From: Pseudofrankia inefficax
GTDB taxonomy: Bacteria; Actinomycetota; Actinomycetes; Frankiales; Frankiaceae
Assembly (NCBI RefSeq): GCF_000166135.1
Contig: NC_014666.1
Coordinates: 310,001-374,000 of the forward strand
Direction: 5' to 3'
DNA: 64,000 nucleotides
The notes beneath the pieces were generated by a model. It had not been told where the DNA came from. It worked only from the letters and a program-made list of their open reading frames with translations, and searched no databases. This document shows positions 1 to 64,000 of the stretch, one piece after another. Position 1 is the stretch's first letter; each line of letters opens with the position of its first letter. The translations under genes were made by a program, and so were the position numbers.

Positions 1-182
1 TCTAGGTCAGCCCGTGGCGGCGAGTCCGTCAACTCCGACTGACGACAGCAGTGCTGCCGGCGCCTTCGGGTGACTGCGGTAGTCGGCCTGGTGCTCGGGC
101 AGACGTCTGGTGAGCTTCGTTCTGGCAAGTCTCGGACAGGGTTGAAGCCAGGCTGGTGGGCTCGTTCTAATACGCCTGTGTC

Positions 183-839
183 ATGATCACGGTCATGAGT
201 AGCCACACCAGCAATAGCTCGGGAGCCTGGTTGACCTCGGCGGCAGTGGTCGCGACGTGCGCGCTTGTTTTCACTGTCGCTTCGTTTTGGTGGCTAAACG
301 CGAGACGGGGGCGCCTAAGGACATTCGAGCCGCACACCTTCGCGATGGTTATAGCGCCACGCATCGTCAGGCTTCGTCTTCCACTCGTCTTATACAACTC
401 GGGGGCAATTCCGATCGTCGTTCAGGGTATTAGAATACGATTTGTAGATCATCTAATGGGGGAGCCGCTAGGGTGGGTTGGAAAGCGATCGCAGATCAGG
501 CCTACTTCGAACGAGAATCATGACTTCCCGGCAGTATTTGCAGTATCGGGCCGAAGCGCTGAGCAGATATTTGCCGAGTTCGGAATCGACTCGCTCGGAT
601 TTGCTCTTGAGGCCCGAGACTATCGCGTTTATCTGGAAGGCCGGCTCGGTCACCGTAAGAATTGGGTTCGAATCGGCGACTTCACTCTTCGGGCCGGCCA
701 TGTCGCGGAGCCATCCGCCTACATAACGTATGACAATACCCCGGGATCTCTGTCGGAAGAGCAGCGCAGAGCAGCCGATTCCGCTCTAAAGGCGCTAGCG
801 GAAGGACAAACGAAATTGCCGAGCGCGCCTGATGCTTGA
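183..839 (+). CDS. Membrane-anchored hypothetical protein
   Basis: I do not recognise the family. One strongly hydrophobic segment at about residues 16-38 is followed by a basic stretch (ARRGRLR), which suggests a single N-terminal membrane anchor with the rest, probably beta-rich, in the cytoplasm. The first ATG is at 183 and a second at 195; neither has a clear ribosome binding site. The 3' end overlaps the next gene by 8 nt, so the two are probably translated together. Base composition is lower in GC than the later genes, as for its partner. Together with the nuclease-like neighbour it could be a two-gene defence unit, but that is inference from context only. Confidence 0.6.
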   Translation: MITVMSSHTSNSSGAWLTSAAVVATCALVFTVASFWWLNARRGRLRTFEPHTFAMVIAPRIVRLRLPLVLYNSGAIPIVVQGIRIRFVDHLMGEPLGWVGKRSQIRPTSNENHDFPAVFAVSGRSAEQIFAEFGIDSLGFALEARDYRVYLEGRLGHRKNWVRIGDFTLRAGHVAEPSAYITYDNTPGSLSEEQRRAADSALKALAEGQTKLPSAPDA

Positions 840-2220
840 GAAACCGGCCATTCTCCGCAGGCTAATTGCGCGCTACGGGGCATTGAGGGAACTCGATGGG
901 TACACGCCTCAATCGCGAGGTGTCGAGTTCAATAGACTACTCGCGGAGGTGCTCGATTGCTACGGGATATCCGCCAAGTCATCTGTTCGCGGGCAGGGTG
1001 AGATCGATGTAGCCTTTTCAATCAACGGAACTCGGTTCATACTTGAGGCGAAATGGGAGGAGGAGAAGACGGACTATGGAAAGATCGCCAAGCTGCAGGG
1101 TCGGGTTAGGCAGCGGCTGGTGACAACGGTCGGTGTTTTCGCATCGATGTCCGGCTACACTGATGACGCGCTGAGTATCGGCATCGGGGGACGACTAGAC
1201 GTCCTTCTTCTGGATCGCCGGCACCTGGAAGCAATGATTTCCGGTGTTGTTCCGCCAGACGAGCTTTTCGATCTACTGATCGATAAGACTTCCTACGAGG
1301 GTGGAGTCTTCCATGATCTTGAAGATCTCTTCCCGTCACCGGCGGGAGATCCGCAGCTGAAATTTGGCTGCCCCGACGACCTGCAGGGCAGACTGGTAAG
1401 ATCGGCGCGGGAAGGAATCACTGCAGAGGTCGTCGCACACGATTTACCGATGTCTTACTTCGGAATGGCCCTTGATTCTGCTGGGCGTCTAATTCTAAAC
1501 TACCCAGAAGGGCTGGTCAGGGTCGACCTGGAGCGGGGCCGGGCAAGATGGATGGCACCATTTACTAAGTGCTATCTTCACGTGCTTCCGACTGCGGCAG
1601 GCGATATCCTGTTTGGGCGAATGTACGGCGTCGGAAGCCTCAGCGGTGGTCGATTGCGGGCGCTCGCTGGCGGGTTTGCGGGCAATGCAATTTTGTTTTC
1701 CGACGATGAAGGCCACGCGCGTGCACTTGACAATGGCGGCGTTCGAGATTGGTCTCCGGAGTTTCCGGGCGAAGCGAATGTTTCCCTTGCGCTGATCGGG
1801 GAGAATCTTGGTGACGAGAGGTGGACGGCTACTGACGTCCCGGGTGCAACCGTCGGTGGTGCTACCTGGGCTCACTCTGGGAAAGTTGCTGCGGTTGGTT
1901 CCTCGGCACTCGAAATGATCGACGCAGCTTCAGGCGCCAGGACGTCGTTCCAACACGACCTCACCAACACCTTCAGCGTCGTCAGCTACGACGACAACCG
2001 TGTACTGGTCGTGGCTGACGGTAGATCGCTTGCAGTGATCGATGTAGCCGCTAAAACCTCAACGGTACTACTTGAGCTGGAGCTGAATGGGAGCGTCTCG
2101 GAGTTGTCGAGGGCATCAGGCGAGGTTTTCTACCTACTGTCGACCTACGGGGAGGGGCCTACGAAGCAACCGCGCGCAATTGTTGTACGAATTTCGTTGC
2201 CGTCGGCGCTGACGGTCTAA
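832..2220 (+). CDS. Mrr-type restriction endonuclease-like protein with C-terminal propeller-like region
   Basis: Residues about 20-150 look like the PD-(D/E)xK nuclease fold of the Mrr_cat family: a helix, then GQGEIDVAF with D59, then a strand ending in EAKW (E72, K74), and Q89 in the following helix as in Mrr enzymes. Such domains usually cleave modified or foreign DNA. The remaining 300 residues contain repeated strands with alternating VLVVADG- and LAVIDVA-like motifs, which I read as a beta-propeller. That could be a sensor or protein-binding platform. It starts inside the 3' end of the upstream membrane-protein gene. Codon use is less GC-biased than most of the window, consistent with horizontal transfer. 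Nuclease assignment is fairly secure; a defence role is inferred. Confidence 0.65.
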   Translation: MLEKPAILRRLIARYGALRELDGYTPQSRGVEFNRLLAEVLDCYGISAKSSVRGQGEIDVAFSINGTRFILEAKWEEEKTDYGKIAKLQGRVRQRLVTTVGVFASMSGYTDDALSIGIGGRLDVLLLDRRHLEAMISGVVPPDELFDLLIDKTSYEGGVFHDLEDLFPSPAGDPQLKFGCPDDLQGRLVRSAREGITAEVVAHDLPMSYFGMALDSAGRLILNYPEGLVRVDLERGRARWMAPFTKCYLHVLPTAAGDILFGRMYGVGSLSGGRLRALAGGFAGNAILFSDDEGHARALDNGGVRDWSPEFPGEANVSLALIGENLGDERWTATDVPGATVGGATWAHSGKVAAVGSSALEMIDAASGARTSFQHDLTNTFSVVSYDDNRVLVVADGRSLAVIDVAAKTSTVLLELELNGSVSELSRASGEVFYLLSTYGEGPTKQPRAIVVRISLPSALTV

Positions 2221-2337
2221 CGTTCTCGCTGTACTTTTACGGACGTCCTGAGGTCTCGCGCACGGTTTCTTGAGAAATGAATCGTCCTGATAGGGACGTC
2301 TGTGGCGGTGGGCTGCTTCTCGGATTCTCGGCGTCGG

Positions 2338-3140
2338 TCAGCTTCTGCGGTAGCGGTGCCAGCGCTCGGCCGAGACCTCGACGCGCGTCGTCCATGAGTC
2401 GGGGTCGTCGCTGGCGATCTCGGCCCAGAGCCGGCGGTTGGCTTCAATGAAGGCTGCAACTGCTGGTGGGAACGCCGCGTTCCAAGACGGGAATTGGGCG
2501 GCCCAGCTTTCGGCGTCGGCGGGGGTGTGGCCGGCGACGATGAGCCAGAGTGCGCATAGGGCCGGGTCTATCCAGCCAGCGCCTCGGGTGGGCCAGGCCC
2601 AGTCGACGATGTGGGCGCGGTCGGTGATGAGGATGTTGTCGGGGTTGTAGTCGGTGTGGAGCAGGTGGTTGCCGGCGAGCTGAGCGAGGTCGGCCGGGTG
2701 GTCGATGTAGGCACGCCACCGGTGTTCCGCCCGCTTGATGGGCAGGTCGGGTGCCGGGACGGCCTGGAGCTGGTGGAGGCAGGCGGCGACCTTCGGGAGG
2801 TCGGCTGATCCCGGTGTGAGGTCGGCTGACCTGCCGTCGATGTACTCGAAACCCAGCAGGTGCCACCACCGGTCTGAATGGACCACAGGAGGCGGGGTGC
2901 GACCGTGCCGCCGACGTAGGGGTTGATCGCGGCCTCGGTCTGTTGGGTCCAGGCGCGGGGATGTCCCTCGCGGAGGCCCTTGACGAACACGCGGGTGTCC
3001 GCGGTTTGGAGGATGGCGGCGAGCTGGGAGTTCCAGCCTTCGCGGACCGGGGTGACGCCGACGATGGGTCCGCATTCGGCGTCGATGGCCTTGCGGAGCG
3101 CGTCGTCCAGACCATCCCAGGTGACACGGTCGATGACCAC
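2338..3140 (-). pseudogene. Aminoglycoside phosphotransferase-family kinase, frameshifted
   Basis: Two reading frames together give one APH/choline-kinase-like protein. The first frame starts at a GTG at 3140 and covers the N-lobe (starting MVIDRVTW). The second frame continues with the GFEYIDG hinge, the catalytic loop HTDYNPDNIL and the metal-binding IVDWAWP segment, ending at 2338. The switch falls at about 2865-2880 in a GGTGGTGG tract, where one extra G would restore the frame. It is either a decayed gene or a sequencing error in a G-rich run. It follows the radical-SAM gene and the small peptide gene on the same strand, so if intact it may modify that peptide or belong to its operon. 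Substrate unknown. Confidence 0.7.
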
Positions 3141-3216
3141 AAGTTGACCCTAATGTCGGGCGGTCCGGGGGGTGCCGGCGACACGTCGCGGCTGGCACCC
3201 CCCGGAGACGGGTGGA

Positions 3217-3348
3217 CTACCGGTAGGGGTTGTCGTCGCCGCAGCCGGTGAGGCTGGTCGGCTCGAAGGTGTCGAGGTCGTCGACCAGGGTGAGGCCTTC
3301 GATCTCGTCGGTGTCAGTGGGTGGCGGCGCGGTCTGGGTGGACGACAT
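3217..3348 (-). CDS. Candidate RiPP precursor peptide (43 aa)
   Basis: A 43-residue acidic peptide begins inside the last 35 nt of the radical-SAM gene, in another frame, and continues downstream of it. The leader-like part is rich in D/E/T with the sequence EGLTLVDDLDTFE; the C-terminal part SLTGCGDDNPYR holds the only cysteine. Short size, an acidic leader, a single Cys near the end and direct coupling to a SPASM-type maturase make it the likely substrate. A thioether or other radical-installed crosslink is possible. I do not recognise the peptide as a member of a named RiPP class. Translational coupling with the maturase is expected from the overlap. Confidence 0.65.
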   Translation of the reverse strand: MSSTQTAPPPTDTDEIEGLTLVDDLDTFEPTSLTGCGDDNPYR

Positions 3349-4477
3349 GGAGCTGTCTCCTTCCGTGGGGGGTTTCCTTGTGCTGGCAGTAGTTCCGCAG
3401 CGGCGCGTTGGCCTTGCGGAACAGGGTGACCAGCGGCATGCAGGTGCCGCAGGTGCCCTGCAGGGTGCAGCCAGTACAGCCACCCTGCCGTTGGAGGAGC
3501 CCGTCGGCGATGGTGCCGAGTCGGGCGAGCCCATCGAGCCCTTCGTCAAGGAGCGGGATGTTCGGTTCGCGCCCGACCTTGCAGATGCTGGCTTTGCCGA
3601 ATGGGTCGACGTGGAAGAACGTGTGTCCCGCGTTGCAGCCGGTGAACGGTGTGCGTGGACCGAGAATCTCGGGGGCCTGGCTGGCGAGCACCTCGGCGCC
3701 GCCGTAGATCGTCGGGGAGATGTTGCCGTACAGGCTGTGCGGGAGGCCGTAGCGGTCGGCGAGCGCACGCATCTGGTCGACTTCGTGTGCGTTGCTGCGG
3801 GTGACGCCGATGCTGAGATCCATGGGGATACCGGCCTCGTGCGCGGCTGCGAGACCTGCGGAGAACGCCTTGAACGCTCCCCGGCGGCGGGTGAGTCCGT
3901 CGTAGCTCGCCTCGGTCGCGCCGTAGATGCTCAGGGTGATCCGGTGCGGCGGGCGGCGGGTGAGCAGGTCGAGGATGCCCGGATTCGCGAGTCGTGAGCC
4001 GTTCGACAGGACGTCGATCATCATGCCGAGGTCGAATGCCAGGGCGTAGACGTCGGAGAAATGGCGGTCGATCATCGGTTCGCCGCCGGTGAGCTGAAGC
4101 CAGAGGACTCCGGCGTCCCGGATGGTGTGCAGTAGCCGGACGCGGTCGTCCCATTCGAGCCCGTCGAACTTCTTCAGTCCCAGGTAGCAGTGCTCACAGT
4201 CATAGTTACAACCGAGGTTGACCTCATGGGATGCCCGGCCGTAGTTCAGCGCCGTGGGTTGACGGACGAGGACCGATCCGGCGATGGCCCCGGCAAGGTC
4301 GATGCCCCACCGTTGCTTTGCGGCTGCCGTCAACCAGACGGGGACGTCACCATCCTCGGTGTCGAGCGTCTGAAGTGCCTGATAGCGGTCTGGACTGATC
4401 TTCACGCCCTGGTTGCTGCCCGGGGTTACCAACAGATGGTGATCGAGAAATGGGCTTGCGATCAGCCGGTATGGCAT
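3314..4477 (-). CDS. Radical SAM/SPASM peptide maturase
   Basis: The protein has 387 residues counted from the ATG at 4477, preceded by GGGAG at good spacing; an in-frame start 19 codons upstream lacks this. The 4Fe-4S motif CNYDCEHC is at C90, C94 and C97, and GGEP at 131-134 binds SAM. The C-terminal third has seven further cysteines (281, 299, 334, 337, 343, 346, 364) in a SPASM pattern for auxiliary clusters, typical of enzymes that modify ribosomal peptides. The N-terminal 80 residues could include a peptide-binding segment. The small Cys-containing peptide gene overlaps its end, and it is divergent from an XRE-TPR regulator across a region full of inverted repeats. The exact reaction cannot be told from sequence. 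Confidence 0.88.
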   Translation of the reverse strand: MPYRLIASPFLDHHLLVTPGSNQGVKISPDRYQALQTLDTEDGDVPVWLTAAAKQRWGIDLAGAIAGSVLVRQPTALNYGRASHEVNLGCNYDCEHCYLGLKKFDGLEWDDRVRLLHTIRDAGVLWLQLTGGEPMIDRHFSDVYALAFDLGMMIDVLSNGSRLANPGILDLLTRRPPHRITLSIYGATEASYDGLTRRRGAFKAFSAGLAAAHEAGIPMDLSIGVTRSNAHEVDQMRALADRYGLPHSLYGNISPTIYGGAEVLASQAPEILGPRTPFTGCNAGHTFFHVDPFGKASICKVGREPNIPLLDEGLDGLARLGTIADGLLQRQGGCTGCTLQGTCGTCMPLVTLFRKANAPLRNYCQHKETPHGRRQLHVVHPDRAATH

Positions 4478-4555
4478 CGGGTCTCCCTGGCGTGGGCTCG
4501 CACGTTCGGCGAGATGAACCGTAGAAAGGCGCACAGTCCCAAGCCAGGCACCAAG

Positions 4556-4605
4556 CGTGGTAGTTCTTCGCGCTCCGTGGTGTCAACTACCACGGTGCGT
4601 GGTAG
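4556..4605. promoter_or_regulatory. Operator cluster CGTGGTAG/CTACCACG between divergent genes
   Basis: Three half-sites lie between the maturase and the XRE-TPR gene: CGTGGTAG at 4556-4563, CTACCACG at 4587-4594 and CGTGGTAG at 4598-4605. The last two form a perfect 8-bp inverted repeat with a 3-bp spacer; the first two form a 10-bp inverted repeat (CGTGGTAGTT/AACTACCACG). The same half-sites recur just after the regulator gene. They are the likely binding sites of the adjacent regulator. Confidence 0.75.
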
Positions 4606-4671
4606 CGGTCGCAGGTCAGGAGCGGTATTGGTCGACTACGCTGGTAGGAGATCCTCGGGAGGAGGCTGCTG

Positions 4672-5931
4672 GTGGACGCTGGCGACCGCCCGATCAGCGG
4701 CAACTTGCGGGACCTGCGCCGGACTGCCGGTCTGTCTCAAGAGGAGTTGGCGGGACGCACTGGCCTGAGCGTGTCGACGGTCCGGAAGGTCGAACAGGGT
4801 GGATCGGCCCGGGTCGAGACGCTGCACGTGCTGGCGCGTGCGCTTGGTGTCGAGACGTCGGCCCTGTTCGGTAGCCAGGCGCCCAAGCCCGCGGACGCCG
4901 AAGAGGAAAACAAGCTCAACCTGGTGGCGTTCCGCCATGCGCTCACGCCCGCCGTCGGATTCGGCGGGTCGACGCGGCGCGTTGATGGGTTGGTGGCGGC
5001 GGGCATCGAGCGGGAGTCGCTCGGGCGTGATCTCCGCGCGGCGGTCACTCGTTACCACGCGGACGACTTCGAGGGCGTAGCTCGCGGGCTTCCCCGGATG
5101 GTGGCTGCCACGAACGAGCTGGTCAGGCAATCGGCCGGCGATGAGGTCGCGTCGCTGGCGGCTCAGCGACTGCGTTCGGATGTGCTGCAACTGGCAGGCT
5201 GGTTTCTGACCCAGGTACGCCAATACGATCTTGCATACGTGGCGCTGCGGGATGCGGTGGCTGACGGCGAATCGTCGGACGACCGGTTGTCCGTGGCGGC
5301 GAGCGTGATCTCTCAATGCTGGTTGTTCATCCGACAGGGCCGGTTCTCGGATGCGGAGCTTCTGGCCGGCGATGCTGCGACGCAGATCGAACCGCGCATG
5401 TCCGAGGCCTCGAAAGAGGAGCTGGCCGCCTGGGGCTGGCTGCTGTTGCGTGGGTCTGCTGCGGCCATCCGCAACAATCGTTCGGACGAATCGCGTGAGT
5501 TCCTGCGGCTGGCAGAGGTGGCGGCCGTCCGGCATGACGGTCAACCGCGTCGGATGGCGGCCGGCTATCACCAGTACTGGAGCACGTTCGACGTGTCCAC
5601 GGTGCGCATGAAGATCGCGGAAGCCCTCATGATCGATGGGGACGCTTCCGGCGTGCTTCGGGTCGCCGAAGGTGTCCAGGCTCCGAGGCGGGCGGGGCGG
5701 TCGGACAACTACAGCCGGCACCTGCTGGATGTTGCCGGTGCGCACGCTGCGCTGCGGAACTACCAGGACGCCATCGACATCCTGTCCAGCCTGCGGTCAA
5801 CGACGCCGGACTGGCTTCGCCACCAGCGGCGTGCCGGCGACCTGGTCGGCGGGCTCGTGACCTCCCGCAAGCGGCGCGTCGGCCAGGACCTCCGGGAGCT
5901 GGCGGGCTTCTTCGGTAGCACAGGGTCATAG
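4672..5931 (+). CDS. XRE-family regulator with TPR-like domain
   Basis: Residues about 8-65 form an XRE helix-turn-helix (LSQEELAGRTGLSVSTVRKVEQG). The remaining 350 residues are helical repeats of TPR type, ending LVGGLVTSRKRR. Proteins of this layout in actinobacteria usually control an adjacent gene cluster, and the repeat domain may bind a peptide or partner. The GTG start at 4672 has GGAGG six bases upstream. It is divergent from the radical-SAM peptide operon, with inverted CTACCACG sites both in the shared promoter region and just after its own stop codon, so autoregulation and control of both flanks are likely. Confidence 0.85.
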   Translation: MDAGDRPISGNLRDLRRTAGLSQEELAGRTGLSVSTVRKVEQGGSARVETLHVLARALGVETSALFGSQAPKPADAEEENKLNLVAFRHALTPAVGFGGSTRRVDGLVAAGIERESLGRDLRAAVTRYHADDFEGVARGLPRMVAATNELVRQSAGDEVASLAAQRLRSDVLQLAGWFLTQVRQYDLAYVALRDAVADGESSDDRLSVAASVISQCWLFIRQGRFSDAELLAGDAATQIEPRMSEASKEELAAWGWLLLRGSAAAIRNNRSDESREFLRLAEVAAVRHDGQPRRMAAGYHQYWSTFDVSTVRMKIAEALMIDGDASGVLRVAEGVQAPRRAGRSDNYSRHLLDVAGAHAALRNYQDAIDILSSLRSTTPDWLRHQRRAGDLVGGLVTSRKRRVGQDLRELAGFFGSTGS

Positions 5932-5950
5932 CGAGACCACTACTACGTTC

Positions 5951-5987
5951 CGTGGTAGCTCCAGAACGGCGAGCATGAACTACCACG
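5951..5987. promoter_or_regulatory. Second operator pair CGTGGTAG ... CTACCACG
   Basis: CGTGGTAG at 5951-5958 and CTACCACG at 5980-5987 face each other with 21 bp between, against 23 bp for the first pair upstream of the regulator gene. The pair lies upstream of the rightward gene that begins near 6077, so that gene probably belongs to the same regulon. A short hairpin (CACCGC-AACT-GCGGTG, 6031-6046) follows. Confidence 0.7.
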
Positions 5988-6076
5988 TTAGCCGGCTGGT
6001 TACCCACTCTCGGTACTCCTAGCTTCATCTCACCGCAACTGCGGTGAAGACGGAGGATGGGACGGGAGGGGCCGCG

Positions 6077-6854
6077 ATGGGTGCGCCGGTACACGTGGCG
6101 TCGCTGGCGGACGGGTCGGGTGCGCTGTTTGCGCCGGTGTTGCCGGTAGATCTGCCGCCAGACGAGGCGGGTCTATTGACACGCTCGGAGCGATCCGCGG
6201 CGGCTGGTGGCGCGTCGGGTTGGGAGTTCGCTCCGGCACGTCGGGCGGGCTTGATGCGGCTCGCGGTTGAGCGGGCGGGCGTGCCGGGGGTCTCGTCAGT
6301 GGTGGTGTGCCCTGCGGGGATGCCGGTCGAGCGGACGGCGCTGGCGCTGGCGGTCGGGGAAATTTTGCGGACGCGGCGGCCTGGTGGGGCTGCGGTCGTG
6401 ACGTGCGCGGCCGTCCCGGCGTGGCTGGGTGTGGACCGTTCGGCGGTCGTGCATCCCGTCCTTGTGCGGGCCGGCACGCAGGCGGTGACGAGCCGGCACG
6501 TGGAGTACCCGGTGGTCGTCGTACCTGGCGACGTCGGGCGGAAAGGTCGTGTGGGCGCAGTTCCCGGGGGTGGTCGTGACCTCCTTGCCCGCGACTGACG
6601 GGGACGGGCCGGCGCTCGACAATCGGGTGGCTCGGCGGGTGCCGCCGCCGCGATGGCCGGTGGCGTTCCGGACGGATCCGGAAACGCTGGGACGGGTGGC
6701 GGACAGGCTGCGGGCGCTCGACGACTGGCACCTGTCCGCAACGGCCGGGCTGCGCTCCGGGCTAGAGCCGGCGATGACCAGGATCCGTGCAACCCGTGGT
6801 GTGCTACCCGGCGTTCCACTCCAGGTCAGTCACTGTGATCGTCAGAGCGGGTGA
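6077..6854 (+). pseudogene. Hypothetical protein in two frames (apparent frameshift)
   Basis: The frame starting at the ATG at 6077 (GGGAGGGG just upstream; an in-frame GTG lies at 6044) runs to 6598. A second open stretch, in the next frame, covers 6549-6854. Reading GGGGGAAAG instead of GGGCGGAAAG near 6540 would join them into a protein running VVVVPGDVG then GKVVWAQFPGVVV, which looks more natural than either end alone. I therefore read one gene of about 258 codons with a 1-bp indel. No family is recognised. The operator pair just upstream ties it to the radical-SAM peptide system. Confidence 0.5.
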
Positions 6855-6916
6855 CGGGAATCGAACCCGCGTTGCAAGCTTGGGAAGCTCGTGTTCTGCC
6901 TCTGAACTACACCCGC
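6846..6916 (-). tRNA. tRNA-Gly (CCC)
   Basis: Read on the minus strand, a 7-bp acceptor stem GCGGGTG/CACCCGC closes a cloverleaf with D-arm GTTCAGAGGCAGAAC, anticodon loop TTCCCAA (anticodon CCC) and T-arm GGTTCGATTCC. The discriminator base is T and no CCA is encoded. The 5' end is at 6916. Confidence 0.93.
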
Positions 6917-7362
6917 GTGATGCTGCTTGAGCATCCTAACGGATGCCGGCGCCGGGTGGATGGACGGCCGTCAGTCGGCTGGGTCGACGAGGCGGGCCAG
7001 GCTCCGGGGAGCGACGAGGTGTAGGAGATCCGGATCCACTCGGCGATCTGGTCCCAGCGGTCGTCGGTGGCCTCGGGGCTGACGGTCAGCGATACCCAGC
7101 CATGGCGGCCCAGGCCGTAGCCGGCGGGCTTGGCGTCCGGTTCCGCGGCGACGACGGCGGCAGCCTCGTCCTTGGGCAGCTTCACGGTGAGCTGGCTGCC
7201 CTGCGGGTTGGCGAAGACGAAGTTCTTGCCACGGACGCGGAAGGTCGGTTCGCCGTCCCAGGCCTCGATGTCGACACGCGTCGCCTCGGGGAGCGCGAGA
7301 GCGATCTCCCCGACCCGGCGCAGGCTGTCGTGCTCGTGCTCGTGCTCGTGCGCGCTGCTCAC
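6907..7362 (-). CDS. MmcQ/YjbR-family protein, frameshifted near its C-terminus
   Basis: Residues about 12-118 match the YjbR/CyaY-like fold (FRVRGKNFVFAN, then HGWVSLTV and DQIAEWI), a small family sometimes linked to DNA binding. The GTG start at 7362 is followed by a repeated HE stretch. The usual family ending, a helix like SYTLVAPRSLARLVD, is present but in the next frame, ending at 6971. A single missing base near 7020 sends the reading frame into an unrelated Arg/Ser-rich tail that runs into the tRNA-Gly gene. The in-frame open stretch is given here; the true gene probably ended at 6971. Confidence 0.7.
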   Translation of the reverse strand: MSSAHEHEHEHDSLRRVGEIALALPEATRVDIEAWDGEPTFRVRGKNFVFANPQGSQLTVKLPKDEAAAVVAAEPDAKPAGYGLGRHGWVSLTVSPEATDDRWDQIAEWIRISYTSSLPGAWPASSTQPTDGRPSTRRRHPLGCSSSITRV

Positions 7363-7627
7363 GGCTGTGAGCGTGACACGCGTCGGCTTCGGCCCGTGGC
7401 CGGGGCCGCGCCGCCCGACCCCGAGATCCGCAAGATTTGAAGCCGACCGGCTTACGCGTGCAATCGGTTACGGCGTAATCACCCCGGGCCGCCAAGGTGT
7501 GCGTCATTCCGGTCCGCGCCGTTGATGCGCGATTTCCTTGTACGGCGTATTGCGTGCCCGAGTCCGTGCACTGTGGGTCATGTTGTGACCACTGCCACCA
7601 AATGCCGACGTTGGCTAAGGTGGGGCT

Positions 7628-8212
7628 GTGACCACTGACGGCGAGACCGACGACGCGATTGTGCCGGACGGCAAGGACTGGACGTGGGTCCTGGGGCGGG
7701 CGTGCCCGGAGTGCGGATTCAATGCCGCGACGTTCCCGGCGTTCGACGTTTCAGGGCTCGTCCTGCGGGTCGCGTCCGCGTGGCGCCTGTTGCTCGGCGG
7801 CCAGCCGGCCGAGGACCTGCGGCGCCGACCGGCCCCGGGCCACTGGTCGCCGCTCGAGTACGGCTGCCATGTGCGTGATGTCCTGCGCCTCTACGACGAG
7901 CGCCTCGTTCTGATGCTCACCCGGGACAACCCGCGCTACCCGAACTGGGACCAGGACGCCACGGCCGTCGCCGACCGCTACGGCGAGCAGGACCCGGCCC
8001 AGGTCGCCGAGGATCTCGCGACGGCGGCCGCGCGGGTCGCGGCCCGGTTCGCGACCGTGGCCGGCCCGCAATGGCAACGCACCGGTGAGCGTTCGGATGG
8101 TGCGCTGTTCACCGTCGACAGCTTCGCTCGTTACTTTGTGCATGACCCCGTGCACCATCTTTATGACGTCAATGGTCTTCCGGGCGGCGGCGTCGCGCCG
8201 GTCGCGAGCTGA
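7628..8212 (+). CDS. DinB/mycothiol-dependent-type four-helix protein
   Basis: The 194-residue protein has the DinB-like four-helix pattern: helix with LRRRPAPGHWSPLEYGCHVRDVL (about residues 60-85), then ARYFVHDPVHHLYDV near the end. The three histidines in these helices would form the divalent metal site. A CPEC motif near residue 31 precedes the bundle. Such proteins in actinobacteria include mycothiol- or thiol-dependent transferases; the substrate cannot be told. Monocistronic, with a GTG start. Confidence 0.75.
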   Translation: MTTDGETDDAIVPDGKDWTWVLGRACPECGFNAATFPAFDVSGLVLRVASAWRLLLGGQPAEDLRRRPAPGHWSPLEYGCHVRDVLRLYDERLVLMLTRDNPRYPNWDQDATAVADRYGEQDPAQVAEDLATAAARVAARFATVAGPQWQRTGERSDGALFTVDSFARYFVHDPVHHLYDVNGLPGGGVAPVAS

Positions 8213-8408
8213 GTCGACCGGCAAAGGCATTCCAGACCAGAAAACGTCGAGGACGCGCTGGCCTGGAGCTGCGGCAGCCCAGCTGGGTGATTGATCCGGC
8301 AACTAACCGACATTGAGTTCGGGCAGGTTTGGCCGTTTTGTCGACAGGCGTCGAGAGCGGTTCGGGCGGCCTGCCCCGGGGGCGCCGCACGGCGCCCCCG
8401 GGCTCAGC

Positions 8409-10661
8409 TCAGGTCGCCGTCGTGGCGGCCCCAGCGGGGACGGCGGGGTCGAGCCCGGTGGCCGACAGGCGCGCGTAGAGCGGGCAGGTCTCGACCAGCT
8501 CGTCGTGGGTGCCCGTCGCGATCACCCGGCCCTCGTCCATGACGATGATCCGGTCGGCTGCCCGGACTGTCGACATCCGGTGCGCGATGACCAGCAGCGC
8601 TCGTTCCGTGGCGATGTCGTGCATCACCTGGGTTAGTGCGCGTTCGTTGACGCTGTCCATCTGGGATGTCGGTTCGTCGAGAAGCAGTACCGACGGCCTC
8701 GCCAGCAGCGCCCGGGCGATCGCGACCCGCTGGCGCTCGCCGCCGGACAGCAGCACGCCGTGGTCGCCGACCTCGGTCCACACACCGCGTGGCATGCGGG
8801 ACACCAGATCGCCCAGCCGAGCCAGCTCCACAGCGTTGTCGATCTCGGCGTCGGAGCTGTCCGGGGCCGCATAGGCGATGTTGTCGCGCAGCGAGCCCTG
8901 AAGTACCGGAGCGTTCTGCTCGACGAGGTTGACCTGGCTGCGGGCGGCGTCCCGCGACATCTCGCGCATGTCGACGCCCTGCAGCAGGATCTCGCCGCGG
9001 TCCGGGTCGTAGAACCGTTCCAGCAGTTCCAACGCCGTCGACTTGCCGGCGCCTGACGGTCCGACCAACGCGATATGGCCGCGCTGCGGCACGGTGAACG
9101 AGACATCTCGCAGCACCGGCCGTTCCGGGGTGTAGCCGAACCACACGTCGCGGAACTCGACCGCGGGTGCGGCGGTCGCGCCGGACCCGGCCGGTTCCTC
9201 GGCTCGGTCCGCGCTCCAGGTCGCGGCGTCCGGCGGCAGAATCCGCACCAGCCGCCCGCCGACCTCGTCCACCGGGCTGGCGCCGAGGGCGGATCCGTCC
9301 GCCTCGGCGCCACCGGATCCGTCGCCGAGAGCGGTCGCCGAACCCGTGGCGTCCTGCTCGCGGGGCAGATCGAAGACCGCGTCGACGCGGTCCAGCGCGC
9401 CAAGCCCGCGCTGCATGATCCCGGCCGACTCGATCAGCTGGGACAGCGGCACGACGAGGTACGTCGCGTACAGCAGGAACGCGACGAGGGAACCGAGTGA
9501 TGTGACGTGATGCGCGACCAGGACGCCGCCGACCAGCAGGACGACGAGCACCGAGCCCTGGATGGCCAGCTCCATCGCCGGCGCGATCACCGAGTTCAGC
9601 CGGGCCATCCGGATCCCGAGCCGGTAGGCCTCCTTGGCGTGCACGTCGATCCGTTCGGCCTCGCGCTCCTCGGCGCGGCTGGCCCGGACCGTGCGGATCG
9701 CGGTCAGCGAGCGCTCCAGGTCGGCGGTCATCCGCCCGACGCTCGCCTGGCCCTGTTCGGAGGTCGTCCGGACCCGGCGCAGGGCGCCAAGCACGAACAC
9801 GCCCGCGAACAGGACCGCTCCGACCACCAGCGCGAACAGCCGGGCGTCGATGTAGATCATCAGGGCGACGGCGCCGAGCGCGCCGATGAGGCTGGTCAGG
9901 AACGTCGCGAAGCTGTAGGCGACGGCCTCCCGGACGACGACCGTGTCGGTGTTCGCCCTCGAGATGAGGTCACCCATCCGGCGCTCGTCGTACACGCTGA
10001 TCCGCAGCCGCAGCAGGTGGTTGACCAGCCGCGTCCGCAGCCCCAGCAGGATTCCCTGGCCGGTGCGCTCCAGCAGGTAGTGGCCGGCGGTGTCGATCAC
10101 CGCCTGGCCGACGAACAGGCTCAGCAGGAGCACCAGCAGCCAGCCGGACATCCCACCGTGCTGGGCGGCGTCGATCACCCGTTTGACCAGCAGCGGCTGG
10201 ACGATGGCGCACAGCGTGCCGATCACGGTCAGGGTGACCCCGAGGGCGACGGGCCGTGAGTGGCCGCGCATCAGCCGCCACAGCCGGACGGCCTGCCACC
10301 CGCCGGGCGGCCGCTGCGGCCGCGGGCCACCCGGCCCCCAGCCCGGCCCGCCACCCGGCCCCCAGCCCGGTCCGGGACCGCCGGGGCCGGTCCAGGGCCC
10401 GCGATCGCCAGGACCCGGCCCGCCCATCGGGCCCGGCCCGCCCATCGGGCCCGGCCCGCCCATCGGGCCCGGTCCGTTCATGGGTCCTGGTCCGTTCATG
10501 GGTCCTGGGCCGTCCATCGGTCCGGGGCCGTCCGGCGGCCAGGGGCCATGCGGCGGGCCGCCGGCGGGTGGGCTGGCGTTGCCTGGCGGTCCGGCGGCAT
10601 ACGGCGACCCGCAGGGCGGCGCCTCGCCGGGACGCGGCCGCCCCCAGGCCAGCCCGGTCAC
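8409..10661 (-). CDS. Lasso-peptide ABC exporter (membrane domain plus ATPase)
   Basis: This is a 750-residue fused ABC half-transporter. The first 125 residues are Gly/Pro-rich with several GPGPM(D/N/G)G repeats. The membrane domain follows (about 140-430), then the ATPase: Walker A GPSGAGKST, signature LSGGERQRVA, Walker B VLLLDEPTS and the H-loop IAHRMST. Its ATG overlaps the stop of the lasso B2 gene, so it is the last gene of the precursor-cyclase-B1-B2 operon and most likely exports the mature lasso peptide and gives immunity, as McjD-type transporters do. The Gly/Pro-rich N-terminal extension is unusual for this family and of unknown function. Confidence 0.88.
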   Translation of the reverse strand: MTGLAWGRPRPGEAPPCGSPYAAGPPGNASPPAGGPPHGPWPPDGPGPMDGPGPMNGPGPMNGPGPMGGPGPMGGPGPMGGPGPGDRGPWTGPGGPGPGWGPGGGPGWGPGGPRPQRPPGGWQAVRLWRLMRGHSRPVALGVTLTVIGTLCAIVQPLLVKRVIDAAQHGGMSGWLLVLLLSLFVGQAVIDTAGHYLLERTGQGILLGLRTRLVNHLLRLRISVYDERRMGDLISRANTDTVVVREAVAYSFATFLTSLIGALGAVALMIYIDARLFALVVGAVLFAGVFVLGALRRVRTTSEQGQASVGRMTADLERSLTAIRTVRASRAEEREAERIDVHAKEAYRLGIRMARLNSVIAPAMELAIQGSVLVVLLVGGVLVAHHVTSLGSLVAFLLYATYLVVPLSQLIESAGIMQRGLGALDRVDAVFDLPREQDATGSATALGDGSGGAEADGSALGASPVDEVGGRLVRILPPDAATWSADRAEEPAGSGATAAPAVEFRDVWFGYTPERPVLRDVSFTVPQRGHIALVGPSGAGKSTALELLERFYDPDRGEILLQGVDMREMSRDAARSQVNLVEQNAPVLQGSLRDNIAYAAPDSSDAEIDNAVELARLGDLVSRMPRGVWTEVGDHGVLLSGGERQRVAIARALLARPSVLLLDEPTSQMDSVNERALTQVMHDIATERALLVIAHRMSTVRAADRIIVMDEGRVIATGTHDELVETCPLYARLSATGLDPAVPAGAATTAT

Positions 10662-11176
10662 TTCGCCACCGCCTGGTGACGCCGCGACCCGGGTTCTTCC
10701 GCCGATGGGTCGGCGGTTACGCGGACCTGGTCCGGGGTGCTCGGTCCGGTCCGGGCCGGCGGCGGCACCGTCATCAAGGGACGGAAGTAGCCCGGTGGCT
10801 CCTCCTCACCGACCAGCTGACCGCCGGCCTCCACCCAGGCGTGCGCGGCGAACGGCGCGACCGACCGCACGCCGGCGTGCCAGGTCGGCCAGGAGCCGGA
10901 CATCCGGCACAGCAGCGCTGTCGCGATCGACCGCGGTACGCAGCCGCGTGCGCCGCGGCAGACCAGGCTGACCGCGACCACGTCGGCCCGGGCCGTCTCC
11001 GTCCGTGCCAGGCTGGCTGGCCGGGCACCGCGGCTGACGGCCGTCAGCACCGCGTGGATCCTGGCTGGTGGCTGCGTCGCCAGCGCCCGTGCCGCCACGA
11101 CCGCGACGCTCGCCAGCAGCCGCCTGGTCAGCGGGGGCGCCGGCGTGCGCCGGCGCATCGACATCGGCATCGTCAC
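10658..11176 (-). CDS. Lasso peptide biosynthesis B2 protein (leader peptidase)
   Basis: The 172-residue protein has the transglutaminase-like Cys protease signature of lasso B2 enzymes: GCVPRSIATALL with C79 as likely nucleophile, then PFAAHAWVE with H112. It removes the leader from the precursor so that the cyclase can close the ring. The GTG start at 11176 has AAGGAGG nine bases upstream. It follows the RRE protein by about 90 nt and overlaps the exporter start by 4 nt. The usual aspartate after HAWVE is not evident, since the sequence reads EAGG. The extra 50 C-terminal residues are Pro-rich. Confidence 0.88.
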   Translation of the reverse strand: MTMPMSMRRRTPAPPLTRRLLASVAVVAARALATQPPARIHAVLTAVSRGARPASLARTETARADVVAVSLVCRGARGCVPRSIATALLCRMSGSWPTWHAGVRSVAPFAAHAWVEAGGQLVGEEEPPGYFRPLMTVPPPARTGPSTPDQVRVTADPSAEEPGSRRHQAVAK

Positions 11177-11267
11177 CGTCGTCGACCTCCTTCAACTGGC
11201 CGCCGGGCTCCGCGCGAACACGGGCCGGCGGGATCCCGAGCACGGGCGAGCAGGGGGGTGAGGGTCC

Positions 11268-11693
11268 TCACCGATCGCTCGTCCGCGGCCGGGACGACCG
11301 ACCGAGCGCGGAGCGCAGGGCGTGGCGCGCGCGGGTGCCGGACCGGTGCTGACCCCCTGCCGCGGAAGCCCCTGTCGCGGAACCGCCCGAGGCGGGCGGC
11401 GTCGTGCCGGCTGGCGGCTCGATGCCCGACCCACTGACCGAGCCGGTGATGAGGCCTGCGGCCTGCAGATCGTCGACCAGCTTGTCGACGTCGGCCCGCG
11501 CCGTCGCGGGGGCGACGTCGTACTGGTCGAGCAGCGCACGGGCCGCCTGCGGCGGGTCACCGCCGTCGAGCAGCACCCGGAGCGCGAGCGCGGCCGTCGG
11601 GTTGAGCGTCCAATAGCGACCTGAGCGCTCGTCCAGCAGCGCCGTCCCGTAGTCGGTGTCCGTCGAGACCACCGATCGGTTCAACGTCAACAT
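11268..11693 (-). CDS. Lasso peptide B1 / RiPP recognition element (PqqD-like)
   Basis: About 85 residues form the winged-helix RRE fold (YWTLNPTAALALRVLLDGG, then VDKLVDDLQAAGLI). This domain binds the leader of the precursor and presents it to B2 and the cyclase. The ATG at 11693 overlaps the cyclase stop by 7 nt. A low-complexity tail of about 50 residues rich in Gly, Ser, Thr and Arg follows the RRE and is absent from compact B1 proteins. Confidence 0.87.
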   Translation of the reverse strand: MLTLNRSVVSTDTDYGTALLDERSGRYWTLNPTAALALRVLLDGGDPPQAARALLDQYDVAPATARADVDKLVDDLQAAGLITGSVSGSGIEPPAGTTPPASGGSATGASAAGGQHRSGTRARHALRSALGRSSRPRTSDR

Positions 11694-13645
11694 GTCCTCT
11701 CCAGCGGCTCGGGCTCGGGACTGCCGGCGGCCGGGACGGTCGCCGGGCGGGCGCTCTGGTGGGGCGGGCCGCCTGAGGATGGCCGGCGGCCAGCGGCGCG
11801 CAGCCAGGACTCGGCGGCGGCGGTCTGCTGCAGCGCCAGGTAGTGACGGTCGGGTGCCGCTGAATAGCGGCAGAGTCCCAGCAGCCTGTCGGTGTCGACC
11901 AGCCCGAGCTCGGCCAGCCGGGATCCGTCGAACAGCCCGCGCAGCGCCGTCTGGTGCGCGCGCAGGCCGGCCTCCTCCTCGGCCGAGCACTCCGCCTTGG
12001 TCTCGCGCCGCAGGCACGCGGTGGGCACCAGTCCGGCCATCGCGGCCTTGAGCAGCGGCTTGTACTCCCACGGCGTGGAGCGCTCCTCGGGCCGGACCGC
12101 GAGGGCGGCCTCGATCACCCGGTCGTCGTAGAACGGTGCCGCCAGTGGCGGTCCCGTCGGCGCGGCCAGCTGCGCGAACCCGCGAGCCACGGCCGCCCCG
12201 ACCCGGATCGCGAACAGGTCGCCGTGCCGGTCGCGCGTCGGTCCGAGCGGCTCGGCCGTCGCGGCCGCCTGCTCGATCGTCGCGCGCAGCAGCTCGGTGG
12301 CGTCGGGCGTCAGCCACGCGCCGATCCGCGGCGGCATCGACCAGTCCAGCTCGGCGACCCGCTCCGGCGGCACCAGGTGGCGCCGGCCGCGCGCCGGCGG
12401 TCCACCGGCCGGTCGGGCCAGGGCCGCCAGCCAGTCCCGGTAGGACCGCGGCCGCAGCGTCCGCAACGTCGCGGCGAGCGGCCAGCGGCTCTGCGCGCGC
12501 AGTGGCCGCAGCCGGGCCCAGGCGGCCAGCGGATGGCCGAGGGCCAGGCCCGCGAGGTAGTTCGGCATGCTCTCCGCGACCTCGTCGCCGCCGAGGCCGC
12601 ACAGGTGAAGCCTCGGTCCGTGGCGGGCGGCCAGCCGCAGCCCCGCGAGCAGCTTCGCCCGGTCGATCACCCCGATGAAGGGCCGGTCGAGCGGCTCCTC
12701 GACCTCGGTGATGCCCTCGTAGACGAGCGGGAGCCGGTCGCGCGGCAGCATCTCGAAGGTCTCGACGCCCAGCGCCGCCCGGGCGAGCGCCGCCCAGCGC
12801 GCGTCGTCGTCGGCCGGGTCGCGGCCCAGGCCCGTGTACGGGACGAGCGCGGCCGGCCCGGTGGCGGCCAGGAAGCACAGCGCCGTCGAGTCGAGCCCGC
12901 CGGAAAGATCCGCGGTGACGGTCCCGCCGGCGGCCGTGCGGGCCGCCACAGCGGTGACCAGCGCCTGGCGCAGCGCCGCCGCGCCCTCGGCGCCGTCGAG
13001 TGTCGGTTCGGGCGCCAGCCACCAGCGTCGGTGGCTGGGGTGGCCCTGCTCGACGCACAACCAGTGGTCCGGGGGCACGGCCGTGAGGCCCTGCCACAGC
13101 GGGCGGTCGTCAAGCGGGTGCGGCGCGACCGGGTCGACCAGGCAGAGCAGGACGGCGCCGACGTCGATCCGGTCGAGGTCGGCGAGCGCGGCGACGACAT
13201 CCGCTCGGTCGCCGGCGATGATCCCGGCCTCGCCGCCGAGCGCGGCGTGGTAGACGCGGCGCAGGCCGGACGCGGTGCCCTGGACCCGCTGGCAGCCCTC
13301 GATCTCGGCCACCAGGTGGAAGCTGCCCGGCAGTTCGAGGGCGACCTGGTCGAGCGCGCCGAGGTCGCGGGCGCTGGCCAGCCGGGCGGCGAGCCGGTCG
13401 TGGCTGATCGGGGCGCAGCCGAGCAGGGCCATCCGTGACCGGCCGGCGACCGCGTCGACGATCTCGTCGCCGGCCCAGCGGCCGATCAGCCAGGGACGGC
13501 CGGACGGTCGGCGCAGCGCCGCGATGGTCGGATCCGCGGCCTGGAGGGTGCCGGCCAGGGCGGCGCCCGCCGGAGTGTCCGGCAGGACGACGAACCAGGG
13601 GGCGGCCGTGGCCAGCGGCGCTGGCGTGGTCAACGGGTGGGTCAT
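11687..13645 (-). CDS. Lasso cyclase (asparagine-synthetase homologue, C protein)
   Basis: The 652-residue protein has an N-terminal glutaminase-like domain without the catalytic N-terminal Cys, and an asparagine-synthetase domain with the ATP-pyrophosphatase loop SGGLDST at 248-254. This is the pattern of lasso cyclases, which adenylate the ring Asp/Glu side chain and join it to the core's first amino group. The ATG at 13645 is chosen; a GTG 14 codons upstream is possible, and the AAAGGA lies between them. It follows the precursor gene by 150 nt and overlaps the B1 gene. Confidence 0.9.
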   Translation of the reverse strand: MTHPLTTPAPLATAAPWFVVLPDTPAGAALAGTLQAADPTIAALRRPSGRPWLIGRWAGDEIVDAVAGRSRMALLGCAPISHDRLAARLASARDLGALDQVALELPGSFHLVAEIEGCQRVQGTASGLRRVYHAALGGEAGIIAGDRADVVAALADLDRIDVGAVLLCLVDPVAPHPLDDRPLWQGLTAVPPDHWLCVEQGHPSHRRWWLAPEPTLDGAEGAAALRQALVTAVAARTAAGGTVTADLSGGLDSTALCFLAATGPAALVPYTGLGRDPADDDARWAALARAALGVETFEMLPRDRLPLVYEGITEVEEPLDRPFIGVIDRAKLLAGLRLAARHGPRLHLCGLGGDEVAESMPNYLAGLALGHPLAAWARLRPLRAQSRWPLAATLRTLRPRSYRDWLAALARPAGGPPARGRRHLVPPERVAELDWSMPPRIGAWLTPDATELLRATIEQAAATAEPLGPTRDRHGDLFAIRVGAAVARGFAQLAAPTGPPLAAPFYDDRVIEAALAVRPEERSTPWEYKPLLKAAMAGLVPTACLRRETKAECSAEEEAGLRAHQTALRGLFDGSRLAELGLVDTDRLLGLCRYSAAPDRHYLALQQTAAAESWLRAAGRRPSSGGPPHQSARPATVPAAGSPEPEPLERTC

Positions 13646-13795
13646 CTCGTCGTCAGCCGGTCCTTTCCGGGCGGTTCCGGAGTTCACACGGGTTCACGTC
13701 GGCCCGAAATGCCGGCGGGCCGGCCGAGCGATTCGGCCGGCCCGCCGGCCGCGGCGGCTGTGCGCCCGCTGCTCGGCAGTTCCGAGGAGCTGGCC

Positions 13796-13966
13796 TTAGT
13801 AGCGGCGGCCGCCACCGCCCACGATGATGATGGCGCCGCCGCCCCCGCCGTAGTAGCGCGGGAAGCTGCGCCAAAGCCAGTCACGTCCCCAGCCCCAACG
13901 GCCGTCGGTGACCTCGCTGAATTCCCCGGCGGCGTCGAGCATCGGTGTGTCGTAACGAGCCTTCAT
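13796..13966 (-). CDS. Lasso peptide precursor
   Basis: The 56-residue peptide starts at the ATG at 13966 with GGAGGA seven bases upstream; a second ATG five codons earlier is less well placed. The leader YDTPMLDAAGEFSEVTD carries the Y-x2-P-x-L-x3-G-x-F-x2-x-T pattern read by RRE proteins, with T at the penultimate position. Cleavage before G22 gives a 35-residue core in which G1 and D8 (GRWGWGRD) are set for an 8-residue macrolactam ring. The tail is WLWRSFPRYY then two glycine blocks around AIIIV, ending GRRY. Core lengths of 15-25 are usual, so this one is long. The other processing genes follow directly. Confidence 0.9.
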   Translation of the reverse strand: MKARYDTPMLDAAGEFSEVTDGRWGWGRDWLWRSFPRYYGGGGGAIIIVGGGGRRY

Positions 13967-14494
13967 CGGCGCTTCCTCCATTCAGTGGCTGCCGCCTGAG
14001 ACGGCGTTTCATCGCTCAATGTGTTCCCATTGGCGGTGGGCCGCGAACGCCGGGGACCGGACTTTCTGTCAGTACTGGCAATTCGCCCCTCTGAATTCTT
14101 TCCGGGGAACTGGTGGGTGCGGTCGAATCGGGAAACGTCGGCCATTCGCGGGCCGCGGCCTCCCGGCCGCCGGGGCGGCGCCGACCGGAAGACCGCGCAG
14201 AAAGAGGCCGCCTGGCGGTGTCCCGACGCGTTGGGCGGCGCCCCATGCCAGAAGGGCGAACAGCGACCTCTGCGCCAGAACGCCGGCTCTACCGGCGGCG
14301 CCTTGGTCGTTGTCGGCGTGGGCCACAGTGCTCGTCGTCGACCACCATGCTCGTCAGCGCCACGAAGGCGCTTCGCCGTCCCTTCCCAGGCTCCTCCATG
14401 TTCCTCGTGGACACTCCGCGTCGGTCGCCGTGTCGGCGGCCTGGGAGGGAGATGCCCACGGCTGGTTCAGCGGCGGTTCATCACGCTGCGTCGC
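13967..14494. other. Intergenic region upstream of the lasso operon
   Basis: About 530 bp separate the SARP gene from the lasso precursor, both reading leftward. No convincing gene is seen; the open frames here have shadow-like Arg/Pro-rich composition. The region must hold the operon promoter, and SARP direct repeats might lie here, but I could not pick them out with confidence. Confidence 0.5.
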
Positions 14495-15316
14495 TCACCT
14501 GTGCTGATCCCCGTTCAGGATGCGCTGGTGTTCCAGCCGGAGGTCCTCGCCTGGCTCGATTCCCAGCCGCTCGGTGAGCATCCGGTAGACCGTCTGGTAG
14601 GCGTTCAACGCCTCGGCACGCCGGCCGTCCTGGCCCAGCGCCGCGAGAAGCTGGGCCCACAGCCGCTCCCTCGTCGGATGCTGGATCGTCAGGGCACGCA
14701 GGGCGGGCAGCACCCGGTTGTGCTGGCCCAGCCTCAGTCGGGCGTCGACCAGGTTCTCCCAGACCGCCCAGCGCAGCTCGTCGAGCCGGCTGGTCTCGGC
14801 GACGGCGATGTCCGCCGGCAGGTCGTCGTACGGCTGGCCGCGCCAGAGCGCGAGCGCCCGGTCGAGCAACACCGTCGCCTCGGCCGGTCGGCCGGCGGCC
14901 AGCGCCTCCTCGCCCGCGCACGCGCCCGCGTCGAACAGCTCGATGTCGAACTCGTTCGGCGCCAGGCGCAGCAGGTACTCGCCATCGCGGCTGAGGATCC
15001 GGCCGAACGGAGACCCCGGATCGGCGTCATGGCCATCGGTCCGGTCGCCGGAGGCCGGCGGCAGCGCCCGACGCAGCTCCGAGACGTAGGTCTTGATGTT
15101 GCCGAGGGCCGAGCGCGGCGGGTCGTCCTCCCACAGCGCGACGGCGATCTGCTCGGTGCTCACCCAGCCGCCCGCGTGCAGCAGGAGCAGCGCGAGCAGG
15201 CGGCGCTTCTTGCGCTGCCCGATGAACACCGGCGCCCCGTCCGCCGCCAGCAGTTCCAGCGGCCCCAGCGCCGCGAACCGGACGACGCCCGTACCCGGCT
15301 CCACGTCCACGTCCAC
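14495..15316 (-). CDS. SARP-type regulator (AfsR/BTAD)
   Basis: The N-terminal winged helix (FAALGPLELLAADG, then RRLLALLLLHAGGWVSTEQIAVALW) is of OmpR type and is followed by a bacterial transcriptional activation domain with FDIELFDAGA and REALNAYQ-like helices, ending after IEPGEDLRLEHQRIL. This is the short SARP layout. The GTG at 15316 has AGGGA upstream and fits the usual start near VRFAALG; the frame stays open upstream to a TTG at 15382. It lies directly upstream of, and reads toward, the lasso operon, so it may activate it; SARPs often control neighbouring biosynthetic genes. Confidence 0.85.
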   Translation of the reverse strand: MDVDVEPGTGVVRFAALGPLELLAADGAPVFIGQRKKRRLLALLLLHAGGWVSTEQIAVALWEDDPPRSALGNIKTYVSELRRALPPASGDRTDGHDADPGSPFGRILSRDGEYLLRLAPNEFDIELFDAGACAGEEALAAGRPAEATVLLDRALALWRGQPYDDLPADIAVAETSRLDELRWAVWENLVDARLRLGQHNRVLPALRALTIQHPTRERLWAQLLAALGQDGRRAEALNAYQTVYRMLTERLGIEPGEDLRLEHQRILNGDQHR

Positions 15317-15618
15317 GTTGACGTCCCTGCCCGGTGCGTGCGCGATGAGACCTGGCTCTCGTCCCCGATTCCGCGGGATCAAAGGCTTGCCGACCGATCC
15401 AGGTAGCCCCCACGATCAGGAGGTCAGGGGAGACCAGCCGACGGGCCTCACCCGGCTTGGGTGGCTGTAGGTCGAACCCGCTGTGTAGGCCGAACCCATC
15501 GTGTAGGCCGAACTTGCAGGGGGCACAACGACCGCCAGTCGCGCCGCGCCGCCGATGCCGGGGGAGAGGCAGAGCCCGTCACCGCGGCTGATCGGGATGC
15601 TGACGTCATGGAGGCTAG

Positions 15619-16518
15619 ATGTGCCAGATGTTCGCGCTGACCAGCGGCTCGCAGCCCGTAGAGGCGACGTTCTGGTTGCTCGACTCGCCTGACAGCGAAC
15701 GCGCGCTCTCTGCCCGCGTGCCCGATGGTGCGGGCCTTGCGACGTTTGGGGAGGATCGGGCCCCTCGGATCGTGAAGCAGCCGATCTCAAGCCGGGCCGG
15801 GGCCGACTTCGCCTACCAGCCGCGAACCGTCGTCTCATCGACCTTCATCGCCCATGTCCGACACGCGTCGACCGGGCGGACGAGCCTCGCGAACACCCAT
15901 CCGTTCCAGCACGCCGGCCGGGTGTTCGCGCACAACGGCGTCATCGAGGAGCTGGACCGGCTGGACGATCAGCTCGGCGAATACCGCGGGCTCGTCCAGG
16001 GCGACACCGACTCGGAGCGCTACTTCGCCCTGATCAACCGGGAGATCGACGCCCAGGGCGGTGATGTCGGAGCGGGCATCGTCGCTGCCGCCCGCTGGAT
16101 CGCGGCCAACCTGCCGCTCTACTCGATCAACATGGTGATGGCGACCGCCGACGAGCTGTGGGCACTGCGCTACCCGGACACCAACCGGCTCTACGTGCTC
16201 AGCCGCGAGCCCGGCGGCCAGAACAGCCGCCACCTCGACCACGCGAGCCCGTTCAGCGAGATCCGGGCCCGTTCGCTCGACCTCGCCGACCGCCCGGCTG
16301 TCGCCGTCGAAAGCGAGCGGATGGACGAGGACCCGGCCTGGCGCCTGATGGCCTCCGGCGAGCTCCTGCACGTCGCCGCCGACCTGACGGTCACGTCTCG
16401 GGTCGTGATCTCGATCCCGCCCGCCCGTCAGCTCTCCCTCGACGACCTCAGCCCCGAGGCCGCGTTCTCCCAGGTCGTCAACGTCGCCCCCGCCGAGACG
16501 ACCCCCACATCTGCCTGA
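15619..16518 (+). CDS. Class II glutamine amidotransferase
   Basis: The protein begins MCQMFALT with Cys2 as the N-terminal nucleophile after Met removal. It keeps the oxyanion and glutamine-binding segments VRHASTG (near residue 80), NTHPF and FAHNGVIEE (about 103-112), and GDTDSERYF. This is the class II (Ntn) fold of the YafJ type, without a synthetase domain. It is monocistronic and not obviously tied to the lasso cluster. The amide acceptor is unknown. Confidence 0.88.
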   Translation: MCQMFALTSGSQPVEATFWLLDSPDSERALSARVPDGAGLATFGEDRAPRIVKQPISSRAGADFAYQPRTVVSSTFIAHVRHASTGRTSLANTHPFQHAGRVFAHNGVIEELDRLDDQLGEYRGLVQGDTDSERYFALINREIDAQGGDVGAGIVAAARWIAANLPLYSINMVMATADELWALRYPDTNRLYVLSREPGGQNSRHLDHASPFSEIRARSLDLADRPAVAVESERMDEDPAWRLMASGELLHVAADLTVTSRVVISIPPARQLSLDDLSPEAAFSQVVNVAPAETTPTSA

Positions 16519-16568
16519 CGTTCAGACGTCGACACCCTTCAGTCCCGTGATCGCCACCTGCTGGCCGG

Positions 16569-16643
16569 TGATCGCCGTTTCCGCCCTCAAACGGTCGTAA
16601 AACCGCCCTGATCACGACCAGGCGAGGGCCAAAACGGCGATCA
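16569..16643. repeat. 75-bp inverted-repeat element, copy 1
   Basis: The left arm TGATCGCCGTTTCCGCCCTC and right arm GAGGGCCAAAACGGCGATCA are 20 bp and mostly complementary, with an inner GGTCGT/ACGACC pair. Three further copies with the same length and arms occur in the window at 39.4, 49.1 and 63.4 kb. It lies after the glutaminase gene, where it could act as a terminator. Confidence 0.8.
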
Positions 16644-16815
16644 CGGGCCGGCAGGCGCCGCCGCGGGCGATGCTGATCTTGGATGGAGGTGGCGCGAGGC
16701 GGGCCGCCGCCTGGCTCCTGGAAGATCCACGGGGCGCACCCTGGAGGACGAACCGCCACGCCGGCTGGAATACTGGTGACGACCAGCCGCCGGCCCTGCC
16801 GGTCGGCCGGTTTCG

Positions 16816-16902
16816 GGAGGGCTCGCCTAGTGGCCGATGGCGGCAGTCTTGAAAACTGCTATGGGGGCAACCTCATCGTGGGTTCGAATCCCACGCCCTC
16901 CG
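16816..16902 (+). tRNA. tRNA-Ser (UGA)
   Basis: An 87-nt tRNA with a long variable arm, acceptor GGAGGGC/GCCCTCC, anticodon loop CTTGAAA (anticodon TGA) and T-arm GGTTCGAATCC, with discriminator G. From the anticodon loop to just past its 3' end it coincides with the left attachment site of the integrated element, so the tRNA stays whole after integration. Confidence 0.95.
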
Positions 16903-18473
16903 CTCTCTACCAGCAGGTTTGCCTCGCCAGACTGCCGCGGCGAAGCGTCGCCGGAGCCCAGAACGGCGTCGGTGCCCAGAGGGTGCCCAGAGCGCGCGGA
17001 GCGCGGCACCGCCTTGGCTACCGTCTCGGCCGCCCGCTGGCCCGCCGGGCGCAGCAGATGCGCGTACAGCGCACCCGTGATCGCTGGCGAAGAGTGACCG
17101 AGGCGCTTGGACACGAGCGCCAGGTCGATGCCCTCGGAAAGCTGGATCGACGCGGACGAATGGCGAAGGTCGTGCAGCCGCCGGCGAGAGAGCAGGCCGC
17201 GGCCGAGCTCCGCGCGGGCCGGCACGTCGCCAGCGAGCGGGACGGCCAGGTCCAGGAGCGCGCCGTTGCCACGTAGCCGGGTCACCCCGGTCACGGTCAC
17301 CTCGCCGACCGGCACACGGTCGACGTACAGCGTCCACGTGCCGCGCGGATCGATGTCGCGCTGGCGGACGCCGACGGCGAGGGTCCGCGCCTCGGCCTGG
17401 GCCGCCGCCCGGACCGCGCCGAGCAGGCCGGCCCGCCGAGCGATCACCTGCATGCGCGCCGACACGTAGCCCGGCCGCAGGTACTGGCCATCCGGCCGGG
17501 TGAAGATCAGCCCTTCGAGGTGCACCGGCTCGCCGTGCTCGTTGGGCAAGGTGCCGTTGTCCCAGGCCGGGCCGATATCGTCCCGTTCGCTGTCCTGCGC
17601 GATTCGGTGTGCGAGCAGCGACCCGAGCGTCGTGGAGTCCAGGTCGACCTTGCGCCGCCCGGATCGCGTCTTGGGCGCCCACACGCCGTGTTGCCCGCCC
17701 GACTCGGTGATCTGCTGGCCGATCGTCAAGACCGACCTCTCGGTGTCCAGGCCGGGCCAGGACGCGCCGCAGGCCTCGCCGCGGCGCACGCCGTGCAGGC
17801 CGATCAGTTCCCACATCGCGGCGAGCCGGTCGGTCGATGCCTCGTCGAGGAACGTGCCGACCTCGTGCGCTTCCCAGGGCTCGATCTCGGGCTGGCTGTA
17901 CTCCGGCAGCTCGACCCCGCGGACCGGATTGAACGGGATCAGGCGTCGGTCCACGGCATCGTTCAGTGCGTTGCGGAGCGTGTCCCGGATCCGCTCGATC
18001 GTCGCCGGCCCGGTCGGCTGGGGCTTGCTCGCGCCGGCGGCCTCGATCTGCCGGAAAGCCTTGTCGATGTGGTCGGCCCGCAGGCCCACCAGCGGCACCT
18101 TGCCCAGCCACGGCTTGAGGTGCACGCGCAGGTGGCTCTCATAGGTGCGGCGGGCGCTCGGCCGTAGCCGGCGCTTACCCTCCAGCCACTCGTCGAGGTA
18201 CTGGCCAACGGTCAGCCGGCCAACGTGCTGCTGACCGGCGCGGATGTTCCCGACGGCCTCATCGGCCGCTTTCTCGGCGTCCCTTTTCGTCCGGCAGCCG
18301 GATCCGCTGATCTCCTTCTTGCCGACCAGCGGCACGAGTTCGCTGGGCACCCAGATCCGCCAGGCCCACGTGCCGTGCCCGCGATCCTCGATCCGCGGGC
18401 AGCCACCGCGCGGGTACTTCTTCTTCGTCTCGGGATCGCGGCACCCGCAGCGCTTCTCCGTCTTGACGTTCAC
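16827..18473 (-). CDS. Tyrosine-family site-specific integrase
   Basis: The 548-residue protein has an N-terminal Arm-type region with Cys9, 11 and 25, a SAM-like core-binding domain (about 85-185) and a catalytic domain with R230 (GVRRGE), H434/R437 (LHDLRHSS), H460 (RLGHSS) and nucleophile Y470. About 80 extra residues (350-430) sit between the first and second catalytic boxes. The last 24 codons are read from the antisense strand of tRNA-Ser and the stop lies in the tRNA. It starts 4 nt inside the upstream XRE regulator gene's end. It should integrate and, with the excisionase, excise the element. Confidence 0.93.
   Translation of the reverse strand: MNVKTEKRCGCRDPETKKKYPRGGCPRIEDRGHGTWAWRIWVPSELVPLVGKKEISGSGCRTKRDAEKAADEAVGNIRAGQQHVGRLTVGQYLDEWLEGKRRLRPSARRTYESHLRVHLKPWLGKVPLVGLRADHIDKAFRQIEAAGASKPQPTGPATIERIRDTLRNALNDAVDRRLIPFNPVRGVELPEYSQPEIEPWEAHEVGTFLDEASTDRLAAMWELIGLHGVRRGEACGASWPGLDTERSVLTIGQQITESGGQHGVWAPKTRSGRRKVDLDSTTLGSLLAHRIAQDSERDDIGPAWDNGTLPNEHGEPVHLEGLIFTRPDGQYLRPGYVSARMQVIARRAGLLGAVRAAAQAEARTLAVGVRQRDIDPRGTWTLYVDRVPVGEVTVTGVTRLRGNGALLDLAVPLAGDVPARAELGRGLLSRRRLHDLRHSSASIQLSEGIDLALVSKRLGHSSPAITGALYAHLLRPAGQRAAETVAKAVPRSARSGHPLGTDAVLGSGDASPRQSGEANLLVESGGRGIRTHDEVAPIAVFKTAAIGH
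16848..16905 (+). repeat. attL (58-bp direct repeat, left copy)
   Basis: Positions 16848-16905 are identical to 38613-38670. The repeat starts at CTTGAAAACTG in the anticodon loop and ends three bases past the tRNA in CGCTC. Flanking bases differ at once on both sides, so this is the crossover region. Confidence 0.93.
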
Positions 18474-19240
18474 CGGTCGGTCCCATCCGTGCCAACCGGC
18501 GCCGCGATGTGATCCCGCCGTGCCAGCTCGGCCGCAAGCTCGTTAACCAGAGCGCGCGTCACCTGGCCCCGTAGTGCCCGCCGCCGGTCGGGGCTGGCGT
18601 CTGGTTCGCGCTCGTCTGCCACCCGGTCGCGCTCTTCAGAGAGAGTCCGTCCCCAAAGCTCGTGAGAGAGCGCCACGAGAACGACTGCGGGCTCGTCCAG
18701 CCTCCGGGCGGTCTTCTGTTCGGCCTCGCCGATCTCTGCCGCCCAGGCGTCTAGGTCACCCTTGAGGCCAAGACGCTGGATGCGCGTCACGAGGAGAAAC
18801 AGCTCTGCATTCGCGCGCTTCTCCCGGGCCAAGCTCTCAACCTCAGCGAGAACGGCCTTGTGTCCCGCCGGGGTAAGGGCAATCGCAGGGTCGAGCGCTC
18901 CGAGGCTGTTTTGGCCTGCGAGCGACTTCGCGACTTCGCGCGCTGGTACTTGCAGGTGGGGGGTGAGGATCACGAGGTCGTCCGCGTCCAACAGGTCTGG
19001 CACGCGGATGGTGCGTCCGCAGACCTGCGTCAACACGAGGGCGAGCGTGACAAGCTCCTCCACGCTGACGGCCTTCGCGCCATTCTCGAGCGCCCCGACC
19101 TTCGCGCGCGACCAAGGCAGGCCCATCAGGCGGGCGCCACGGGCCACGTCGTCCTGGCGGCGCTTTGCCGTCTCCCTGATCTTGCGTGCTGCCTCGCCTA
19201 CAACCTCGCGGAGCGGGCGGGGGGCCGCGTCTTGCGTCAT
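18470..19240 (-). CDS. XRE-like regulator next to the integrase
   Basis: The region around residues 15-70 contains a lambda-repressor-like helix-turn-helix (LPWSRAKVGALENGAKAVSVEELV). The remaining part is helical with an EALAREKRANAELF-like stretch and no known domain that I can name. I chose the ATG at 19240 (start MTQDAAPRP); the frame is open 8 codons further. It overlaps the integrase by ATGA, so both are co-transcribed and it may control integrase and the divergent rightward operon. Confidence 0.75.
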   Translation of the reverse strand: MTQDAAPRPLREVVGEAARKIRETAKRRQDDVARGARLMGLPWSRAKVGALENGAKAVSVEELVTLALVLTQVCGRTIRVPDLLDADDLVILTPHLQVPAREVAKSLAGQNSLGALDPAIALTPAGHKAVLAEVESLAREKRANAELFLLVTRIQRLGLKGDLDAWAAEIGEAEQKTARRLDEPAVVLVALSHELWGRTLSEERDRVADEREPDASPDRRRALRGQVTRALVNELAAELARRDHIAAPVGTDGTDR

Positions 19241-19283
19241 GGACGGACCGTACCTCAGACGCAACGCCCCAAACTAGATGCGC

Positions 19284-19312
19284 TTGACAGCTCCCGTGAA
19301 ACGGCATAGACC
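19284..19312 (+). promoter_or_regulatory. Putative sigma-70-type promoter for the excisionase operon
   Basis: TTGACA at 19284-19289 is followed by a 17-bp spacer and TAGACC at 19307-19312. It lies between the divergent regulator gene and the excisionase-like gene and reads toward the latter. The -35 is perfect and the -10 is weak. Confidence 0.5.
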
Positions 19313-19377
19313 GGACATGCGCGCCCCGATATTGGAGCGCTGCACGCCCAAGCTGGAGCACCACGTCAAGGGACCTG

Positions 19378-19569
19378 ATGACCGAAGAGCTGATGACCTC
19401 CCGCCAGGTGTCCGAGTTCCTGAACGTCCCTGCCGCGACGCTTCGGACCTGGCGTCTCCGCGGATCGGGCCCGCAGTCCTTCCGGCTGTGTGGCACGGTT
19501 CGCTACCGCCGGTCAGTCGTCGAGGCATGGCTGGCCGAGCAGGAGCAGGCCGGCCAGGTGGGCCGGTGA
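19378..19569 (+). CDS. Excisionase-like MerR-type HTH protein
   Basis: The 63-residue protein is almost entirely a winged-helix of AlpA/Xis type: MTSRQVSEFLNVPAATLRTWR, then the wing SFRLCGTVRYRRSVVEAWL. Such proteins bind att arms to direct excision. AAGGGA precedes the ATG at good spacing. It is the first gene of a long rightward operon and its stop overlaps the next GTG. Confidence 0.82.
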   Translation: MTEELMTSRQVSEFLNVPAATLRTWRLRGSGPQSFRLCGTVRYRRSVVEAWLAEQEQAGQVGR

Positions 19570-19946
19570 ACCTCGCCTCCGACCCCCTGGCCGCGGCGAC
19601 GCCTGGCGGCCGAGCAGAAGGCGGGCGCGTGACTGCCGCCGATCTTGACTCACGGCGCCTGGCCAACCTCACGACGCCGCCCGCGCCGCACCTCACGCGC
19701 GCCGAGGCTCGACGGATACGCCGGGCCGCGCTGGCCGAGCTGCGCGGACGCTGGCCCATCGATCGGCTTCGCGCCCTGCCAGCGACCACCGACTTGGCCA
19801 CGGCCGGGTCCATCCTCGGCATGGCGGAGGACAAGGCCCGCGAGCTGGCCCGCGCCGGCGACTTTCCCGCGCCGCTTATCCGCCACGGCGACCGATACGT
19901 GGTGCCCACCCGGCCGCTCCTGGCCCTCTTGGGCATCGACCGGTGA
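19566..19946 (+). CDS. Small HTH DNA-binding protein of the element
   Basis: The 126-residue protein begins at a GTG overlapping the excisionase stop (GTGA). Its C-terminal 60 residues read ATAGSILGMAEDKARELAR, then FPAPLIRHGDRYVVPTRPLLALLG, a helix-turn-helix with a wing like that of excisionase-type proteins. The N-terminal part is Arg/Ala-rich. Role unknown; regulation of the replication genes that follow is plausible. Confidence 0.65.
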   Translation: MNLASDPLAAATPGGRAEGGRVTAADLDSRRLANLTTPPAPHLTRAEARRIRRAALAELRGRWPIDRLRALPATTDLATAGSILGMAEDKARELARAGDFPAPLIRHGDRYVVPTRPLLALLGIDR

Positions 19947-20033
19947 CCGGCCTGGTCTGCGCCCGGCGCTTGGCCCTGGTGCGCCGGGAAAGCTCGCCCG
20001 CGCCGACGCGCGACGGCAGGCGGGCCGCCTGAC

Positions 20034-20912
20034 GTGGGCTACGAGATCAGGCGCTGGTTGCGCGTGGAGCTGGGCCCGAAGGTCGTGGGCTTGCCTCGCC
20101 TTGTCGCGCTTGAGATCGCCGACGATGCCAATGAGATCACCCGGCTCAGCTATGCCGATCTTGCCGATCTTGCCGCGTGGACCGCGGCGAAGGACACCAA
20201 GGCGGTCAAGGACGCGCTGCTGAGGCTGGCCGCTCAGGGTTGGGAGTTCCGTCGGGCGATCGGCAAGGGCGCAGACGGCCGTCCGTTGTACGCGGTGCCC
20301 GGACGAAAGTTGACCTTCTGGGTTCCCGAAGGGCCGAAATCAGTCGGCCCTTTGAAGGGCCAAGGGCCGAACCTAGTCGGCCCTAAAGGGCCGAACCCAG
20401 TCACGGAAGGGCCGAACCCAGTCACGGAAGGGCCGAACCCAGTCACGGAAGGGCCGAACCCAGTCGGCCCCATCTCCTCAGCTATCTCCTCAGCTATCCC
20501 CTCAAAGAGCAGCGCCGCCGACCGACAGTCAGCAAAGGGTCTAGACCCTCATCTGACCGACAGGCCCGTCGGCGTCGCGGCCGCCGAACTCGTCGAGTCC
20601 CATCCCGCCGACCCTGGCCGGTGGACCGAGCACGAGCGCCACGAGCTCCGCCGCCAGGCCGCCGCCCTTCTCGGCTCGGGCATCCCCGAACTCCACGTCG
20701 CCGAAGGGCTCCGCCGCCTCGCCGGCCGACCCGACGGCGGTGTCGGGCTGCTCCGCAACCTCACCCACGACGCGGTCCGCGGCAAGCCCGCGCGCCGACC
20801 GCGCCGCGAACGAACGTTCGACCCGAACGCCACCGTCAGCTACCACCACCAGCCCGGCGAAGAAGCCCGCTGCGAAGTCCTCGACATCGAAGATTGGAGG
20901 CAGGGCGGATGA
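20034..20912 (+). CDS. Replication-initiation-like protein of the element
   Basis: The 292-residue protein has an N-terminal winged-helix-like region (LVALEIADDANEITRLSYADLADL, then AVKDALLRLAAQGWEF), as in phage replisome organisers. A linker with repeated EGPNPVT units (three full copies) and a Ser-rich stretch follows, then a C-terminal helical part (EHERHELRRQAAALLGSGIP). It starts at a GTG and overlaps a DnaC-like ATPase gene by ATGA, the usual pairing of an initiator and helicase loader. Assignment rests on fold impression and neighbour. Confidence 0.6.
   Translation: MGYEIRRWLRVELGPKVVGLPRLVALEIADDANEITRLSYADLADLAAWTAAKDTKAVKDALLRLAAQGWEFRRAIGKGADGRPLYAVPGRKLTFWVPEGPKSVGPLKGQGPNLVGPKGPNPVTEGPNPVTEGPNPVTEGPNPVGPISSAISSAIPSKSSAADRQSAKGLDPHLTDRPVGVAAAELVESHPADPGRWTEHERHELRRQAAALLGSGIPELHVAEGLRRLAGRPDGGVGLLRNLTHDAVRGKPARRPRRERTFDPNATVSYHHQPGEEARCEVLDIEDWRQGG
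20388..20464 (+). repeat. Tandem 21-bp repeat within the replication gene
   Basis: Three exact copies of GGGCCGAACCCAGTCACGGAA (20388-20408, 20409-20429, 20430-20450) are followed by a 14-base partial copy. They code for EGPNPVT in frame. Related GGGCCGAA units occur just upstream. In small plasmids and phages such in-gene iterons can be the replication origin. Confidence 0.85.
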
Positions 20913-21583
20913 CCACCCTCGACCGCACGATCCGCCTCGGCGGCGCGGTCGCCCGCTGCGGCCAGCTACGCATCCCGACCGGCGTGGCGCCGGCCGCCGA
21001 CCCCATCCCGACGGGCGAGACACCCGAGGACGTCACGGCCCGGCTTGCCGCCCAGGCCGCCGGCCGGCTCGCCCGCTACCGCCGCCAGCGGCCCGCCGCG
21101 TACGCCGCCGCCAGCCTCGGCGACCTCGGCCCCAACGAGCGCGCCGCCATCTGGCGCTGGCTCGAATCGGACTCGCTCACCCTGGTCATCACCGGACCCG
21201 TCGGCACCGGCAAGACCCACGCCGCGTTCGCCGCCGCCAACTGGGCCGCCGGGCAGGGCACCATCCCCGCAGCGTGGACCGTGCCCGACCTCATGGTCGA
21301 CCTGGCGCCCGAGGGCGACCCGTCCGCCGCGCACGTGACCCGTACCGCCCCGCTGCTCCTGCTCGATGACCTCGGCGTCGAGAAGACGTCCGAGTGGCGC
21401 GTCGAGCAGATCACGGCACTGATCGACAACCGACTGGGTAACGGCCTCCGCCAGATCGTGACCGCAAATGCGGACTACGACGCCCTGGCGCGGCGCTACG
21501 GCGAACGGGCGATGTCGAGGCTCACCGCGCGGGCCGGACTCGTACGGCTGACGGGCGCCGACCGGCGCCGAGTGACCTGGTGA
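20909..21583 (+). CDS. DnaC/IstB-like helicase-loader ATPase
   Basis: The 224-residue AAA+ protein has Walker A GPVGTGKT at 96-103, Walker B LLLLDDLG near 149-156, and sensor-like TANADY and arginine-finger SRLTAR segments. It matches the DnaC/DnaI loader class. The N-terminal 90 residues would contact the initiator or helicase. ATGA overlap with the initiator-like gene before and GTGA overlap with the small gene after show a coupled operon. It likely loads DnaB at the element's origin. Confidence 0.85.
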   Translation: MTTLDRTIRLGGAVARCGQLRIPTGVAPAADPIPTGETPEDVTARLAAQAAGRLARYRRQRPAAYAAASLGDLGPNERAAIWRWLESDSLTLVITGPVGTGKTHAAFAAANWAAGQGTIPAAWTVPDLMVDLAPEGDPSAAHVTRTAPLLLLDDLGVEKTSEWRVEQITALIDNRLGNGLRQIVTANADYDALARRYGERAMSRLTARAGLVRLTGADRRRVTW

Positions 21584-21879
21584 CCGCCCCGCTACCGGTG
21601 CCACCCGAGCTGGCCGGCGAGCCGCCGCAGCCAGGCCCGGCGACCGGCCTCCCTGACGGCATCGACGCCCTGCTCGACGAGATCGCCGCGGCCCGGGTGA
21701 CCAGGGTCCGCCGGCGCCGGCAACAGGTCGCCGACTTCCAGACCGGCCACCTTGAGCGGCGCCGGCACGGCCTGGCCGCCCGCCACGCGGCCAAACTCGC
21801 CCGCCTCGCTGCCGACACCGCGGGCACCCCCGACGCCGTCCCCTCGGCGGCCGACCTTGAGGAAGACAACCCCCAGTGA
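21580..21879 (+). CDS. Small basic hypothetical protein
   Basis: The 99-residue protein has a Pro-rich start and a helical basic middle (VTRVRRRRQQVADFQTGHLE) that could form a coiled coil. No family is recognised. It is coupled by GTGA to the genes on both sides of the replication operon. Confidence 0.65.
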   Translation: MTAPLPVPPELAGEPPQPGPATGLPDGIDALLDEIAAARVTRVRRRRQQVADFQTGHLERRRHGLAARHAAKLARLAADTAGTPDAVPSAADLEEDNPQ

Positions 21880-22097
21880 CCCCAACCGCCACCAGCAGCC
21901 CTGACGGGCCGCCCCGCTGCCGCATCTGCTGCCGCGCGCTCCGCAGCCACCACTCCGCGGCCCTCGGCATGGGCCCGACCTGCGCCCGCCGCGTCGACCC
22001 CGACGCGATGGCCCCCCTCGTCCACGCCGCCCACAACGCCGCCGAGGCGGTGCAACTGGGCCTCGTCGACCTCGGCGAGGCGGCCCGCCATGGCTGA
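21876..22097 (+). CDS. Small zinc-finger-like protein (DUF6011-type)
   Basis: The 73-residue protein has CRICCRALRSHHSAALGMGPTC, giving C-x2-C then a distant C, a pattern seen in small zinc-binding proteins of phages and ICEs. A related motif (CLGCGRR ... GYGEGC) occurs in a protein at the other end of this element. GTG start overlapping the previous stop. Confidence 0.7.
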   Translation: MTPTATSSPDGPPRCRICCRALRSHHSAALGMGPTCARRVDPDAMAPLVHAAHNAAEAVQLGLVDLGEAARHG

Positions 22098-22392
22098 CCA
22101 GCAACCCGAGCCAGGGCAGAGCCCGCGGCGTAGGCCCCGCTTCCCCGGCGACGGGCCACCCCCCGAAGGTGCGAGCCCCGCCGAGGCCCGCGAATGGGCC
22201 GAGCAGTGGCTCCGCAGCTACCGCGCCGACCGGCGCGCCCGCCGCGTCCGCGCCGGCACCGTCGCACCCACCACCCACGCCGAAATACGGATGCGCCTCG
22301 ACGCCGACGAGCAGCGCGAACACCGCCGCACCGCCAGAGACAAACGACGCCAGAACCCCCCGAGCGACGGCGGCGAAAGCGCACCCGAATGA
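22090..22392 (+). CDS. Small charged hypothetical protein
   Basis: The 100-residue protein is rich in Arg, Pro and Glu, with a helical stretch AREWAEQWLRSYRADRR and a C-terminal basic helix. It overlaps the preceding gene by 8 nt and the following by ATGA. No family is recognised. Confidence 0.6.
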   Translation: MADQQPEPGQSPRRRPRFPGDGPPPEGASPAEAREWAEQWLRSYRADRRARRVRAGTVAPTTHAEIRMRLDADEQREHRRTARDKRRQNPPSDGGESAPE

Positions 22393-22820
22393 CGGCGTGC
22401 CGACCGGTCACCCCTCGCGCGCGCGGGCGCGTTGGTGGCACCGGTGCCGGCGAGGCCGGGCCGGACGGGATGCCGCACCGGGGCCGGACCGACGTGTTCG
22501 AGGCGGCGTTCCTGCGGGACGGCTTCGGCGCCGCGTTGCGAAGCGCACGGCAGCGTCGGGGCTGGTCAAGGCGGACGCTGGCGGGGCGTAGCGGCGTCAG
22601 CTGGAGCGCGGTGCGCGCGCTGGAGACCGGCGTCCGCCGGCCAAGGGCCGTGACCGTTCGCTACCTCGCCGCGGCCCTGGCCCTGGCCGACCCGGCGCCG
22701 CTCGCGGCCGAGTTGCTCGGCCTCGCCGGCGAGTCGCTGCGGCCGGACACCGCCGGCGCGGTGCGGCAGCGGCGCCGGGCCTCGCCGCGGGCAGTGGCGC
22801 TGCGCGCCTGCGGCCGGTGA
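22389..22820 (+). CDS. XRE-type HTH regulator of the element
   Basis: The 143-residue protein has a helix-turn-helix at about 50-105 (LRSARQRRGWSRRTLAGRSG, then VSWSAVRALETGVRRP). Flanks are Arg/Gly-rich. It lies in the middle of the rightward operon, coupled on both sides, and might repress transfer or replication genes. Confidence 0.75.
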   Translation: MTACRPVTPRARGRVGGTGAGEAGPDGMPHRGRTDVFEAAFLRDGFGAALRSARQRRGWSRRTLAGRSGVSWSAVRALETGVRRPRAVTVRYLAAALALADPAPLAAELLGLAGESLRPDTAGAVRQRRRASPRAVALRACGR

Positions 22821-23524
22821 CCGCGACCCGTGGCGTCAACGTGGCCCGGCTACTCGGCCCGCTCGGCTTCGACGCCGCCGAGTCGGAGCACCGGGTCGCC
22901 CGCTATGAGTGGGCCCTCGAAGCGATCGGCCGCCGCCTCGGCCCGACGATGCGACCCGAGGCCCTGGCCGCCCTTGAGCGGCATCTTCGCCGCCTCCCTG
23001 GCCGCGGGGTCGTCCTGCTCGTCGAGGAGGCCGCCGTTGCCGACCTGGCCGCGCTGTGCGCCCTGCGCGAGCTGCTGGGCCAAGAGCCGCCCGCGGGCTG
23101 GGCGCCGGCCGCGCTCCTGCTGGAGGCGCTGATCCGGCGTGCCGAGGCGTTGGCCCGGGGCGTGTTCGTCCCGGCGGCCGTCGCCGGCGACGTCGGCCGT
23201 CTGCTGCGCGTCGGCCTCGATGTCGCGGCACGCCGCGACGGCGGCGACCCCACGGCCTCCTCAGCACTGGTCGCGTTGCTGACCGACCTGGCCGCCGCCG
23301 CCCGTGAACCCCTGCCCTGTACCGACATCGGTACTGGCCATCAGCGTGCTGAGCACCGTGGTCTCAGCGTCGCTGAGGCTGCCGCCCGGATGGGCTGCAC
23401 CCCGTCCTACGTCCGCAGGCTGGCCCGCCGCGGCGCGATCCCCGCCCGAAGGTCGGGCGGCGTGTGGATCGTGACGGAGACGCCTGGCGATGACGACGAA
23501 CACGGCGGAGACGCTGCCAGCTGA
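22817..23524 (+). CDS. HTH-domain protein of the element
   Basis: The 235-residue protein has an Ala/Leu-rich helical N-terminal 170 residues and a C-terminal excisionase-type helix-turn-helix (LSVAEAAARMGCTPSYVRRL, then RRSGGVWIV). It could bind DNA through the C-terminus and carry another function in the first part, which I do not recognise. It starts at a GTG overlapping the previous stop; its end overlaps the next gene by 35 nt. Confidence 0.65.
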   Translation: MTATRGVNVARLLGPLGFDAAESEHRVARYEWALEAIGRRLGPTMRPEALAALERHLRRLPGRGVVLLVEEAAVADLAALCALRELLGQEPPAGWAPAALLLEALIRRAEALARGVFVPAAVAGDVGRLLRVGLDVAARRDGGDPTASSALVALLTDLAAAAREPLPCTDIGTGHQRAEHRGLSVAEAAARMGCTPSYVRRLARRGAIPARRSGGVWIVTETPGDDDEHGGDAAS

Positions 23525-24176
23525 CGGCATGGCGCCCGATCTGTCCGACCTGTCCTCTGCCCAGCTCGCCGACTACCTGGATACCTCCGAGCGGTCCGCG
23601 GCCGACGCGGGCGAGTTGCTCGCCGGCCTCGCTGAACTTCCCGCCGCCGAGCGGGAGGAGGCCGGTGTGGTCGCCCGTGCGAGAGCCGCGATCGGCCGCC
23701 GACGCGCGGAGGCCGCCCGCCGGGAGCAGGAAAGGCGCAATCAGGCCTCCCGCGACCGGCTGGCCCGCGTCACCGCGTCGATCGTCGATCGGCCGGCCGA
23801 CAGTCCGAAGGTGCTTGAGGCGATCGAGCAGGTCGCCGCGGCGGTCGCGACACTGCGGGCGGTCGCCGCGGAACGGAAGCAGTTCGCGAAGCGGACCTCT
23901 GCGGCGTTGCTGAGCGTCGGAATCCAGCCGGGTCCGCGTGGATCAGCTGGGCTGTGGCACACCCGGCCCGGGTTCGGCGACGCCGTCGGCGCTGGCAGGC
24001 GCATGGTCGAGCCGCTCGACCCGGACCTACTGTTCGCGCTCGCGGTCCGCCGGGCGTACGGCGGGTCGCTGCCTAGCGGCGCCTGGCAGGTGCCGCAGCC
24101 CTCAAGCGCCCTGGTCGCCGCGCCCGACGCCGAGCGGCTCGCCGAGCTGCTCGCCCGCGAGCTGGGGGAAGAGTGA
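23490..24176 (+). CDS. Helical/coiled-coil hypothetical protein
   Basis: The 228-residue protein has a long charged helix (residues about 60-100, RAAIGRRRAEAARREQERRN) likely to form a coiled coil. It starts at an ATG 35 nt before the end of the previous gene. It lies among the few genes before the tape-measure-like gene, where tail phages carry major tail and assembly-chaperone genes, but I see no similarity to those. Confidence 0.6.
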   Translation: MTTNTAETLPADGMAPDLSDLSSAQLADYLDTSERSAADAGELLAGLAELPAAEREEAGVVARARAAIGRRRAEAARREQERRNQASRDRLARVTASIVDRPADSPKVLEAIEQVAAAVATLRAVAAERKQFAKRTSAALLSVGIQPGPRGSAGLWHTRPGFGDAVGAGRRMVEPLDPDLLFALAVRRAYGGSLPSGAWQVPQPSSALVAAPDAERLAELLARELGEE

Positions 24177-24235
24177 CCGCCGCGCACCGTCTGCTGGGCG
24201 CGTCCGCCGGCGAGGAGACCCGGGGGCCGGCGTGA
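24173..24235 (+). CDS. 20-codon ORF linking two genes
   Basis: A GTG-started ORF of 20 codons (MTAAHRLLGASAGEETRGPA) overlaps the stop of the upstream gene by GTGA and has its own stop overlapping the GTG of the next gene in the same way. The length is short, so it may serve to pass ribosomes between the two genes rather than encode a working protein. Confidence 0.4.
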   Translation: MTAAHRLLGASAGEETRGPA

Positions 24236-24645
24236 CCGGCCGGCGCGCGACCCGTCCCGTTGCCCAACGAGACGCCGACTGGCTGGCCGCCGCATCGCCG
24301 GACGAGGTGAGCCGGGCGCATCGCGCCGGCGAGCTGGTCGAGCTGTTCGGCGGCCCGGCGCGGTTCGAGCCGGTCGAGGGGCAGCAATGGACCGCGGCCG
24401 ACCTCGACGGCGCGACGGCCGACCAGATCGGCCAGGCCCTGGCGCGAGGCGACCTCGCCGACCTGCTGGTGGGCCGCGAGCCGGAGCCGTCTGCGCCCGC
24501 GGCCCCTCCGGCGGCTGAGCCGGCGCTGTCGGTGATCGACCGGCTTTACGAGTCCGACCCGCTCTCCGCGAACGCGCTGTGGTCGTACGAGGAACGGCGT
24601 CGGGGTGGGAACGGCGCATCCGACGACGGCGACGCGGCGGCGTAG
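24232..24645 (+). CDS. Hypothetical protein before the tape-measure-like gene
   Basis: The 137-residue acidic protein begins at a GTG (MTGRRATRP) and contains DADWLAAASPDEVSRAHRAG and VIDRLYESDPLSANALW. Only three bases separate it from the tape-measure-like gene. In tail phages this position holds assembly chaperones; the acidic helical composition would allow that, but no similarity is visible to me. Confidence 0.6.
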   Translation: MTGRRATRPVAQRDADWLAAASPDEVSRAHRAGELVELFGGPARFEPVEGQQWTAADLDGATADQIGQALARGDLADLLVGREPEPSAPAAPPAAEPALSVIDRLYESDPLSANALWSYEERRRGGNGASDDGDAAA

Positions 24646-24648
24646 CCC

Positions 24649-27330
24649 GTGGCCTCCGGTGGGACCAACGTCGGCCGCCTCTTCGCGACCCTCGATTTGG
24701 ACACGAACGCGTTCACGTCGGGGCTGGCCCGCGCCGGGACGATGTTCGCATCGTTCGGCCGGGGGATCGCGACCGGCAGCTCCTACGCGGCGGCCGGTGC
24801 GGCGGCGCTGCAGGGGATCGGTGGCGCGGTCGCCGTCATCGGGCAGATCGCCCCCGCGGCCGCGCTCGCCGTCCCGGCGCTGATCGGCATCGGCGCGGCG
24901 ATGTTCACGGTCAAGGGCGCCTTCTCCGGCGTGCTGTCCGCGGTCAAGGCCTACGGCCAGCAGACCGGTTCGGCCGCGAACACCTCGAGGCAGGCGGAGC
25001 AGGCCGCCCATGGCCTGATCACCGCCCAGTGGGGGCTGGCGTCGGCGACGAACGCCTACAACACCGCCGTCAAGGAAGCGAAGCAGAACCTCGCTGACCT
25101 GCAGAAGCTGGTCGACCGGGCGCCGACCGACATGGAGCAGGCGTCCCTGGACCTGCGGGAGGCGCAGGAGAACCTCGCGAAGGTCCAGTCGAACGGGTTC
25201 TCCAGCAACGACCAGATCGAAGAGGCCCGCCTCGCGGTCACCCGCGCGCAGTACGCCTTCGAGGACCAGACCGACGCGGTCAAGAAGAACCAGGACGCCC
25301 TCGCGACCGCCCAGGCGCAAGGCGTCGACGGCAACCAGTCGGTGATCGACGCCGTCCACCAACTGACCCAGGCGCAGTGGGCCCTCGCCGACGCCCAGCG
25401 GCAGGCCCAGAACCCGGCCGGGCCGAACGCCTACGCGCAGGCGATGGCGAAACTCCCGCCGCTCGCGCAGGCCTTCGCCCGCCAGATCATCGCCTTGCGC
25501 CCGCAGCTGGACCAGCTGAAGGTCTCCGCTTCGTCGATGTTCGTCGGGATGGGCTCCGCCCTTCGCGATCTTGACACGAACTTCCCCGTCGTCAACGCCG
25601 GGGTGCGGCAGCTCGGCGAGTCGATCGGCACGGTTGCCGCACGGACCGGGGCGCTGTTCAAAGGCGCCCAGACGCAGGCCGAGCTCGGCACGCTGATGTC
25701 GGCGAACGCCACCTCGACGCTGAACTTCGGCTCCGCCCTAGGCGTCGTCGGCCGCCAGTTCCTGACGATCGGCGCGGTCGCCGCGCCGATCCTCGCGAAC
25801 ATCTCGGGCCTCGCCGGCGGCGTCGCCGACAAGTTCGCCGGCTGGGTCCAGGGCGCCGCGGCGTCCGGGCAGCTGCAGGCCGCGATCCAGGGTGCATTGG
25901 GCGCGCTGGGCCAGCTCGCCCAGGTCGTGACCAACGTCGGCGCTGGCCTGGCGTCGTTGTTCTCCGGGATCGGTTCGTCGGGCGCCGGGACGCTGAATAC
26001 CCTCGTCGCGATCTCCCAGGCCTTCCGTGAAATCGCCAGCAACACCGCCCTCCAGTCGATCATCCAAGGGCTGGGGTCGGCGTTCTCGGGCGTGCTGGGG
26101 TCGGCGCTGACGCAGGTGATGGGGGTCATCACCGGCCTCCTCCCGTCGATCCAGGCGATCATGCCGGCGCTGCAGCAGGTACTCCCGATCTTCCTGCTGT
26201 TCGCGGGTGGCCCACTCGGCCCACTCCTCAAGATCGTCGGCGTGATGGGGCTGCTGGGCCCGCTCGCCGACACGATCGGCCAGGTCCTCGGCCAGGCCAT
26301 GACCGCGGTCGCGCCGCTGCTGGGCGCCCTCGGCACCGCGTTCACGCAGCTGTTGCCGCCGCTGCGCCTGGTCATCGGGTCGTTGATCCAGTCGCTGATG
26401 CCGGTTATCTCGCAGCTGGTACCGCCGCTGACCAAGGTCGCCACGGCCATCGGCGGCGCGCTCGTCACGGTGCTTGGCACGCTGATGACCGCGCTACAGC
26501 CGGTGATTCCGGTCATCGGGAGCGCGCTGGTCATGGTCGTCTCGGCGCTGGCCGATGTGATCGTCCAGTCGCTGCCCGCGCTGAACTCGTTGATCCAATC
26601 GATCGTGTCCCTCCTGCCGCCGCTACTACCGCTGATCCCGGCGATCCTGGGGCTTGTCGTCGCGGTCCTGCCGCTGATCCCGGCGGTCCTCCAAATCGCG
26701 GCGGCGATCCTGCAGGCCCTGATGCCCGTGATCGTTCCGCTGATCTCGCTGCTCGTGCAGCTGATCTCATGGTTCGTCGAGCTGAACACAAGGGCCGTCG
26801 GGCTTGTCGTCGGCCTGGTGACAGACATCGCCGGCTGGCTGGTCAAGCTCATCGGCCACTTCGGCGATCTGCCTGGTCTGATCGGCAAGGCGCTGTCCGG
26901 CCTGGAGAAGCTGATCACCGCGCCTTTCAAGGCCGCGTTCAACGCCGTGTCGGACCTGTGGAACAGGTCGCTCGGCAGCATCCACTTCACCGTGCCGAAC
27001 TGGGTACCCGGCGTCGGCGGCAAGGGCTTCTCGTTCCCGACGCTGCCGAAACTCGCGAAGGGCGGCACGTTCGCCTCAAGCGGTCTCGCGATCGTCGGCG
27101 ACGACGGCCCCGAGATCCTCTCCGGGAAGCCCGGCGCGACGATCACCCCGCTGAGCCGGGCCAGCGGGGGAGGCGGTGGGATCGTCATCAACATGTCGAT
27201 CACTCACAACGGAATGATCTCCGACAAGCAGGTGCTCGACGACTTCGCCGCGAAGATCGTCGGTCCGCTGAAAACCCAGATCAATCGGTATGCCGCCAGT
27301 AACGGCGGCTCGGCTGGTCTCGCGGCCTGA
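24649..27330 (+). CDS. Phage tail tape-measure-like protein
   Basis: The 893-residue protein starts at GTG 24649 with a Gly/Ala-rich hydrophobic part. A coiled-coil region at about 110-260 is rich in Gln, Ala and Asp. A long stretch at about 390-760 alternates hydrophobic helices (LLPSIQAIMPALQQVLPIF, LLPPLLPLIPAILGLVV). The C-terminal segment reads LAKGGTFASSGLAIVGDDGPE, then GGGGGIVINMSITHNG, a common ending of tape-measure proteins. In tail phages it sets tail length and forms a channel at infection. No capsid, portal or tail tube gene is nearby. It may serve another membrane role here, for instance in DNA passage. Confidence 0.8.
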   Translation: MASGGTNVGRLFATLDLDTNAFTSGLARAGTMFASFGRGIATGSSYAAAGAAALQGIGGAVAVIGQIAPAAALAVPALIGIGAAMFTVKGAFSGVLSAVKAYGQQTGSAANTSRQAEQAAHGLITAQWGLASATNAYNTAVKEAKQNLADLQKLVDRAPTDMEQASLDLREAQENLAKVQSNGFSSNDQIEEARLAVTRAQYAFEDQTDAVKKNQDALATAQAQGVDGNQSVIDAVHQLTQAQWALADAQRQAQNPAGPNAYAQAMAKLPPLAQAFARQIIALRPQLDQLKVSASSMFVGMGSALRDLDTNFPVVNAGVRQLGESIGTVAARTGALFKGAQTQAELGTLMSANATSTLNFGSALGVVGRQFLTIGAVAAPILANISGLAGGVADKFAGWVQGAAASGQLQAAIQGALGALGQLAQVVTNVGAGLASLFSGIGSSGAGTLNTLVAISQAFREIASNTALQSIIQGLGSAFSGVLGSALTQVMGVITGLLPSIQAIMPALQQVLPIFLLFAGGPLGPLLKIVGVMGLLGPLADTIGQVLGQAMTAVAPLLGALGTAFTQLLPPLRLVIGSLIQSLMPVISQLVPPLTKVATAIGGALVTVLGTLMTALQPVIPVIGSALVMVVSALADVIVQSLPALNSLIQSIVSLLPPLLPLIPAILGLVVAVLPLIPAVLQIAAAILQALMPVIVPLISLLVQLISWFVELNTRAVGLVVGLVTDIAGWLVKLIGHFGDLPGLIGKALSGLEKLITAPFKAAFNAVSDLWNRSLGSIHFTVPNWVPGVGGKGFSFPTLPKLAKGGTFASSGLAIVGDDGPEILSGKPGATITPLSRASGGGGGIVINMSITHNGMISDKQVLDDFAAKIVGPLKTQINRYAASNGGSAGLAA

Positions 27331-27428
27331 GCCATCGGACGGCGGACCCCTGCGGCCCGCCGCTCGTCCAGACTGATCGGTGGAAGAATCACCTGCGGGT
27401 CACCGTGACGATCCGATGGGGGATGCAT

Positions 27429-27947
27429 ATGGCCACCGAGGGATTTCCAGGCGGCGTGGACAGCGTCAAAAGTTGGCTCGCTGACCTGTTCGGCGAAGAG
27501 CCGGGGCGCAGTCTGTGGACCGTGCTCGACGGGCCGCTCCGCCTCGCACTCGCCCAGGGATGGATCCTCGGCACCAGCGGTTCGCGCGCGGACGACCTCG
27601 CCGAGGAGCTCGCCGCGGCCGACTCCAGCCACAGGCGATTCCCTGCGATGCTCGCTGCCTTGGCCGATCACTGGCGGCGCGTGTACGCCGATCTACGCGA
27701 CGGAGCCGGAGTGGTGAACCTCAACCTCCTCGCCGGCGCCGACATGGAAGCCGTCGTACTCACCGGTCAGGAGTACGGCGACCAGGTCGTCCGCCAGGTC
27801 GTCGGGCACGTGTTCATCACTCGGCTGGACGGCGACGGCTGGCACATCGCCGCTCTGAGCCGCAAACTGCCCATTCCCGGGTGGCCCCCGACCGAGCAGG
27901 AGATCTCAGGACTTGAAGTGACCAGCCGCCCGCTTGGCCACGCCTAG
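27429..27947 (+). CDS. Hypothetical protein
   Basis: A protein of about 172 residues (MATEGFPGGVDSVKSWLADLF) with no recognised domain; a DGDGWHIAALSRKLP segment near the end is strand-like. GGGGGAT precedes the start, with a further ATG two codons earlier. It is monocistronic after the tape-measure-like gene, with a 98-nt gap. Confidence 0.6.
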   Translation: MATEGFPGGVDSVKSWLADLFGEEPGRSLWTVLDGPLRLALAQGWILGTSGSRADDLAEELAAADSSHRRFPAMLAALADHWRRVYADLRDGAGVVNLNLLAGADMEAVVLTGQEYGDQVVRQVVGHVFITRLDGDGWHIAALSRKLPIPGWPPTEQEISGLEVTSRPLGHA

Positions 27948-27988
27948 CAAACGACTAGGTAGCCGAAGACCCGCCGGCCGAGCTCGCG

Positions 27989-28207
27989 CTACCCACTCAG
28001 CTCGGCCGTCTCTTCGCTGTCCAGCTCGCCGGGCGGGTACTCGACGTAGTAGCCGGGCGAAATCGGCTCCAGGATGAGCGCCTCGACGCGGACCTGGCCG
28101 TCCTCGGCCGGCTCGGGCGCTGAGACCTCGCGCGTGTCCATGAGCAGGTTCAGGGCGTCGACGGCGAGGTCGCACTCCTGCGCCGTACCGATGATCGTTA
28201 TCCGCAT
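27989..28207 (-). CDS. Small hypothetical protein
   Basis: The 72-residue acidic protein begins MRITIIGTAQECDLAVDALN, which gives a strand then a helix, and ends with acidic residues. It lies 15 nt downstream of the leftward Tat-signal/TPR-like gene. No family is recognised. Confidence 0.55.
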   Translation of the reverse strand: MRITIIGTAQECDLAVDALNLLMDTREVSAPEPAEDGQVRVEALILEPISPGYYVEYPPGELDSEETAELSG

Positions 28208-28222
28208 GGTTCGGCCGGCCCG

Positions 28223-29185
28223 TCAGACCGGGCCGGTGAGCGTGCTCGGCCAGCCCGCGACCCGCGCCGTGACCTTGCCGTAGCCGCCTTGGCCGCCGGC
28301 CCGGGTGTTCTGCGCGAGGATCGAGTCCGCCAGCCATGCCGTCGGCCGGTCCTGGGCGATGTCCACGGCGCGGGCGGCGTGCGCGCCGGCCGTCAGGACG
28401 TCGCCGGCGGCAAGCTCGGTGCCGGCCTGCCAGATCGCGATGGCCGAGGCCATCCCGGGCTGGCTGCGCGGCGAGAAGGCATCCGCCACGTCGGCCAGCC
28501 GGCGCCGGGCCGGCACGAACATCCCGACCCGGGTCAACGCGACCGCGATGAACGCGAAGGCCTGCGGCGCGGTGAACTCGCCGGGCGTCGGGTCGGCGAG
28601 CGTCCCGACGAGCTGGTCGGCGTCCGTCGCCGCGTCGACCACGCGGGCCATGCCGGGCTCTCCGGCCCGGCCGATGAGGCATGCGCGGACGACGGCGGCG
28701 TGGACGCCGACCCACGACTTGCCGGCCCGCTCGGCGGCAATGGCTGCCATCCGCATCGGTACGACCGACCCGGGCTGTGCGGCGTCGTGGACCTCGGCGG
28801 CGACGAGCGTCGCCCACGCGTGGGTCTGTGGGTCGCCGATCTGCCGTGCGTACTTGCGGGCGGCCTCGGCCCGGTCCAGCGCGGGGTGCGTTTCGCCGAT
28901 GTCGGCGAGCGCGCGGGCGTGGAGCAGGGCGACCTGGCCGCGTAGCGCCGCCCAGTCGTCACCGGGCCGGCCCTCGGCGAGATGGGCCCAGTGCTGGCAG
29001 GCGTCAACCACGGTGATCGGTGGCAGCAGCTCCCAGGCGGCGCGCGTCTGACCTATCGCGTCGCCGAGCTGGTCGCGCAGGTCGGAACCGCCGCTGGCGG
29101 TCGGCAGCGCGACCCCGGCGGCAGTGAGAGCCCCCGCGACGACAACGGCCCTGCGGGCTGGTCTGGGGGTGGATGATGGAGCCAT
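28223..29185 (-). CDS. TPR-like protein with twin-arginine-like N-terminus
   Basis: The 320-residue protein opens with ARRAVVVAGALTAAGVALP, a twin-arginine followed by a hydrophobic stretch, then helical repeats (HARALADIGETHPALDRAEAA, AARAVDIA). It resembles the repeat domain of XRE-TPR regulators without their DNA-binding part. It could be a secreted or membrane-anchored partner. It is transcribed leftward with the small gene that follows. Confidence 0.65.
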   Translation of the reverse strand: MAPSSTPRPARRAVVVAGALTAAGVALPTASGGSDLRDQLGDAIGQTRAAWELLPPITVVDACQHWAHLAEGRPGDDWAALRGQVALLHARALADIGETHPALDRAEAARKYARQIGDPQTHAWATLVAAEVHDAAQPGSVVPMRMAAIAAERAGKSWVGVHAAVVRACLIGRAGEPGMARVVDAATDADQLVGTLADPTPGEFTAPQAFAFIAVALTRVGMFVPARRRLADVADAFSPRSQPGMASAIAIWQAGTELAAGDVLTAGAHAARAVDIAQDRPTAWLADSILAQNTRAGGQGGYGKVTARVAGWPSTLTGPV

Positions 29186-29355
29186 ACGGCGCCCTCCCGT
29201 GGCGTCGTGAGCGCCCCGTCCGCCAGGTGTGCAACCACCTGGAACCCCGGACGGGGTTCTCTTTCGTGCGCCCCGTGACGGCGCGCGATGTATCGGGCAC
29301 GCTGGCAGGTCGCAGGACAGCCGTCAAGGACTGCCGTCAGCGTCAGCAGTAACGG

Positions 29356-29373
29356 ACGGACAGTCCTGTCCGT
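29356..29373. promoter_or_regulatory. 18-bp near-perfect palindrome (operator candidate)
   Basis: ACGGACAG-TC-CTGTCCGT has perfect 8-bp arms around a TC spacer. It covers the GTG start at 29372 of the small HTH gene and lies between it and the divergent TPR-like gene at 29185, so it could be that gene's autoregulatory site. Confidence 0.6.
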
Positions 29374-29605
29374 GGCCAGCGACAGCAGCCCCGGCCCGCA
29401 GTGGGCGCGGGCCGAGGATCTCGTCTCGTTCGGCGACGTCCGGGCCACGCTCGGGCTGTCCCGGCAGCGAGCGAACGTGATCGTGAGCCGGCGGGACTTC
29501 CCGGCGCCCTGGCTCACGACGTCCGATGGCCAGACCCGGCTGTGGCGCCGGGCCGAGGTCGAGGTGTGGCTCGACGAGCACCGGCCCGGGTGGCGCCTCC
29601 CCTAA
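29372..29605 (+). CDS. AlpA-like HTH DNA-binding protein
   Basis: The 77-residue protein has the helix-turn-helix-wing of AlpA/excisionase proteins: SFGDVRATLGLSRQRANVIV, then FPAPWLTTSDGQTRLWRRAEVEVWL. It resembles the small HTH proteins at the two ends of the element. I chose the GTG at 29372; the frame is open to 29288. A palindrome overlaps its start. Confidence 0.7.
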   Translation: MASDSSPGPQWARAEDLVSFGDVRATLGLSRQRANVIVSRRDFPAPWLTTSDGQTRLWRRAEVEVWLDEHRPGWRLP

Positions 29606-29614
29606 GCCCCGCTG

Positions 29615-30769
29615 TCACGGGGTGGCGGGGATCGTTGCCCGCCAGCTGCCCATCGCGAGGACCACGGCGCCGTCCGGCCTGACCAGGGCGTGGGCGCCGA
29701 GCCATGGGGCCATTCCCATGCGTAGCCAGTCGTCGCGGACCCCGTCGAGGAGGTCCCAGAGCCGCCGCGGTCCGCCCTGGTGGACCAGCGGCGCCTCAGT
29801 ACCGATCGCGGTGGCCCGGGCCCAGGAGCCGTCCGGGTGGGCCATCAGCGCCGTGTGGGCGCCGTCCGGGCCCGGCGGCAGGTACTGGTGCTCGACGTCG
29901 ACTCCCGCGGCGAGCGCCAGCATCGTCGACAGTTCCCACGCGTCGTCGATGTCAAGCACCGGGTAGCGGCCGGCGCCGACCTCGTCGCCGTCACGGGTCG
30001 CGAGGTCGGCGAAGTCGGCCCACTCAGGCGGGTAGTCGCCGCCGCTCCTCGTGGGCATGAACCCGGCCCAATGCCGCGCCACTTTGCCCCAGATCTCGCC
30101 GTCGGCGGTCCGCCACGCGGTGAGGACCAACCAGGTGCCTGTGATCGACGTGACGAGCCGGCCGCCGGGCCGCAGCGCGGCCAGCCAGGACGGCGGGATC
30201 GACCGCACCGAGACGGTGGAGACGATCCTGTCGTAGGTCCCGGGCAGCGGTCCGGTTGCGTCCACGACCTGTGCGGCCGGGGCCAGGCCGCCCGCGTCGA
30301 GCGCGACCGCCGCGGCTTCGACGAGGTAGGGGTCGACGTCCATCGTGGTGACGTGGCTGGCGCCGTACCGGGTAGCGAGCAGCGCCGCGCCGTATCCCGA
30401 TCCGGTGCCGACGTCGGCGATGTCGAGCCCCTCGGCGAGCTGCGCATCTCGGTACATCGTCAGCAGCAGCCCCGGCAGCGTCGAGGACGAGGTCGAGCGT
30501 CCAACGGGTGGCCCGCCGGGCGGGTAGCCGTGATTGGCGTGGTGCGGGCCGACGCGGGTCACCAGCGTCTGGTTGACGTACACCTCGGCGAGCGGGCCGC
30601 GGCGCAGCTGCCACCCGCCGTCGCTCCGGGCCCACCAGGCGGGCACGAACGCGTGCCTGGGTATGGACGCGATGACAGGGTGCCACCGAGACCCGGGATG
30701 GGTCACCTTGTCGGCGAGGTCGCGGGCGAGCGCCGGCCACTCGTCGTCCGACGCGGCGACGGCGATCAT
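29615..30769 (-). CDS. PIMT-like protein methyltransferase (RiPP-associated type)
   Basis: The 384-residue protein begins at an ATG that overlaps the radical-SAM stop (ATGA). It has the protein-L-isoaspartyl methyltransferase layout: RHAFVPAWW, then NQTLVTRV, and SAM-binding motif I as DVGTGSGYGAALL, then LRPGGRLV. The C-terminal 150 residues are an extra domain, as in PIMT homologues of RiPP clusters that methylate Asp/Glu side chains (lanthipeptide- and graspetide-linked enzymes and the FxLD-type system). The direct coupling to a radical-SAM enzyme suggests a two-step tailoring of a peptide. No standard precursor is visible next to it. Confidence 0.82.
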   Translation of the reverse strand: MIAVAASDDEWPALARDLADKVTHPGSRWHPVIASIPRHAFVPAWWARSDGGWQLRRGPLAEVYVNQTLVTRVGPHHANHGYPPGGPPVGRSTSSSTLPGLLLTMYRDAQLAEGLDIADVGTGSGYGAALLATRYGASHVTTMDVDPYLVEAAAVALDAGGLAPAAQVVDATGPLPGTYDRIVSTVSVRSIPPSWLAALRPGGRLVTSITGTWLVLTAWRTADGEIWGKVARHWAGFMPTRSGGDYPPEWADFADLATRDGDEVGAGRYPVLDIDDAWELSTMLALAAGVDVEHQYLPPGPDGAHTALMAHPDGSWARATAIGTEAPLVHQGGPRRLWDLLDGVRDDWLRMGMAPWLGAHALVRPDGAVVLAMGSWRATIPATP

Positions 30770-31626
30770 GCGCCCACCTCGGGGTAGTCGGGCCCGCACG
30801 CCTCGCTGTCCGGACCGCAGGCCGAGTCGTCAGGGCTGCACCCGGACGAGGCCCGCGGCGGCACGGCGGCGACCGCGGCCCGCCAGACCTCTCTGGTGAG
30901 CAACTCGGCGAGTGGCGCGGTCCGGACGTCGCCAGCGGCCAGGGCCCGGGCCATGACGCACGGCGCAAGCGTCCCGTCGGGGAGCACCGCGGCCTTGCCG
31001 TGGCCGCAGCGTCCACACAGCTCGCCGGGATCGAACGCCTCACCACCCGCAGCCCGGCCCACGAGCCGCGTCCGGTCGACGTGGATCCGGTCGGCCGGGA
31101 GGCCAAGGCCGAGCAGCTCGGCGCGGGTGGCGTCGAGGTTCTGCCCGTCGATCACCTCGATGATCTCGACGCGGATCGGAACGTGCCGGGCGAGCGCCTC
31201 GACGATCCGCGCCCGGGTGCGCGCGTGACTACCAGCCCGACCGGTCACCCGGTCGTGGACCGTCGGGTCGGTGTCGTAGTACGACGTCGCGAGCGTCACT
31301 CCTGGCCGGTCCAGGACGGGCCACAGCTGGGCGGGGAAGTGCAGGTTCGAGAACACCTCGACCTGCCGGCCGAGGCCCAGCGCCCGCTCGAGAACTCGCC
31401 CGAAAGCGGGGGATGCGGTGGGTTCCCCGCCGATCAGCTGCACGGTCGGCGTGCCGGCGGCGGCGACCTGGTCGACGACGTCCAGCCAGTCGGCGGGCGT
31501 CATCGACCCATGCGCCGTGGTCGGCGAGCTGGAGGTCAGGCAGTGCTGGCAGGCGAGCGGGCAGCGGCCGGTGAGCTCCAGCTGAACGGTGCGCAGCGTG
31601 GACGGCCGGTCATCTACAAGGGTCAT
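30766..31626 (-). CDS. Radical SAM enzyme (RiPP tailoring-like)
   Basis: The 286-residue protein has the 4Fe-4S motif CPLACQHC (C22, C26, C29) near its N-terminus and LIGGEPT at 64-70. A second cysteine set is C204, C207 and C223, followed by a Cys-rich tail (C263, C270, C277) that could hold an auxiliary cluster, as in short SPASM enzymes. It is coupled to a PIMT-like gene and divergent from an XRE-TPR regulator. The substrate is unknown; the closest candidate in this window is a tiny ORF directly upstream. Confidence 0.87.
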   Translation of the reverse strand: MTLVDDRPSTLRTVQLELTGRCPLACQHCLTSSSPTTAHGSMTPADWLDVVDQVAAAGTPTVQLIGGEPTASPAFGRVLERALGLGRQVEVFSNLHFPAQLWPVLDRPGVTLATSYYDTDPTVHDRVTGRAGSHARTRARIVEALARHVPIRVEIIEVIDGQNLDATRAELLGLGLPADRIHVDRTRLVGRAAGGEAFDPGELCGRCGHGKAAVLPDGTLAPCVMARALAAGDVRTAPLAELLTREVWRAAVAAVPPRASSGCSPDDSACGPDSEACGPDYPEVGA

Positions 31627-31659
31627 AGCGTGTCCGTTCCGGGGTGGCCTTAGCGGCGG

Positions 31660-31695
31660 CTAACGGTAGATCGCTCGGGCGGTAACTGTCGGCAT
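31660..31695 (-). other. Tiny ORF MPTVTARAIYR upstream of radical-SAM gene
   Basis: Eleven codons start at the ATG at 31695, with GAGAGG at ribosome-binding distance, and end at the TAG at 31660-31662. It lies 33 nt before the radical-SAM start on the same strand. It may be a mini-precursor or a leader ORF, or chance. Confidence 0.25.
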
Positions 31696-31911
31696 GGCAG
31701 CGCCCTCTCTGCCGGCCTTCGGCGCTGCTGGTCGCCGATGCCTCGTGCTGGTGCCGACGCCGCCCGGATTAGGGGTTGTCGTCCGGGCGGCATCGGGTCG
31801 TGGGACGGATGCCGACGAGCAGCGCCGTCACCCGATATGGCTCTACCGGTTACCGCACCGGCAGATCTATGACACGCTGCGGCCGGTTTCGATAACAGCG
31901 CGCAATATCCA

Positions 31912-31930
31912 GTTCCGTCGGGACCGGAAC
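31912..31930. promoter_or_regulatory. 19-bp imperfect palindrome in divergent promoter
   Basis: GTTCCGTCGGGACCGGAAC has GTTCC/GGAAC arms and an inner GTC-GG-GAC core. It lies just upstream of the XRE-TPR gene in the region shared with the divergent radical-SAM gene. It is a plausible operator. Confidence 0.5.
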
Positions 31931-31965
31931 AACTACTTCCGGCCCGCCGCTGTTCGGGGGTGCCG

Positions 31966-33300
31966 GTGACCGCAGCAGACGACGACTCCAGAACCCGGCT
32001 TGTCCGACGTGTCCGCGAGCTCACCCGCGCCCGTGGGATGACCCTCGTGCAGCTCGCCGACGCGGCGTCGTACACGTCCCGCTACCTGACGGACGTGCTG
32101 TCTGGCCGGTCTGTGCCGTCCGTGAAGGTCGTCGCGACCCTCGAGCGGGTCCTCGCCGCCGGCGGTGAGCTTGTCGCGCTGAGGGAGCAGGCCGCGCGGG
32201 AACAGGTCGCCCGCCGCCACGGCCTGTCGATACCGGAACAGACATTTCCGGCGGCCCCAAGAGCGGGTAGCTCGGGTGCCGTAGACGTGTGGTCACCGGA
32301 CGGCGCAGTCTGGACGAAGGGGCCCGGAGAGGAGGCCGACGTGGACCAGGACCGGCGGGAGTTCCTCTCCCTCGCGGCGATCGTCGCGCTGGCGGGCCAG
32401 GTAAGCGATGACATCGCGACAGCCGACCCGACGCCGCGGACGCTCGACCGGATGGAAGCCGATGCGGACGAACTAAGCGCGCAGATCTACGACCTCCCGA
32501 CGCCCGTGCTGCTCGGGCGCGCGGCCAGCCAATGGCACGCGGCGCACGTGCTGCTCGACCGGCCCGTCAGCGCACCCGTGCGCGCCCGTCTGCTCATGGT
32601 CGCCGGCGCTGTCTCCTGCCGCGCCGCCTTCCTCGGTCGTAGGACCGGAGACCTGACCATTCAGCGCCACTTCGGCGTACTCGCCGGGCAGTACGCCGAC
32701 GAGTCCGGAGACCCACTCCTGATCGGCCAGGTCGCCGGCCTGCGGTCGCGCACGGCGTTCAGCGCCAAGCAGTACGCCAAGGCGGCGGCGCTCGCCGCGG
32801 CTGGCCTCAACACGGCCCATCCCACCCAGCGCGCCCGGCTGGCCGCCTACCAGGCTGAGGCTCTCGCTGCGGCCGGTCGGGCCGGCGAAGCGCGGACCGC
32901 GCTCGACACCATGTACGCGGAGTCCCGCCGGACGACCTTCCGATGGACCACCGGTGATCAGCTCATTTTCGGCGCCGTCACCTTGTCCACGCTCGGCGAG
33001 CACCGCCCAGCGGCCGACCTGGCCGACGCCTACATCACCGGCGGCGAGTTCGATGGTGAAGGCGTCGGCTGGGCTCACGTCACCATCGGCCAGGCCCTGT
33101 TCGCCGCGGATCGGCCGGACCCGGCCGCCGCGGCGCACCACGGCCGGCTCGCGCTCGCGGCGACCCCGGACGCAGACCTCAGCGTCATCACTCGCGTCGC
33201 CGATCTGCACACCCACCTACGCCAGGCTGCTGCCGGCGACAGCGAGGTCGCCGAGTTGGGCCAGGCGCTCGCCGGCGCCCGCGCGTCGCTGACCGCATGA
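31966..33300 (+). CDS. XRE-family regulator with TPR-like domain (second copy of type)
   Basis: The protein has an N-terminal XRE helix-turn-helix (ARGMTLVQLADAASYTSRYL) followed by about 350 residues of helical TPR-like repeats (ALAAAGLNTAHPTQRARLAAY). The chosen GTG at 31966 has GGGGG just upstream; another GTG is two codons earlier. It is divergent from the radical-SAM/methyltransferase pair, the same arrangement as the XRE-TPR/radical-SAM pair at 3-6 kb. Confidence 0.82.
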   Translation: MTAADDDSRTRLVRRVRELTRARGMTLVQLADAASYTSRYLTDVLSGRSVPSVKVVATLERVLAAGGELVALREQAAREQVARRHGLSIPEQTFPAAPRAGSSGAVDVWSPDGAVWTKGPGEEADVDQDRREFLSLAAIVALAGQVSDDIATADPTPRTLDRMEADADELSAQIYDLPTPVLLGRAASQWHAAHVLLDRPVSAPVRARLLMVAGAVSCRAAFLGRRTGDLTIQRHFGVLAGQYADESGDPLLIGQVAGLRSRTAFSAKQYAKAAALAAAGLNTAHPTQRARLAAYQAEALAAAGRAGEARTALDTMYAESRRTTFRWTTGDQLIFGAVTLSTLGEHRPAADLADAYITGGEFDGEGVGWAHVTIGQALFAADRPDPAAAAHHGRLALAATPDADLSVITRVADLHTHLRQAAAGDSEVAELGQALAGARASLTA

Positions 33301-33398
33301 GGGGCGGGTGTCGGTGCGTCCGGGTGTGTGAGTGGCTAGGGCTCCCCGACCCTCAACGAGTCCCAGGCGGGCCAGGCGACCCCGCCCGCCGGCCGGGT

Positions 33399-33480
33399 GA
33401 CCTAGGCGCCTAGCCCGCAGGTCAGAGCGGATTTTGGCGCCTAGGCGCAGCCCTAGACCTAGGCCTGCCCGGACCTAGCC
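33399..33480. repeat. CCTAG repeat cluster at the 3' end of the translocase gene
   Basis: Six CCTAG motifs occur in 82 bp, with GACCTAGGC at 33399-33407 and 33456-33464 and GACCTAGCC at 33472-33480, plus the 12-bp palindromes CTAGGCGCCTAG (33402-33413) and GCGCCTAGGCGC (33437-33448). They lie at and just past the stop codon of the FtsK/TraB-type gene. In Streptomyces plasmids, short TraB-recognition repeats (clt) are found next to traB. Confidence 0.65.
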
Positions 33481-35570
33481 GCGATGGCCTGGCGGATCGC
33501 GTCGCGGGTGACGCCGACGGCGTTGGTCGCGGTGCCCTTGGTGCCGGTCGCCCACATCTGCGGCTCGACCTCGACGCCGGCCGTGCGCAGCTGCGCGCCG
33601 ATCTGCTGCGCGGTCCAGGGCTCGCCGGCCGCCGTGGTGTACCGCTCGGGCCACCCGTCGGCCAGGCGCCCGGCGAGGACGGCCAGGTGCGTCCGGTCCT
33701 CGGCGACCTGGACGGCGTCGGCCAGGAACGCGAACGGCGTGTCCTCGTCGCGCTCGACGACCTCGCCCGCGGCATGCCCAGTCAGCAGACCCGCGGCCGC
33801 GCGGATCGCGCGGGCCCGGTCGGCGACCCGCTCGGCGGCCGGCGCGTCGAGGTAGGCGCCGCGCACGACGATCGGGTCGTCCTCGACGCCTGCCAGGTAC
33901 GCGATGCCCTTGTCGCGGCGCGTGAACGTGTACGCCTGGACGCCGCGGGCCGACATGCCGGTGCCAAGGATCATGTTGTTCTCGACGTGGCCGGCGACCC
34001 GCAGGCACAGCCGGATCCCGATGTTCGCCGAGATGTCGAGCGGCAGGCTGTCGCGGCTCGGGCGCTGCGTGGCCAGCGCCAGGATGATGCCGAGCGCCGG
34101 GCCGCGCTTCATGATGGCGACGGCCAACTCGGTCGCCTCGTCCTTGTGCTCCTTGCTGCTGAACAGCTCCTGGCACTCGTCGATCGAGAACAGGATCGGC
34201 GCCAGGCCGCTGCCGGGCCGGCGCGACAGCTCGGGCGTGACCTTGTTCTCCGGGCACACCGACTTGGGCAGGCCGCGGATGATGTCGGCCCGGCGCTCCA
34301 GCTCGGCGTGCACCTCGCGCAGCCCGTCCATGCACGCCGCCAACGTGGCGTTGCCGGCGCCGCTGGCGTACCGGTGCGCGACCTGCTCGCCGGGTGACGA
34401 CAGGTCGCCGGTGCCCTTGAGCTCGTAGATGTAGAGCAAGACGGACGGGTCCAGGGCGGCGCCGAGCAGCAGCACGCGCAGCGCCATCGTCTTGCCGTAC
34501 CGGGGCATGGCCCCGATGAGGATCGAGTCGAAGATCAGCGGGACCGAGACCGGTCGTAGCCGCTGGTCGAAGCCGAACGGCAGCGGCGCGAAGATGTCCG
34601 CCTGGCCCCGGTTGAGCAATGGCCAGGCGGGCGCCTTGGACTTCGCCAGGGTGTCCTTGCCGACCCACAGGACCATACGGCCTGGGTGCGCGTCGGACTC
34701 CGGCTCGGGCCATACCGCGCCGAGCGGGCGGCGCAGGCCGCTGGCGAGCTTGTCGCGATGCTCGGCGACCTCGGCCACGGTGACCCCGTACGGCAGATCG
34801 AACTCCGCGCGCCAGCCGGGCCCGTCGATCGCGATCGGCGCGACCCATTCCAGCCCGTTCGCCGTGATCTTCTTCGCGATGTCCGCGGGCAGGCCGCAGT
34901 GCGCGAGCGCCCGCTCGACGATGTCGGACGTCAGCTTCGGCGCCCGGCCGGACACTGTCGTGGGGGAGTCGAGCAGCGGCCGGTCTCGCCGGCGGCCGAC
35001 CGCGCCGAGGGCCAGGACGCCGGCGGCCGTGGTGAGCCCGAAGACTGTCGGCTCCTTGGTGTAGAGCACCGCGTCGCCGATGCCGCCGGCGAGCAGGCTG
35101 ACGCCGACCAGCGGCAGCCGGCGGCGTAGCCGGGCGTCTCGCTGTGCCGAGAGTGCGAGGTACGCGGGGGTGTCCTTGCGGTCGACGTCGCCGAGCCGCT
35201 CGGCGCCGCCCGCGTCCAGCGCCCACCGGGCCACCGTCGCCGCGCTGCGCGCGGCGCCTCGAGGTGAGCCTGCGGCAAGCCGGCCGGTGTAGAGCGGCAG
35301 CCGTGCGGCGTGGAAGGCGACCGGGTGCAGCGCCTCGCCGGCGGCCCACCACGCGACCCGGCGCAGCTGGCGGACGTCGCGGACCCACGGCGCGACGACC
35401 GGCCGTCGATCGGGCGGCACCTCCCACGGGCGGCCGTCCAGCTCGACGGCCGGCGCCTGATCGACGGCAACCGGAGTGTGCTCCTCGTCCGGAGCGTCGG
35501 CCGCCGCCCAGGGGCCCGCGACGAGCAGGCCCCCGGGCGGCGTGACGGTGCCGGCGTCCGGCTCGGTCAT
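33459..35570 (-). CDS. FtsK/SpoIIIE-type DNA translocase (TraB/TraSA-like)
   Basis: The 703-residue protein starts at the ATG at 35570 (MTEPDAGTV). Two hydrophobic segments (about 155-192) suggest membrane anchoring. The ATPase has Walker A GAMPRYGKT (353-361) and Walker B ILFSIDE (459-465), typical of the FtsK/SpoIIIE motor of actinomycete elements, and the C-terminal 90 residues look like a winged helix. It would pump double-stranded DNA during conjugation. Its start overlaps the upstream gene, at the end of a leftward operon of small genes. A cluster of short repeats follows its stop. Confidence 0.9.
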   Translation of the reverse strand: MTEPDAGTVTPPGGLLVAGPWAAADAPDEEHTPVAVDQAPAVELDGRPWEVPPDRRPVVAPWVRDVRQLRRVAWWAAGEALHPVAFHAARLPLYTGRLAAGSPRGAARSAATVARWALDAGGAERLGDVDRKDTPAYLALSAQRDARLRRRLPLVGVSLLAGGIGDAVLYTKEPTVFGLTTAAGVLALGAVGRRRDRPLLDSPTTVSGRAPKLTSDIVERALAHCGLPADIAKKITANGLEWVAPIAIDGPGWRAEFDLPYGVTVAEVAEHRDKLASGLRRPLGAVWPEPESDAHPGRMVLWVGKDTLAKSKAPAWPLLNRGQADIFAPLPFGFDQRLRPVSVPLIFDSILIGAMPRYGKTMALRVLLLGAALDPSVLLYIYELKGTGDLSSPGEQVAHRYASGAGNATLAACMDGLREVHAELERRADIIRGLPKSVCPENKVTPELSRRPGSGLAPILFSIDECQELFSSKEHKDEATELAVAIMKRGPALGIILALATQRPSRDSLPLDISANIGIRLCLRVAGHVENNMILGTGMSARGVQAYTFTRRDKGIAYLAGVEDDPIVVRGAYLDAPAAERVADRARAIRAAAGLLTGHAAGEVVERDEDTPFAFLADAVQVAEDRTHLAVLAGRLADGWPERYTTAAGEPWTAQQIGAQLRTAGVEVEPQMWATGTKGTATNAVGVTRDAIRQAIAARSGQA

Positions 35571-36001
35571 GAAGTGCCGCCCGCGCGTAGATCGGTCAGG
35601 TACCGGCGCGCGCTGGCCGGCTTGAGGCCGGCCGAGGGAGCCAGGTCCTCGGCGAGCTGACGGGCGCTGCGCGCGTCGTTGGCGGGCACGGCGGCGACCA
35701 GCCGGGCCAGCTCGCGGCGGCCCGTGCCGCGCGCGGCGGGAACGGCGGCGGCCGGGGTCGCCACGGGTGGCGATGGTTCGCCACCGGGTGTCGCCACCGT
35801 CCGGGCAGGTGCGCCGTCGGCGTGGCCGACGACCAGCACCACGTCGGTGAGGCCCTCGACCGTGACCGCCTTGCCGTCCTCGCCGGCGAGAGCTACGTCG
35901 ACGAGCGGCGCGTCGTCGACGAGACCGGCGAGCGCGGCGCGCAGCTCGCCGGCGGTGCACGGCATCGGCAGCACGAGCAGGTGCTTCGGGTGGGCGCTCA
36001 C
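35567..36001 (-). CDS. Small hypothetical protein before the translocase
   Basis: The 144-residue protein starts at a GTG overlapping the previous stop (GTGA). The middle is Ala/Pro/Thr-rich and the C-terminal part (ARRYLTDLRAG, after SARQLAEDLAPSAGLKPAS) looks like a small helix-turn-helix. It may be a transfer-control protein. No family is recognised. Confidence 0.6.
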   Translation of the reverse strand: MSAHPKHLLVLPMPCTAGELRAALAGLVDDAPLVDVALAGEDGKAVTVEGLTDVVLVVGHADGAPARTVATPGGEPSPPVATPAAAVPAARGTGRRELARLVAAVPANDARSARQLAEDLAPSAGLKPASARRYLTDLRAGGTS

Positions 36002-36180
36002 ACGAACCTCCCAGACCAGTTCGGGCCGGGCGACCGCCACACCGGCGGGTCGGCCCGGTAGGACCAGACCGCGAACCGCGCGACCGCCCCGGCCGCCGCG
36101 AGGACGACCAGGGCCAGGGCGACACCAGGCACGGGCACGAGGACGGCGAGGACGGCCAGCACCATCAGGACGCGGATCAT
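35998..36180 (-). CDS. Small membrane protein (60 aa)
   Basis: The peptide is mostly hydrophobic: MIRVLMVLAVLAVLVPVPGV then LALVVLAAAGAVARFAVW, two adjacent membrane segments, and a polar tail ending GRFV. It resembles the small Spd-type membrane proteins that help spread ICE/plasmid DNA in mycelium, by size and position only. Confidence 0.6.
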   Translation of the reverse strand: MIRVLMVLAVLAVLVPVPGVALALVVLAAAGAVARFAVWSYRADPPVWRSPGPNWSGRFV

Positions 36181-36491
36181 CGGCCGCCCACCACCCGCAG
36201 CGCCGGACGCGCCTGGTCCGCGTGGATGACCGCGGCGCGGCGCTCGGCCGCGGCCTGGTCGAGGGCCTCCAGCCGGCGCACCGCGACGGCTACCGCCTCG
36301 ATGTCGCCGGCGGCTAGGGCCCGGCGGATGACGCCCGCGAGGCCGGTGGCCGCCAGGCCGAGGGCCGCATAGCCGGCGGAGAACGCTGCGCCCACGTCGC
36401 CGATGCGGACCCGCGCCGCGTCCAGCTCGGCCCGCGACGGGGTCAGCAACGCGGCCGGGATGACCGGCGCCTCCTTCGTCGACGCCCTCAC
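36177..36491 (-). CDS. Small helical hypothetical protein
   Basis: The 104-residue Ala-rich protein is predicted helical (AVAVAVRRLEALDQAAAERR). It overlaps both neighbours by ATGA in the leftward operon. No family is recognised. Confidence 0.6.
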   Translation of the reverse strand: MRASTKEAPVIPAALLTPSRAELDAARVRIGDVGAAFSAGYAALGLAATGLAGVIRRALAAGDIEAVAVAVRRLEALDQAAAERRAAVIHADQARPALRVVGGR

Positions 36492-37309
36492 TGGTCACCA
36501 TCCGGCTGTAGCGCCTGGTCGATGCTGGCGATCTCGTCGGCCAGCTGGCCGGCCTGCGCCGTCCACCGGCCGTCGCTGTCGGCCTCGGTGCCAGCGCGTC
36601 GTTCGGCGGCGCGCAGCATCGCCTCGGCACCGGCACGCCGATGCGCAAGGTCGTCATCGTCGGCCGACGCGCCGGGCAGGTCGGTCACGACGGCGCCGAG
36701 CGCCCGCAGCTGGCGGCTGGTGAGCGCGCCGTCGCTGCCGACCCGCTGCCAGATACCGGCGCCTTCGTACCGCCACGTCCAGCGGGCGCCCCCGATGACG
36801 GCCGCGGCGACCGTGCCCGCCGCGTCGTCGTCACCCGGCTTCCCGTGGTCGTAGGAACGGGTGCAGCCGCACCCGCGGCAGCCGCCCGGCTTGCCCCAGT
36901 CGCTGTGGTCGGCGCCAAGATGGCCGCACGGCTCGCTGTCGGTGCCGAGGCAGACCACCGAGTCGACACCGGCCAGGGTGGCCGGCGCGAAGGCGACCAG
37001 CGACCCGCACGCCCCCGCCTCACGCCAACCGGCGCCGCGGTGGTCCGCGACCAGGGCGCCGCACTCGCAGCGCTCGACCACGACTGGGGCCGCCGGTACG
37101 GCCGGCCCCTCAACGTGCTGCTGGCCGTCATCCGGCGCCGCCGCGTACAGGAAGCCGAACAGTGCCTGCTGGAGCTCGACGAGGTCGGCGCCGGACGTGA
37201 GCGTCGGATAGCCGCGCCGCGCGAGCACCGCGGCGACGTCCAGCATCAGGCCGAACGTGAACCGCGGGTCGTCGTCCGGCCGGGGCAGCGGGTAGGCGCG
37301 GCCGGTCAT
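36488..37309 (-). CDS. Cysteine-rich hypothetical protein
   Basis: The 273-residue protein has several Cys pairs (CECGALVADHRG, CLGTDSEPCGHLG, CRGCGCTRSYDH), a likely zinc-binding middle region, between a helical N-terminus and a charged C-terminal helix. It belongs to the leftward operon ending in the translocase gene. Confidence 0.6.
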   Translation of the reverse strand: MTGRAYPLPRPDDDPRFTFGLMLDVAAVLARRGYPTLTSGADLVELQQALFGFLYAAAPDDGQQHVEGPAVPAAPVVVERCECGALVADHRGAGWREAGACGSLVAFAPATLAGVDSVVCLGTDSEPCGHLGADHSDWGKPGGCRGCGCTRSYDHGKPGDDDAAGTVAAAVIGGARWTWRYEGAGIWQRVGSDGALTSRQLRALGAVVTDLPGASADDDDLAHRRAGAEAMLRAAERRAGTEADSDGRWTAQAGQLADEIASIDQALQPDGDQ

Positions 37310-37626
37310 CGGTCACCGGCCTCGGGCCGGGCCGCGCGCAGCTCGGCCATGAGCGACGCGAACACGGTCAGGACGTCGCCGGCGCCGGCGCGGTAGCGCA
37401 GGCTGGGAACGTCGCCGAGCGACGCGAGCCAGGTCAGGTACGGCTCGTAGGGCTCACGGGGCGCGGGCGGCGCGGCCTGGGCGAACAGCTCGTGCAGCTG
37501 CTCGACGGCGTCGGCCGCACCGGCGGCGCGCTCAACGTCTGGGTCGTCGAGGAGCGCGAACAGCGCGGCGTTGGCCTTCGCGTACGCCTCGGCGGCGCTG
37601 CTCGGCCTGGTGCACAGGGCGTTCAT
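37306..37626 (-). CDS. Small hypothetical protein
   Basis: The 106-residue protein is helical (AEAYAKANAALFALLDDPDVE) with no recognised domain. ATGA overlaps couple it to both neighbours of the right-hand operon. Confidence 0.55.
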   Translation of the reverse strand: MNALCTRPSSAAEAYAKANAALFALLDDPDVERAAGAADAVEQLHELFAQAAPPAPREPYEPYLTWLASLGDVPSLRYRAGAGDVLTVFASLMAELRAARPEAGDR

Positions 37627-38084
37627 GCGGCGGCCCGCTCGACCAGCGCGACGGACGCCAGGTGCCAGCAGATGCGGCCCGACTGCCCGGCCGGGCAGTC
37701 ACAGGCCGCACCGTCGGTCTGGTACACCTCGTCGCCCTTGGACGAGACGACGAGCCAGGCGCGGGGCGTCTCGGCCGGGACGATCGCGCCGTCCTCGACC
37801 GCCTCGACGGCCTGCTCGACCTGCCGGTCCGAGAACGAGCCGGCCAGCAGCGCGGCGCGCCGGCGGGCCCGTCGCCAGCAGCCTTCGCCGTACCCGCGGG
37901 CCACGGACGCGGCAGCGGTGATGCGGCGGCCGCAACCGAGGCAGGTCGCGGCGGGCGCCGGGGTGAAGTCGGCGACGACGGCGGCGAAGCGGGCCGCCAT
38001 CTCGTCGGTGTCCGCGCCGAAGCTGTCCAGCGCGGCGAACGGGTCGGCCGGCGCTGCTGCCGGGCGGGTGTCGAGAATGGTCAC
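37623..38084 (-). CDS. Zinc-binding protein with SWIM-like and DUF6011-like motifs
   Basis: The 153-residue protein starts at GTG 38084 with AGGAGG upstream. Its first motif, CLGCGRRITAAASVARGYG then EGC, resembles the small zinc protein in the replication operon. The C-terminal part CDCPAGQSGRICWH has the C-x-C-x(n)-C-x-H pattern of SWIM zinc fingers, which bind DNA or proteins. It is the first gene of the leftward operon and faces a palindrome-rich promoter region. Confidence 0.72.
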   Translation of the reverse strand: MTILDTRPAAAPADPFAALDSFGADTDEMAARFAAVVADFTPAPAATCLGCGRRITAAASVARGYGEGCWRRARRRAALLAGSFSDRQVEQAVEAVEDGAIVPAETPRAWLVVSSKGDEVYQTDGAACDCPAGQSGRICWHLASVALVERAAA

Positions 38085-38165
38085 TAGCGGGGTCCTCCTG
38101 GTTGCTCAGGTCGGTTCCGTTAGGGCCCGTTCCGGAGTTCGCAGCTCCGGGCGGGCCCGTCTTGG

Positions 38166-38207
38166 TTGTGCAATGCACAACCTATCGCAAAGTTGCGCAG
38201 TGCACAA
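38166..38207. promoter_or_regulatory. Two palindromic operators in the divergent promoter
   Basis: TTGTGC-AAT-GCACAA (38166-38180) is a perfect palindrome and TTGCGC-AGT-GCACAA (38193-38207) a close variant, 27 bp centre to centre. They lie between the leftward operon and the rightward HTH gene, so they probably control the transfer operon and the HTH gene together. Confidence 0.75.
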
Positions 38208-38221
38208 GTAGGATGCGGGGC

Positions 38222-38431
38222 ATGGGAGACGTTCCGCAGCTGTGGACGACCAAGGACATCGGCGCGCACCTCGGCATCAGCCGGGAGCGCGCGCGCCAGC
38301 TTTCGCACGGCGACGACTTCCCGGCGCCGGTCGGCCAGGTCGGACACATCCGGATGTGGTCGGCGCCCGACGTCGAGGCGTGGGCCACCGAGCACCGGCC
38401 CGATAAGGCGGACGCCGGTGACGCGCAGTAG
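38222..38431 (+). CDS. AlpA-like HTH regulator at the right end of the element
   Basis: The 69-residue protein consists of an excisionase-type helix-turn-helix: MGDVPQLWTTKDIGAHLGIS, then FPAPVGQVGHIRMWSAPDVEAW. The two palindromes just upstream suggest autoregulation. It could act as repressor of the divergent transfer operon. Confidence 0.75.
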   Translation: MGDVPQLWTTKDIGAHLGISRERARQLSHGDDFPAPVGQVGHIRMWSAPDVEAWATEHRPDKADAGDAQ

Positions 38432-38612
38432 CGGCACCGCCGGTGCGGCTCGCGCGGGATGACGGACGGGCCCGGTGCCCAGAGGGTGCCCAGAGGACGC
38501 GGCCGAAATCGGTCGGGCGAAGCCGGGCGAGGCCGGTTAACGGACGGAAAACACCCTGCTAGATAGGGGTTTGGCCGGATCATGCCGGGCCGTCCGGGTG
38601 CTGATCGCGGAG

Positions 38613-38670
38613 CTTGAAAACTGCTATGGGGGCAACCTCATCGTGGGTTCGAATCCCACGCCCTCCGCTC
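38613..38670 (+). repeat. attR (58-bp direct repeat, right copy)
   Basis: Positions 38613-38670 repeat the tRNA-Ser 3' part exactly; only the 3' half of a tRNA is present here, with nothing tRNA-like before it. This marks the right boundary of the element. Confidence 0.93.
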
Positions 38671-38697
38671 CTGACCTGGTGGGGACGTCGACGGTCG

Positions 38698-39375
38698 TCA
38701 GGTGGCCTGGGCTCGCCAGGAACGCACTCGATCCGCCGTGACGCCCGATGACTCGAGGACTCTGCGGGCTATGCCGCCCTCGTCCGCGAGGAGCGCCAGC
38801 AGGAGGATGTCGGTGTCGATGAGTTCTGCTTGGGCGCGGCTCATCTCGCGCGGCGCGTGCGTCTGGAGTACTGCCTGGGCCCGGCCTGTGAAGGCGAGAT
38901 GCGCTGCCGACGGGGCCTCGCGGTGCACTGTCTCCTCGTTCACCGCGTCGCGTATCGACGCGTGCGAGACGTCGAGCCACTCAAGAACCCGCGTGGCCCT
39001 GGAACCGGGCTGACCGAGTAGTCCTAACAGAAGATGCTCAGTGCCGAGGTAGGGGCTGCCGAGTGTCCGGGCCTCCCTCGACGCCGCGGTGACCGAGTCC
39101 GAGGCGTCCTTCGTGTAATGCGAGAAGGGCTCTGCGACCGAGGCGGTGCTTTCGGGCCCGAAGCGCTCCCTGGCCGCTCGGTGGCCGATGCCGAGCAGGC
39201 CCCCGACCTCGACCCAGGAAGCGCCAGCCTCCAACGCCTGTTCGACGAACATTCTCATGGCGACGTCGGCCTCGATCTGAATTCTGGCAACCTGCCAGGC
39301 CGCCGCCGAAAGTTGGTGTAGCTCGTCGCCCTTGAGCGGTTTGACGGCGGCGATGATCTGCTCGGCGATCTCCAT
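38698..39375 (-). CDS. Clp N-terminal-domain protein
   Basis: The 225-residue protein has a helix-turn-helix-like stretch at about 40-70 (WVEVGGLLGIGHRAARERFG) followed by two Clp N repeats (GSPYLGTEHLLLGLLGQPGS, then DTDILLLALLADEGGIARRVL). It lacks ATPase domains, so it is a stand-alone Clp N protein, perhaps an adaptor or regulator. Monocistronic, first chromosomal gene after attR. Confidence 0.8.
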   Translation of the reverse strand: MEIAEQIIAAVKPLKGDELHQLSAAAWQVARIQIEADVAMRMFVEQALEAGASWVEVGGLLGIGHRAARERFGPESTASVAEPFSHYTKDASDSVTAASREARTLGSPYLGTEHLLLGLLGQPGSRATRVLEWLDVSHASIRDAVNEETVHREAPSAAHLAFTGRAQAVLQTHAPREMSRAQAELIDTDILLLALLADEGGIARRVLESSGVTADRVRSWRAQAT

Positions 39376-39430
39376 GGCGCCGATGATAATGACGGTCTCA
39401 GCCTCATTGGATCCGGTCGAGCTCGTTCCT

Positions 39431-39505
39431 GATCGTTGTTTCGGCCCTCGCGGGGTCGTTGCGGAGGCGCCTGCGCAACCGGTTGAGGGCCAAAACGACG
39501 ATCAA
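39431..39505. repeat. 75-bp inverted-repeat element, copy 2
   Basis: The arms are TGATCGTTGTTTCGGCCCTC and GAGGGCCAAAACGACGATCA. Changes against copy 1 (GCCG to GTTG on the left, CGGC to CGAC on the right) largely keep pairing, with G-T wobbles. It lies between tuf and the Clp N gene. Confidence 0.8.
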
Positions 39506-39661
39506 GCGCCCTGGGTGGCCTCGGCGGCGCGGGCGATTCCGATTGACCCGACAGGTGCCGTATTTCTGCGGGTCTATGGCGGCTCCAGGCCGTCCGGGTG
39601 GGCGTGGCGAACGCGCCCACCCGGACGACTGGTGGAGCTGGCCGGGCCGGGACTGGCTCGG

Positions 39662-40840
39662 TCAGTCGAGCACGGTGACGACGGTTCCGGCGCCGACCGT
39701 TCGGCCGCCCTCGCGGATGGCGAAGCCGAGCCCGGTCTCCAGCGGCACGGGCTTGCTGAGCTCGACCGTCAGCTCGGCGGTCTCGCCCGGCAGCGCCAGG
39801 CCGGCCTCGCCCAGGTCGACCTCGCCGGCGACGTCCGTGGTCCGCAGGTAGAACTGCGGGCGGTAGCCGGACGCGATCGCGGTGCGCCGGCCGCCCTCGG
39901 CCGCCGTGAGCAGGTGAACCTGCGCGGCGAACCGTTGGTGGACCGTCACGCTTCCCGGCGCGGCGACGACGTTTCCCCGCCGGATCTGTCCGCGCTGCAC
40001 CCCGCGCAGCAGTAGGGCGACGTTGTCACCGGCCTGACCGGAGTCCATTGGCTTGCCGAACGTCTCCAGGCCGGTGACCACCGTCGTCAGCGCCGTTCCG
40101 AGGCCGCGGACCTCGACCCGGTCGCCGACGCGGACCGTTCCCCGCTCGATCGCCCCGGTTACCACCGTCCCGCGGCCGGTGATCGTCAGGACGTTCTCCA
40201 CCGGAAGCAGGAACGGCGCGCCGGTGTAGCGGTCGGGGACGGGGACGTAGCTGTCGACCGCGTCGAGAAGCGTGGCAATCGAGGCCGTCCACGTGGGGTC
40301 ACCCGCCAGCGCGCGCAGCCCCGACACGCGGACCACTGGAATCTCCTCACCTGGGTAGCCGTGCGCCGACAGCAACTCGCGGATTTCGAGCTCCACCAGG
40401 TCGGTGAGCTCTGGGTCGGCGGCATCCGCCTTGTTCAGCGCGACCACCACGTGCCTGACTCCGACGTGCCGAGCCAGCAGTACGTGCTCGGTCGTCTGCG
40501 GCATGATGCCGTCCTGCGCCGACACCACCAGGATCGCGCCGTCGAGCTGCGCAGCTCCGGTGATCATGTTCTTCACGTAGTCGGCGTGGCCCGGCATGTC
40601 GACGTGCGCGTAGTGCCGGTTGGCGGTCTCGTACTCGACGTGCGCGATGTTGATCGTGATGCCGCGAGCGATCTCCTCGGGGGCGCGGTCGATCCGGTCG
40701 AACGGGATGAACGTGCCGGAGCCACCGTCGGCGAGCACCTTCGTGATCGCGGCGGTGAGCGTGGTCTTCCCGTGGTCGACGTGACCCATCGTGCCGATGT
40801 TGAGATGCGGCTTCGTGCGGACGTAGGCCTGCTTGGCCAT
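39662..40840 (-). CDS. tuf: Divergent elongation factor Tu
   Basis: The 392-residue protein has the full EF-Tu layout: G1 GHVDHGKT, switch I with [15 protein letters not shown]3 DMPGHADY, G4 NKAD, and domains 2 and 3 ending [19 protein letters not shown]. The usual Cys in DCPGHADY is Met, and the segment [13 protein letters not shown] differs from the E. coli EHILLGRQVGVPY, with His at the Gln124 position where mutations give kirromycin resistance. Such a second, divergent copy, like Tuf3 of Streptomyces, is not the main translation factor. Not next to rpsL/fusA. An elfamycin-resistance role is inferred. Confidence 0.92.
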
Positions 40841-41254
40841 GATCTCTTCCTCTGTGCTGGACGTCCGTGAGCCCCTGGGTCCTACCGACCCTTCCCCTGC
40901 GGGGCTCCGGACGATCCGGGAAGAGTCAGCGTCGAGCGCCGCCGGGCAGCACGTCGGCCGAGGGGGCCGAGAAGTCCAGCGCCGAGAAAGTCAGCGCCGA
41001 CGAGGTCAGCACGACAACGCCCGCGACCGCGGCGGGCGAGGAGGCGTCGTGCCGGAACATGCCTCTCATGGTGGCCAGCGAACGTGCCGCTGGCGAATGC
41101 TTTTCCGCCCTCGTGGTTGGGCAGCGGTCTCGCCGAGGCGAGAGGCGATGCGGGAGTCCAGCACCGCCAGCGGTGTGGGCAATTGCCGGCCGGGTACTGG
41201 CCGGAGGTGACTAGCAGTGCGACGTCGTCCGGCGCTGGCCGGCCAGGGGACGAG
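40841..41254. other. Intergenic region upstream of tuf
   Basis: About 410 bp with no convincing gene. It contains imperfect copies of AGTCAGCGCCGA around 40920-41010. The tuf promoter must lie here, and no standard -35/-10 stands out. Confidence 0.45.
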
Positions 41255-41659
41255 ATGACGGTGCCGCGCCTGGACGAGGCGACCAGCGCGGCGGTCGGGA
41301 AGCTCGGCGAGGCGCTGGAGTGGGTGGAACGGGCCCGCGGGGCGCTGTATGAGTTCCACCAGCTGTCCGGCCACGCGGACCGGACGCTCGCCGAGGCGAT
41401 TGAAGACCTGGCGGCGGCGGGGCACCCGCGGTCGGCCGCCCAGCTGCGCCGGGAGCTGCACGGGCGCAACGTGCTTGATGGGCGCTGGACGTTCCAGATC
41501 GTCGAGGAGTACGACGAGCTCTACTACCAGCCTTTCGTCGCGTCCGACGAGCGGATCCGGACGAGGTTCACCGGCGGGCGCCGCCACGTCCACGAGGCTC
41601 GGATGAAGGCCGCCGAGCGCGACAGGGCCGGCCGCGACCGCTGGGGCCTGGGCGCCTGA
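41255..41659 (+). CDS. Conserved actinobacterial hypothetical protein
   Basis: The 134-residue helical protein starts at the ATG at 41255, with AGGGGA upstream; the frame is open to 41084. It reads VERARGALYEFHQLSGHADR then FQIVEEYDELYYQPFVASDE, a composition I associate with small conserved actinobacterial proteins of unknown function. Monocistronic. Confidence 0.7.
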   Translation: MTVPRLDEATSAAVGKLGEALEWVERARGALYEFHQLSGHADRTLAEAIEDLAAAGHPRSAAQLRRELHGRNVLDGRWTFQIVEEYDELYYQPFVASDERIRTRFTGGRRHVHEARMKAAERDRAGRDRWGLGA

Positions 41660-41688
41660 CCGCGAGCGGAGCCGGGAGCCGGCCGAAG

Positions 41689-42456
41689 CTAGGCGTCCCG
41701 ACGCTTGGCCACGATGATGCCGATCGCCAGCAGCAGGGCGGCGAAGGCAGCGAAGTACGCGAGGGATCCCCACGGGCCCAGCCGGGATGGCTGGTCAAGC
41801 GCCGAGTCCGTGCCCAGTGGCTGTCCGTCGTACAGGAAGTTGCTGGCGGCGGTGAACGGCAGCCAGTCCTGCAGGTGCGGCCCGATCCGGGGGATGACCG
41901 GCAGCAGGTTCTCCAGCAGCAGGTTCCAGATCATGACAGCGCTGATCGCTCCGGCGGAGTGCCGGATGAGCAGGCCAGCCGCTATGGCGATCACCGCCCC
42001 GATCGCCCAGACCACTCCGCTTCCGATGACGACTCGGAAGTCCCTCGCGTAGCGCAGCGCCAGCGGGGCGTCCGGCCGCAGCACCACCGAGACGACCCAC
42101 GAGCCGATCGCGGCGACCTCACCCGTGAGTCCGGCGAGCCCGGCGACGACCACGGTCTTCGCTAGCAGAGCGTCGGTGCGGCGCGGGAACGCCAGGAAGG
42201 TCACCCGGATCGTGCTGAACCGGTACTCCGTGGTGACCGCCAGGATGGCCATCACCATCATGATGACGGAGCCGAACCTGCCGGCGAACTGGGTCGCCGC
42301 CGGGGTGAAGGTCGGCAGGTCGTCCTTGGTGACCGTCCCCGCCACCAGCATCGCCAGGGCGATGGTCGCGACGGTGGCGGTCGCCAGACACCACCACGGC
42401 GACCGGGTCGAGAACAGCTTGATCCGTTCGACCCGAAGCAACGTCAGGCCGGCCAC
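41689..42456 (-). CDS. ABC transporter permease (ABC-2 type)
   Basis: The 255-residue protein has six hydrophobic segments (for example WWCLATATVATIALAMLVA near residue 21 and LAYFAAFAALLLAIGIIVA at the end) with RFSTIRVTFLAFPRR between them, the pattern of ABC-2 permeases that pair with an ATPase of the DrrA type. The GTG at 42456 overlaps the ATPase gene by 13 nt. Substrate unknown. Confidence 0.82.
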   Translation of the reverse strand: MAGLTLLRVERIKLFSTRSPWWCLATATVATIALAMLVAGTVTKDDLPTFTPAATQFAGRFGSVIMMVMAILAVTTEYRFSTIRVTFLAFPRRTDALLAKTVVVAGLAGLTGEVAAIGSWVVSVVLRPDAPLALRYARDFRVVIGSGVVWAIGAVIAIAAGLLIRHSAGAISAVMIWNLLLENLLPVIPRIGPHLQDWLPFTAASNFLYDGQPLGTDSALDQPSRLGPWGSLAYFAAFAALLLAIGIIVAKRRDA

Positions 42457-43565
42457 GAGGTCTCCGCCTCCCACACCAAGCCGCCGGCCGGCTCCGCGTA
42501 GCCGGCTGGCTCCGGGTAACCGGCTGGCTCCGGGTAACCGGCTGGCTCCGGGTAGCCGGCTGGCTCCGGGTAGCCGGCTGGCTCCGGGTAGCCGGCTGGC
42601 TCCGGGTAACCGGCTGGCTCCGGAAAACCGGCCGGCTCCGAGTAGCCGTCACCGGCCCGGTATTCGACGTCCCGGCTGGTCAGCTGCAGGAACGCCTCCT
42701 CCAACGAGCCGCGCTGGGCGGCAAGTTCGTGCAGGACGAGGCCGGCGGCACCGGCGAGCTCGCCGACCGCCTCCGTGGTCGCATCGTGCACGGTGAAGGC
42801 CGCGGGACCCGCGTCGGAGGCGGGCACCTCGTCGACGGCCAGCCCGCCGGCGGTCAGGACGGCCCGCAGCCGGTGCGGCTCGGGCCCCCGGACCCGTACC
42901 GTCGCGCCGGATGCCTGGTCGGTGAACGCGGCCGTGGTGGTCTGCGCGATCAGCCGGCCCCGGCCGATGACGACCAACTCACTCGCGGTCACCGCCATCT
43001 CGGACAGCAGATGACTGGAGACGAACACCGTGCGGCCCTCGTCCGCCAGCCGGTGCATGAGCCGCCGAATCCAGAGAATCCCTTCGGGATCGAGGCCGTT
43101 GACCGGCTCGTCGAACAGCATCACCCCGGGGTCGCCCAGCAGGGCGCCCGCGATGCCGAGTCGCTGCGCCATGCCGAGCGAGAAGCCGCCGGCCCGCCGG
43201 TGGGCCACGTCGGTCAGCCCGACGATCTCGAGGACCTCGTCGACCCGTCGGTCCGGCAGCCTGTTGGCGGCGGCCAGCCAGCGCAGGTGGGCGCGGGCGG
43301 ACCGGTTCGGGTGGACCCATTTCGCGTCGAGCAGGGCGCCGACGTGGCGCATCGGGTTGGTCAGGTCGGCGTAGCGCTTGCGGCCGATGCGGACCTCGCC
43401 CGCGGTCGGGCGGTCCAGCCCGAGGATCATCCTCATGGTGGTGGACTTGCCCGCCCCGTTCGGACCGAGGAAGCCGGTCACCCGGCCGGACCGCACGGTG
43501 AACGACAGGTCGTTGACCGCGAGCGTGCGGCCGTAACGCTTGGTCAGCCCGCGGGCGTCGATCAT
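42444..43565 (-). CDS. ABC transporter ATPase with repetitive C-terminal tail
   Basis: The 373-residue protein starts at the ATG at 43565. It has Walker A GPNGAGKST, signature FSLGMAQRLGIA and Walker B VMLFDEPVNGLDPEG, plus the DrrA-like C-terminal domain. After SRDVEYRAGDG, nine hexapeptides of the type GYPEPA form a low-complexity tail of 54 residues encoded by an 18-bp tandem repeat. The permease follows in the same operon. Confidence 0.88.
   Translation of the reverse strand: MIDARGLTKRYGRTLAVNDLSFTVRSGRVTGFLGPNGAGKSTTMRMILGLDRPTAGEVRIGRKRYADLTNPMRHVGALLDAKWVHPNRSARAHLRWLAAANRLPDRRVDEVLEIVGLTDVAHRRAGGFSLGMAQRLGIAGALLGDPGVMLFDEPVNGLDPEGILWIRRLMHRLADEGRTVFVSSHLLSEMAVTASELVVIGRGRLIAQTTTAAFTDQASGATVRVRGPEPHRLRAVLTAGGLAVDEVPASDAGPAAFTVHDATTEAVGELAGAAGLVLHELAAQRGSLEEAFLQLTSRDVEYRAGDGYSEPAGFPEPAGYPEPAGYPEPAGYPEPAGYPEPAGYPEPAGYPEPAGYAEPAGGLVWEAETSWPA
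42486..42647 (-). repeat. Nine-unit 18-bp tandem repeat in the ATPase gene
   Basis: Nine in-frame units run from 42486 to 42647 and encode GYSEPA, GFPEPA, six GYPEPA and GYAEPA. Most units are CCGGCTGGCTCCGGGTA(G/A) on the plus strand. The copy number may vary between strains. Confidence 0.85.
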
Positions 43566-44159
43566 CACTCTCCCCGCTCGGTGGTGCCTCGTTGTCGCCG
43601 TCGACCCGGATTCGGCGCCCATTCGGGCCAGACGGCGGCTAGGCGGCAACGACTGGTCGCAGTCTGCCCCTGCGATCGTGCCCCGGGCGATTCGGCGTCG
43701 TTGCCCCGGGTTGTCGGAATGGTCCATGACCCGCCCGGCCGGCACGCCGGTGGCGGAGCGAGGGGGTTGGTCACCCGGGGTGCGCCAGGAGCCTGCCGGT
43801 CGGGCTGGTCGGTCTGCCCGGTGAGGCGCGATTGATGCTGCGGCCCAGGCTAAGCCCATGATCCGGCGGTCCAGTCGGTGGGTAGGGGCCGGATGGCGGT
43901 AACGGGACCGCCAGATCGGCGGGTCGGCCGGTCGACATATGACCAGATATTGGAGATCCGGCACGATGGGGACGGCCGAAGGAGCCGAAGTGGGAGGGGG
44001 CCACGTGACCGTCGAGCAGCCGTGCGACAGGATGGCCCGGTGCCTGCCCGCCGGTCCCCTTCGTCCGCATCACTGGTGTCAGCGCCGCCGGTCGCGTCCC
44101 CGCCGGCCCAGTCAGCTTCGGCTGCGGGTTATCGGGAGTCAGCAGCCAGGACGGTCGCT
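43566..44159. other. Intergenic region
   Basis: About 590 bp between the ATPase gene and the small zinc-binding gene. Open frames here are Arg/Pro-rich shadows with no support. Confidence 0.45.
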
Positions 44160-44438
44160 GTGAGCGTCGGCCGGCCGGCGCGTCGCGCGGCTGGCGTCCA
44201 GCAGACGTTGCCCGTGCCGCTGCGCGGCCTCGGCCAGCCGGGCCGGGGCAGGCACGTTCCGGTGACCGCGAGCTGCGGCGGCTGCGACCAGCGCTGGACC
44301 GACGAGGCTGCGACGCACTGCCGGGGCTGCCATGGCCACTGGCCCGACCTCGCCGGCTTCGACGAGCACCTGCCGGCGTGCCCGGCCTACGTCTCGTTCG
44401 TGCCACCGAGCCGCAGCCGGGCGCGTAAGGCCTCCTGA
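44160..44438 (+). CDS. FDXHR-type small zinc-binding protein
   Basis: The last 58 residues (TASCGGCDQRWTDEAATHC, then RGCHGHWPDLAGFDEHLPAC) have CxxC, C-x2-C-type and FDEH elements found in small FDXHR zinc proteins of actinobacteria. I give the GTG at 44160, which has AGGA upstream; a shorter start at 44262 is possible. Monocistronic and divergent from nothing obvious. Confidence 0.6.
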   Translation: MSVGRPARRAAGVQQTLPVPLRGLGQPGRGRHVPVTASCGGCDQRWTDEAATHCRGCHGHWPDLAGFDEHLPACPAYVSFVPPSRSRARKAS

Positions 44439-44477
44439 CCCGCCGTCGGGTCGCGTTACCGCGGACCCCGGCGCGTG

Positions 44478-46460
44478 TCAGTGCTCCGGGCGTGCCGGCG
44501 CGAGACGTAGCGGCCTGGTGGGAGCGCTCGGGTCGTCCGCGCGATGCCGCGCGACGGTGTGCCGCCCCAGCGCCGGCGTCAGGAACCACCAGGCCGGGGG
44601 CGGGAACCACAGCGGCACGGCCCACCTCGGCTGCGGCCCCACGCCACCGAGCTGACCGGGGGTCCACGGCTCGTCCGCCGAGGCGTGCGTTCCGTCGTGG
44701 CCTGCGCCCTGCGCGGTCGTCACGGAGATCCCCAGCGGGTCGGCGGACCACGGCACCGCGTGCGCGGCGCCCGTCGCGACGGTGCCCGGCGCGGGCGGCG
44801 GTACCGAGGGCAGCGGCGGCAGCCGTCGGCCTGGCGGCCCGGCTGGCGGTCCCGCCGGGACCCCGGCCGGGAGCGCGGCGGTCCAGACAGGCGAGCTGGG
44901 TGTCAGCACCGTCGGGCGCCGTGTCGGCCCGCTTCCGACCTCCGGGTCCGATGCCGGCTCGCCGGTCTGCTCGCCGGACCCGGGCGACTCGGACCGGGGG
45001 GCCCGGAGCGGGGCTGGCACGAGGACCGAGACCAGCTCACCGGAATCCGGGGCGGCGGCCCTGGGCGGCGGGCCGGCCGGTGCCGGCTCGCGACCGCCTG
45101 GCGGCGGCACGGCCGGCCGCGCCGCCGCGACCGCGACCGGGGCGAGCGCGTCATCGAACGGCGCGATGTCCTCTGGGTCGACGGCGGGAACATCGTCGAT
45201 CGCCGCCTGTCCCGGGGCTGGACGCGCGTCGGCTGGCTCGTCGTCGGCCAGCTCCAGCAGCTCGACCGCGTCATCGACCGAGCCGGTGAACGACCGCCCG
45301 ACGTAGGCGAGCTCCTCGAAGGTCAGCTCGGCGTGCGCGAGCGACGCGGGCGGCTCCTGGGTCGGCGCCCTTCCTGCCGGCGAGACGGCGACCGCCCGGG
45401 TGCCCGCGGGCACCGGCAGGGCCGCCTCCGCGCCAGGCCGCACGGGCGCCGGGCCGTCACCGGCGTTCTTGACGGGGATCGGGGCCTGGACGCCCGCCAC
45501 CTGGACCGGGGCGGCCGCGGGCTTGGGCTCCGGAGGCGCCGGGCCGTCGCCGGGCCGTGCCGCGTGGGCGTCGTCCGGGCCGAAACCGGGGGTCGGTCTC
45601 CTGATGGCGGTCCCGCCCCGGCGGGGGGCCCAGGGCCGAGTGGTGGTGCCGAAACCGGCGACCCGAGGCTGCAGGAGGCCGCCGACGGCCGCGACCGCGA
45701 TGAACATCAGGACGATCGTCGAGCCAGCCGCCGTCACGAGGCCCAGCGCGAACGGGTCGAGCCCCGGCGACCAGCCGTCCTTCGCGTCGGGGATGGTCCT
45801 CGTCGCGACCAGGGCGGTGTAGTAACCACCCCGGATGGCCGCCCCGAGCAGCATGGCCGCCACGACGTCGCGCAGGTACCGCTCGCCCGGGCGGAAGGCC
45901 ACCCAGCAGAGCACGGTCGCGGTGGCCACGTTCATCACCACGGACAGGGCCGCCAGCACGAGGTCGTAGCCGAGCGTCCCGGTGGTGCGCAACGCGGCGA
46001 TCGTCATGAAGGACGCGGCCGACCAGCCGGCCCCACTCACGATCCCGCCGACGACCAGCCGGCGGGAGCTGGCCGGGCTGGTCGCGACGATCGCCAGGCC
46101 GGCTCCGGTCGCCAGCGGCACGACCAGCGCGCCCATGACGATCAGGCGCAGGTCGAACAGCGCGGTGCCGCTGTACTCGCAGGACACGGTGCCGGCGAGC
46201 TGGGTCGACCAGACCGCCGCGCCGACCGCGACGGCCGCGGCGGCGGTCCAGCCGGCGCCGCGAACCCCGCGGGACCGCCGACCGTCCGTGGTCAGCCGGA
46301 TCCTGGCGGCACAGGTGAGCGCCGCGAGCGCGGCCGCGGCGGCGAGCAGGTAGGACACGGCGATGCTCGGGCCGCAGGACGACGAGAGTTGTTCCTTGGC
46401 CGCCAGTCCGGATGCGAGCGATGTCAGATGAGGAACGGGGACAGCGGCGGCAACAGTCAT
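44478..46460 (-). CDS. MHYT-like multi-pass membrane protein with long Pro-rich tail
   Basis: The first 270 residues have seven hydrophobic segments, with GAAVWSTQLAGTVSCEYSG between helices, recalling the MHYT signature although the Met-His-Tyr-Thr residues are changed. The remaining 390 residues are Pro/Ala/Gly-rich and disordered. MHYT proteins are thought to sense gases or metals. No partner gene is next to it. Assignment is tentative. Confidence 0.6.
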   Translation of the reverse strand: MTVAAAVPVPHLTSLASGLAAKEQLSSSCGPSIAVSYLLAAAAALAALTCAARIRLTTDGRRSRGVRGAGWTAAAAVAVGAAVWSTQLAGTVSCEYSGTALFDLRLIVMGALVVPLATGAGLAIVATSPASSRRLVVGGIVSGAGWSAASFMTIAALRTTGTLGYDLVLAALSVVMNVATATVLCWVAFRPGERYLRDVVAAMLLGAAIRGGYYTALVATRTIPDAKDGWSPGLDPFALGLVTAAGSTIVLMFIAVAAVGGLLQPRVAGFGTTTRPWAPRRGGTAIRRPTPGFGPDDAHAARPGDGPAPPEPKPAAAPVQVAGVQAPIPVKNAGDGPAPVRPGAEAALPVPAGTRAVAVSPAGRAPTQEPPASLAHAELTFEELAYVGRSFTGSVDDAVELLELADDEPADARPAPGQAAIDDVPAVDPEDIAPFDDALAPVAVAAARPAVPPPGGREPAPAGPPPRAAAPDSGELVSVLVPAPLRAPRSESPGSGEQTGEPASDPEVGSGPTRRPTVLTPSSPVWTAALPAGVPAGPPAGPPGRRLPPLPSVPPPAPGTVATGAAHAVPWSADPLGISVTTAQGAGHDGTHASADEPWTPGQLGGVGPQPRWAVPLWFPPPAWWFLTPALGRHTVARHRADDPSAPTRPLRLAPARPEH

Positions 46461-46771
46461 GGCGATTCCTTGCTCGGTGACATCGTTGTCACTGTGTGTC
46501 CTATCCCGGACGCGGCGGTCTTGGCTTGGGGAAGACCACCAGAAGGCACGGACTCACCGGCTCGCCGCGATCGGGAACGGCGACCTCAATTCGGTCAAGG
46601 AGCCGGACGGGGGCCCGGCTACCTGCTACTTTCCGTCGCTGAACATGTGCTAGGGCCGATGGTTACGCGGTGGGTGCCGCCTGGCCGTCTTGGGGTAGTC
46701 GCGGCGCGGGTCCAGTCGCCGCCGCGCCGCCCCGCGCGGTCGGTCGCCACGGCGGACGGGAGGAAGCCGGC
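46461..46771. other. Divergent intergenic region
   Basis: About 310 bp between two divergently transcribed genes; no gene seen. It includes the start of a leftward promoter region with GTGACATCGTTGTCAC (46479-46494), an 8-bp palindrome that could be an operator. Confidence 0.5.
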
Positions 46772-47503
46772 GTGACCCTGTGCGGCCTGCTGCGGCTGGA
46801 CGGAGCGGACGTCCGCCGGTCCACCCTGACGGCGATGCTCGCCTCGTCCTCCCTGGGCCTGCCGGCGGCCCGCGGCGTCCATCTCGACGGGCCCTTCGGC
46901 GTCGTCACCGCCGCTGGAAGGGCGGGCGGCCCGATCCCACCGATCGTGGTGGACGACGGCGGGCTGATGGCCGTCGTGCTCGCGGGCCGCGGCCACCTGC
47001 GGCTCGCCGGTTGGCCAGCCTGTCCGGCGGGCCAGGCTGGCGACGCGGGGGAGCCGAGCGGGTCGGCGCGCGACGAGGACACCGCGGCCCTGAGTGTCGC
47101 CGCGGCCTACCGGGCCAGCGGCGAGCGCTGCCTGCGCGAGCTACCGCCGGACCGGCTCGTGCTCGTCTGGGACCCGGGCGCCAGACGGCTGTTGGTCACC
47201 CGCACCGGGCGGTTCGCCGCCGACCTGCTGACCTGGTCGGATGGGCGGCACCTCGCGTTCGGTACCGAGCCGGCGCAGCTGTTGGCCGCGTTCCGGGCCC
47301 CTGCTCAGGTCGTCGGCCCACGGCTGGACGGATCCGGCCGGCCCCGCCGGTTGGTACGTCGGCTGGCGGTCGGCGAGGGGATCTCGATCTCGGTGACGGC
47401 GGCCCGCCGCGGTCCGCGCCCGTCGCGGCCGGCCGCGCTGCGGCTCGTGCCGCGCCCGGCCGCCCCCGACAGCGCCGACCGTCACCGGATCGACCGAGAC
47501 TGA
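46772..47503 (+). CDS. Stand-alone glutaminase-like (asparagine-synthetase N-domain) protein
   Basis: The 243-residue protein starts at the GTG at 46772 with GGGAGGA upstream. It begins MTLCGLLRLDG, carries HLDGPFGVVTAAGR and RLVLVWDPGARRLLVTRTGR, and ends after LAFGTEPAQLLAAF. This resembles the N-terminal domain of asparagine synthetases and lasso cyclases without the synthetase part. The Cys is at position 4, not position 2, so catalytic activity is uncertain. Confidence 0.6.
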   Translation: MTLCGLLRLDGADVRRSTLTAMLASSSLGLPAARGVHLDGPFGVVTAAGRAGGPIPPIVVDDGGLMAVVLAGRGHLRLAGWPACPAGQAGDAGEPSGSARDEDTAALSVAAAYRASGERCLRELPPDRLVLVWDPGARRLLVTRTGRFAADLLTWSDGRHLAFGTEPAQLLAAFRAPAQVVGPRLDGSGRPRRLVRRLAVGEGISISVTAARRGPRPSRPAALRLVPRPAAPDSADRHRIDRD

Positions 47504-47569
47504 GCCAGGTCGAGGAAGGCGAGCGTGGCGCAGAGCTCGCGATCGTGTCCGGTGGGTCTGGCGCCGCGG

Positions 47570-47998
47570 TCAGCGCTCGGTGACCGTGCCGGTGAGCCGT
47601 GGCTTCAGCTCGCGGGTGACCGACCGCTCGGCCACGAAGGACACGAACGGGATCGTGCCGGCGAGCATGACCAGGATCGCCCGCCGCAGCGAGAACTTCG
47701 CCTTGGTCGCCAGGTTGAAGGTGGCGAGCAGGTAGACGATGTAGAGCACCCCGTGGACCGGGCCGATGATCTGGACGAGCTGCGGGACGTCGGCCGCGTA
47801 CTTCAGCGGTACGGCGACGAGCACCAGCACGACGAGGATGACGCCGACGACGTAGGCGAGGACCCGGTACGGCCTGTACGCCTTCGCGAGGGCGTCCGGA
47901 CCGGCGCCCGCGCGGCTGGGCGTGGCCGGCGCCGATGGCGGGCCGGGCACGGGCGACGCGGTCGCGACGGCGGCCGGGTCCTGGCTGGGTGCGGTCAT
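47570..47998 (-). CDS. DUF3817 membrane protein
   Basis: The 142-residue protein has an Ala/Pro-rich start and then three hydrophobic segments, with VHGVLYIVYLLATF and AILVMLAGTIPFVSFVAER, the hallmark of DUF3817 (YdzA-like) proteins of actinobacteria. Function unknown. It is followed on the same strand by no close gene. Confidence 0.85.
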   Translation of the reverse strand: MTAPSQDPAAVATASPVPGPPSAPATPSRAGAGPDALAKAYRPYRVLAYVVGVILVVLVLVAVPLKYAADVPQLVQIIGPVHGVLYIVYLLATFNLATKAKFSLRRAILVMLAGTIPFVSFVAERSVTRELKPRLTGTVTER

Positions 47999-48104
47999 CG
48001 TGGTCTCCGGCGTGATCGTCGTGGTGGCACCGGTGCGGCGGGTGCGTCCTGGGAGGCGGGCGTCGTCGGGCGGGGTGTCGTCGAGGGTCAGGCGGAGTCG
48101 AGGG

Positions 48105-48647
48105 TCAGGCGGAGTCGCGGGTGCGCAGGTTGGCCAGGTAGGCGTTGTACGCCGCCAGGTCCTCGTCCTCGGGGTCCTCGTCGTCGGCCGGGGTCGCCGT
48201 GAGAGAGGCCGGCACGGCGACGGCGGCGAAGACCAGGGGAGCGTCCGCCCGGGCGACGGCCGTGGTGGCGCCGGCCAGCCCGGTCACCGGCCTCAGGTCC
48301 GTCGCCGCCGGGTCGGCCGCGGTGACGGCCGCCTCGGGGCCGGGCTCGGCGGCCGGCGCCGGATTCGGCTGGCTCGGGCGGATCTCTTCGCCGATCATCT
48401 TGCCCCACAGGTACAGCACGAACGCGGTGAAGATCCACCACTCGATGCCGTAGAAGAGGTTCTGCAGGGTGCCGTGGCTGGACTCGCCCTTCGTCCACTG
48501 CCAGCGGCCCATGTAGATGAAGAACGCGATGAGGCCGAGCGCGAGCAAGTGGCGCAGCAACCACGCTGGCGAGAACAGCTTGAGCACCCTGCGCACATCC
48601 CTGACGCTACCCCCGACCCGGCCTGGCGGGATGCGGTGGTAGGTCAC
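48105..48647 (-). CDS. Conserved membrane protein with disordered tail
   Basis: Two membrane segments (PAWLLRHLLALGLIAFFIYM and WWIFTAFVLYLWGKMI) flank GRWQWTKGESSHGTLQNLF, a pattern conserved in actinobacterial membrane proteins that I cannot name further. The 90 C-terminal residues are Ala/Asp-rich. Starts further in (GTG at 48596) are possible. The gene lies 107 nt upstream of the DUF3817 gene and is probably co-transcribed. Confidence 0.72.
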   Translation of the reverse strand: MTYHRIPPGRVGGSVRDVRRVLKLFSPAWLLRHLLALGLIAFFIYMGRWQWTKGESSHGTLQNLFYGIEWWIFTAFVLYLWGKMIGEEIRPSQPNPAPAAEPGPEAAVTAADPAATDLRPVTGLAGATTAVARADAPLVFAAVAVPASLTATPADDEDPEDEDLAAYNAYLANLRTRDSA

Positions 48648-49209
48648 GCCTCACGTACCGCCGGCCGCCGTCCGAGCCCGTCGGCGAAGGCGCAGGTCAG
48701 GGCATCGGCGGCCAAGACGGAAAAAATCTTCCGAAATGACGGCAACCTGACAGGCTCCCCGAGCAACTACCACGTGAATGCCGAACGGAGTTCGCGCCAG
48801 GAGGTTCGGTCGGTGTTCTGGCCCGCTTGTTCCCCCGCTAACCCCCCCCAGCCGGGCGAGCGGGCCACCTAAACCAGCAAGGCTTCGCCAGGCACCCGCC
48901 TGGCCGTACCGGCGATCGGAACGTCCGTTGGCAGGCGGACTTCCATCCCCAACCGCTGCCGCCCGGCCCCCCCTTCCCGCCCGGGCGGCAGCGGTACTCC
49001 CGGGGTGGGACGGCACGCAGGAGCTCGCGGCTCGCGTGCCGTCCCCTCCGAGGTCCTGTTCTCTTTCGTACTGGTGCTTGATCGCCGTTTTGGCCCTGGG
49101 GTGGTTGCGATCGAGCCCGGTTTTCGACCCGTTTGAGGGCCGAAACCGCGATCATGAGGACGCCGGAACGATTCGATCTTGCCTGAGGCGGCGGCAGGGG
49201 GCGGCCTGC
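48648..49209. other. Intergenic region carrying repeat copy 3
   Basis: About 560 bp between two leftward genes. No gene is seen. It contains a GC-rich stretch and the 75-bp inverted-repeat element at 49079-49154. Confidence 0.5.
49079..49154. repeat. 75-bp inverted-repeat element, copy 3
   Basis: The arms are TGATCGCCGTTTTGGCCCTG and GAGGGCCGAAACCGCGATCA, with the inner loop containing GGGTGGTTGCGA. The spacing is one base longer than in the other copies. It follows the 3' end of the sigma-factor operon, which reads leftward and ends at 49210. Confidence 0.8.
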
Positions 49210-50547
49210 CTAGTCGAGGACGGCGGCCGCGAGGGAGAATGAGCTTCCGCCCGCGCCGGAGATGCTGATCGTGGCTGGCGTCCAGTAGGGCAGCCCGCCG
49301 AGGTCCAGCGTGACCACCGCGGTCGAGCTCGGCAGCGCGACCGTGAAGGTGCTCGACTGCAGGCCGGCCGCGGACACGGTCACCCGCAGGCTCGCGGCTC
49401 CGCCCACGTAGAAGGCGAGCTTCCCGTCATGCGGGCCGCGGTACGTCGCGATCGTGGCCGAACGGCCCCCGGGAATCCGCAGCCGGGTCGTGGAATGGCT
49501 GCCCTGCGGGCGCGGCGTCCCCCAGGTCCAGCTCACGCTCGTGGGGTAGCCGCGCTGCGCCGACCCGACCCCGGCGATCCTGCTGACGTCCAGGAGCTGA
49601 AACGGGATGGCGGCCCGTGCCACGACCCCGCCGTGGCCGTCGCCGAACACGACCCAGTCGGTCGTGTTCCTGTCGGGCAGGACGAGTTCGCTGCCGGACC
49701 GGAACGGGGCGACGCTCCAGCCCCGGACAGCCCGCGGGCGGTTGTCCTGACCCGAGGGGACCTGGCCGCCGCGGCCGGACGCCGCTCCCCGTTGCTGGCT
49801 GGTACTGGCGACGCTCTGCGATCCGTTGGCGGCTGTGGGGTCGGCCGTCGACTGGCTCTGGCCGGCCGACGGCGTGGCGCTCGGCGCGTCGGGCGCCTGG
49901 GTCGCGGGGGCTGGCAGCGGTGCGGCCGGCTGCGTGACGAGGGCGCGGGGCGCGGGCGTCACCAGGACGCGTGACGGCTTCGACTGACTCTGGACGACGC
50001 TCGCGATACCCGCGCTGACGCCGATCACGCTGACCACGGCGGCGAGGGCGCCGGCGGTGACCAGACGCGGTCGCGCGGCGCCCGCCCGGTGCGCTCCCGC
50101 CGACCGGGCGCTGACCGGGCCGGCGGCGGGGCGGGTCGAGCGCGGCCGGGTACGCGAGCGGCGGCGGGCGGTGTCCGCCGCGCGCTTGCCGGCGGCGAGG
50201 TCGCGCTGGGCCGCGGTCGTGGCGGTCAGCACCCGCGCCCGCAGGCTGGCGCTGTCGACGGAGTACTCCCCGAGCACCTGCTCGAACCGCTCGGCCAGCG
50301 GTTCCGGACCGGATGGCTCGTCAGCCCCGAATGGGCGGCCGGCGACCGGCGCGGTGCCGCCCGGTTCGCCGGTCCCGAAATCGTCGAGCGCGCCGAACGC
50401 GGAGCCGGTGTGGGCGAGATCCGCGGACGTCAGCCGGGCGACCGTGAGGTCGGCGTCCTGGTGCGCGACCGCGGGACCCGCGACAGCGAGGTCCTCCGGC
50501 CCGTCGACCGCGGTGGAACTGGGGACGCGCTTGCCACAGAGACTCAC
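49210..50547 (-). CDS. Sigma-factor partner: anti-sigma-like membrane protein
   Basis: The 445-residue protein begins at the GTG at 50547 (start SLCGKRVPSS) overlapping the sigma-factor stop. A single hydrophobic segment at about 165-187 (LVTAGALAAVVSVIGVSAG) separates an N-terminal cytoplasmic part from a Pro/Ser/Thr-rich linker and an extracytoplasmic beta-rich domain. This layout and coupling fit a membrane-anchored anti-sigma or sensor for the sigma factor, though no zinc-binding anti-sigma motif is seen. Confidence 0.7.
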   Translation of the reverse strand: MSLCGKRVPSSTAVDGPEDLAVAGPAVAHQDADLTVARLTSADLAHTGSAFGALDDFGTGEPGGTAPVAGRPFGADEPSGPEPLAERFEQVLGEYSVDSASLRARVLTATTAAQRDLAAGKRAADTARRRSRTRPRSTRPAAGPVSARSAGAHRAGAARPRLVTAGALAAVVSVIGVSAGIASVVQSQSKPSRVLVTPAPRALVTQPAAPLPAPATQAPDAPSATPSAGQSQSTADPTAANGSQSVASTSQQRGAASGRGGQVPSGQDNRPRAVRGWSVAPFRSGSELVLPDRNTTDWVVFGDGHGGVVARAAIPFQLLDVSRIAGVGSAQRGYPTSVSWTWGTPRPQGSHSTTRLRIPGGRSATIATYRGPHDGKLAFYVGGAASLRVTVSAAGLQSSTFTVALPSSTAVVTLDLGGLPYWTPATISISGAGGSSFSLAAAVLD

Positions 50548-51404
50548 GCCTCCCCTCCCCGCAGCGCCACCCGGCGGATGCGCGGACGCTTCCTGGCCGT
50601 CGCGCCGGCCCCGGCGCTGGCGGTCGCCCCGGCGCCGGTGCCACCGGCGGCCAGCAGCCGTTCCAGCTCGCTGACCGCCTTGGAGGTCTGGCTCTTCACG
50701 GTGCCGATGGAGATCCCGAGCGTGTCGGCCGTCTCCGCCTCGGACAGGTCCAGGCCGTGGCGCAGGATCACGCACTGGCGCTTGCGCAGCGGCAGCCGCA
50801 ACAGGGCGGACTCCAGGTCCAGGACGGCGGGGACGTCCGGACCGTTCGTCGCCTGGATGGGCAGCTGCCGGCCCAGCTTGGCGAGCACGTTGCGCTCACG
50901 GACCGTCCGGCGGATCCGGCCGGCGGCCAGGTTGGCGACGCTGCGGCGCACGTAGGCCAGCGGGTTGTCGGCAGCCTGGACCCGGTCCCAGTGCACCCAG
51001 GCCGACGTGAGCGCCTCGGCGGTGATGTCCTCGGCCGCGTCCCGGTCACCGCTGAGCAGGAAGGCGAAGCGGGCGAGCTCGCGATGGTGCGCCTCGAAGA
51101 ACTTCTCGAACTCGGCCTGGGCCGGTCGACCGCCCGCGTTGGCCGGCCGCCAGTCGGCGGTCGGCGGCTCCGGGAACTCCTCAGCCTGCGTCGGGATGCC
51201 CGTCGCGGTACCGATGCGGCGCGCGGTCGGGTCGGACGGCGGGAACGCGCGGCTGGCCGGCCGCGGCGGCGCGGTCATCCTTGACGGGGCGGCGGACCTG
51301 GCCCGCGCCGCCGATCGTGACGCCTTCGCGGACGCAGACCCATGACGTGGGCCGCCCAGTTCGTTGAGGTTCACGTCGTCGACGTACACGGCACGCTCCC
51401 CCAC
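50544..51404 (-). CDS. ECF RNA polymerase sigma factor (SigE family)
   Basis: The core begins near residue 95 with region 2 (FEKFFEAHHRELARFAFLLS, then DITAEALTSAWVHWDRV) and region 4 (LRKRQCVILRHGLDLSEAET, then IGTVKSQTSKAVSELERLL). This is the SigE-type (Streptomyces) ECF pattern. The first 90 residues are an extra disordered segment; the GTG at 51404 may be upstream of the true start. It overlaps the membrane partner by GTGA. Confidence 0.9.
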   Translation of the reverse strand: MGERAVYVDDVNLNELGGPRHGSASAKASRSAARARSAAPSRMTAPPRPASRAFPPSDPTARRIGTATGIPTQAEEFPEPPTADWRPANAGGRPAQAEFEKFFEAHHRELARFAFLLSGDRDAAEDITAEALTSAWVHWDRVQAADNPLAYVRRSVANLAAGRIRRTVRERNVLAKLGRQLPIQATNGPDVPAVLDLESALLRLPLRKRQCVILRHGLDLSEAETADTLGISIGTVKSQTSKAVSELERLLAAGGTGAGATASAGAGATARKRPRIRRVALRGGEA

Positions 51405-51676
51405 GGCATTGGCAGGCTCACGGCACGGTACCCCGTTCGGACCGTTGCGTAGAAGGCCGACGACGCTCCGGAACAGTGATAAGTCGGGGAATTCGGCAGA
51501 TATCGGTGAGGATCTGGGCGTCCGGAGGTTTCCGCGTTCGCCATGATCTTCTGCTCGGACCGGCCGGGCCAGGACCGGTCCACGATCCGTCTGTCCGCTG
51601 AAGGCCGCGCCCGTTCACGCCGATACCGGATCGACGAGGCGTTCCGGTGCCCACGGGGCGGGATCGGTGGCCCTGC

Positions 51677-51874
51677 TCAGACCGGCTCTGGCTCGGGCGT
51701 CGACGGGTCGGTCGGCGCCGGCTCGGTGAAGGGGGACGGCTCGTGCGGGGCGGGCGGCAGGTCGCCAGGGCCGTCCGGCAGCAGCGGCCCCGGGTCGTCG
51801 GGGATCGGTGCGTCGGGGTTGAGCGGCGGCGGATCCTGCGGCCGTGCCGCAACCCCGACCGGGAGGGCCTCCAT
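51677..51874 (-). CDS. Small Pro-rich acidic protein
   Basis: About 65 residues, with PPPLNPDAPIPDDPGPLLPDG as the main feature, start at an ATG at 51874. The strong Pro/Asp composition with no stop in this frame could be real, since similar short Pro-rich proteins occur in actinobacteria, but codon evidence alone is weak. Confidence 0.4.
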   Translation of the reverse strand: MEALPVGVAARPQDPPPLNPDAPIPDDPGPLLPDGPGDLPPAPHEPSPFTEPAPTDPSTPEPEPV

Positions 51875-52032
51875 GGTCAGGGCCCTACCCCTGGTCCCAA
51901 CCTGGAAACGCCGCGCCTTCGGAAAACGACCGACAGGGCCGATCACCGTGTCGCCGGCAGCCGTGGCCGGGCAGCGGAACGGCGCTGGGTCCGTCGTCGG
52001 CTCCGCCCCCTGCTGCGGACTAAGGTTGGCGG

Positions 52033-53019
52033 GTGTACGCGGTCACGGTGGACGAGCCCGGTGGTCCCGAGGTGCTCGAGTGGCGCGAGGTGGACGACCC
52101 GCCCGGCCCTGGCCCGGACGAGGTGGTCATCGACGTCGTCGCCACCGCGGTCAATCGGGCCGACCTGCTTCAGCGCCAAGGGCTCTACGCGCCGCCGCCT
52201 GGTGCCTCGGACATCATCGGCCTGGAGTGCTCCGGGCGGATCGCGGCCGTCGGGCCGGGCGTCGACGGCTGGCGGGTCGGGGACGAGGTCTGCGCGCTGC
52301 TCTCCGGCGGCGGCTACGCGACGAAGGTCGTCGTCCCCGCCGGACAGGTGCTCCCGGTGCCGCCGGGGGTCGACCTGGTCACCGCCGGCGGACTGCCCGA
52401 GGTCACCTCGACCGTCTACTCGACCGTTTTCCAACGGGCCCAACTCCTCGACGGCGAGACGTTCCTGGTGCACGGCGGCGCCTCCGGGATCGGCACCTTC
52501 GCGATCCAGGCCGTCCGGGCCCTGCGGCCGAAGGCCCTGATCGCGACGACGGCGGGCTCCCCGGAGAAGCTGGAGCGCTGTCGCGAGCTCGGCGCGGACG
52601 TCACCATCTGCTACCGGGACGAGGACTTCGTGGCCCGGGTGAAGGAGGCGACCGGTGGGCGCGGCGCGGACGTCATCCTCGACAACATGGGCGCGAAGTA
52701 CCTGGCCCGCAACGTCGACGTGCTCGCCCCCGACGGCCGGCTGGTGGTGATCGGCATGCAGGGTGGCATCAAGGCCGAGCTGAACCTGGCGACGCTGCTG
52801 ACCAAGCGGGGCGCGGTGCACGCGATGTCACTGCGTCATCGGCCGGGCGAGCAGAAGGCTGCGATCGTGGCCGGCGTGCGCGCCGAGGTGTGGCCGGCGT
52901 TCGCGTCGGGCGCGATCCGCCCGGTGATCGACCGAGTGCTCCCGCTGCGCGAGGCGGCCGAGGCGCACCGCGTCGTGGAGTCCCTCGGGCATGTCGGCAA
53001 GGTGCTGCTCGCGGTCTAG
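52033..53019 (+). CDS. NAD(P)H quinone oxidoreductase (PIG3-like MDR family)
   Basis: The 328-residue protein starts at a GTG. It has NRADLLQRQGLY near residue 36, GLECSGRI, and the cofactor-binding loop VHGGASGIGTFAIQ, then GADVILDNMGAKYL. There are no zinc-binding Cys/His sets, which places it with the zinc-independent quinone oxidoreductases of the medium-chain dehydrogenase family (TP53I3/PIG3 type). It probably reduces quinones in detoxification. The next gene (Bpa) is on the same strand 73 nt away. Confidence 0.88.
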   Translation: MYAVTVDEPGGPEVLEWREVDDPPGPGPDEVVIDVVATAVNRADLLQRQGLYAPPPGASDIIGLECSGRIAAVGPGVDGWRVGDEVCALLSGGGYATKVVVPAGQVLPVPPGVDLVTAGGLPEVTSTVYSTVFQRAQLLDGETFLVHGGASGIGTFAIQAVRALRPKALIATTAGSPEKLERCRELGADVTICYRDEDFVARVKEATGGRGADVILDNMGAKYLARNVDVLAPDGRLVVIGMQGGIKAELNLATLLTKRGAVHAMSLRHRPGEQKAAIVAGVRAEVWPAFASGAIRPVIDRVLPLREAAEAHRVVESLGHVGKVLLAV

Positions 53020-53092
53020 TGCCGCGTCGAGAGTCTCGGCGGTCTCGCGGCGGCCTGAACTACCGGGAGCCGGAATGCGGTTGGATGGGGAC

Positions 53093-53647
53093 ATGACAGA
53101 TCAACCGGAACCGCGGGTGGTGGTCGTGGGCCCGGACGGCCGGCTGCGCAGCCCGCTGGACGGCGCCGGCGCCGGTTCGGACCACGCAGGCGACGGCGGC
53201 TCGGACTCGCCCGACCCGCGCACGATGATCTCTTCGATGGTGTCGCAGCCCGACAAGGTGATGCGGATCGGCACCATGATCAAGCAGCTGCTCGAGGAGG
53301 TCCGGGCGGCGCCGCTGGACGAGGCGAGCCGGCTGCGGCTGCGCGAGATCCACCGCAGCTCGATCCGCGAGCTGTCCGACGGCCTCGCGCCCGAGCTCAA
53401 GGACGAGCTGGACCGGCTCAGCCTCCCGTTCGACGACAGCCAGACGCCCAGCGACGCCGAGATCCGGATCGCCCAGGCCCAGCTGGTCGGCTGGCTGGAA
53501 GGCCTGTTCCACGGCCTGCAGACGGCGCTGTTCGCCCAGCAGATGGCCGCTCGCGCCCAGCTGGAGGAGATGCGCCGCCGGGCCCTGCCCAGCGGCCAGC
53601 CCGGCCAGTCCGGCCAGGACGGCTTCGGTACCGGCACCTACCTGTGA
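53093..53647 (+). CDS. bpa: Bacterial proteasome activator Bpa/PafE
   Basis: The 184-residue protein has the four-helix core of DUF2587 (MVSQPDKVMRIGTMIKQLLE, then AQLVGWLEGLFHGLQTALF) and ends GTYL. The C-terminal hydrophobic-Tyr-X motif docks into the 20S proteasome alpha ring to open its gate without ATP, as with mycobacterial Bpa ending GQYL. It starts at the ATG at 53093; another ATG lies six codons before. Its presence shows that the organism has a proteasome. Confidence 0.93.
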   Translation: MTDQPEPRVVVVGPDGRLRSPLDGAGAGSDHAGDGGSDSPDPRTMISSMVSQPDKVMRIGTMIKQLLEEVRAAPLDEASRLRLREIHRSSIRELSDGLAPELKDELDRLSLPFDDSQTPSDAEIRIAQAQLVGWLEGLFHGLQTALFAQQMAARAQLEEMRRRALPSGQPGQSGQDGFGTGTYL

Positions 53648-53660
53648 CCCCGGGGGGGAT

Positions 53661-55064
53661 CTATGACGCGGGGCTGACCGAGCTCATGTTGAAGTCGGGG
53701 ACCCGTACCGCCGGCATGCGGGAGAGCTTGAACCAGTCGGCCCACTCGCGGCCCAGGGTGCGGCTGGCCGCGCCGAGCTCGGTGATCCGACCGAGCAGGC
53801 TCACCGGCGACTCGTTGAACCGGAAGTTGTTCACCGCGCCGGTCACCTCGCCGTTCTCGACGAGGTAGACGCCGTCCCTGGTCAGCCCGGTCAGCAGCAG
53901 TACCTCCGGATCGACCTCGCGGATGTACCACAGGCAGGTCAGCAGCAGCCCCCGCTTGGTCGAGGCGACCATGTCGTCCAGGGTGGCCGTCCCGCCGGCG
54001 TCCATCGTGAGGTTGTCGACGAACGGCGTCGGCCGGGCGCCGGCGGCCTGGGCTGAGGACCGGGTGTGCACGAGGGCGGCGAGCTTGCCGTCGTCGAGCC
54101 AGTTGGTCCGCCCCAGCGCGAGCCCGTTGTCGAAGACGCTCGCCGTCGCGGACGAGTGCCCCGAGACGGCGAACGGCGCGCAGCTCAGCTCGGGGTCGGC
54201 CGGGTCGCTGTACAGCGTCATCCCGGCGGGGCCGAACGCCTCACCCAGCCGGGTCCCGCCGCCGGCCTTGCTGAAGACCGTGCGGCCCTCCGCCGCGTCC
54301 CGCCCGGCGGCCGACCAGTAGGCGTCCAGGATCAGGTCGGAGACGGCGGACGGCGGCAGCAGGGTCTCGTAGCGGCCGGCCGGCAGGTCGATAGTGCGGG
54401 CGCACCAGCCGAGCCGGCGGCGCAGCTCGGCGTCGGTCGCGGCCACGTCGACGTCGGAGAAGTCGTGGGTCGCCTGGCCGTGCCAGACCGAGCCGCCCGG
54501 CTGGCCGTTCTTGGCGTTCCACTCGACCGAGCCGGTCGGCTGGCTGTGCCGCAGCCGCAGCCCGGTGGACGTGCCCAGCCAGGTGGTGGTCAGGTCGTGC
54601 TCGGCGAAGCCGTACAGCCCGCGGCCCTCGGCCCGCGCCGCCCGCAGCGCCTCACCGAGGTCGGCCGCGAACCTCGTGAACACCGACGTCGAGGTCCGCT
54701 CGGCCAGGGCGTCGAACGGCTCGGGGCTCGTCGCCGCGCCGGGCTGACCGGGCGCCAGCAGGTCGGCGTAGTCCTCCGCGTCGTCGGCGTCCTTGGCCGC
54801 GGCCTCGGCGGACCGGACCAGCTCGGTCAGCTTGTCGACCCCGGTCGTGCCGGCCTCGATCGTGCTCACCGACCGCACGCCGAAGGAACGGCCGACGATG
54901 CTGACGACGGTGACCGACCGGTCTCGGGCGGCCCCGTTCGTGGTGAGCGTGTTGTTCGCCCAGCGCAGGTTGACGGTGCTGGACTCGGTCGCGATCACGA
55001 TGCAGCCGTCGGCCCGCGACGCGGCGAGTGCCCGCTCGACGATCTCGTGCGACGCCTCGGTCAC
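53661..55064 (-). CDS. tldE: TldE/PmbA-like metalloprotease subunit
   Basis: The 467-residue protein has the TldD/PmbA fold: SHEIVERALAASRADG near the start, then ETLLPPSAVSDLILDAYWSA and GLTRDGVYLVENGEVTGAV near the end. It lacks the HExxxH zinc motif, as TldE does. It would pair with TldD to form a peptide-degrading complex. The gene starts 31 nt after the TldD gene ends, in one operon. Confidence 0.88.
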   Translation of the reverse strand: MTEASHEIVERALAASRADGCIVIATESSTVNLRWANNTLTTNGAARDRSVTVVSIVGRSFGVRSVSTIEAGTTGVDKLTELVRSAEAAAKDADDAEDYADLLAPGQPGAATSPEPFDALAERTSTSVFTRFAADLGEALRAARAEGRGLYGFAEHDLTTTWLGTSTGLRLRHSQPTGSVEWNAKNGQPGGSVWHGQATHDFSDVDVAATDAELRRRLGWCARTIDLPAGRYETLLPPSAVSDLILDAYWSAAGRDAAEGRTVFSKAGGGTRLGEAFGPAGMTLYSDPADPELSCAPFAVSGHSSATASVFDNGLALGRTNWLDDGKLAALVHTRSSAQAAGARPTPFVDNLTMDAGGTATLDDMVASTKRGLLLTCLWYIREVDPEVLLLTGLTRDGVYLVENGEVTGAVNNFRFNESPVSLLGRITELGAASRTLGREWADWFKLSRMPAVRVPDFNMSSVSPAS

Positions 55065-55095
55065 CAGTTCTCCTTCGCCTGCGCGAGCCCCGTCA

Positions 55096-56661
55096 TCAGC
55101 GACCGGCCTCGTGCCGGGTGTTGAGGATGTTGATTCCGCGGAACAGGGTCGAGGGAGCGCCGTGGCTGACGGCGGCGACCTGGCCAGGCTGCCCCTTGCC
55201 GCAGTTCATCGCCCCGCCGAGCAGGTAGGTCTGCTCACCACCAAGCCCGTCGAGCGCGCCCCAGAAGTCGGTCGTCGTCGCCTGGTAGGCCACGTCGCGC
55301 AGCTGCCCGACGATCCGGCCCTTGCGAATCTCGTAGAACCGCTGGCCGGTGAACTGGAAGTTGTACCGCTGCATGTCGATGGACCAGCTCTTGTCCCCGA
55401 CGATGTAGATGCCACGGTTGACCCCGGAGATCAGGTCCTCGGTGGACGGCCCGCCGGCCGCCGGCTGCAGCGAGACGTTGGCCATCCGCTGGATCGGCAC
55501 GTGCCCGGGGGAGTCGGCGAACGCGCACCCGTTCGACCGGCTCACGCCGAGGCGCTCGGCGTTCGCCGCCGCCATCCTGCGGTCCAGCTGGAAGCCGACG
55601 AGCGTGCCCGCGTGGACGATGTCCCACCGGCTGGCGGCTACGCCCTCGTCGTCGTAGCCGATCGTCGCCAGTCCGTGCGGCGCGGTCCGGTCGCCGGTGA
55701 CGTTCATCAGCGGCGAGCCGTAACGCAGGTTGCCGAGCTTGTCGAGCGTCGCGAACGAGGTGCCGGCGTAGGCGGCCTCGTAGCCGAGCGCCCGGTCGAG
55801 CTCGGTGGCGTGGCCAACCGACTCGTGGATCGTGAGCCACAGGTTGGACGGGTCGATCACCAGGTCGTAGCGCCCCGGCTCGACCGACGACGCCTTCGCC
55901 TTCTCGGCGAGCAGGCCAGGAATCGTCTCGATCTCGGCGTCCCAGTCCCAGCAGCCGGCCGCCGGACCCGAGACCAGCCATTCCCAGCCACGCCCGGCCG
56001 GCGGCGCGATCGTGCGCATCGTCTCGAAGCCGCCCCCGGGGTCGACCCGGGTCGCCTCGATCTGGCAGAGCAGGCGCACCCGTTGCTGGGTGGTCGAGGT
56101 ACCGCTCAGGTCCGCGTAGTACTTGTTCTCCAGGACCTCGTTGAGGTGCCCGTCGACGTGGTCGACGTCGGCCGCGGACAGCAACGTCCGGCACAGCCCG
56201 CCGACCCGGTCGACCTTCTCGCGGGTGTCGATGGCGAACGGGTTCACGGCATACGCCGACACCCAGGTGGCGTCGGCGTGCACCGGCTCGTCGGCGAGCT
56301 CGATCGGCTCGGTGTTCAACGGCCGGGCGACCCGGGCGATCTCGACGGCCTCCCGGGTGACGCGGACCGCCTCGTCGGTGGTCAGGTCGACCCCGGCCGC
56401 GAACCCCCAGGTCCCCTCATGCACGACCCGCACGGCGAAGCCGACGGTCGAGCCGTCATGGCTCGTCTCGAGGCTTCCATCCCGGAACGACAGCGAGCCG
56501 TCTCGAAGCCGTTCGATCCGGATATCCGCGTGGCTTACGCCGAGATCGCGGGCCGTCTGCAGCGCCGCGTCCGTCAGCGCCGCCCGCGGCAACGCGAGGA
56601 ACTCCGGGTCGACCTCCTGCGGCGGCGTCCTGGACGCTGTAGGCGAAGCGGCTGTCGGCAT
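55096..56661 (-). CDS. tldD: TldD-like metalloprotease
   Basis: The protein has the TldD zinc motif HESVGH (279-284 of the chosen frame) followed by ATELDRALGYEAAYAGTSFA, and the C-terminal ADSPGHVPIQRM region. Such proteases cleave unfolded peptides or mature RiPPs; in Escherichia coli TldDE process microcin B17. The start is the ATG at 56661; another is three codons earlier. It is first in the operon. Confidence 0.9.
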   Translation of the reverse strand: MPTAASPTASRTPPQEVDPEFLALPRAALTDAALQTARDLGVSHADIRIERLRDGSLSFRDGSLETSHDGSTVGFAVRVVHEGTWGFAAGVDLTTDEAVRVTREAVEIARVARPLNTEPIELADEPVHADATWVSAYAVNPFAIDTREKVDRVGGLCRTLLSAADVDHVDGHLNEVLENKYYADLSGTSTTQQRVRLLCQIEATRVDPGGGFETMRTIAPPAGRGWEWLVSGPAAGCWDWDAEIETIPGLLAEKAKASSVEPGRYDLVIDPSNLWLTIHESVGHATELDRALGYEAAYAGTSFATLDKLGNLRYGSPLMNVTGDRTAPHGLATIGYDDEGVAASRWDIVHAGTLVGFQLDRRMAAANAERLGVSRSNGCAFADSPGHVPIQRMANVSLQPAAGGPSTEDLISGVNRGIYIVGDKSWSIDMQRYNFQFTGQRFYEIRKGRIVGQLRDVAYQATTTDFWGALDGLGGEQTYLLGGAMNCGKGQPGQVAAVSHGAPSTLFRGINILNTRHEAGR

Positions 56662-56953
56662 GCGTCCCATCCTGTACCGCCCGCCGCCGCTCTGGCGCGC
56701 CGGGCGCGACCGAAATCACTCTTGGTGCTGGTGCTGGTGCTGGTCGGCTGGGTTGGCGCCTCGGCCCGCCCCCCGAGGACGAGCCGAGGCGCCTTGGCGG
56801 CTTGGTGGCAGCTGCCCTGTGTCGTGTTCCTGCGTCCCAGGTCCCAGTGGCCGCTGGCGGTCGGTGCTCGGCTTCCCTCCGGCCGTCCCCTCGTGCAGGC
56901 CGGTCAGGAGCGCGATTCGCCGTCAGGCGCTCAGGTGATGCGGTTCCACCCGC

Positions 56954-57793
56954 TTACCACTCGTCGATGCGAGGGTTGCCGGTGTCGTCGCCGAGGTGGC
57001 CGTGGTCCTGCTTGACCAACGTCCAGCGACGTTCCGCCTCGCTGATCGCCGCCGACATCAGCACCGGGTCCCGGGGGCTGCGGTCGAGGAACAGGTCGGT
57101 GGCGTAGGTGAACGCGGTGACGAAGCGCTGGGTCACGGGCGCCTGCAGGTCGACCACCGCCGGCCGGTCGTGGTGGGCCACGACATGCTTCATGAAGTCA
57201 TGCGCGAGCTGGTTCATTCGCGTCGAGAAGGTGTCGCCCCGGGGGCTTCCGGCGTCGAGGCTCGGCCAGGGCTTTGTCCGCGGCGGGCCGGTGTCCGGTT
57301 CCGTGACGTCGCGGTCGTCCGCCCACACCGGATGCGGGTCGTCATCGAGGTCGTCGTTGTGGTCGCCGTGCCCGTGGGCCGCGCCGTCGAGCACGAAGTC
57401 CTCGCGGCGGGCCCGAGTGACGGCGGTGAAGAGCAGCAGCCCCGCCACGACCGCGATCAGCAGTGTGGTGGTTCCGAGGATCCAGACGGGCCAGTAGGAG
57501 TGGCCACGGGCGCCGGCGCCCGCGGTCGGATCGGTACCGGAACCAGCAGGCAGCGCTCGTGCCGGTGGCGCCGTCGGCCGCGTGGTGCTGTCCGCCGGGC
57601 CGGTGTCGCCGATCCCGGTCAGCCAGCCGATGACGCTGGCCAGGCCGGTGACCAGCAATGTCGGAATACCTAGGAATACCGCCAGGCGCGACTTCCCGAG
57701 GCAGGCCGCGAGGGCCGTGAGGCAGATCCCGACGATGATCAGCTCCTGTGCTGACACGCCAGATCCGAGACTCGACAAGCTAGGCTCAGTCAC
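56954..57793 (-). CDS. Membrane protein with Pro-rich spacer
   Basis: The 279-residue protein has three membrane segments (LIIVGICLTALAACLG, LAVFLGIPTLLVTGLASVIG and ILGTTTLLIAVVAGLLLFTA), an Asp-rich stretch (DDLDDDPHPVWADD), and a cytoplasmic C-terminal helix bundle ending GNPRIDEW. Not recognised. The gene stands alone. Confidence 0.7.
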   Translation of the reverse strand: MTEPSLSSLGSGVSAQELIIVGICLTALAACLGKSRLAVFLGIPTLLVTGLASVIGWLTGIGDTGPADSTTRPTAPPARALPAGSGTDPTAGAGARGHSYWPVWILGTTTLLIAVVAGLLLFTAVTRARREDFVLDGAAHGHGDHNDDLDDDPHPVWADDRDVTEPDTGPPRTKPWPSLDAGSPRGDTFSTRMNQLAHDFMKHVVAHHDRPAVVDLQAPVTQRFVTAFTYATDLFLDRSPRDPVLMSAAISEAERRWTLVKQDHGHLGDDTGNPRIDEW

Positions 57794-58308
57794 GTACTCG
57801 TCCTTCCAGCCACGGTGGATCTTCGGATTTCGTACCCCCGAGGGGGTCGTGGCCGGGTACTAGCGAGAGCTGGGCTGGCTGGGACGCTGAGTGACGTCAA
57901 TGTCATCAAGCGAGGCATCGTGTACCCCCTTGACTAGGCGACCGGTGGTCGATCGGCTGGCCTCACCAGAATAGTGCGGCAAGATGAGTCGCCGTGGCAA
58001 GAAGATTCGGAATATTTGCCTGTAGGTCAGGTTCTGGACGTCGATCGCACGGGTCGACCGCAGTCCGCCTCGACCCGGCCCCGTGATCCAGAACGGCGCT
58101 CGCCGGTCGGCCAGGTGGCCAGGCCGGTTGGCGCGGTCGGCCGGGCGGCGGCAGTACAGGCCGTTGGGCGATGTTCAACAAAACGTCCCGCCGTGGGCAA
58201 TCTGCCGTGTTTCAATAGAATTTCCGGTGGTCGGTCTCCTACGGGCCGCTGTGCCCGGCCGACCCCCACCAGAGCCGACCACGGTGGTGGCGGGAAGGTG
58301 AGCCCGGC
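57794..58308. other. Intergenic region
   Basis: About 515 bp with no convincing gene. An AT-richer patch (GAAGATTCGGAATATTTG, near 57997) may belong to a promoter. Similar AT patches occur before the other genes of the small-protein cluster. Confidence 0.45.
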
Positions 58309-58695
58309 ATGGTTCTTGTCCTGGCCATTGCGGCCTGCGGTTCCGGCGCGTGCCACGCGGTCTTTGTGGATGGCCGTGACGTCTGGGTGGTCGGCGATCG
58401 GTTGCCGCAGAGGGCTTCCGGTCGGGACGGCGACCCGGCCCGCACGACCGTCCGGGTGGATCTGACGGTCTTTGAGCCGGCGACCGCGAGATTGCGCGCC
58501 GCGTTTCACGCGGCCGGCACCGACCCCGCTGAAATAGATGAGCTGGCCGAGAGCGTGCGGGCGGGATCGGCCTATGTGGTCGGCTCTGCAGCCACTACGC
58601 CACCCGAGTCCATTGGCGTCGCCTCTCACGAGGCCGCGGTCATCGCGCGCCGGTTGCCTTCGAAGGTGGTCGGGCAGTTGGCGCTGGCCGCCTAG
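58309..58695 (+). CDS. CGx3C small-protein family, extended member (128 aa)
   Basis: The first 45 residues (ACGSGACHAVFVDGRDVWVVG) match the pattern of three smaller neighbours (CG[ST]x2C then a strand and a VVxG turn). This copy has about 60 extra helical residues (ATARLRAAFHAAGTDPAEID). AAGG precedes the ATG. It is the only member without an adjacent regulator gene. Confidence 0.65.
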   Translation: MVLVLAIAACGSGACHAVFVDGRDVWVVGDRLPQRASGRDGDPARTTVRVDLTVFEPATARLRAAFHAAGTDPAEIDELAESVRAGSAYVVGSAATTPPESIGVASHEAAVIARRLPSKVVGQLALAA

Positions 58696-59094
58696 CAGGT
58701 TCGGCCGCCGGTCGGCATCGGGTAACGAGGGCGGATCCCGTCGGCCTATGTCCGACCGGCATATTCGCGCCTCGTGTGCTCGGAGGCCACTGTCTCAGCG
58801 TCGAGTCTCGCCACCGGCCAACTACTCACGGTTGTCAATCTTGTTCAGATTGAATCATCGTTGCCCGCTGTGGCTCGACCTATAGCCACATGCAGTCTGT
58901 TGTTTACCAAAGGTGACACGCCGTGAGTGGAACCTCGCCGCCCAGCAGGCGGAGCCTGGATGGAGGCCGGTAGGGTCGCCTCATATTCCCAGTGGTGGCG
59001 TGGGTGGTCGGAGTGCGATGCCAACATATTCTGACATATTTGCCCTCGATCCACTCTGGGTGTAGGTTCCCGTGTGCCTAGGAGAGGACGAGCA
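58696..59094. other. Intergenic region
   Basis: About 400 bp before the next small gene. The only notable feature is an AT-rich stretch (ATATTCTGACATATTTG, around 59023-59042). Confidence 0.45.
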
Positions 59095-59292
59095 ATGCAG
59101 CCAACCCCTCTGGTGACTGTGTGCGGCTCCGGAGGTTGCCCGACCGTCTTCACGACCGAAGACGACGCGGTGATCGTCCAGGGCTACCTGCCGGAACCTC
59201 GCCTCTCCGAGGGCGTTCCCACGGGGGAAGCGCGTGTCGTCATCCCCCGGGAGCTGTTGAACGAGGCGGCGCGCAGGCTGTTGGCGAGCTGA
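59095..59292 (+). CDS. CGx3C small protein, member 1
   Basis: The 65-residue protein (starting MQPTPLVTVCGSGGCPTVF) has C10 and C15, then VIVQGYL and GEARVVIPRELLNEAAR. GGAGAGGA precedes the ATG. It sits 69 nt before an Scr1/DUF5753 regulator, as DUF397 small proteins often do, so the two probably form a pair. DUF397 is the nearest comparison by size and position; I cannot establish homology. Confidence 0.7.
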   Translation: MQPTPLVTVCGSGGCPTVFTTEDDAVIVQGYLPEPRLSEGVPTGEARVVIPRELLNEAARRLLAS

Positions 59293-59361
59293 GGTCGACG
59301 TCGGCTGGGGCGTGAGGCCGCCAGCGGTAGCCCGGGCTCGACCCCTGGGGCGGGAGGGACG

Positions 59362-60282
59362 ATGGAGACCGACGACCGGTCCGGTCGGCATCATGATCCC
59401 TCCGAGACGGTGGGCGCCGCGCTCGCCAGACTGCGTCGGGAGAGCGGCCTGACCGGCGTCGAGGTCGCCAAGCGGTCCGGTGTCAGCCAGGGCCAGATTT
59501 CCAAGATCGAAAACTCGCGGGTCACGCCGTCGCAGGCCGATGTCGTGCGGTTCGCGGGTGCCCTCGATCTGCCTGGCGCCCTGGTGGCCGATCTCGTGGA
59601 GCGATCGCGCCAGGCTCAGGCGTTGGCGCGGGAGCGTCGACGTGGCGCGAACCGGAGCGTTGCCGCCAACCAGGAGGACTACCTCGAAGAAGAGGGCAGA
59701 GCGAGGCATCTGCGCGCCTTCGAGCCGATCCTCGTGCCGGGCCTGCTACAAACCAGCGAGTATGCCCGCCGGGTGATCAACAGGTTCTATGCCGTGATCT
59801 ACGGCGACGACCGCCAGGGCTGGCCGGACACCGCCGCCGCGGTGCGGCTGCGGTTGGAGCGTCAGGAACGGCTTTACGATCCCGATCGAGATTTCAAGTT
59901 CATCATCAGCGAGTCGGCGCTCCGGGCCCGCTTCGGCGCGAAGGACTACTGGCCGCTGCTGATGGCCGCGCAAATCCAACGGATCGAGAGCGCCTGCGAA
60001 CTCCCGAACGTCGAGATCCGGATCGTGCCCACCGACACGTCCCTGCCATTCCCGGCCATCGAGCCTTTCGAGATCATGGACGACGCCGTCGTGATCACCG
60101 AGTCGACCGCCGGATCCAGCCGCCGAGACCGTGATGGCGTCGAGATCTACGCCAGGGTTTTTGATCGGTTCTGGTCCAGCAGCACGCCAGACGTCCTGCC
60201 GATCCTGAGCCGGTACAAGACCGAGTTTCTCGAGGAAAGCACGAAGGTCGCGAAGTCGGAAGACGCGGGCACCGGACAGTAG
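59362..60282 (+). CDS. HTH regulator with Scr1/DUF5753 domain
   Basis: The 306-residue protein has an XRE helix-turn-helix (VAKRSGVSQGQISKIENSR) near residues 35-60 and a DUF5753 domain (FEPILVPGLLQTSEYARRV, then IIPTDTSLPF-like, EPFEIMDDAVVITE). GGGAGGGACG precedes the ATG. Such regulators typically work with a small protein encoded next to them. Confidence 0.9.
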   Translation: METDDRSGRHHDPSETVGAALARLRRESGLTGVEVAKRSGVSQGQISKIENSRVTPSQADVVRFAGALDLPGALVADLVERSRQAQALARERRRGANRSVAANQEDYLEEEGRARHLRAFEPILVPGLLQTSEYARRVINRFYAVIYGDDRQGWPDTAAAVRLRLERQERLYDPDRDFKFIISESALRARFGAKDYWPLLMAAQIQRIESACELPNVEIRIVPTDTSLPFPAIEPFEIMDDAVVITESTAGSSRRDRDGVEIYARVFDRFWSSSTPDVLPILSRYKTEFLEESTKVAKSEDAGTGQ

Positions 60283-60417
60283 TCCACGTCGTGCGTCGAC
60301 CGGCGACCTGTTGGCCGGCGATGCGGTTTGGCCCGTGCCACCAGCCAGGCCGGCACGCGATGGACGTGCGGCACCTGGCCCGGCCGACTCCGTCGGCGGT
60401 CGGGCCAGGTGGTCGGC

Positions 60418-60993
60418 TTACCGTTGCGGGGTGAGCTCGCGGCGATGGCCTGCCGAGCCGACCGAGACCTTCTCGGCTATGCGGCTGTCGCTTCCACCCC
60501 GGCCTGTGGCCGGTGCATCGGGGACTCGGCCCGCGGCGGCCCGGGACTGCGCGAGGCGAGCCTCCGCGCGGCGGGTGGCCTCGACGGTCCTGCTGTCGTG
60601 GACGAGGGTGAGCCGCTGGGGCGTCTCGCCGCCGGTAACACGCTGCACGGGCAGGTCCCGCCGGTAACCGGGCCGCACCCGCAGGTCGGCCCAGGTGGTT
60701 CCGGAACGGTGCAGGTCGATCTGCACCTTCTGCCAGCTGTCCTCCGCGCGCCGGACGGCGCCGACCAGCGCGGTCCGCGAGTTCTCCTGGTCGCGGTCGA
60801 CCAGGATGCGGACCGCGTCCCCCAGAGCGCCCGCCATCGACCGGGCTTCATCCGAGAATGCGTCCAGTCGGGCAGGCTGGCCGGGTTTCGCCGCCGTGTA
60901 GCGCAGGTACTGGCGGGTCAGCCAGGACAGCCGGGTGTACAACTGGTCGCGGTTGGTGCCGGTGAGAGTGGCGTAAACGGTCAGCATTGACAT
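60418..60993 (-). CDS. Hypothetical protein
   Basis: The 191-residue protein (start at the ATG at 60993, MSMLTVYATLTGTNRDQLYT) has an N-terminal helical half and an Arg-rich C-terminal tail. No family is recognised and no clear ribosome binding site is seen. It lies between the two regulator units, on the other strand. Confidence 0.5.
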   Translation of the reverse strand: MSMLTVYATLTGTNRDQLYTRLSWLTRQYLRYTAAKPGQPARLDAFSDEARSMAGALGDAVRILVDRDQENSRTALVGAVRRAEDSWQKVQIDLHRSGTTWADLRVRPGYRRDLPVQRVTGGETPQRLTLVHDSRTVEATRRAEARLAQSRAAAGRVPDAPATGRGGSDSRIAEKVSVGSAGHRRELTPQR

Positions 60994-61529
60994 GCGATCA
61001 CGTCCAGCTGGATCTTGGTGCTGTTCAGGCGTTGGCCGGCGCCCCCGGCCGTGGGGTGGGCTGTGCTGGCCGAGGTGGCCATACCCCACCTGGGTACTAC
61101 ACAGGAATCAGTGGTGAGATCCCCCGCGTGCGGCATATTCCGACGCACCTCCTGCTTCCGAGGCCCGTGACCGCTGGTCGACTGGACCCTTGAGCAAAAG
61201 GTAGACGACTGCGAGACCGTCGACAAGGCGACTTGAGAATATAGTCCAAGATCTTTACAAAGCTGGCGTTGAGGTGAATACTTTCGACCTGGCAGGGACA
61301 TCGCTGGTTCGGCTGCCGTTCGCGAGCGGGCCAGCGATCCGATCCGGGTACCGGACCGGGACAGGACGAGACAGGTGGCGACGTGACGTCGAGACGGTCG
61401 CGCGGGTCCGTGCCGGCCGTCGTGCCTTTCGGGGCAGCAAAACCGGCCGGCTCGGTTGACGCCGGCGGGGTGAGTGTCGCCGGACCGGCCGGGGTGGGCG
61501 GGGCGGCCGGCGGGGGCAGGCTGGTCCGG
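60994..61529. other. Intergenic region
   Basis: About 535 bp between two leftward genes; no convincing gene. A CGGCATATTCCGACGC patch (61124 on) recalls AT patches near the other small genes. Confidence 0.4.
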
Positions 61530-61733
61530 TCAGGCTGGCCGGTCGGATACCGCTGCCGCCGCGGCCCGAAAGATTTCCGCCGGAATCTCGACCAGGACCT
61601 CACCGGGGGCCGGCTGCACGGTGTCGTCAGTCACGAGCGTGCCCTGGACGACGATCGTGCCGTGGTCGCTCGCATAGACCTGAGGGCACGAGTTGGTTCC
61701 GCAGTCGTGGTCGGTCAGAGGTATAAGGCGCAT
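61530..61733 (-). CDS. CGx3C small protein, member 2
   Basis: The 67-residue protein (MRLIPLTDHDCGTNSCPQVY) shares C11/C16, TIVVQGTL and EVLVEIPAEIFRAA with the other members. GGGCGGGAAC precedes the ATG at 61733. It has no regulator gene directly beside it on its strand. Confidence 0.7.
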   Translation of the reverse strand: MRLIPLTDHDCGTNSCPQVYASDHGTIVVQGTLVTDDTVQPAPGEVLVEIPAEIFRAAAAAVSDRPA

Positions 61734-62189
61734 GTTCCCGCCCTTTCGTGTGGAGCCCCCAGATCCCTTCGGCGAACGTCGGGTTGGCGCCGCGGGACCC
61801 GGCCGACCGGGGATCGCCCCATCGGCGGACAGGACCGTGTTACTCGATTTGAGCACGCAATCGCGGAACACGCCGCCGATATACGTGGTCAACAGGTTCC
61901 ACATCCGGACCCGTGGCAGACCACCCGCAGGCGCGAATTGCCTGGTAGACGCCCTTCGCATGCGCGTTTGTTGATTCATGCGAGTGTTCTTGCGTGGGGG
62001 GTGCCCGAATGGGTGGCTTGGCGGCTCCAGCTCGACGCGCCGGCCAGGTTCCCCGACTGCCGACTTGGCGCCGCCGGTCTAGTATTCAGGCCTGGGAGAT
62101 CATGTTCTTCCGAAGATCGATATTATTCACTCTGTCATTGCCGGTGGCGGGTACTTGATGTTGAGCGCGCCGCGGAGGAAGTAGGAGCA

Positions 62190-62402
62190 ATGGAGCTCGT
62201 GCCGCTTGCCCAGTCCAGCTGCGGGACGTCGACGTGCCCAGGCGTCTTCGAGGCGTCTGACGGGTCCGTGGTCGTTCAGGGTTATGTTGTGCCTACGCAG
62301 CGCTACGCTGACGGGGTGCCAGACGGGGAGGCCCGAGTGCAGATTCCTCGCGACCTGCTCATCAGAGCGGCGCGCAGTCTGCCAGACTGGGATGGACAGT
62401 AG
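62190..62402 (+). CDS. CGx3C small protein, member 3
   Basis: The 70-residue protein (MELVPLAQSSCGTSTCPGVF) has C11/C16, SVVVQGYV and GEARVQIPRDLLIRAAR. GGAGGAAGTAGGAG precedes the ATG. It sits 83 nt before the second Scr1-type regulator, the same pairing as member 1. Confidence 0.72.
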   Translation: MELVPLAQSSCGTSTCPGVFEASDGSVVVQGYVVPTQRYADGVPDGEARVQIPRDLLIRAARSLPDWDGQ

Positions 62403-62485
62403 TCGGGCCGGGTAGCTGCGCCATCGGGCCTGGTGTACTGGGTCTCGACCCGGCGTAATTGTTCTCGCGGAAGCGGAGGGCTGTC

Positions 62486-63400
62486 GTGGCGGACGATATT
62501 GTCGATGTCGTTCCGTCACTTGGCGTTCCCGCGCTTGGTGCGGAGCCGGGCTCCTCGACATTGGCTGGGGAGCTCGGTCGCGCGCTTGCTGGGTTGCGCA
62601 AGCGCAAGGGGATGACGGGGGAGGAACTCGGCCGGGCGATCGGCGCGAGTCAGGCGAAGATCTCGAAGATCGAGCGGGGAGCGCTGCGGCCGAGCCCGTT
62701 GGACGTTGAGAAGATCGTGTTGGCCCTGGACGGTTCGAAGGACGCCCTGCACGAGTTGGTGGGGCAGGCGACCGAGTTGCAGGCTCTGAGTAGCCGCCCG
62801 CGGTTGCCGCGTCGTGGCCCGGTTAACCAGCAGGACTATGCCGATCTTGAGAGTCGCGCCACGCTGGTGCGTGACTTCGAGCCGATCACCGTTCCAGGCC
62901 TGATGCAGATCAGTGAGTACACCCGCCGGGTGATCAACGCGTTCCATGCGGTCGACATTGGTGACCATGAGTCGAAGTGGGCCGAGACTGCGGCGAAGGT
63001 GACGCAGCGGCTCCAGCGCCAGGAGCGGCTCTACGACACCAACAAGACGTTTGAGTTCATCCTGCTGGAGAACCTGCTCAACAACATGTATGTCACTCCG
63101 GGGTACATGCTGGCGCAGGTCGACCGAATCGAGCAGATCGCGAAGCTGCCGAACGTGACGGTGCGGATCGTCCCGATGACGGCCCAGCTCGGCCTGCCAC
63201 CGAGCCACGGATTCATGATCTTTGACGACGATGTGGTCGTCACCGAATCCCTGGACGCGACCGTCTACCAGGACCGGCGCAGTGTCGAGTTCTACACCCA
63301 CTTCTTCGAGAGCTACCGCGAGCTCGCGAATGCCGACCTCTTCGAGGTCCTCGAGCGCTACAAGGCGCGCTACGCCGACATGGCGATGCCCAAGCCCTGA
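62486..63400 (+). CDS. HTH regulator with Scr1/DUF5753 domain, second copy
   Basis: The protein starts at a GTG with GGAGG upstream. The helix-turn-helix (ELGRAIGASQAKISKIERG) is followed by the DUF5753 domain (FEPITVPGLMQISEYTRRVI, then IVPMTAQLGLPPSHGF). It is the paralogue of the regulator at 59.4 kb, with the same small-gene neighbour. Confidence 0.9.
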   Translation: MADDIVDVVPSLGVPALGAEPGSSTLAGELGRALAGLRKRKGMTGEELGRAIGASQAKISKIERGALRPSPLDVEKIVLALDGSKDALHELVGQATELQALSSRPRLPRRGPVNQQDYADLESRATLVRDFEPITVPGLMQISEYTRRVINAFHAVDIGDHESKWAETAAKVTQRLQRQERLYDTNKTFEFILLENLLNNMYVTPGYMLAQVDRIEQIAKLPNVTVRIVPMTAQLGLPPSHGFMIFDDDVVVTESLDATVYQDRRSVEFYTHFFESYRELANADLFEVLERYKARYADMAMPKP

Positions 63401-63443
63401 TCGACCCGAGCCCTGAACAAGGCTGAGGGCTTGCCCGTCGCCA

Positions 63444-63518
63444 TGATCGCTGTTTCGGCCCTCTGGTGGCTGCGAAACAGCCCCGGGCACGACCATCCGA
63501 GGGCTGAAACAGCGATCA
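63444..63518. repeat. 75-bp inverted-repeat element, copy 4
   Basis: The arms are TGATCGCTGTTTCGGCCCTC and GAGGGCTGAAACAGCGATCA. The change GCCG to GCTG is matched by CAGC on the other arm, a compensatory change against copy 1. It lies between two convergent genes. Confidence 0.82.
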
Positions 63519-63621
63519 TCGGGCTGCCGAGCTGCCGGGGGACCGGGGCGCGACCTTGCGGGAGCCGGCGTTGGCCCGGCGCGGAAGGTCCGGGGTGCGG
63601 TCGATCTCGGACTGGGTGGCC

Positions 63622-64000
63622 TCAGTCGAAGAGGCGTTCCAGAACGAGGGCGACGCCGTCCTGGTCGTTGGAGGCGGTAATCTCGTCGGCGGCCGCGAGG
63701 ACCTGCGGGTGGGCGTTGGCCACGGCGACGGCGTGGCCGGCCCAGGCGAGCATCGGCAGGTCGTTGAGCATGTCGCCGAAGGCGACGACGTCCGCCGCGG
63801 TGACCCCGCGGGCGGTGGCGACCTCGGCCAGCGCGACCGCCTTGGAGACGCCGGCGCCGGCGATCTCGATCAGCGTCTCGGTGGACCGGGTCACCACCGC
63901 CTCGGCGCCCGCGAGGTCCACGACCTTCTCGTAGACGTCGGCGAGCGACTCTCCGCTGCGGCGAACGAGCAGCTTGATGGGTGGCAGCGTCACCAGCAGG
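63622..64000 (-). CDS. HAD-family hydrolase (Cof type), partial
   Basis: The C-terminal part of a Cof-type HAD phosphatase: VSKAVALAEVATARGVTAAD, then GDMLNDLPMLAWAGHAVAV (the GDxxND metal motif) and ADEITASNDQDGVALVLERL. The N-terminal DxD nucleophile part lies beyond the window edge at 64000. Confidence 0.85.
   Translation of the reverse strand, partial: LLVTLPPIKLLVRRSGESLADVYEKVVDLAGAEAVVTRSTETLIEIAGAGVSKAVALAEVATARGVTAADVVAFGDMLNDLPMLAWAGHAVAVANAHPQVLAAADEITASNDQDGVALVLERLFD

Follow-up and report, generated by a model that had tools for sequence, protein, structure and literature searches.

Does a short reading frame that begins inside the end of a radical-SAM gene encode the substrate of that enzyme, and to what kind of peptide pathway would the pair belong? 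The question is raised by a 64,000-nucleotide stretch of the Pseudofrankia inefficax genome (NC_014666.1, positions 310,001 to 374,000), called the window here and numbered from its first letter. An initial annotation of the window had described a radical-SAM maturase, an overlapping precursor peptide, a frameshifted kinase-family gene and a regulator. We compared this locus with its relatives in other genomes. The peptide and its enzyme represent a large and apparently undescribed family that occurs in actinobacteria and in some of their phages and plasmids.

The maturase

The maturase gene occupies positions 3314-4477 of the minus strand (ATG at 4477, stop codon at 3314-3316) and codes for 387 amino acids. 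Its description as a SPASM-type enzyme proved sound. The protein matches Radical_SAM in Pfam (E 1.4e-14), and an alignment of 52 maturases shows that the cysteines of both cluster regions are conserved. The CX3CX2C motif of the radical-SAM cluster (CNYDCEHC, 4187-4210, minus strand) contributes C90, C94 and C97, all invariant. The SPASM region, delimited by cysteine conservation in the alignment, extends from C281 to C364 (3386-3637, minus strand). Within it C281, C299, C337, C343, C346 and C364 are invariant, and C334 is present in at least 90% of the 52 sequences. Read off the window sequence, the SPASM cysteines take the form CX2CX5CX2C, which is the SPASM consensus.

The closest structures returned by a structural search with the maturase were SkfB and SuiB, and the VIA alignments to both begin at residues 3-4. 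In the AlphaFold model, the N-terminal part of the maturase consists of three strands (residues 5-10, 13-17 and 24-27) and two helices (residues 29-36 and 47-57). From this layout we infer that residues 4-57 (4307-4468, minus strand) form an RRE-like peptide-binding domain.

The precursor peptide

The candidate precursor gene lies at 3217-3348 on the minus strand (ATG at 3348, stop codon at 3217-3219). It encodes a 43-residue peptide with one cysteine (MSSTQ...SLTGCGDDNPYR) in a different frame from the maturase, with whose 3' end it shares 35 nt. The coordinates bear out the initial annotation on the length of the peptide, its single cysteine and its start within the final 35 nt of the maturase gene.

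Our comparison drew on 199 related loci, which include the same places twice, from two collections. Setting aside 45 of them left 154 non-redundant loci; the 45 comprise 35 duplicates and 10 loci in which the maturase was short or broken or no precursor was called (L002, L074, L093, L107, L170, L207, L208, L209, L210 and L211). A scan of named genomes used the best 80 of 145 maturase relatives, so these 80 named loci lean towards close relatives. The overlap of the two genes is real in the window, but it is a local detail that does not extend to the relatives in general. Among the 154 non-redundant relatives, maturase and precursor overlap by 1-4 nt in 65, are separated by a gap of 1-30 nt in 44, overlap by 5-40 nt in five and have a longer gap in two. 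The other 38 show an apparent overlap of more than 40 nt when the most upstream ATG is taken as the start, which in many of them is probably too far upstream.

A loose pattern found a precursor ORF at the maturase end in 195 of the 199 loci and in 13 of 2300 control windows. Two more precursors were recognized by eye, in L002 (open to the contig end, with no stop codon) and L074 (with an altered end). The remaining two loci, L093 and L211, represent a single disrupted place. A strict motif, drawn up from the same 199 loci on which it was then counted, matched 193 of them and 0 of the 2300 control windows, which were taken from those loci. The initial annotation had named the lack of such peptide-maturase pairs as grounds for abandoning its reading, and matching pairs turned out to be nearly universal. 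At the 195 loci an encoded precursor stands beside a modifying enzyme and the two are conserved jointly, as expected of a RiPP system.

Judged on the relatives, the precursor codons evolve under constraint. The ratio dN/dS had a median of 0.29 and was below 1 in all 394 usable pairs; these pairs are non-independent, and some include the maturase overlap because ORFs were begun at the most upstream ATG. In 33 non-overlapping pairs, whole precursors differed by 171 synonymous and 203 non-synonymous codon changes, and the last 12 codons by 36 and 18, respectively. Two of the 33 pairs had no synonymous change. For the window precursor and its nearest relative, L002, dN (0.27) is close to dS (0.31), and selection is therefore invisible in this pair.

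These data bear on the possibility of a chance ORF, with the enzyme working on another substrate. Short length and the overlap are all that speak for it. The recurrence at 195 loci, the scarcity of control matches to either pattern and the consistently low dN/dS speak against it and lead us to reject it as extremely improbable. We conclude that the 43-residue peptide is a real precursor, chance being refuted as far as sequence goes.

The window peptide matched no Pfam or NCBIfam family at E values up to 1. When seven relative peptides were searched against the same databases, five gave no match at E values up to 10, and the other two gave chance-like matches below the cut-offs (an antiporter subunit and a poxvirus polymerase at E 0.004-0.005, and two DUFs). 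No paper describing such a peptide was found, in keeping with the earlier remark that it fits no RiPP class.

Two classes of core

The leader of the precursor is short and acidic, with the consensus ...V-x-D-L-D.... We analyzed 155 cores, from the 154 non-redundant relatives and the window. A proline (P) is invariant, and an acidic residue lies two or three positions before it in every core. The cores are of two kinds. The CxC class (C-S-C-x-A-G-D-D-[NQ]-P-[YHFN]) comprises 108 cores with cysteines at P-9 and P-7. Four positions past the second cysteine, 106 of these have an acidic residue (CX3[DE]), the exceptions being L039 and L073, and the residue after the proline is the last of the peptide in 105. 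The single-Cys class (G-C-x-[DN]-D-N-P-Y-x) comprises 47 cores, including that of the window. All 47 have a cysteine at P-5 and an aspartate at P-2, and 40 carry one or two extra terminal residues (mostly R, N, Q or K). The window core, GCGDDNPYR (3220-3246, minus strand), fits this class, with a tyrosine and one more residue after the proline. Across the 155 cores, the residue that follows the proline is tyrosine in 110, histidine in 33, phenylalanine in nine and asparagine in three.

Kinase and GNAT partners

A frameshifted kinase-family gene had been reported beyond the precursor, and this too was confirmed. The window kinase gene (2338-3140) is read in two frames with a frameshift near position 2868. 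Its N-terminal piece (2868-3140, minus strand) has similar sequences at 126 of the 199 loci, and its catalytic piece (2338-2868, minus strand, containing HTDYNPDN and IVDWAWPTRG) at 130, which makes the kinase a regular partner across related loci. The 14 best listed matches for each piece lie 1.3-1.6 kb past the maturase start. The window kinase matches Pfam APH weakly (E 0.0045, under the gathering score). A structure model of the relative from L006 bears out an APH-like fold, and the catalytic HxD...N and D residues are invariant in 27 sequences. By fold, the cassette kinase can be likened to the corramycin and amicoumacin kinases, the APH family and LicA. It had no sequence match to solved chains at E 0.001, and two members had no match in NCBIfam.

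We surveyed the neighborhood through 43 ORF clusters present in at least 6 of 83 loci, many of which are shadows in other frames. Among the recurrent neighbors we recognized the APH-like kinase, XRE-type genes upstream and a two-part protein whose C-terminal domain is a GNAT. Other genes, NUDIX and HATPase among them, recur at fewer loci. In Pfam, 11 cluster representatives gave kinase, GNAT, HTH, NUDIX, HATPase, DUF5753, DUF6879 and AMP-binding matches, and two were unmatched. No exporter or dedicated protease appeared among the recurrent neighbors (the 11 representatives by Pfam, the other clusters by eye). For the window genome, where the kinase is moreover broken, the proposal of a complete peptide pathway is therefore too strong. 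Unless a sequencing error explains the frameshift, the window product would also lack the phosphate. Partner genes are broken elsewhere too: in L216 (G606:C1:16330-22724) GNAT and kinase are each split across two or more frames.

The presence of the kinase closely tracks a tyrosine near the end of the peptide. The 154 non-redundant loci contain a kinase only (99), a GNAT only (46), both (7) or neither (2); the kinase calls for L096, L102, L105, L107 (via L170), L130, L131, L134 and L152 were assigned manually on longer stretches. All 106 kinase-bearing loci have tyrosine after the invariant proline, and 45 of the 48 kinase-less loci have histidine, phenylalanine or asparagine there. Tyrosine without a kinase occurs in two Glycomyces loci (L042 and L043) and in L134. 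Further cases are L209, where the maturase is in pieces, and the viral contigs L244 and L245, where only about 4 kb is visible downstream. Counted over all 199 loci, tyrosine is present in 131 of 131 with a kinase; those without a kinase divide into 60 without tyrosine and four with it, and four loci have no precursor call. The GNAT is confined to CxC cores (53 of 53) and to cores with asparagine before the proline (53 of 53). It showed no clear pattern with the residue preceding the first cysteine.

A maturase tree provided six independent pairs that differ in the kinase. Tyrosine accompanies the kinase in four to five of these and opposes it in none, which gives a sign test p of 0.0625-0.125, above 0.05. 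An instructive case is L105, whose core (...GCGNDNPF) is accompanied by neither kinase nor GNAT; its nearest relatives, L158 and L160, have ...GCGNDNPY and a kinase. The branch uniting the three has a support of only 54, and the next branch outwards has 95. A third gene of about 150 amino acids with no Pfam match was found in 15 of the 199 loci (for example, L235 4281-4724 and L212 1639-2115), all 15 with single-Cys cores and usually after the kinase. It follows the kinase in L158 and L160 and is retained in the kinase-less L105/L212.

The covariation suggests that the kinase, where present, probably phosphorylates the tyrosine after the proline. The same tie between kinase and tyrosine fits a different role for the partners. 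If the product resembles an antibiotic or toxin, kinase and GNAT might inactivate it inside the producer as self-protection, in the manner of antibiotic phosphotransferases and acetyltransferases. We regard this as a serious alternative role for both enzymes, although on balance a rather less probable one: choline and homoserine kinases share the same fold, and none of the recurrent neighbors was recognized as an exporter.

A divergent regulator and operator-like sites

The regulator gene (4672-5931, plus strand) runs divergently from the maturase gene and codes for a 419-residue XRE-type protein (HTH_3, E 1e-11) with a TPR-like C-terminal region. The TPR matches in Pfam are not significant (best E 0.063), and we therefore use TPR to denote a likeness only. 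The description of an XRE-TPR gene with repeated operators thus held for its XRE part and for the repeated sites, but not for significant TPR repeats. The half site CTACCACG occurs seven times in the window against 1.15 expected, and five of the seven flank the XRE gene; copies lie at 4556-4563 (minus strand) and 5980-5987 (plus strand). A palindromic operator-like site, CTACCACGGTGCGTGGTAG, is located in the gap between regulator and maturase (4587-4605, no mismatches), and a second lies directly past the regulator gene (5940-5958, one mismatch). With up to one mismatch, these two are the sole occurrences of the palindrome CTACCACG-N3-CGTGGTAG in the 8,815,781-bp genome. A third place at two mismatches was dismissed as noise, as a reversed control pattern had seven there, and a variant with a four-base spacer gave noise only.

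Past the second operator-like site, ORFs look disrupted, with 6044-6598 and 6549-6854 in different frames. None of them had a homologue at the 199 loci (E 1e-5), and we rejected the ORFs at 6077-6854 as part of the system. The protein encoded at 832-2220, on the other side of the cassette, carries an Mrr-type restriction endonuclease domain at its N-terminus (Pfam Mrr_cat, E 4.2e-7); its long C-terminal part matched nothing significantly.

A divergent XRE-type gene is a common neighbor in the family. Of the 72 named loci with 2.5 kb or more of upstream sequence, 40 have one no further than 2.1 kb upstream. None of the same 72 loci has a same-direction XRE-type gene within 3.5 kb downstream, a comparison that concerns the other strand and is not a matched control. 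L037, excluded for too little upstream sequence, does have a downstream XRE-type gene. Homologues of the window regulator were found at 15 of 199 loci, and the regulators overall fall in distant groups. XRE genes are common in actinobacteria.

The upstream bias and the two unique palindromes would suit a product that serves as a signal to the neighboring XRE-TPR-like regulator, in the way that RRNPP-type regulators sense short peptides. There is a precedent in streptide, whose expression depends on an Rgg regulator according to PMC8326336. The unmatched downstream comparison, the case of L037 and the distant grouping of the regulators weaken this explanation, as does the commonness of XRE genes, and TPR repeats were weak or absent in the three regulators scanned in Pfam. 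We consider a signal of this kind unlikely.

Distribution and mobility

Maturase relatives are sporadic in their distribution. A profile search with E values up to 1e-50 found them in 6 of 396 genomes sampled across the phylum and in 16 of 393 of the class. The same search found 73 of 392 Streptomyces and 37 of 341 genomes of another actinobacterial family (that of G606) to be positive. With the window maturase as a single query, relatives appeared in 6 of 35 genomes of its own family. Several genomes carry the cassette twice in differing versions, whose cores are in some cases different as well (L027 and L033, L091 and L094, L100 and L106).

The cassette is also found on mobile elements. Six records of a plasmid collection contain a relative, one of which (11.85 Mb) is probably a chromosome. 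The four that we viewed are all from Streptomyces, three linear and one circular, and one bears the name phiDSM40276, suggestive of a phage. Their annotation reads 'radical SAM protein, hypothetical protein', followed by 'aminoglycoside phosphotransferase' in two and 'GNAT' in two. On one plasmid copy an S66 peptidase gene follows the GNAT (L238 7801-8844); we rejected it as an immunity gene, as homologues occurred at 0 of 199 loci. In Streptomyces phage Success a complete maturase-precursor-kinase cassette (L239, NC_073472.1, 3998-6112) lies at one end of the 57-kb genome, where genes 3, 2 and 1 are annotated as 'oxidoreductase', hypothetical protein and 'kinase', respectively. The phage precursor has 38 amino acids and ends in GCGDDNPYN. 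Neither the Success peptide nor its kinase had a match in PHROGs. IMG/VR contigs held 52 maturase relatives, of which 13 are close (51-62% identity) and the others distant. Fourteen copies examined on phages and viral contigs, some of the contigs near-copies of each other, include 10 with a kinase and four with a GNAT only. A core was obtained for nine of the 10 kinase copies, and all nine have tyrosine. The GNAT-only copies have phenylalanine (one), histidine (one) or tyrosine (two, L244 and L245).

Comparison with known systems

We compared the family with described radical-SAM peptide systems. Ranthipeptides (PapA/PapB, freyrasin) resemble it in having one radical-SAM enzyme and a precursor with cysteine and aspartate. 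The CX3[DE] motif of PapA, which PapB uses, occurs in 106 of the 108 CxC cores, whereas the window class has CX1D/CX2D instead. Compared by precursor motif and partners, the present family differs from ranthipeptides in its short, single C-terminal core with CxC or a lone cysteine, its invariant proline and its kinase and GNAT. PMC9413430 describes PapB as making Cys-to-Asp/Glu links in CX3D/E, with spacings of 0-6. This precedent and the constant cysteine and acidic residue support a thioether step, and a Cys-to-acid thioether formed by the maturase is what motif spacing and fold probably indicate, with the spacing differing between the classes.

SkfB, the enzyme of the sactipeptide sporulation killing factor, is 19% identical to the maturase over the aligned part and acts on a different precursor. 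SkfB makes a C-alpha thioether. The window protein remained far below the cut-offs of the NCBIfam sactipeptide models StsB (50.4 against 625 bits) and SkfB (39.2 against 300 bits), and the maturase of relative L052 far below that of AlbA (31.2 against 850 bits). The streptide system (SuiA/SuiB) is not known to include a kinase or GNAT. The window core has neither lysine nor tryptophan, the residues that SuiB joins through a C-C bond according to PMC8326336. Fold does not decide the chemistry, because the two closest structures belong to enzymes that make different bonds. PADLOC naming pointed to viperin with a kinase, which we rejected, as the maturase scored 38.4 bits against the NCBIfam viperin cut-off of 180; the PADLOC matches span residues 89-232 of the window maturase, the radical-SAM core.

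Mycofactocin (MftA/MftC), an actinobacterial product, is similar in its radical-SAM/SPASM enzyme and in a short precursor that has an aromatic residue close to its C-terminus. A further possibility is that the core gives rise to a small redox cofactor, as with PQQ or mycofactocin. The profile matches of the maturase do include the mycofactocin maturase and PqqE, and the short core is strongly conserved, with an aromatic residue at or near its end in most cases. No curated cut-off was reached, however (57.9 against 265 bits for mycofactocin TIGR03962), and no mft partner was found among the recurrent neighbors. The variable residue after the proline, the sporadic distribution and the presence of the cassette on a phage and plasmids argue further against a cofactor, which we think most improbable.

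Papers, Pfam and NCBIfam yielded no description of the family in a search that mostly covered open papers rather than subscription ones and bioRxiv only via PubMed Central. Literal core strings led to unrelated cancer work only. PMC9062424 presents 22 unreported radical-SAM pathways, most of them in figures and supplements, and overlap with these is therefore possible.

Proposed pathway and significance

The reading that we prefer is a new radical-SAM RiPP family with a thioether-forming maturase and tailoring by a tyrosine kinase, a GNAT or both; as a whole we give it an even chance of being correct. The leader would bind the RRE-like N-terminal domain of the maturase, as the fold suggests. 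The maturase would then link the cysteine sulfur to a side-chain carbon of the nearby acidic residue to form a small thioether ring, spaced as CX3[DE] in the CxC class and as CX2D or CX1D in the single-Cys class. Tyrosine phosphorylation would follow from the kinase where there is one, and in the CxC class the GNAT would acetylate the product. The leader would be cleaved off by a general protease of the cell, and the adjacent XRE-type regulator would control the operon in about half of cases.

The finished peptide may act as a signal, as an antibiotic or in some other way. A more speculative proposal, in which we place little confidence, is a phosphopeptide system for signaling or warfare among actinobacteria and their phages. 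Here a thioether peptide would be phosphorylated on tyrosine by the APH-fold kinase, with the GNAT acting instead where histidine, phenylalanine or asparagine takes its place, and would be sensed by the XRE-TPR-like regulator; on phages it might serve in arbitrium-like or superinfection control.

A close relative of the maturase is present in about one-fifth of the Streptomyces species sampled and in about one-ninth of another actinobacterial family, and the precursor was annotated merely as a hypothetical protein in all five annotated records that we viewed. Peptide phosphorylation, if true, would to our knowledge be a new tailoring step for radical-SAM peptides. The enzyme pair is small and testable, the loss of the kinase together with a change from tyrosine to phenylalanine is a natural experiment, and a sequenced phage carries the cassette.
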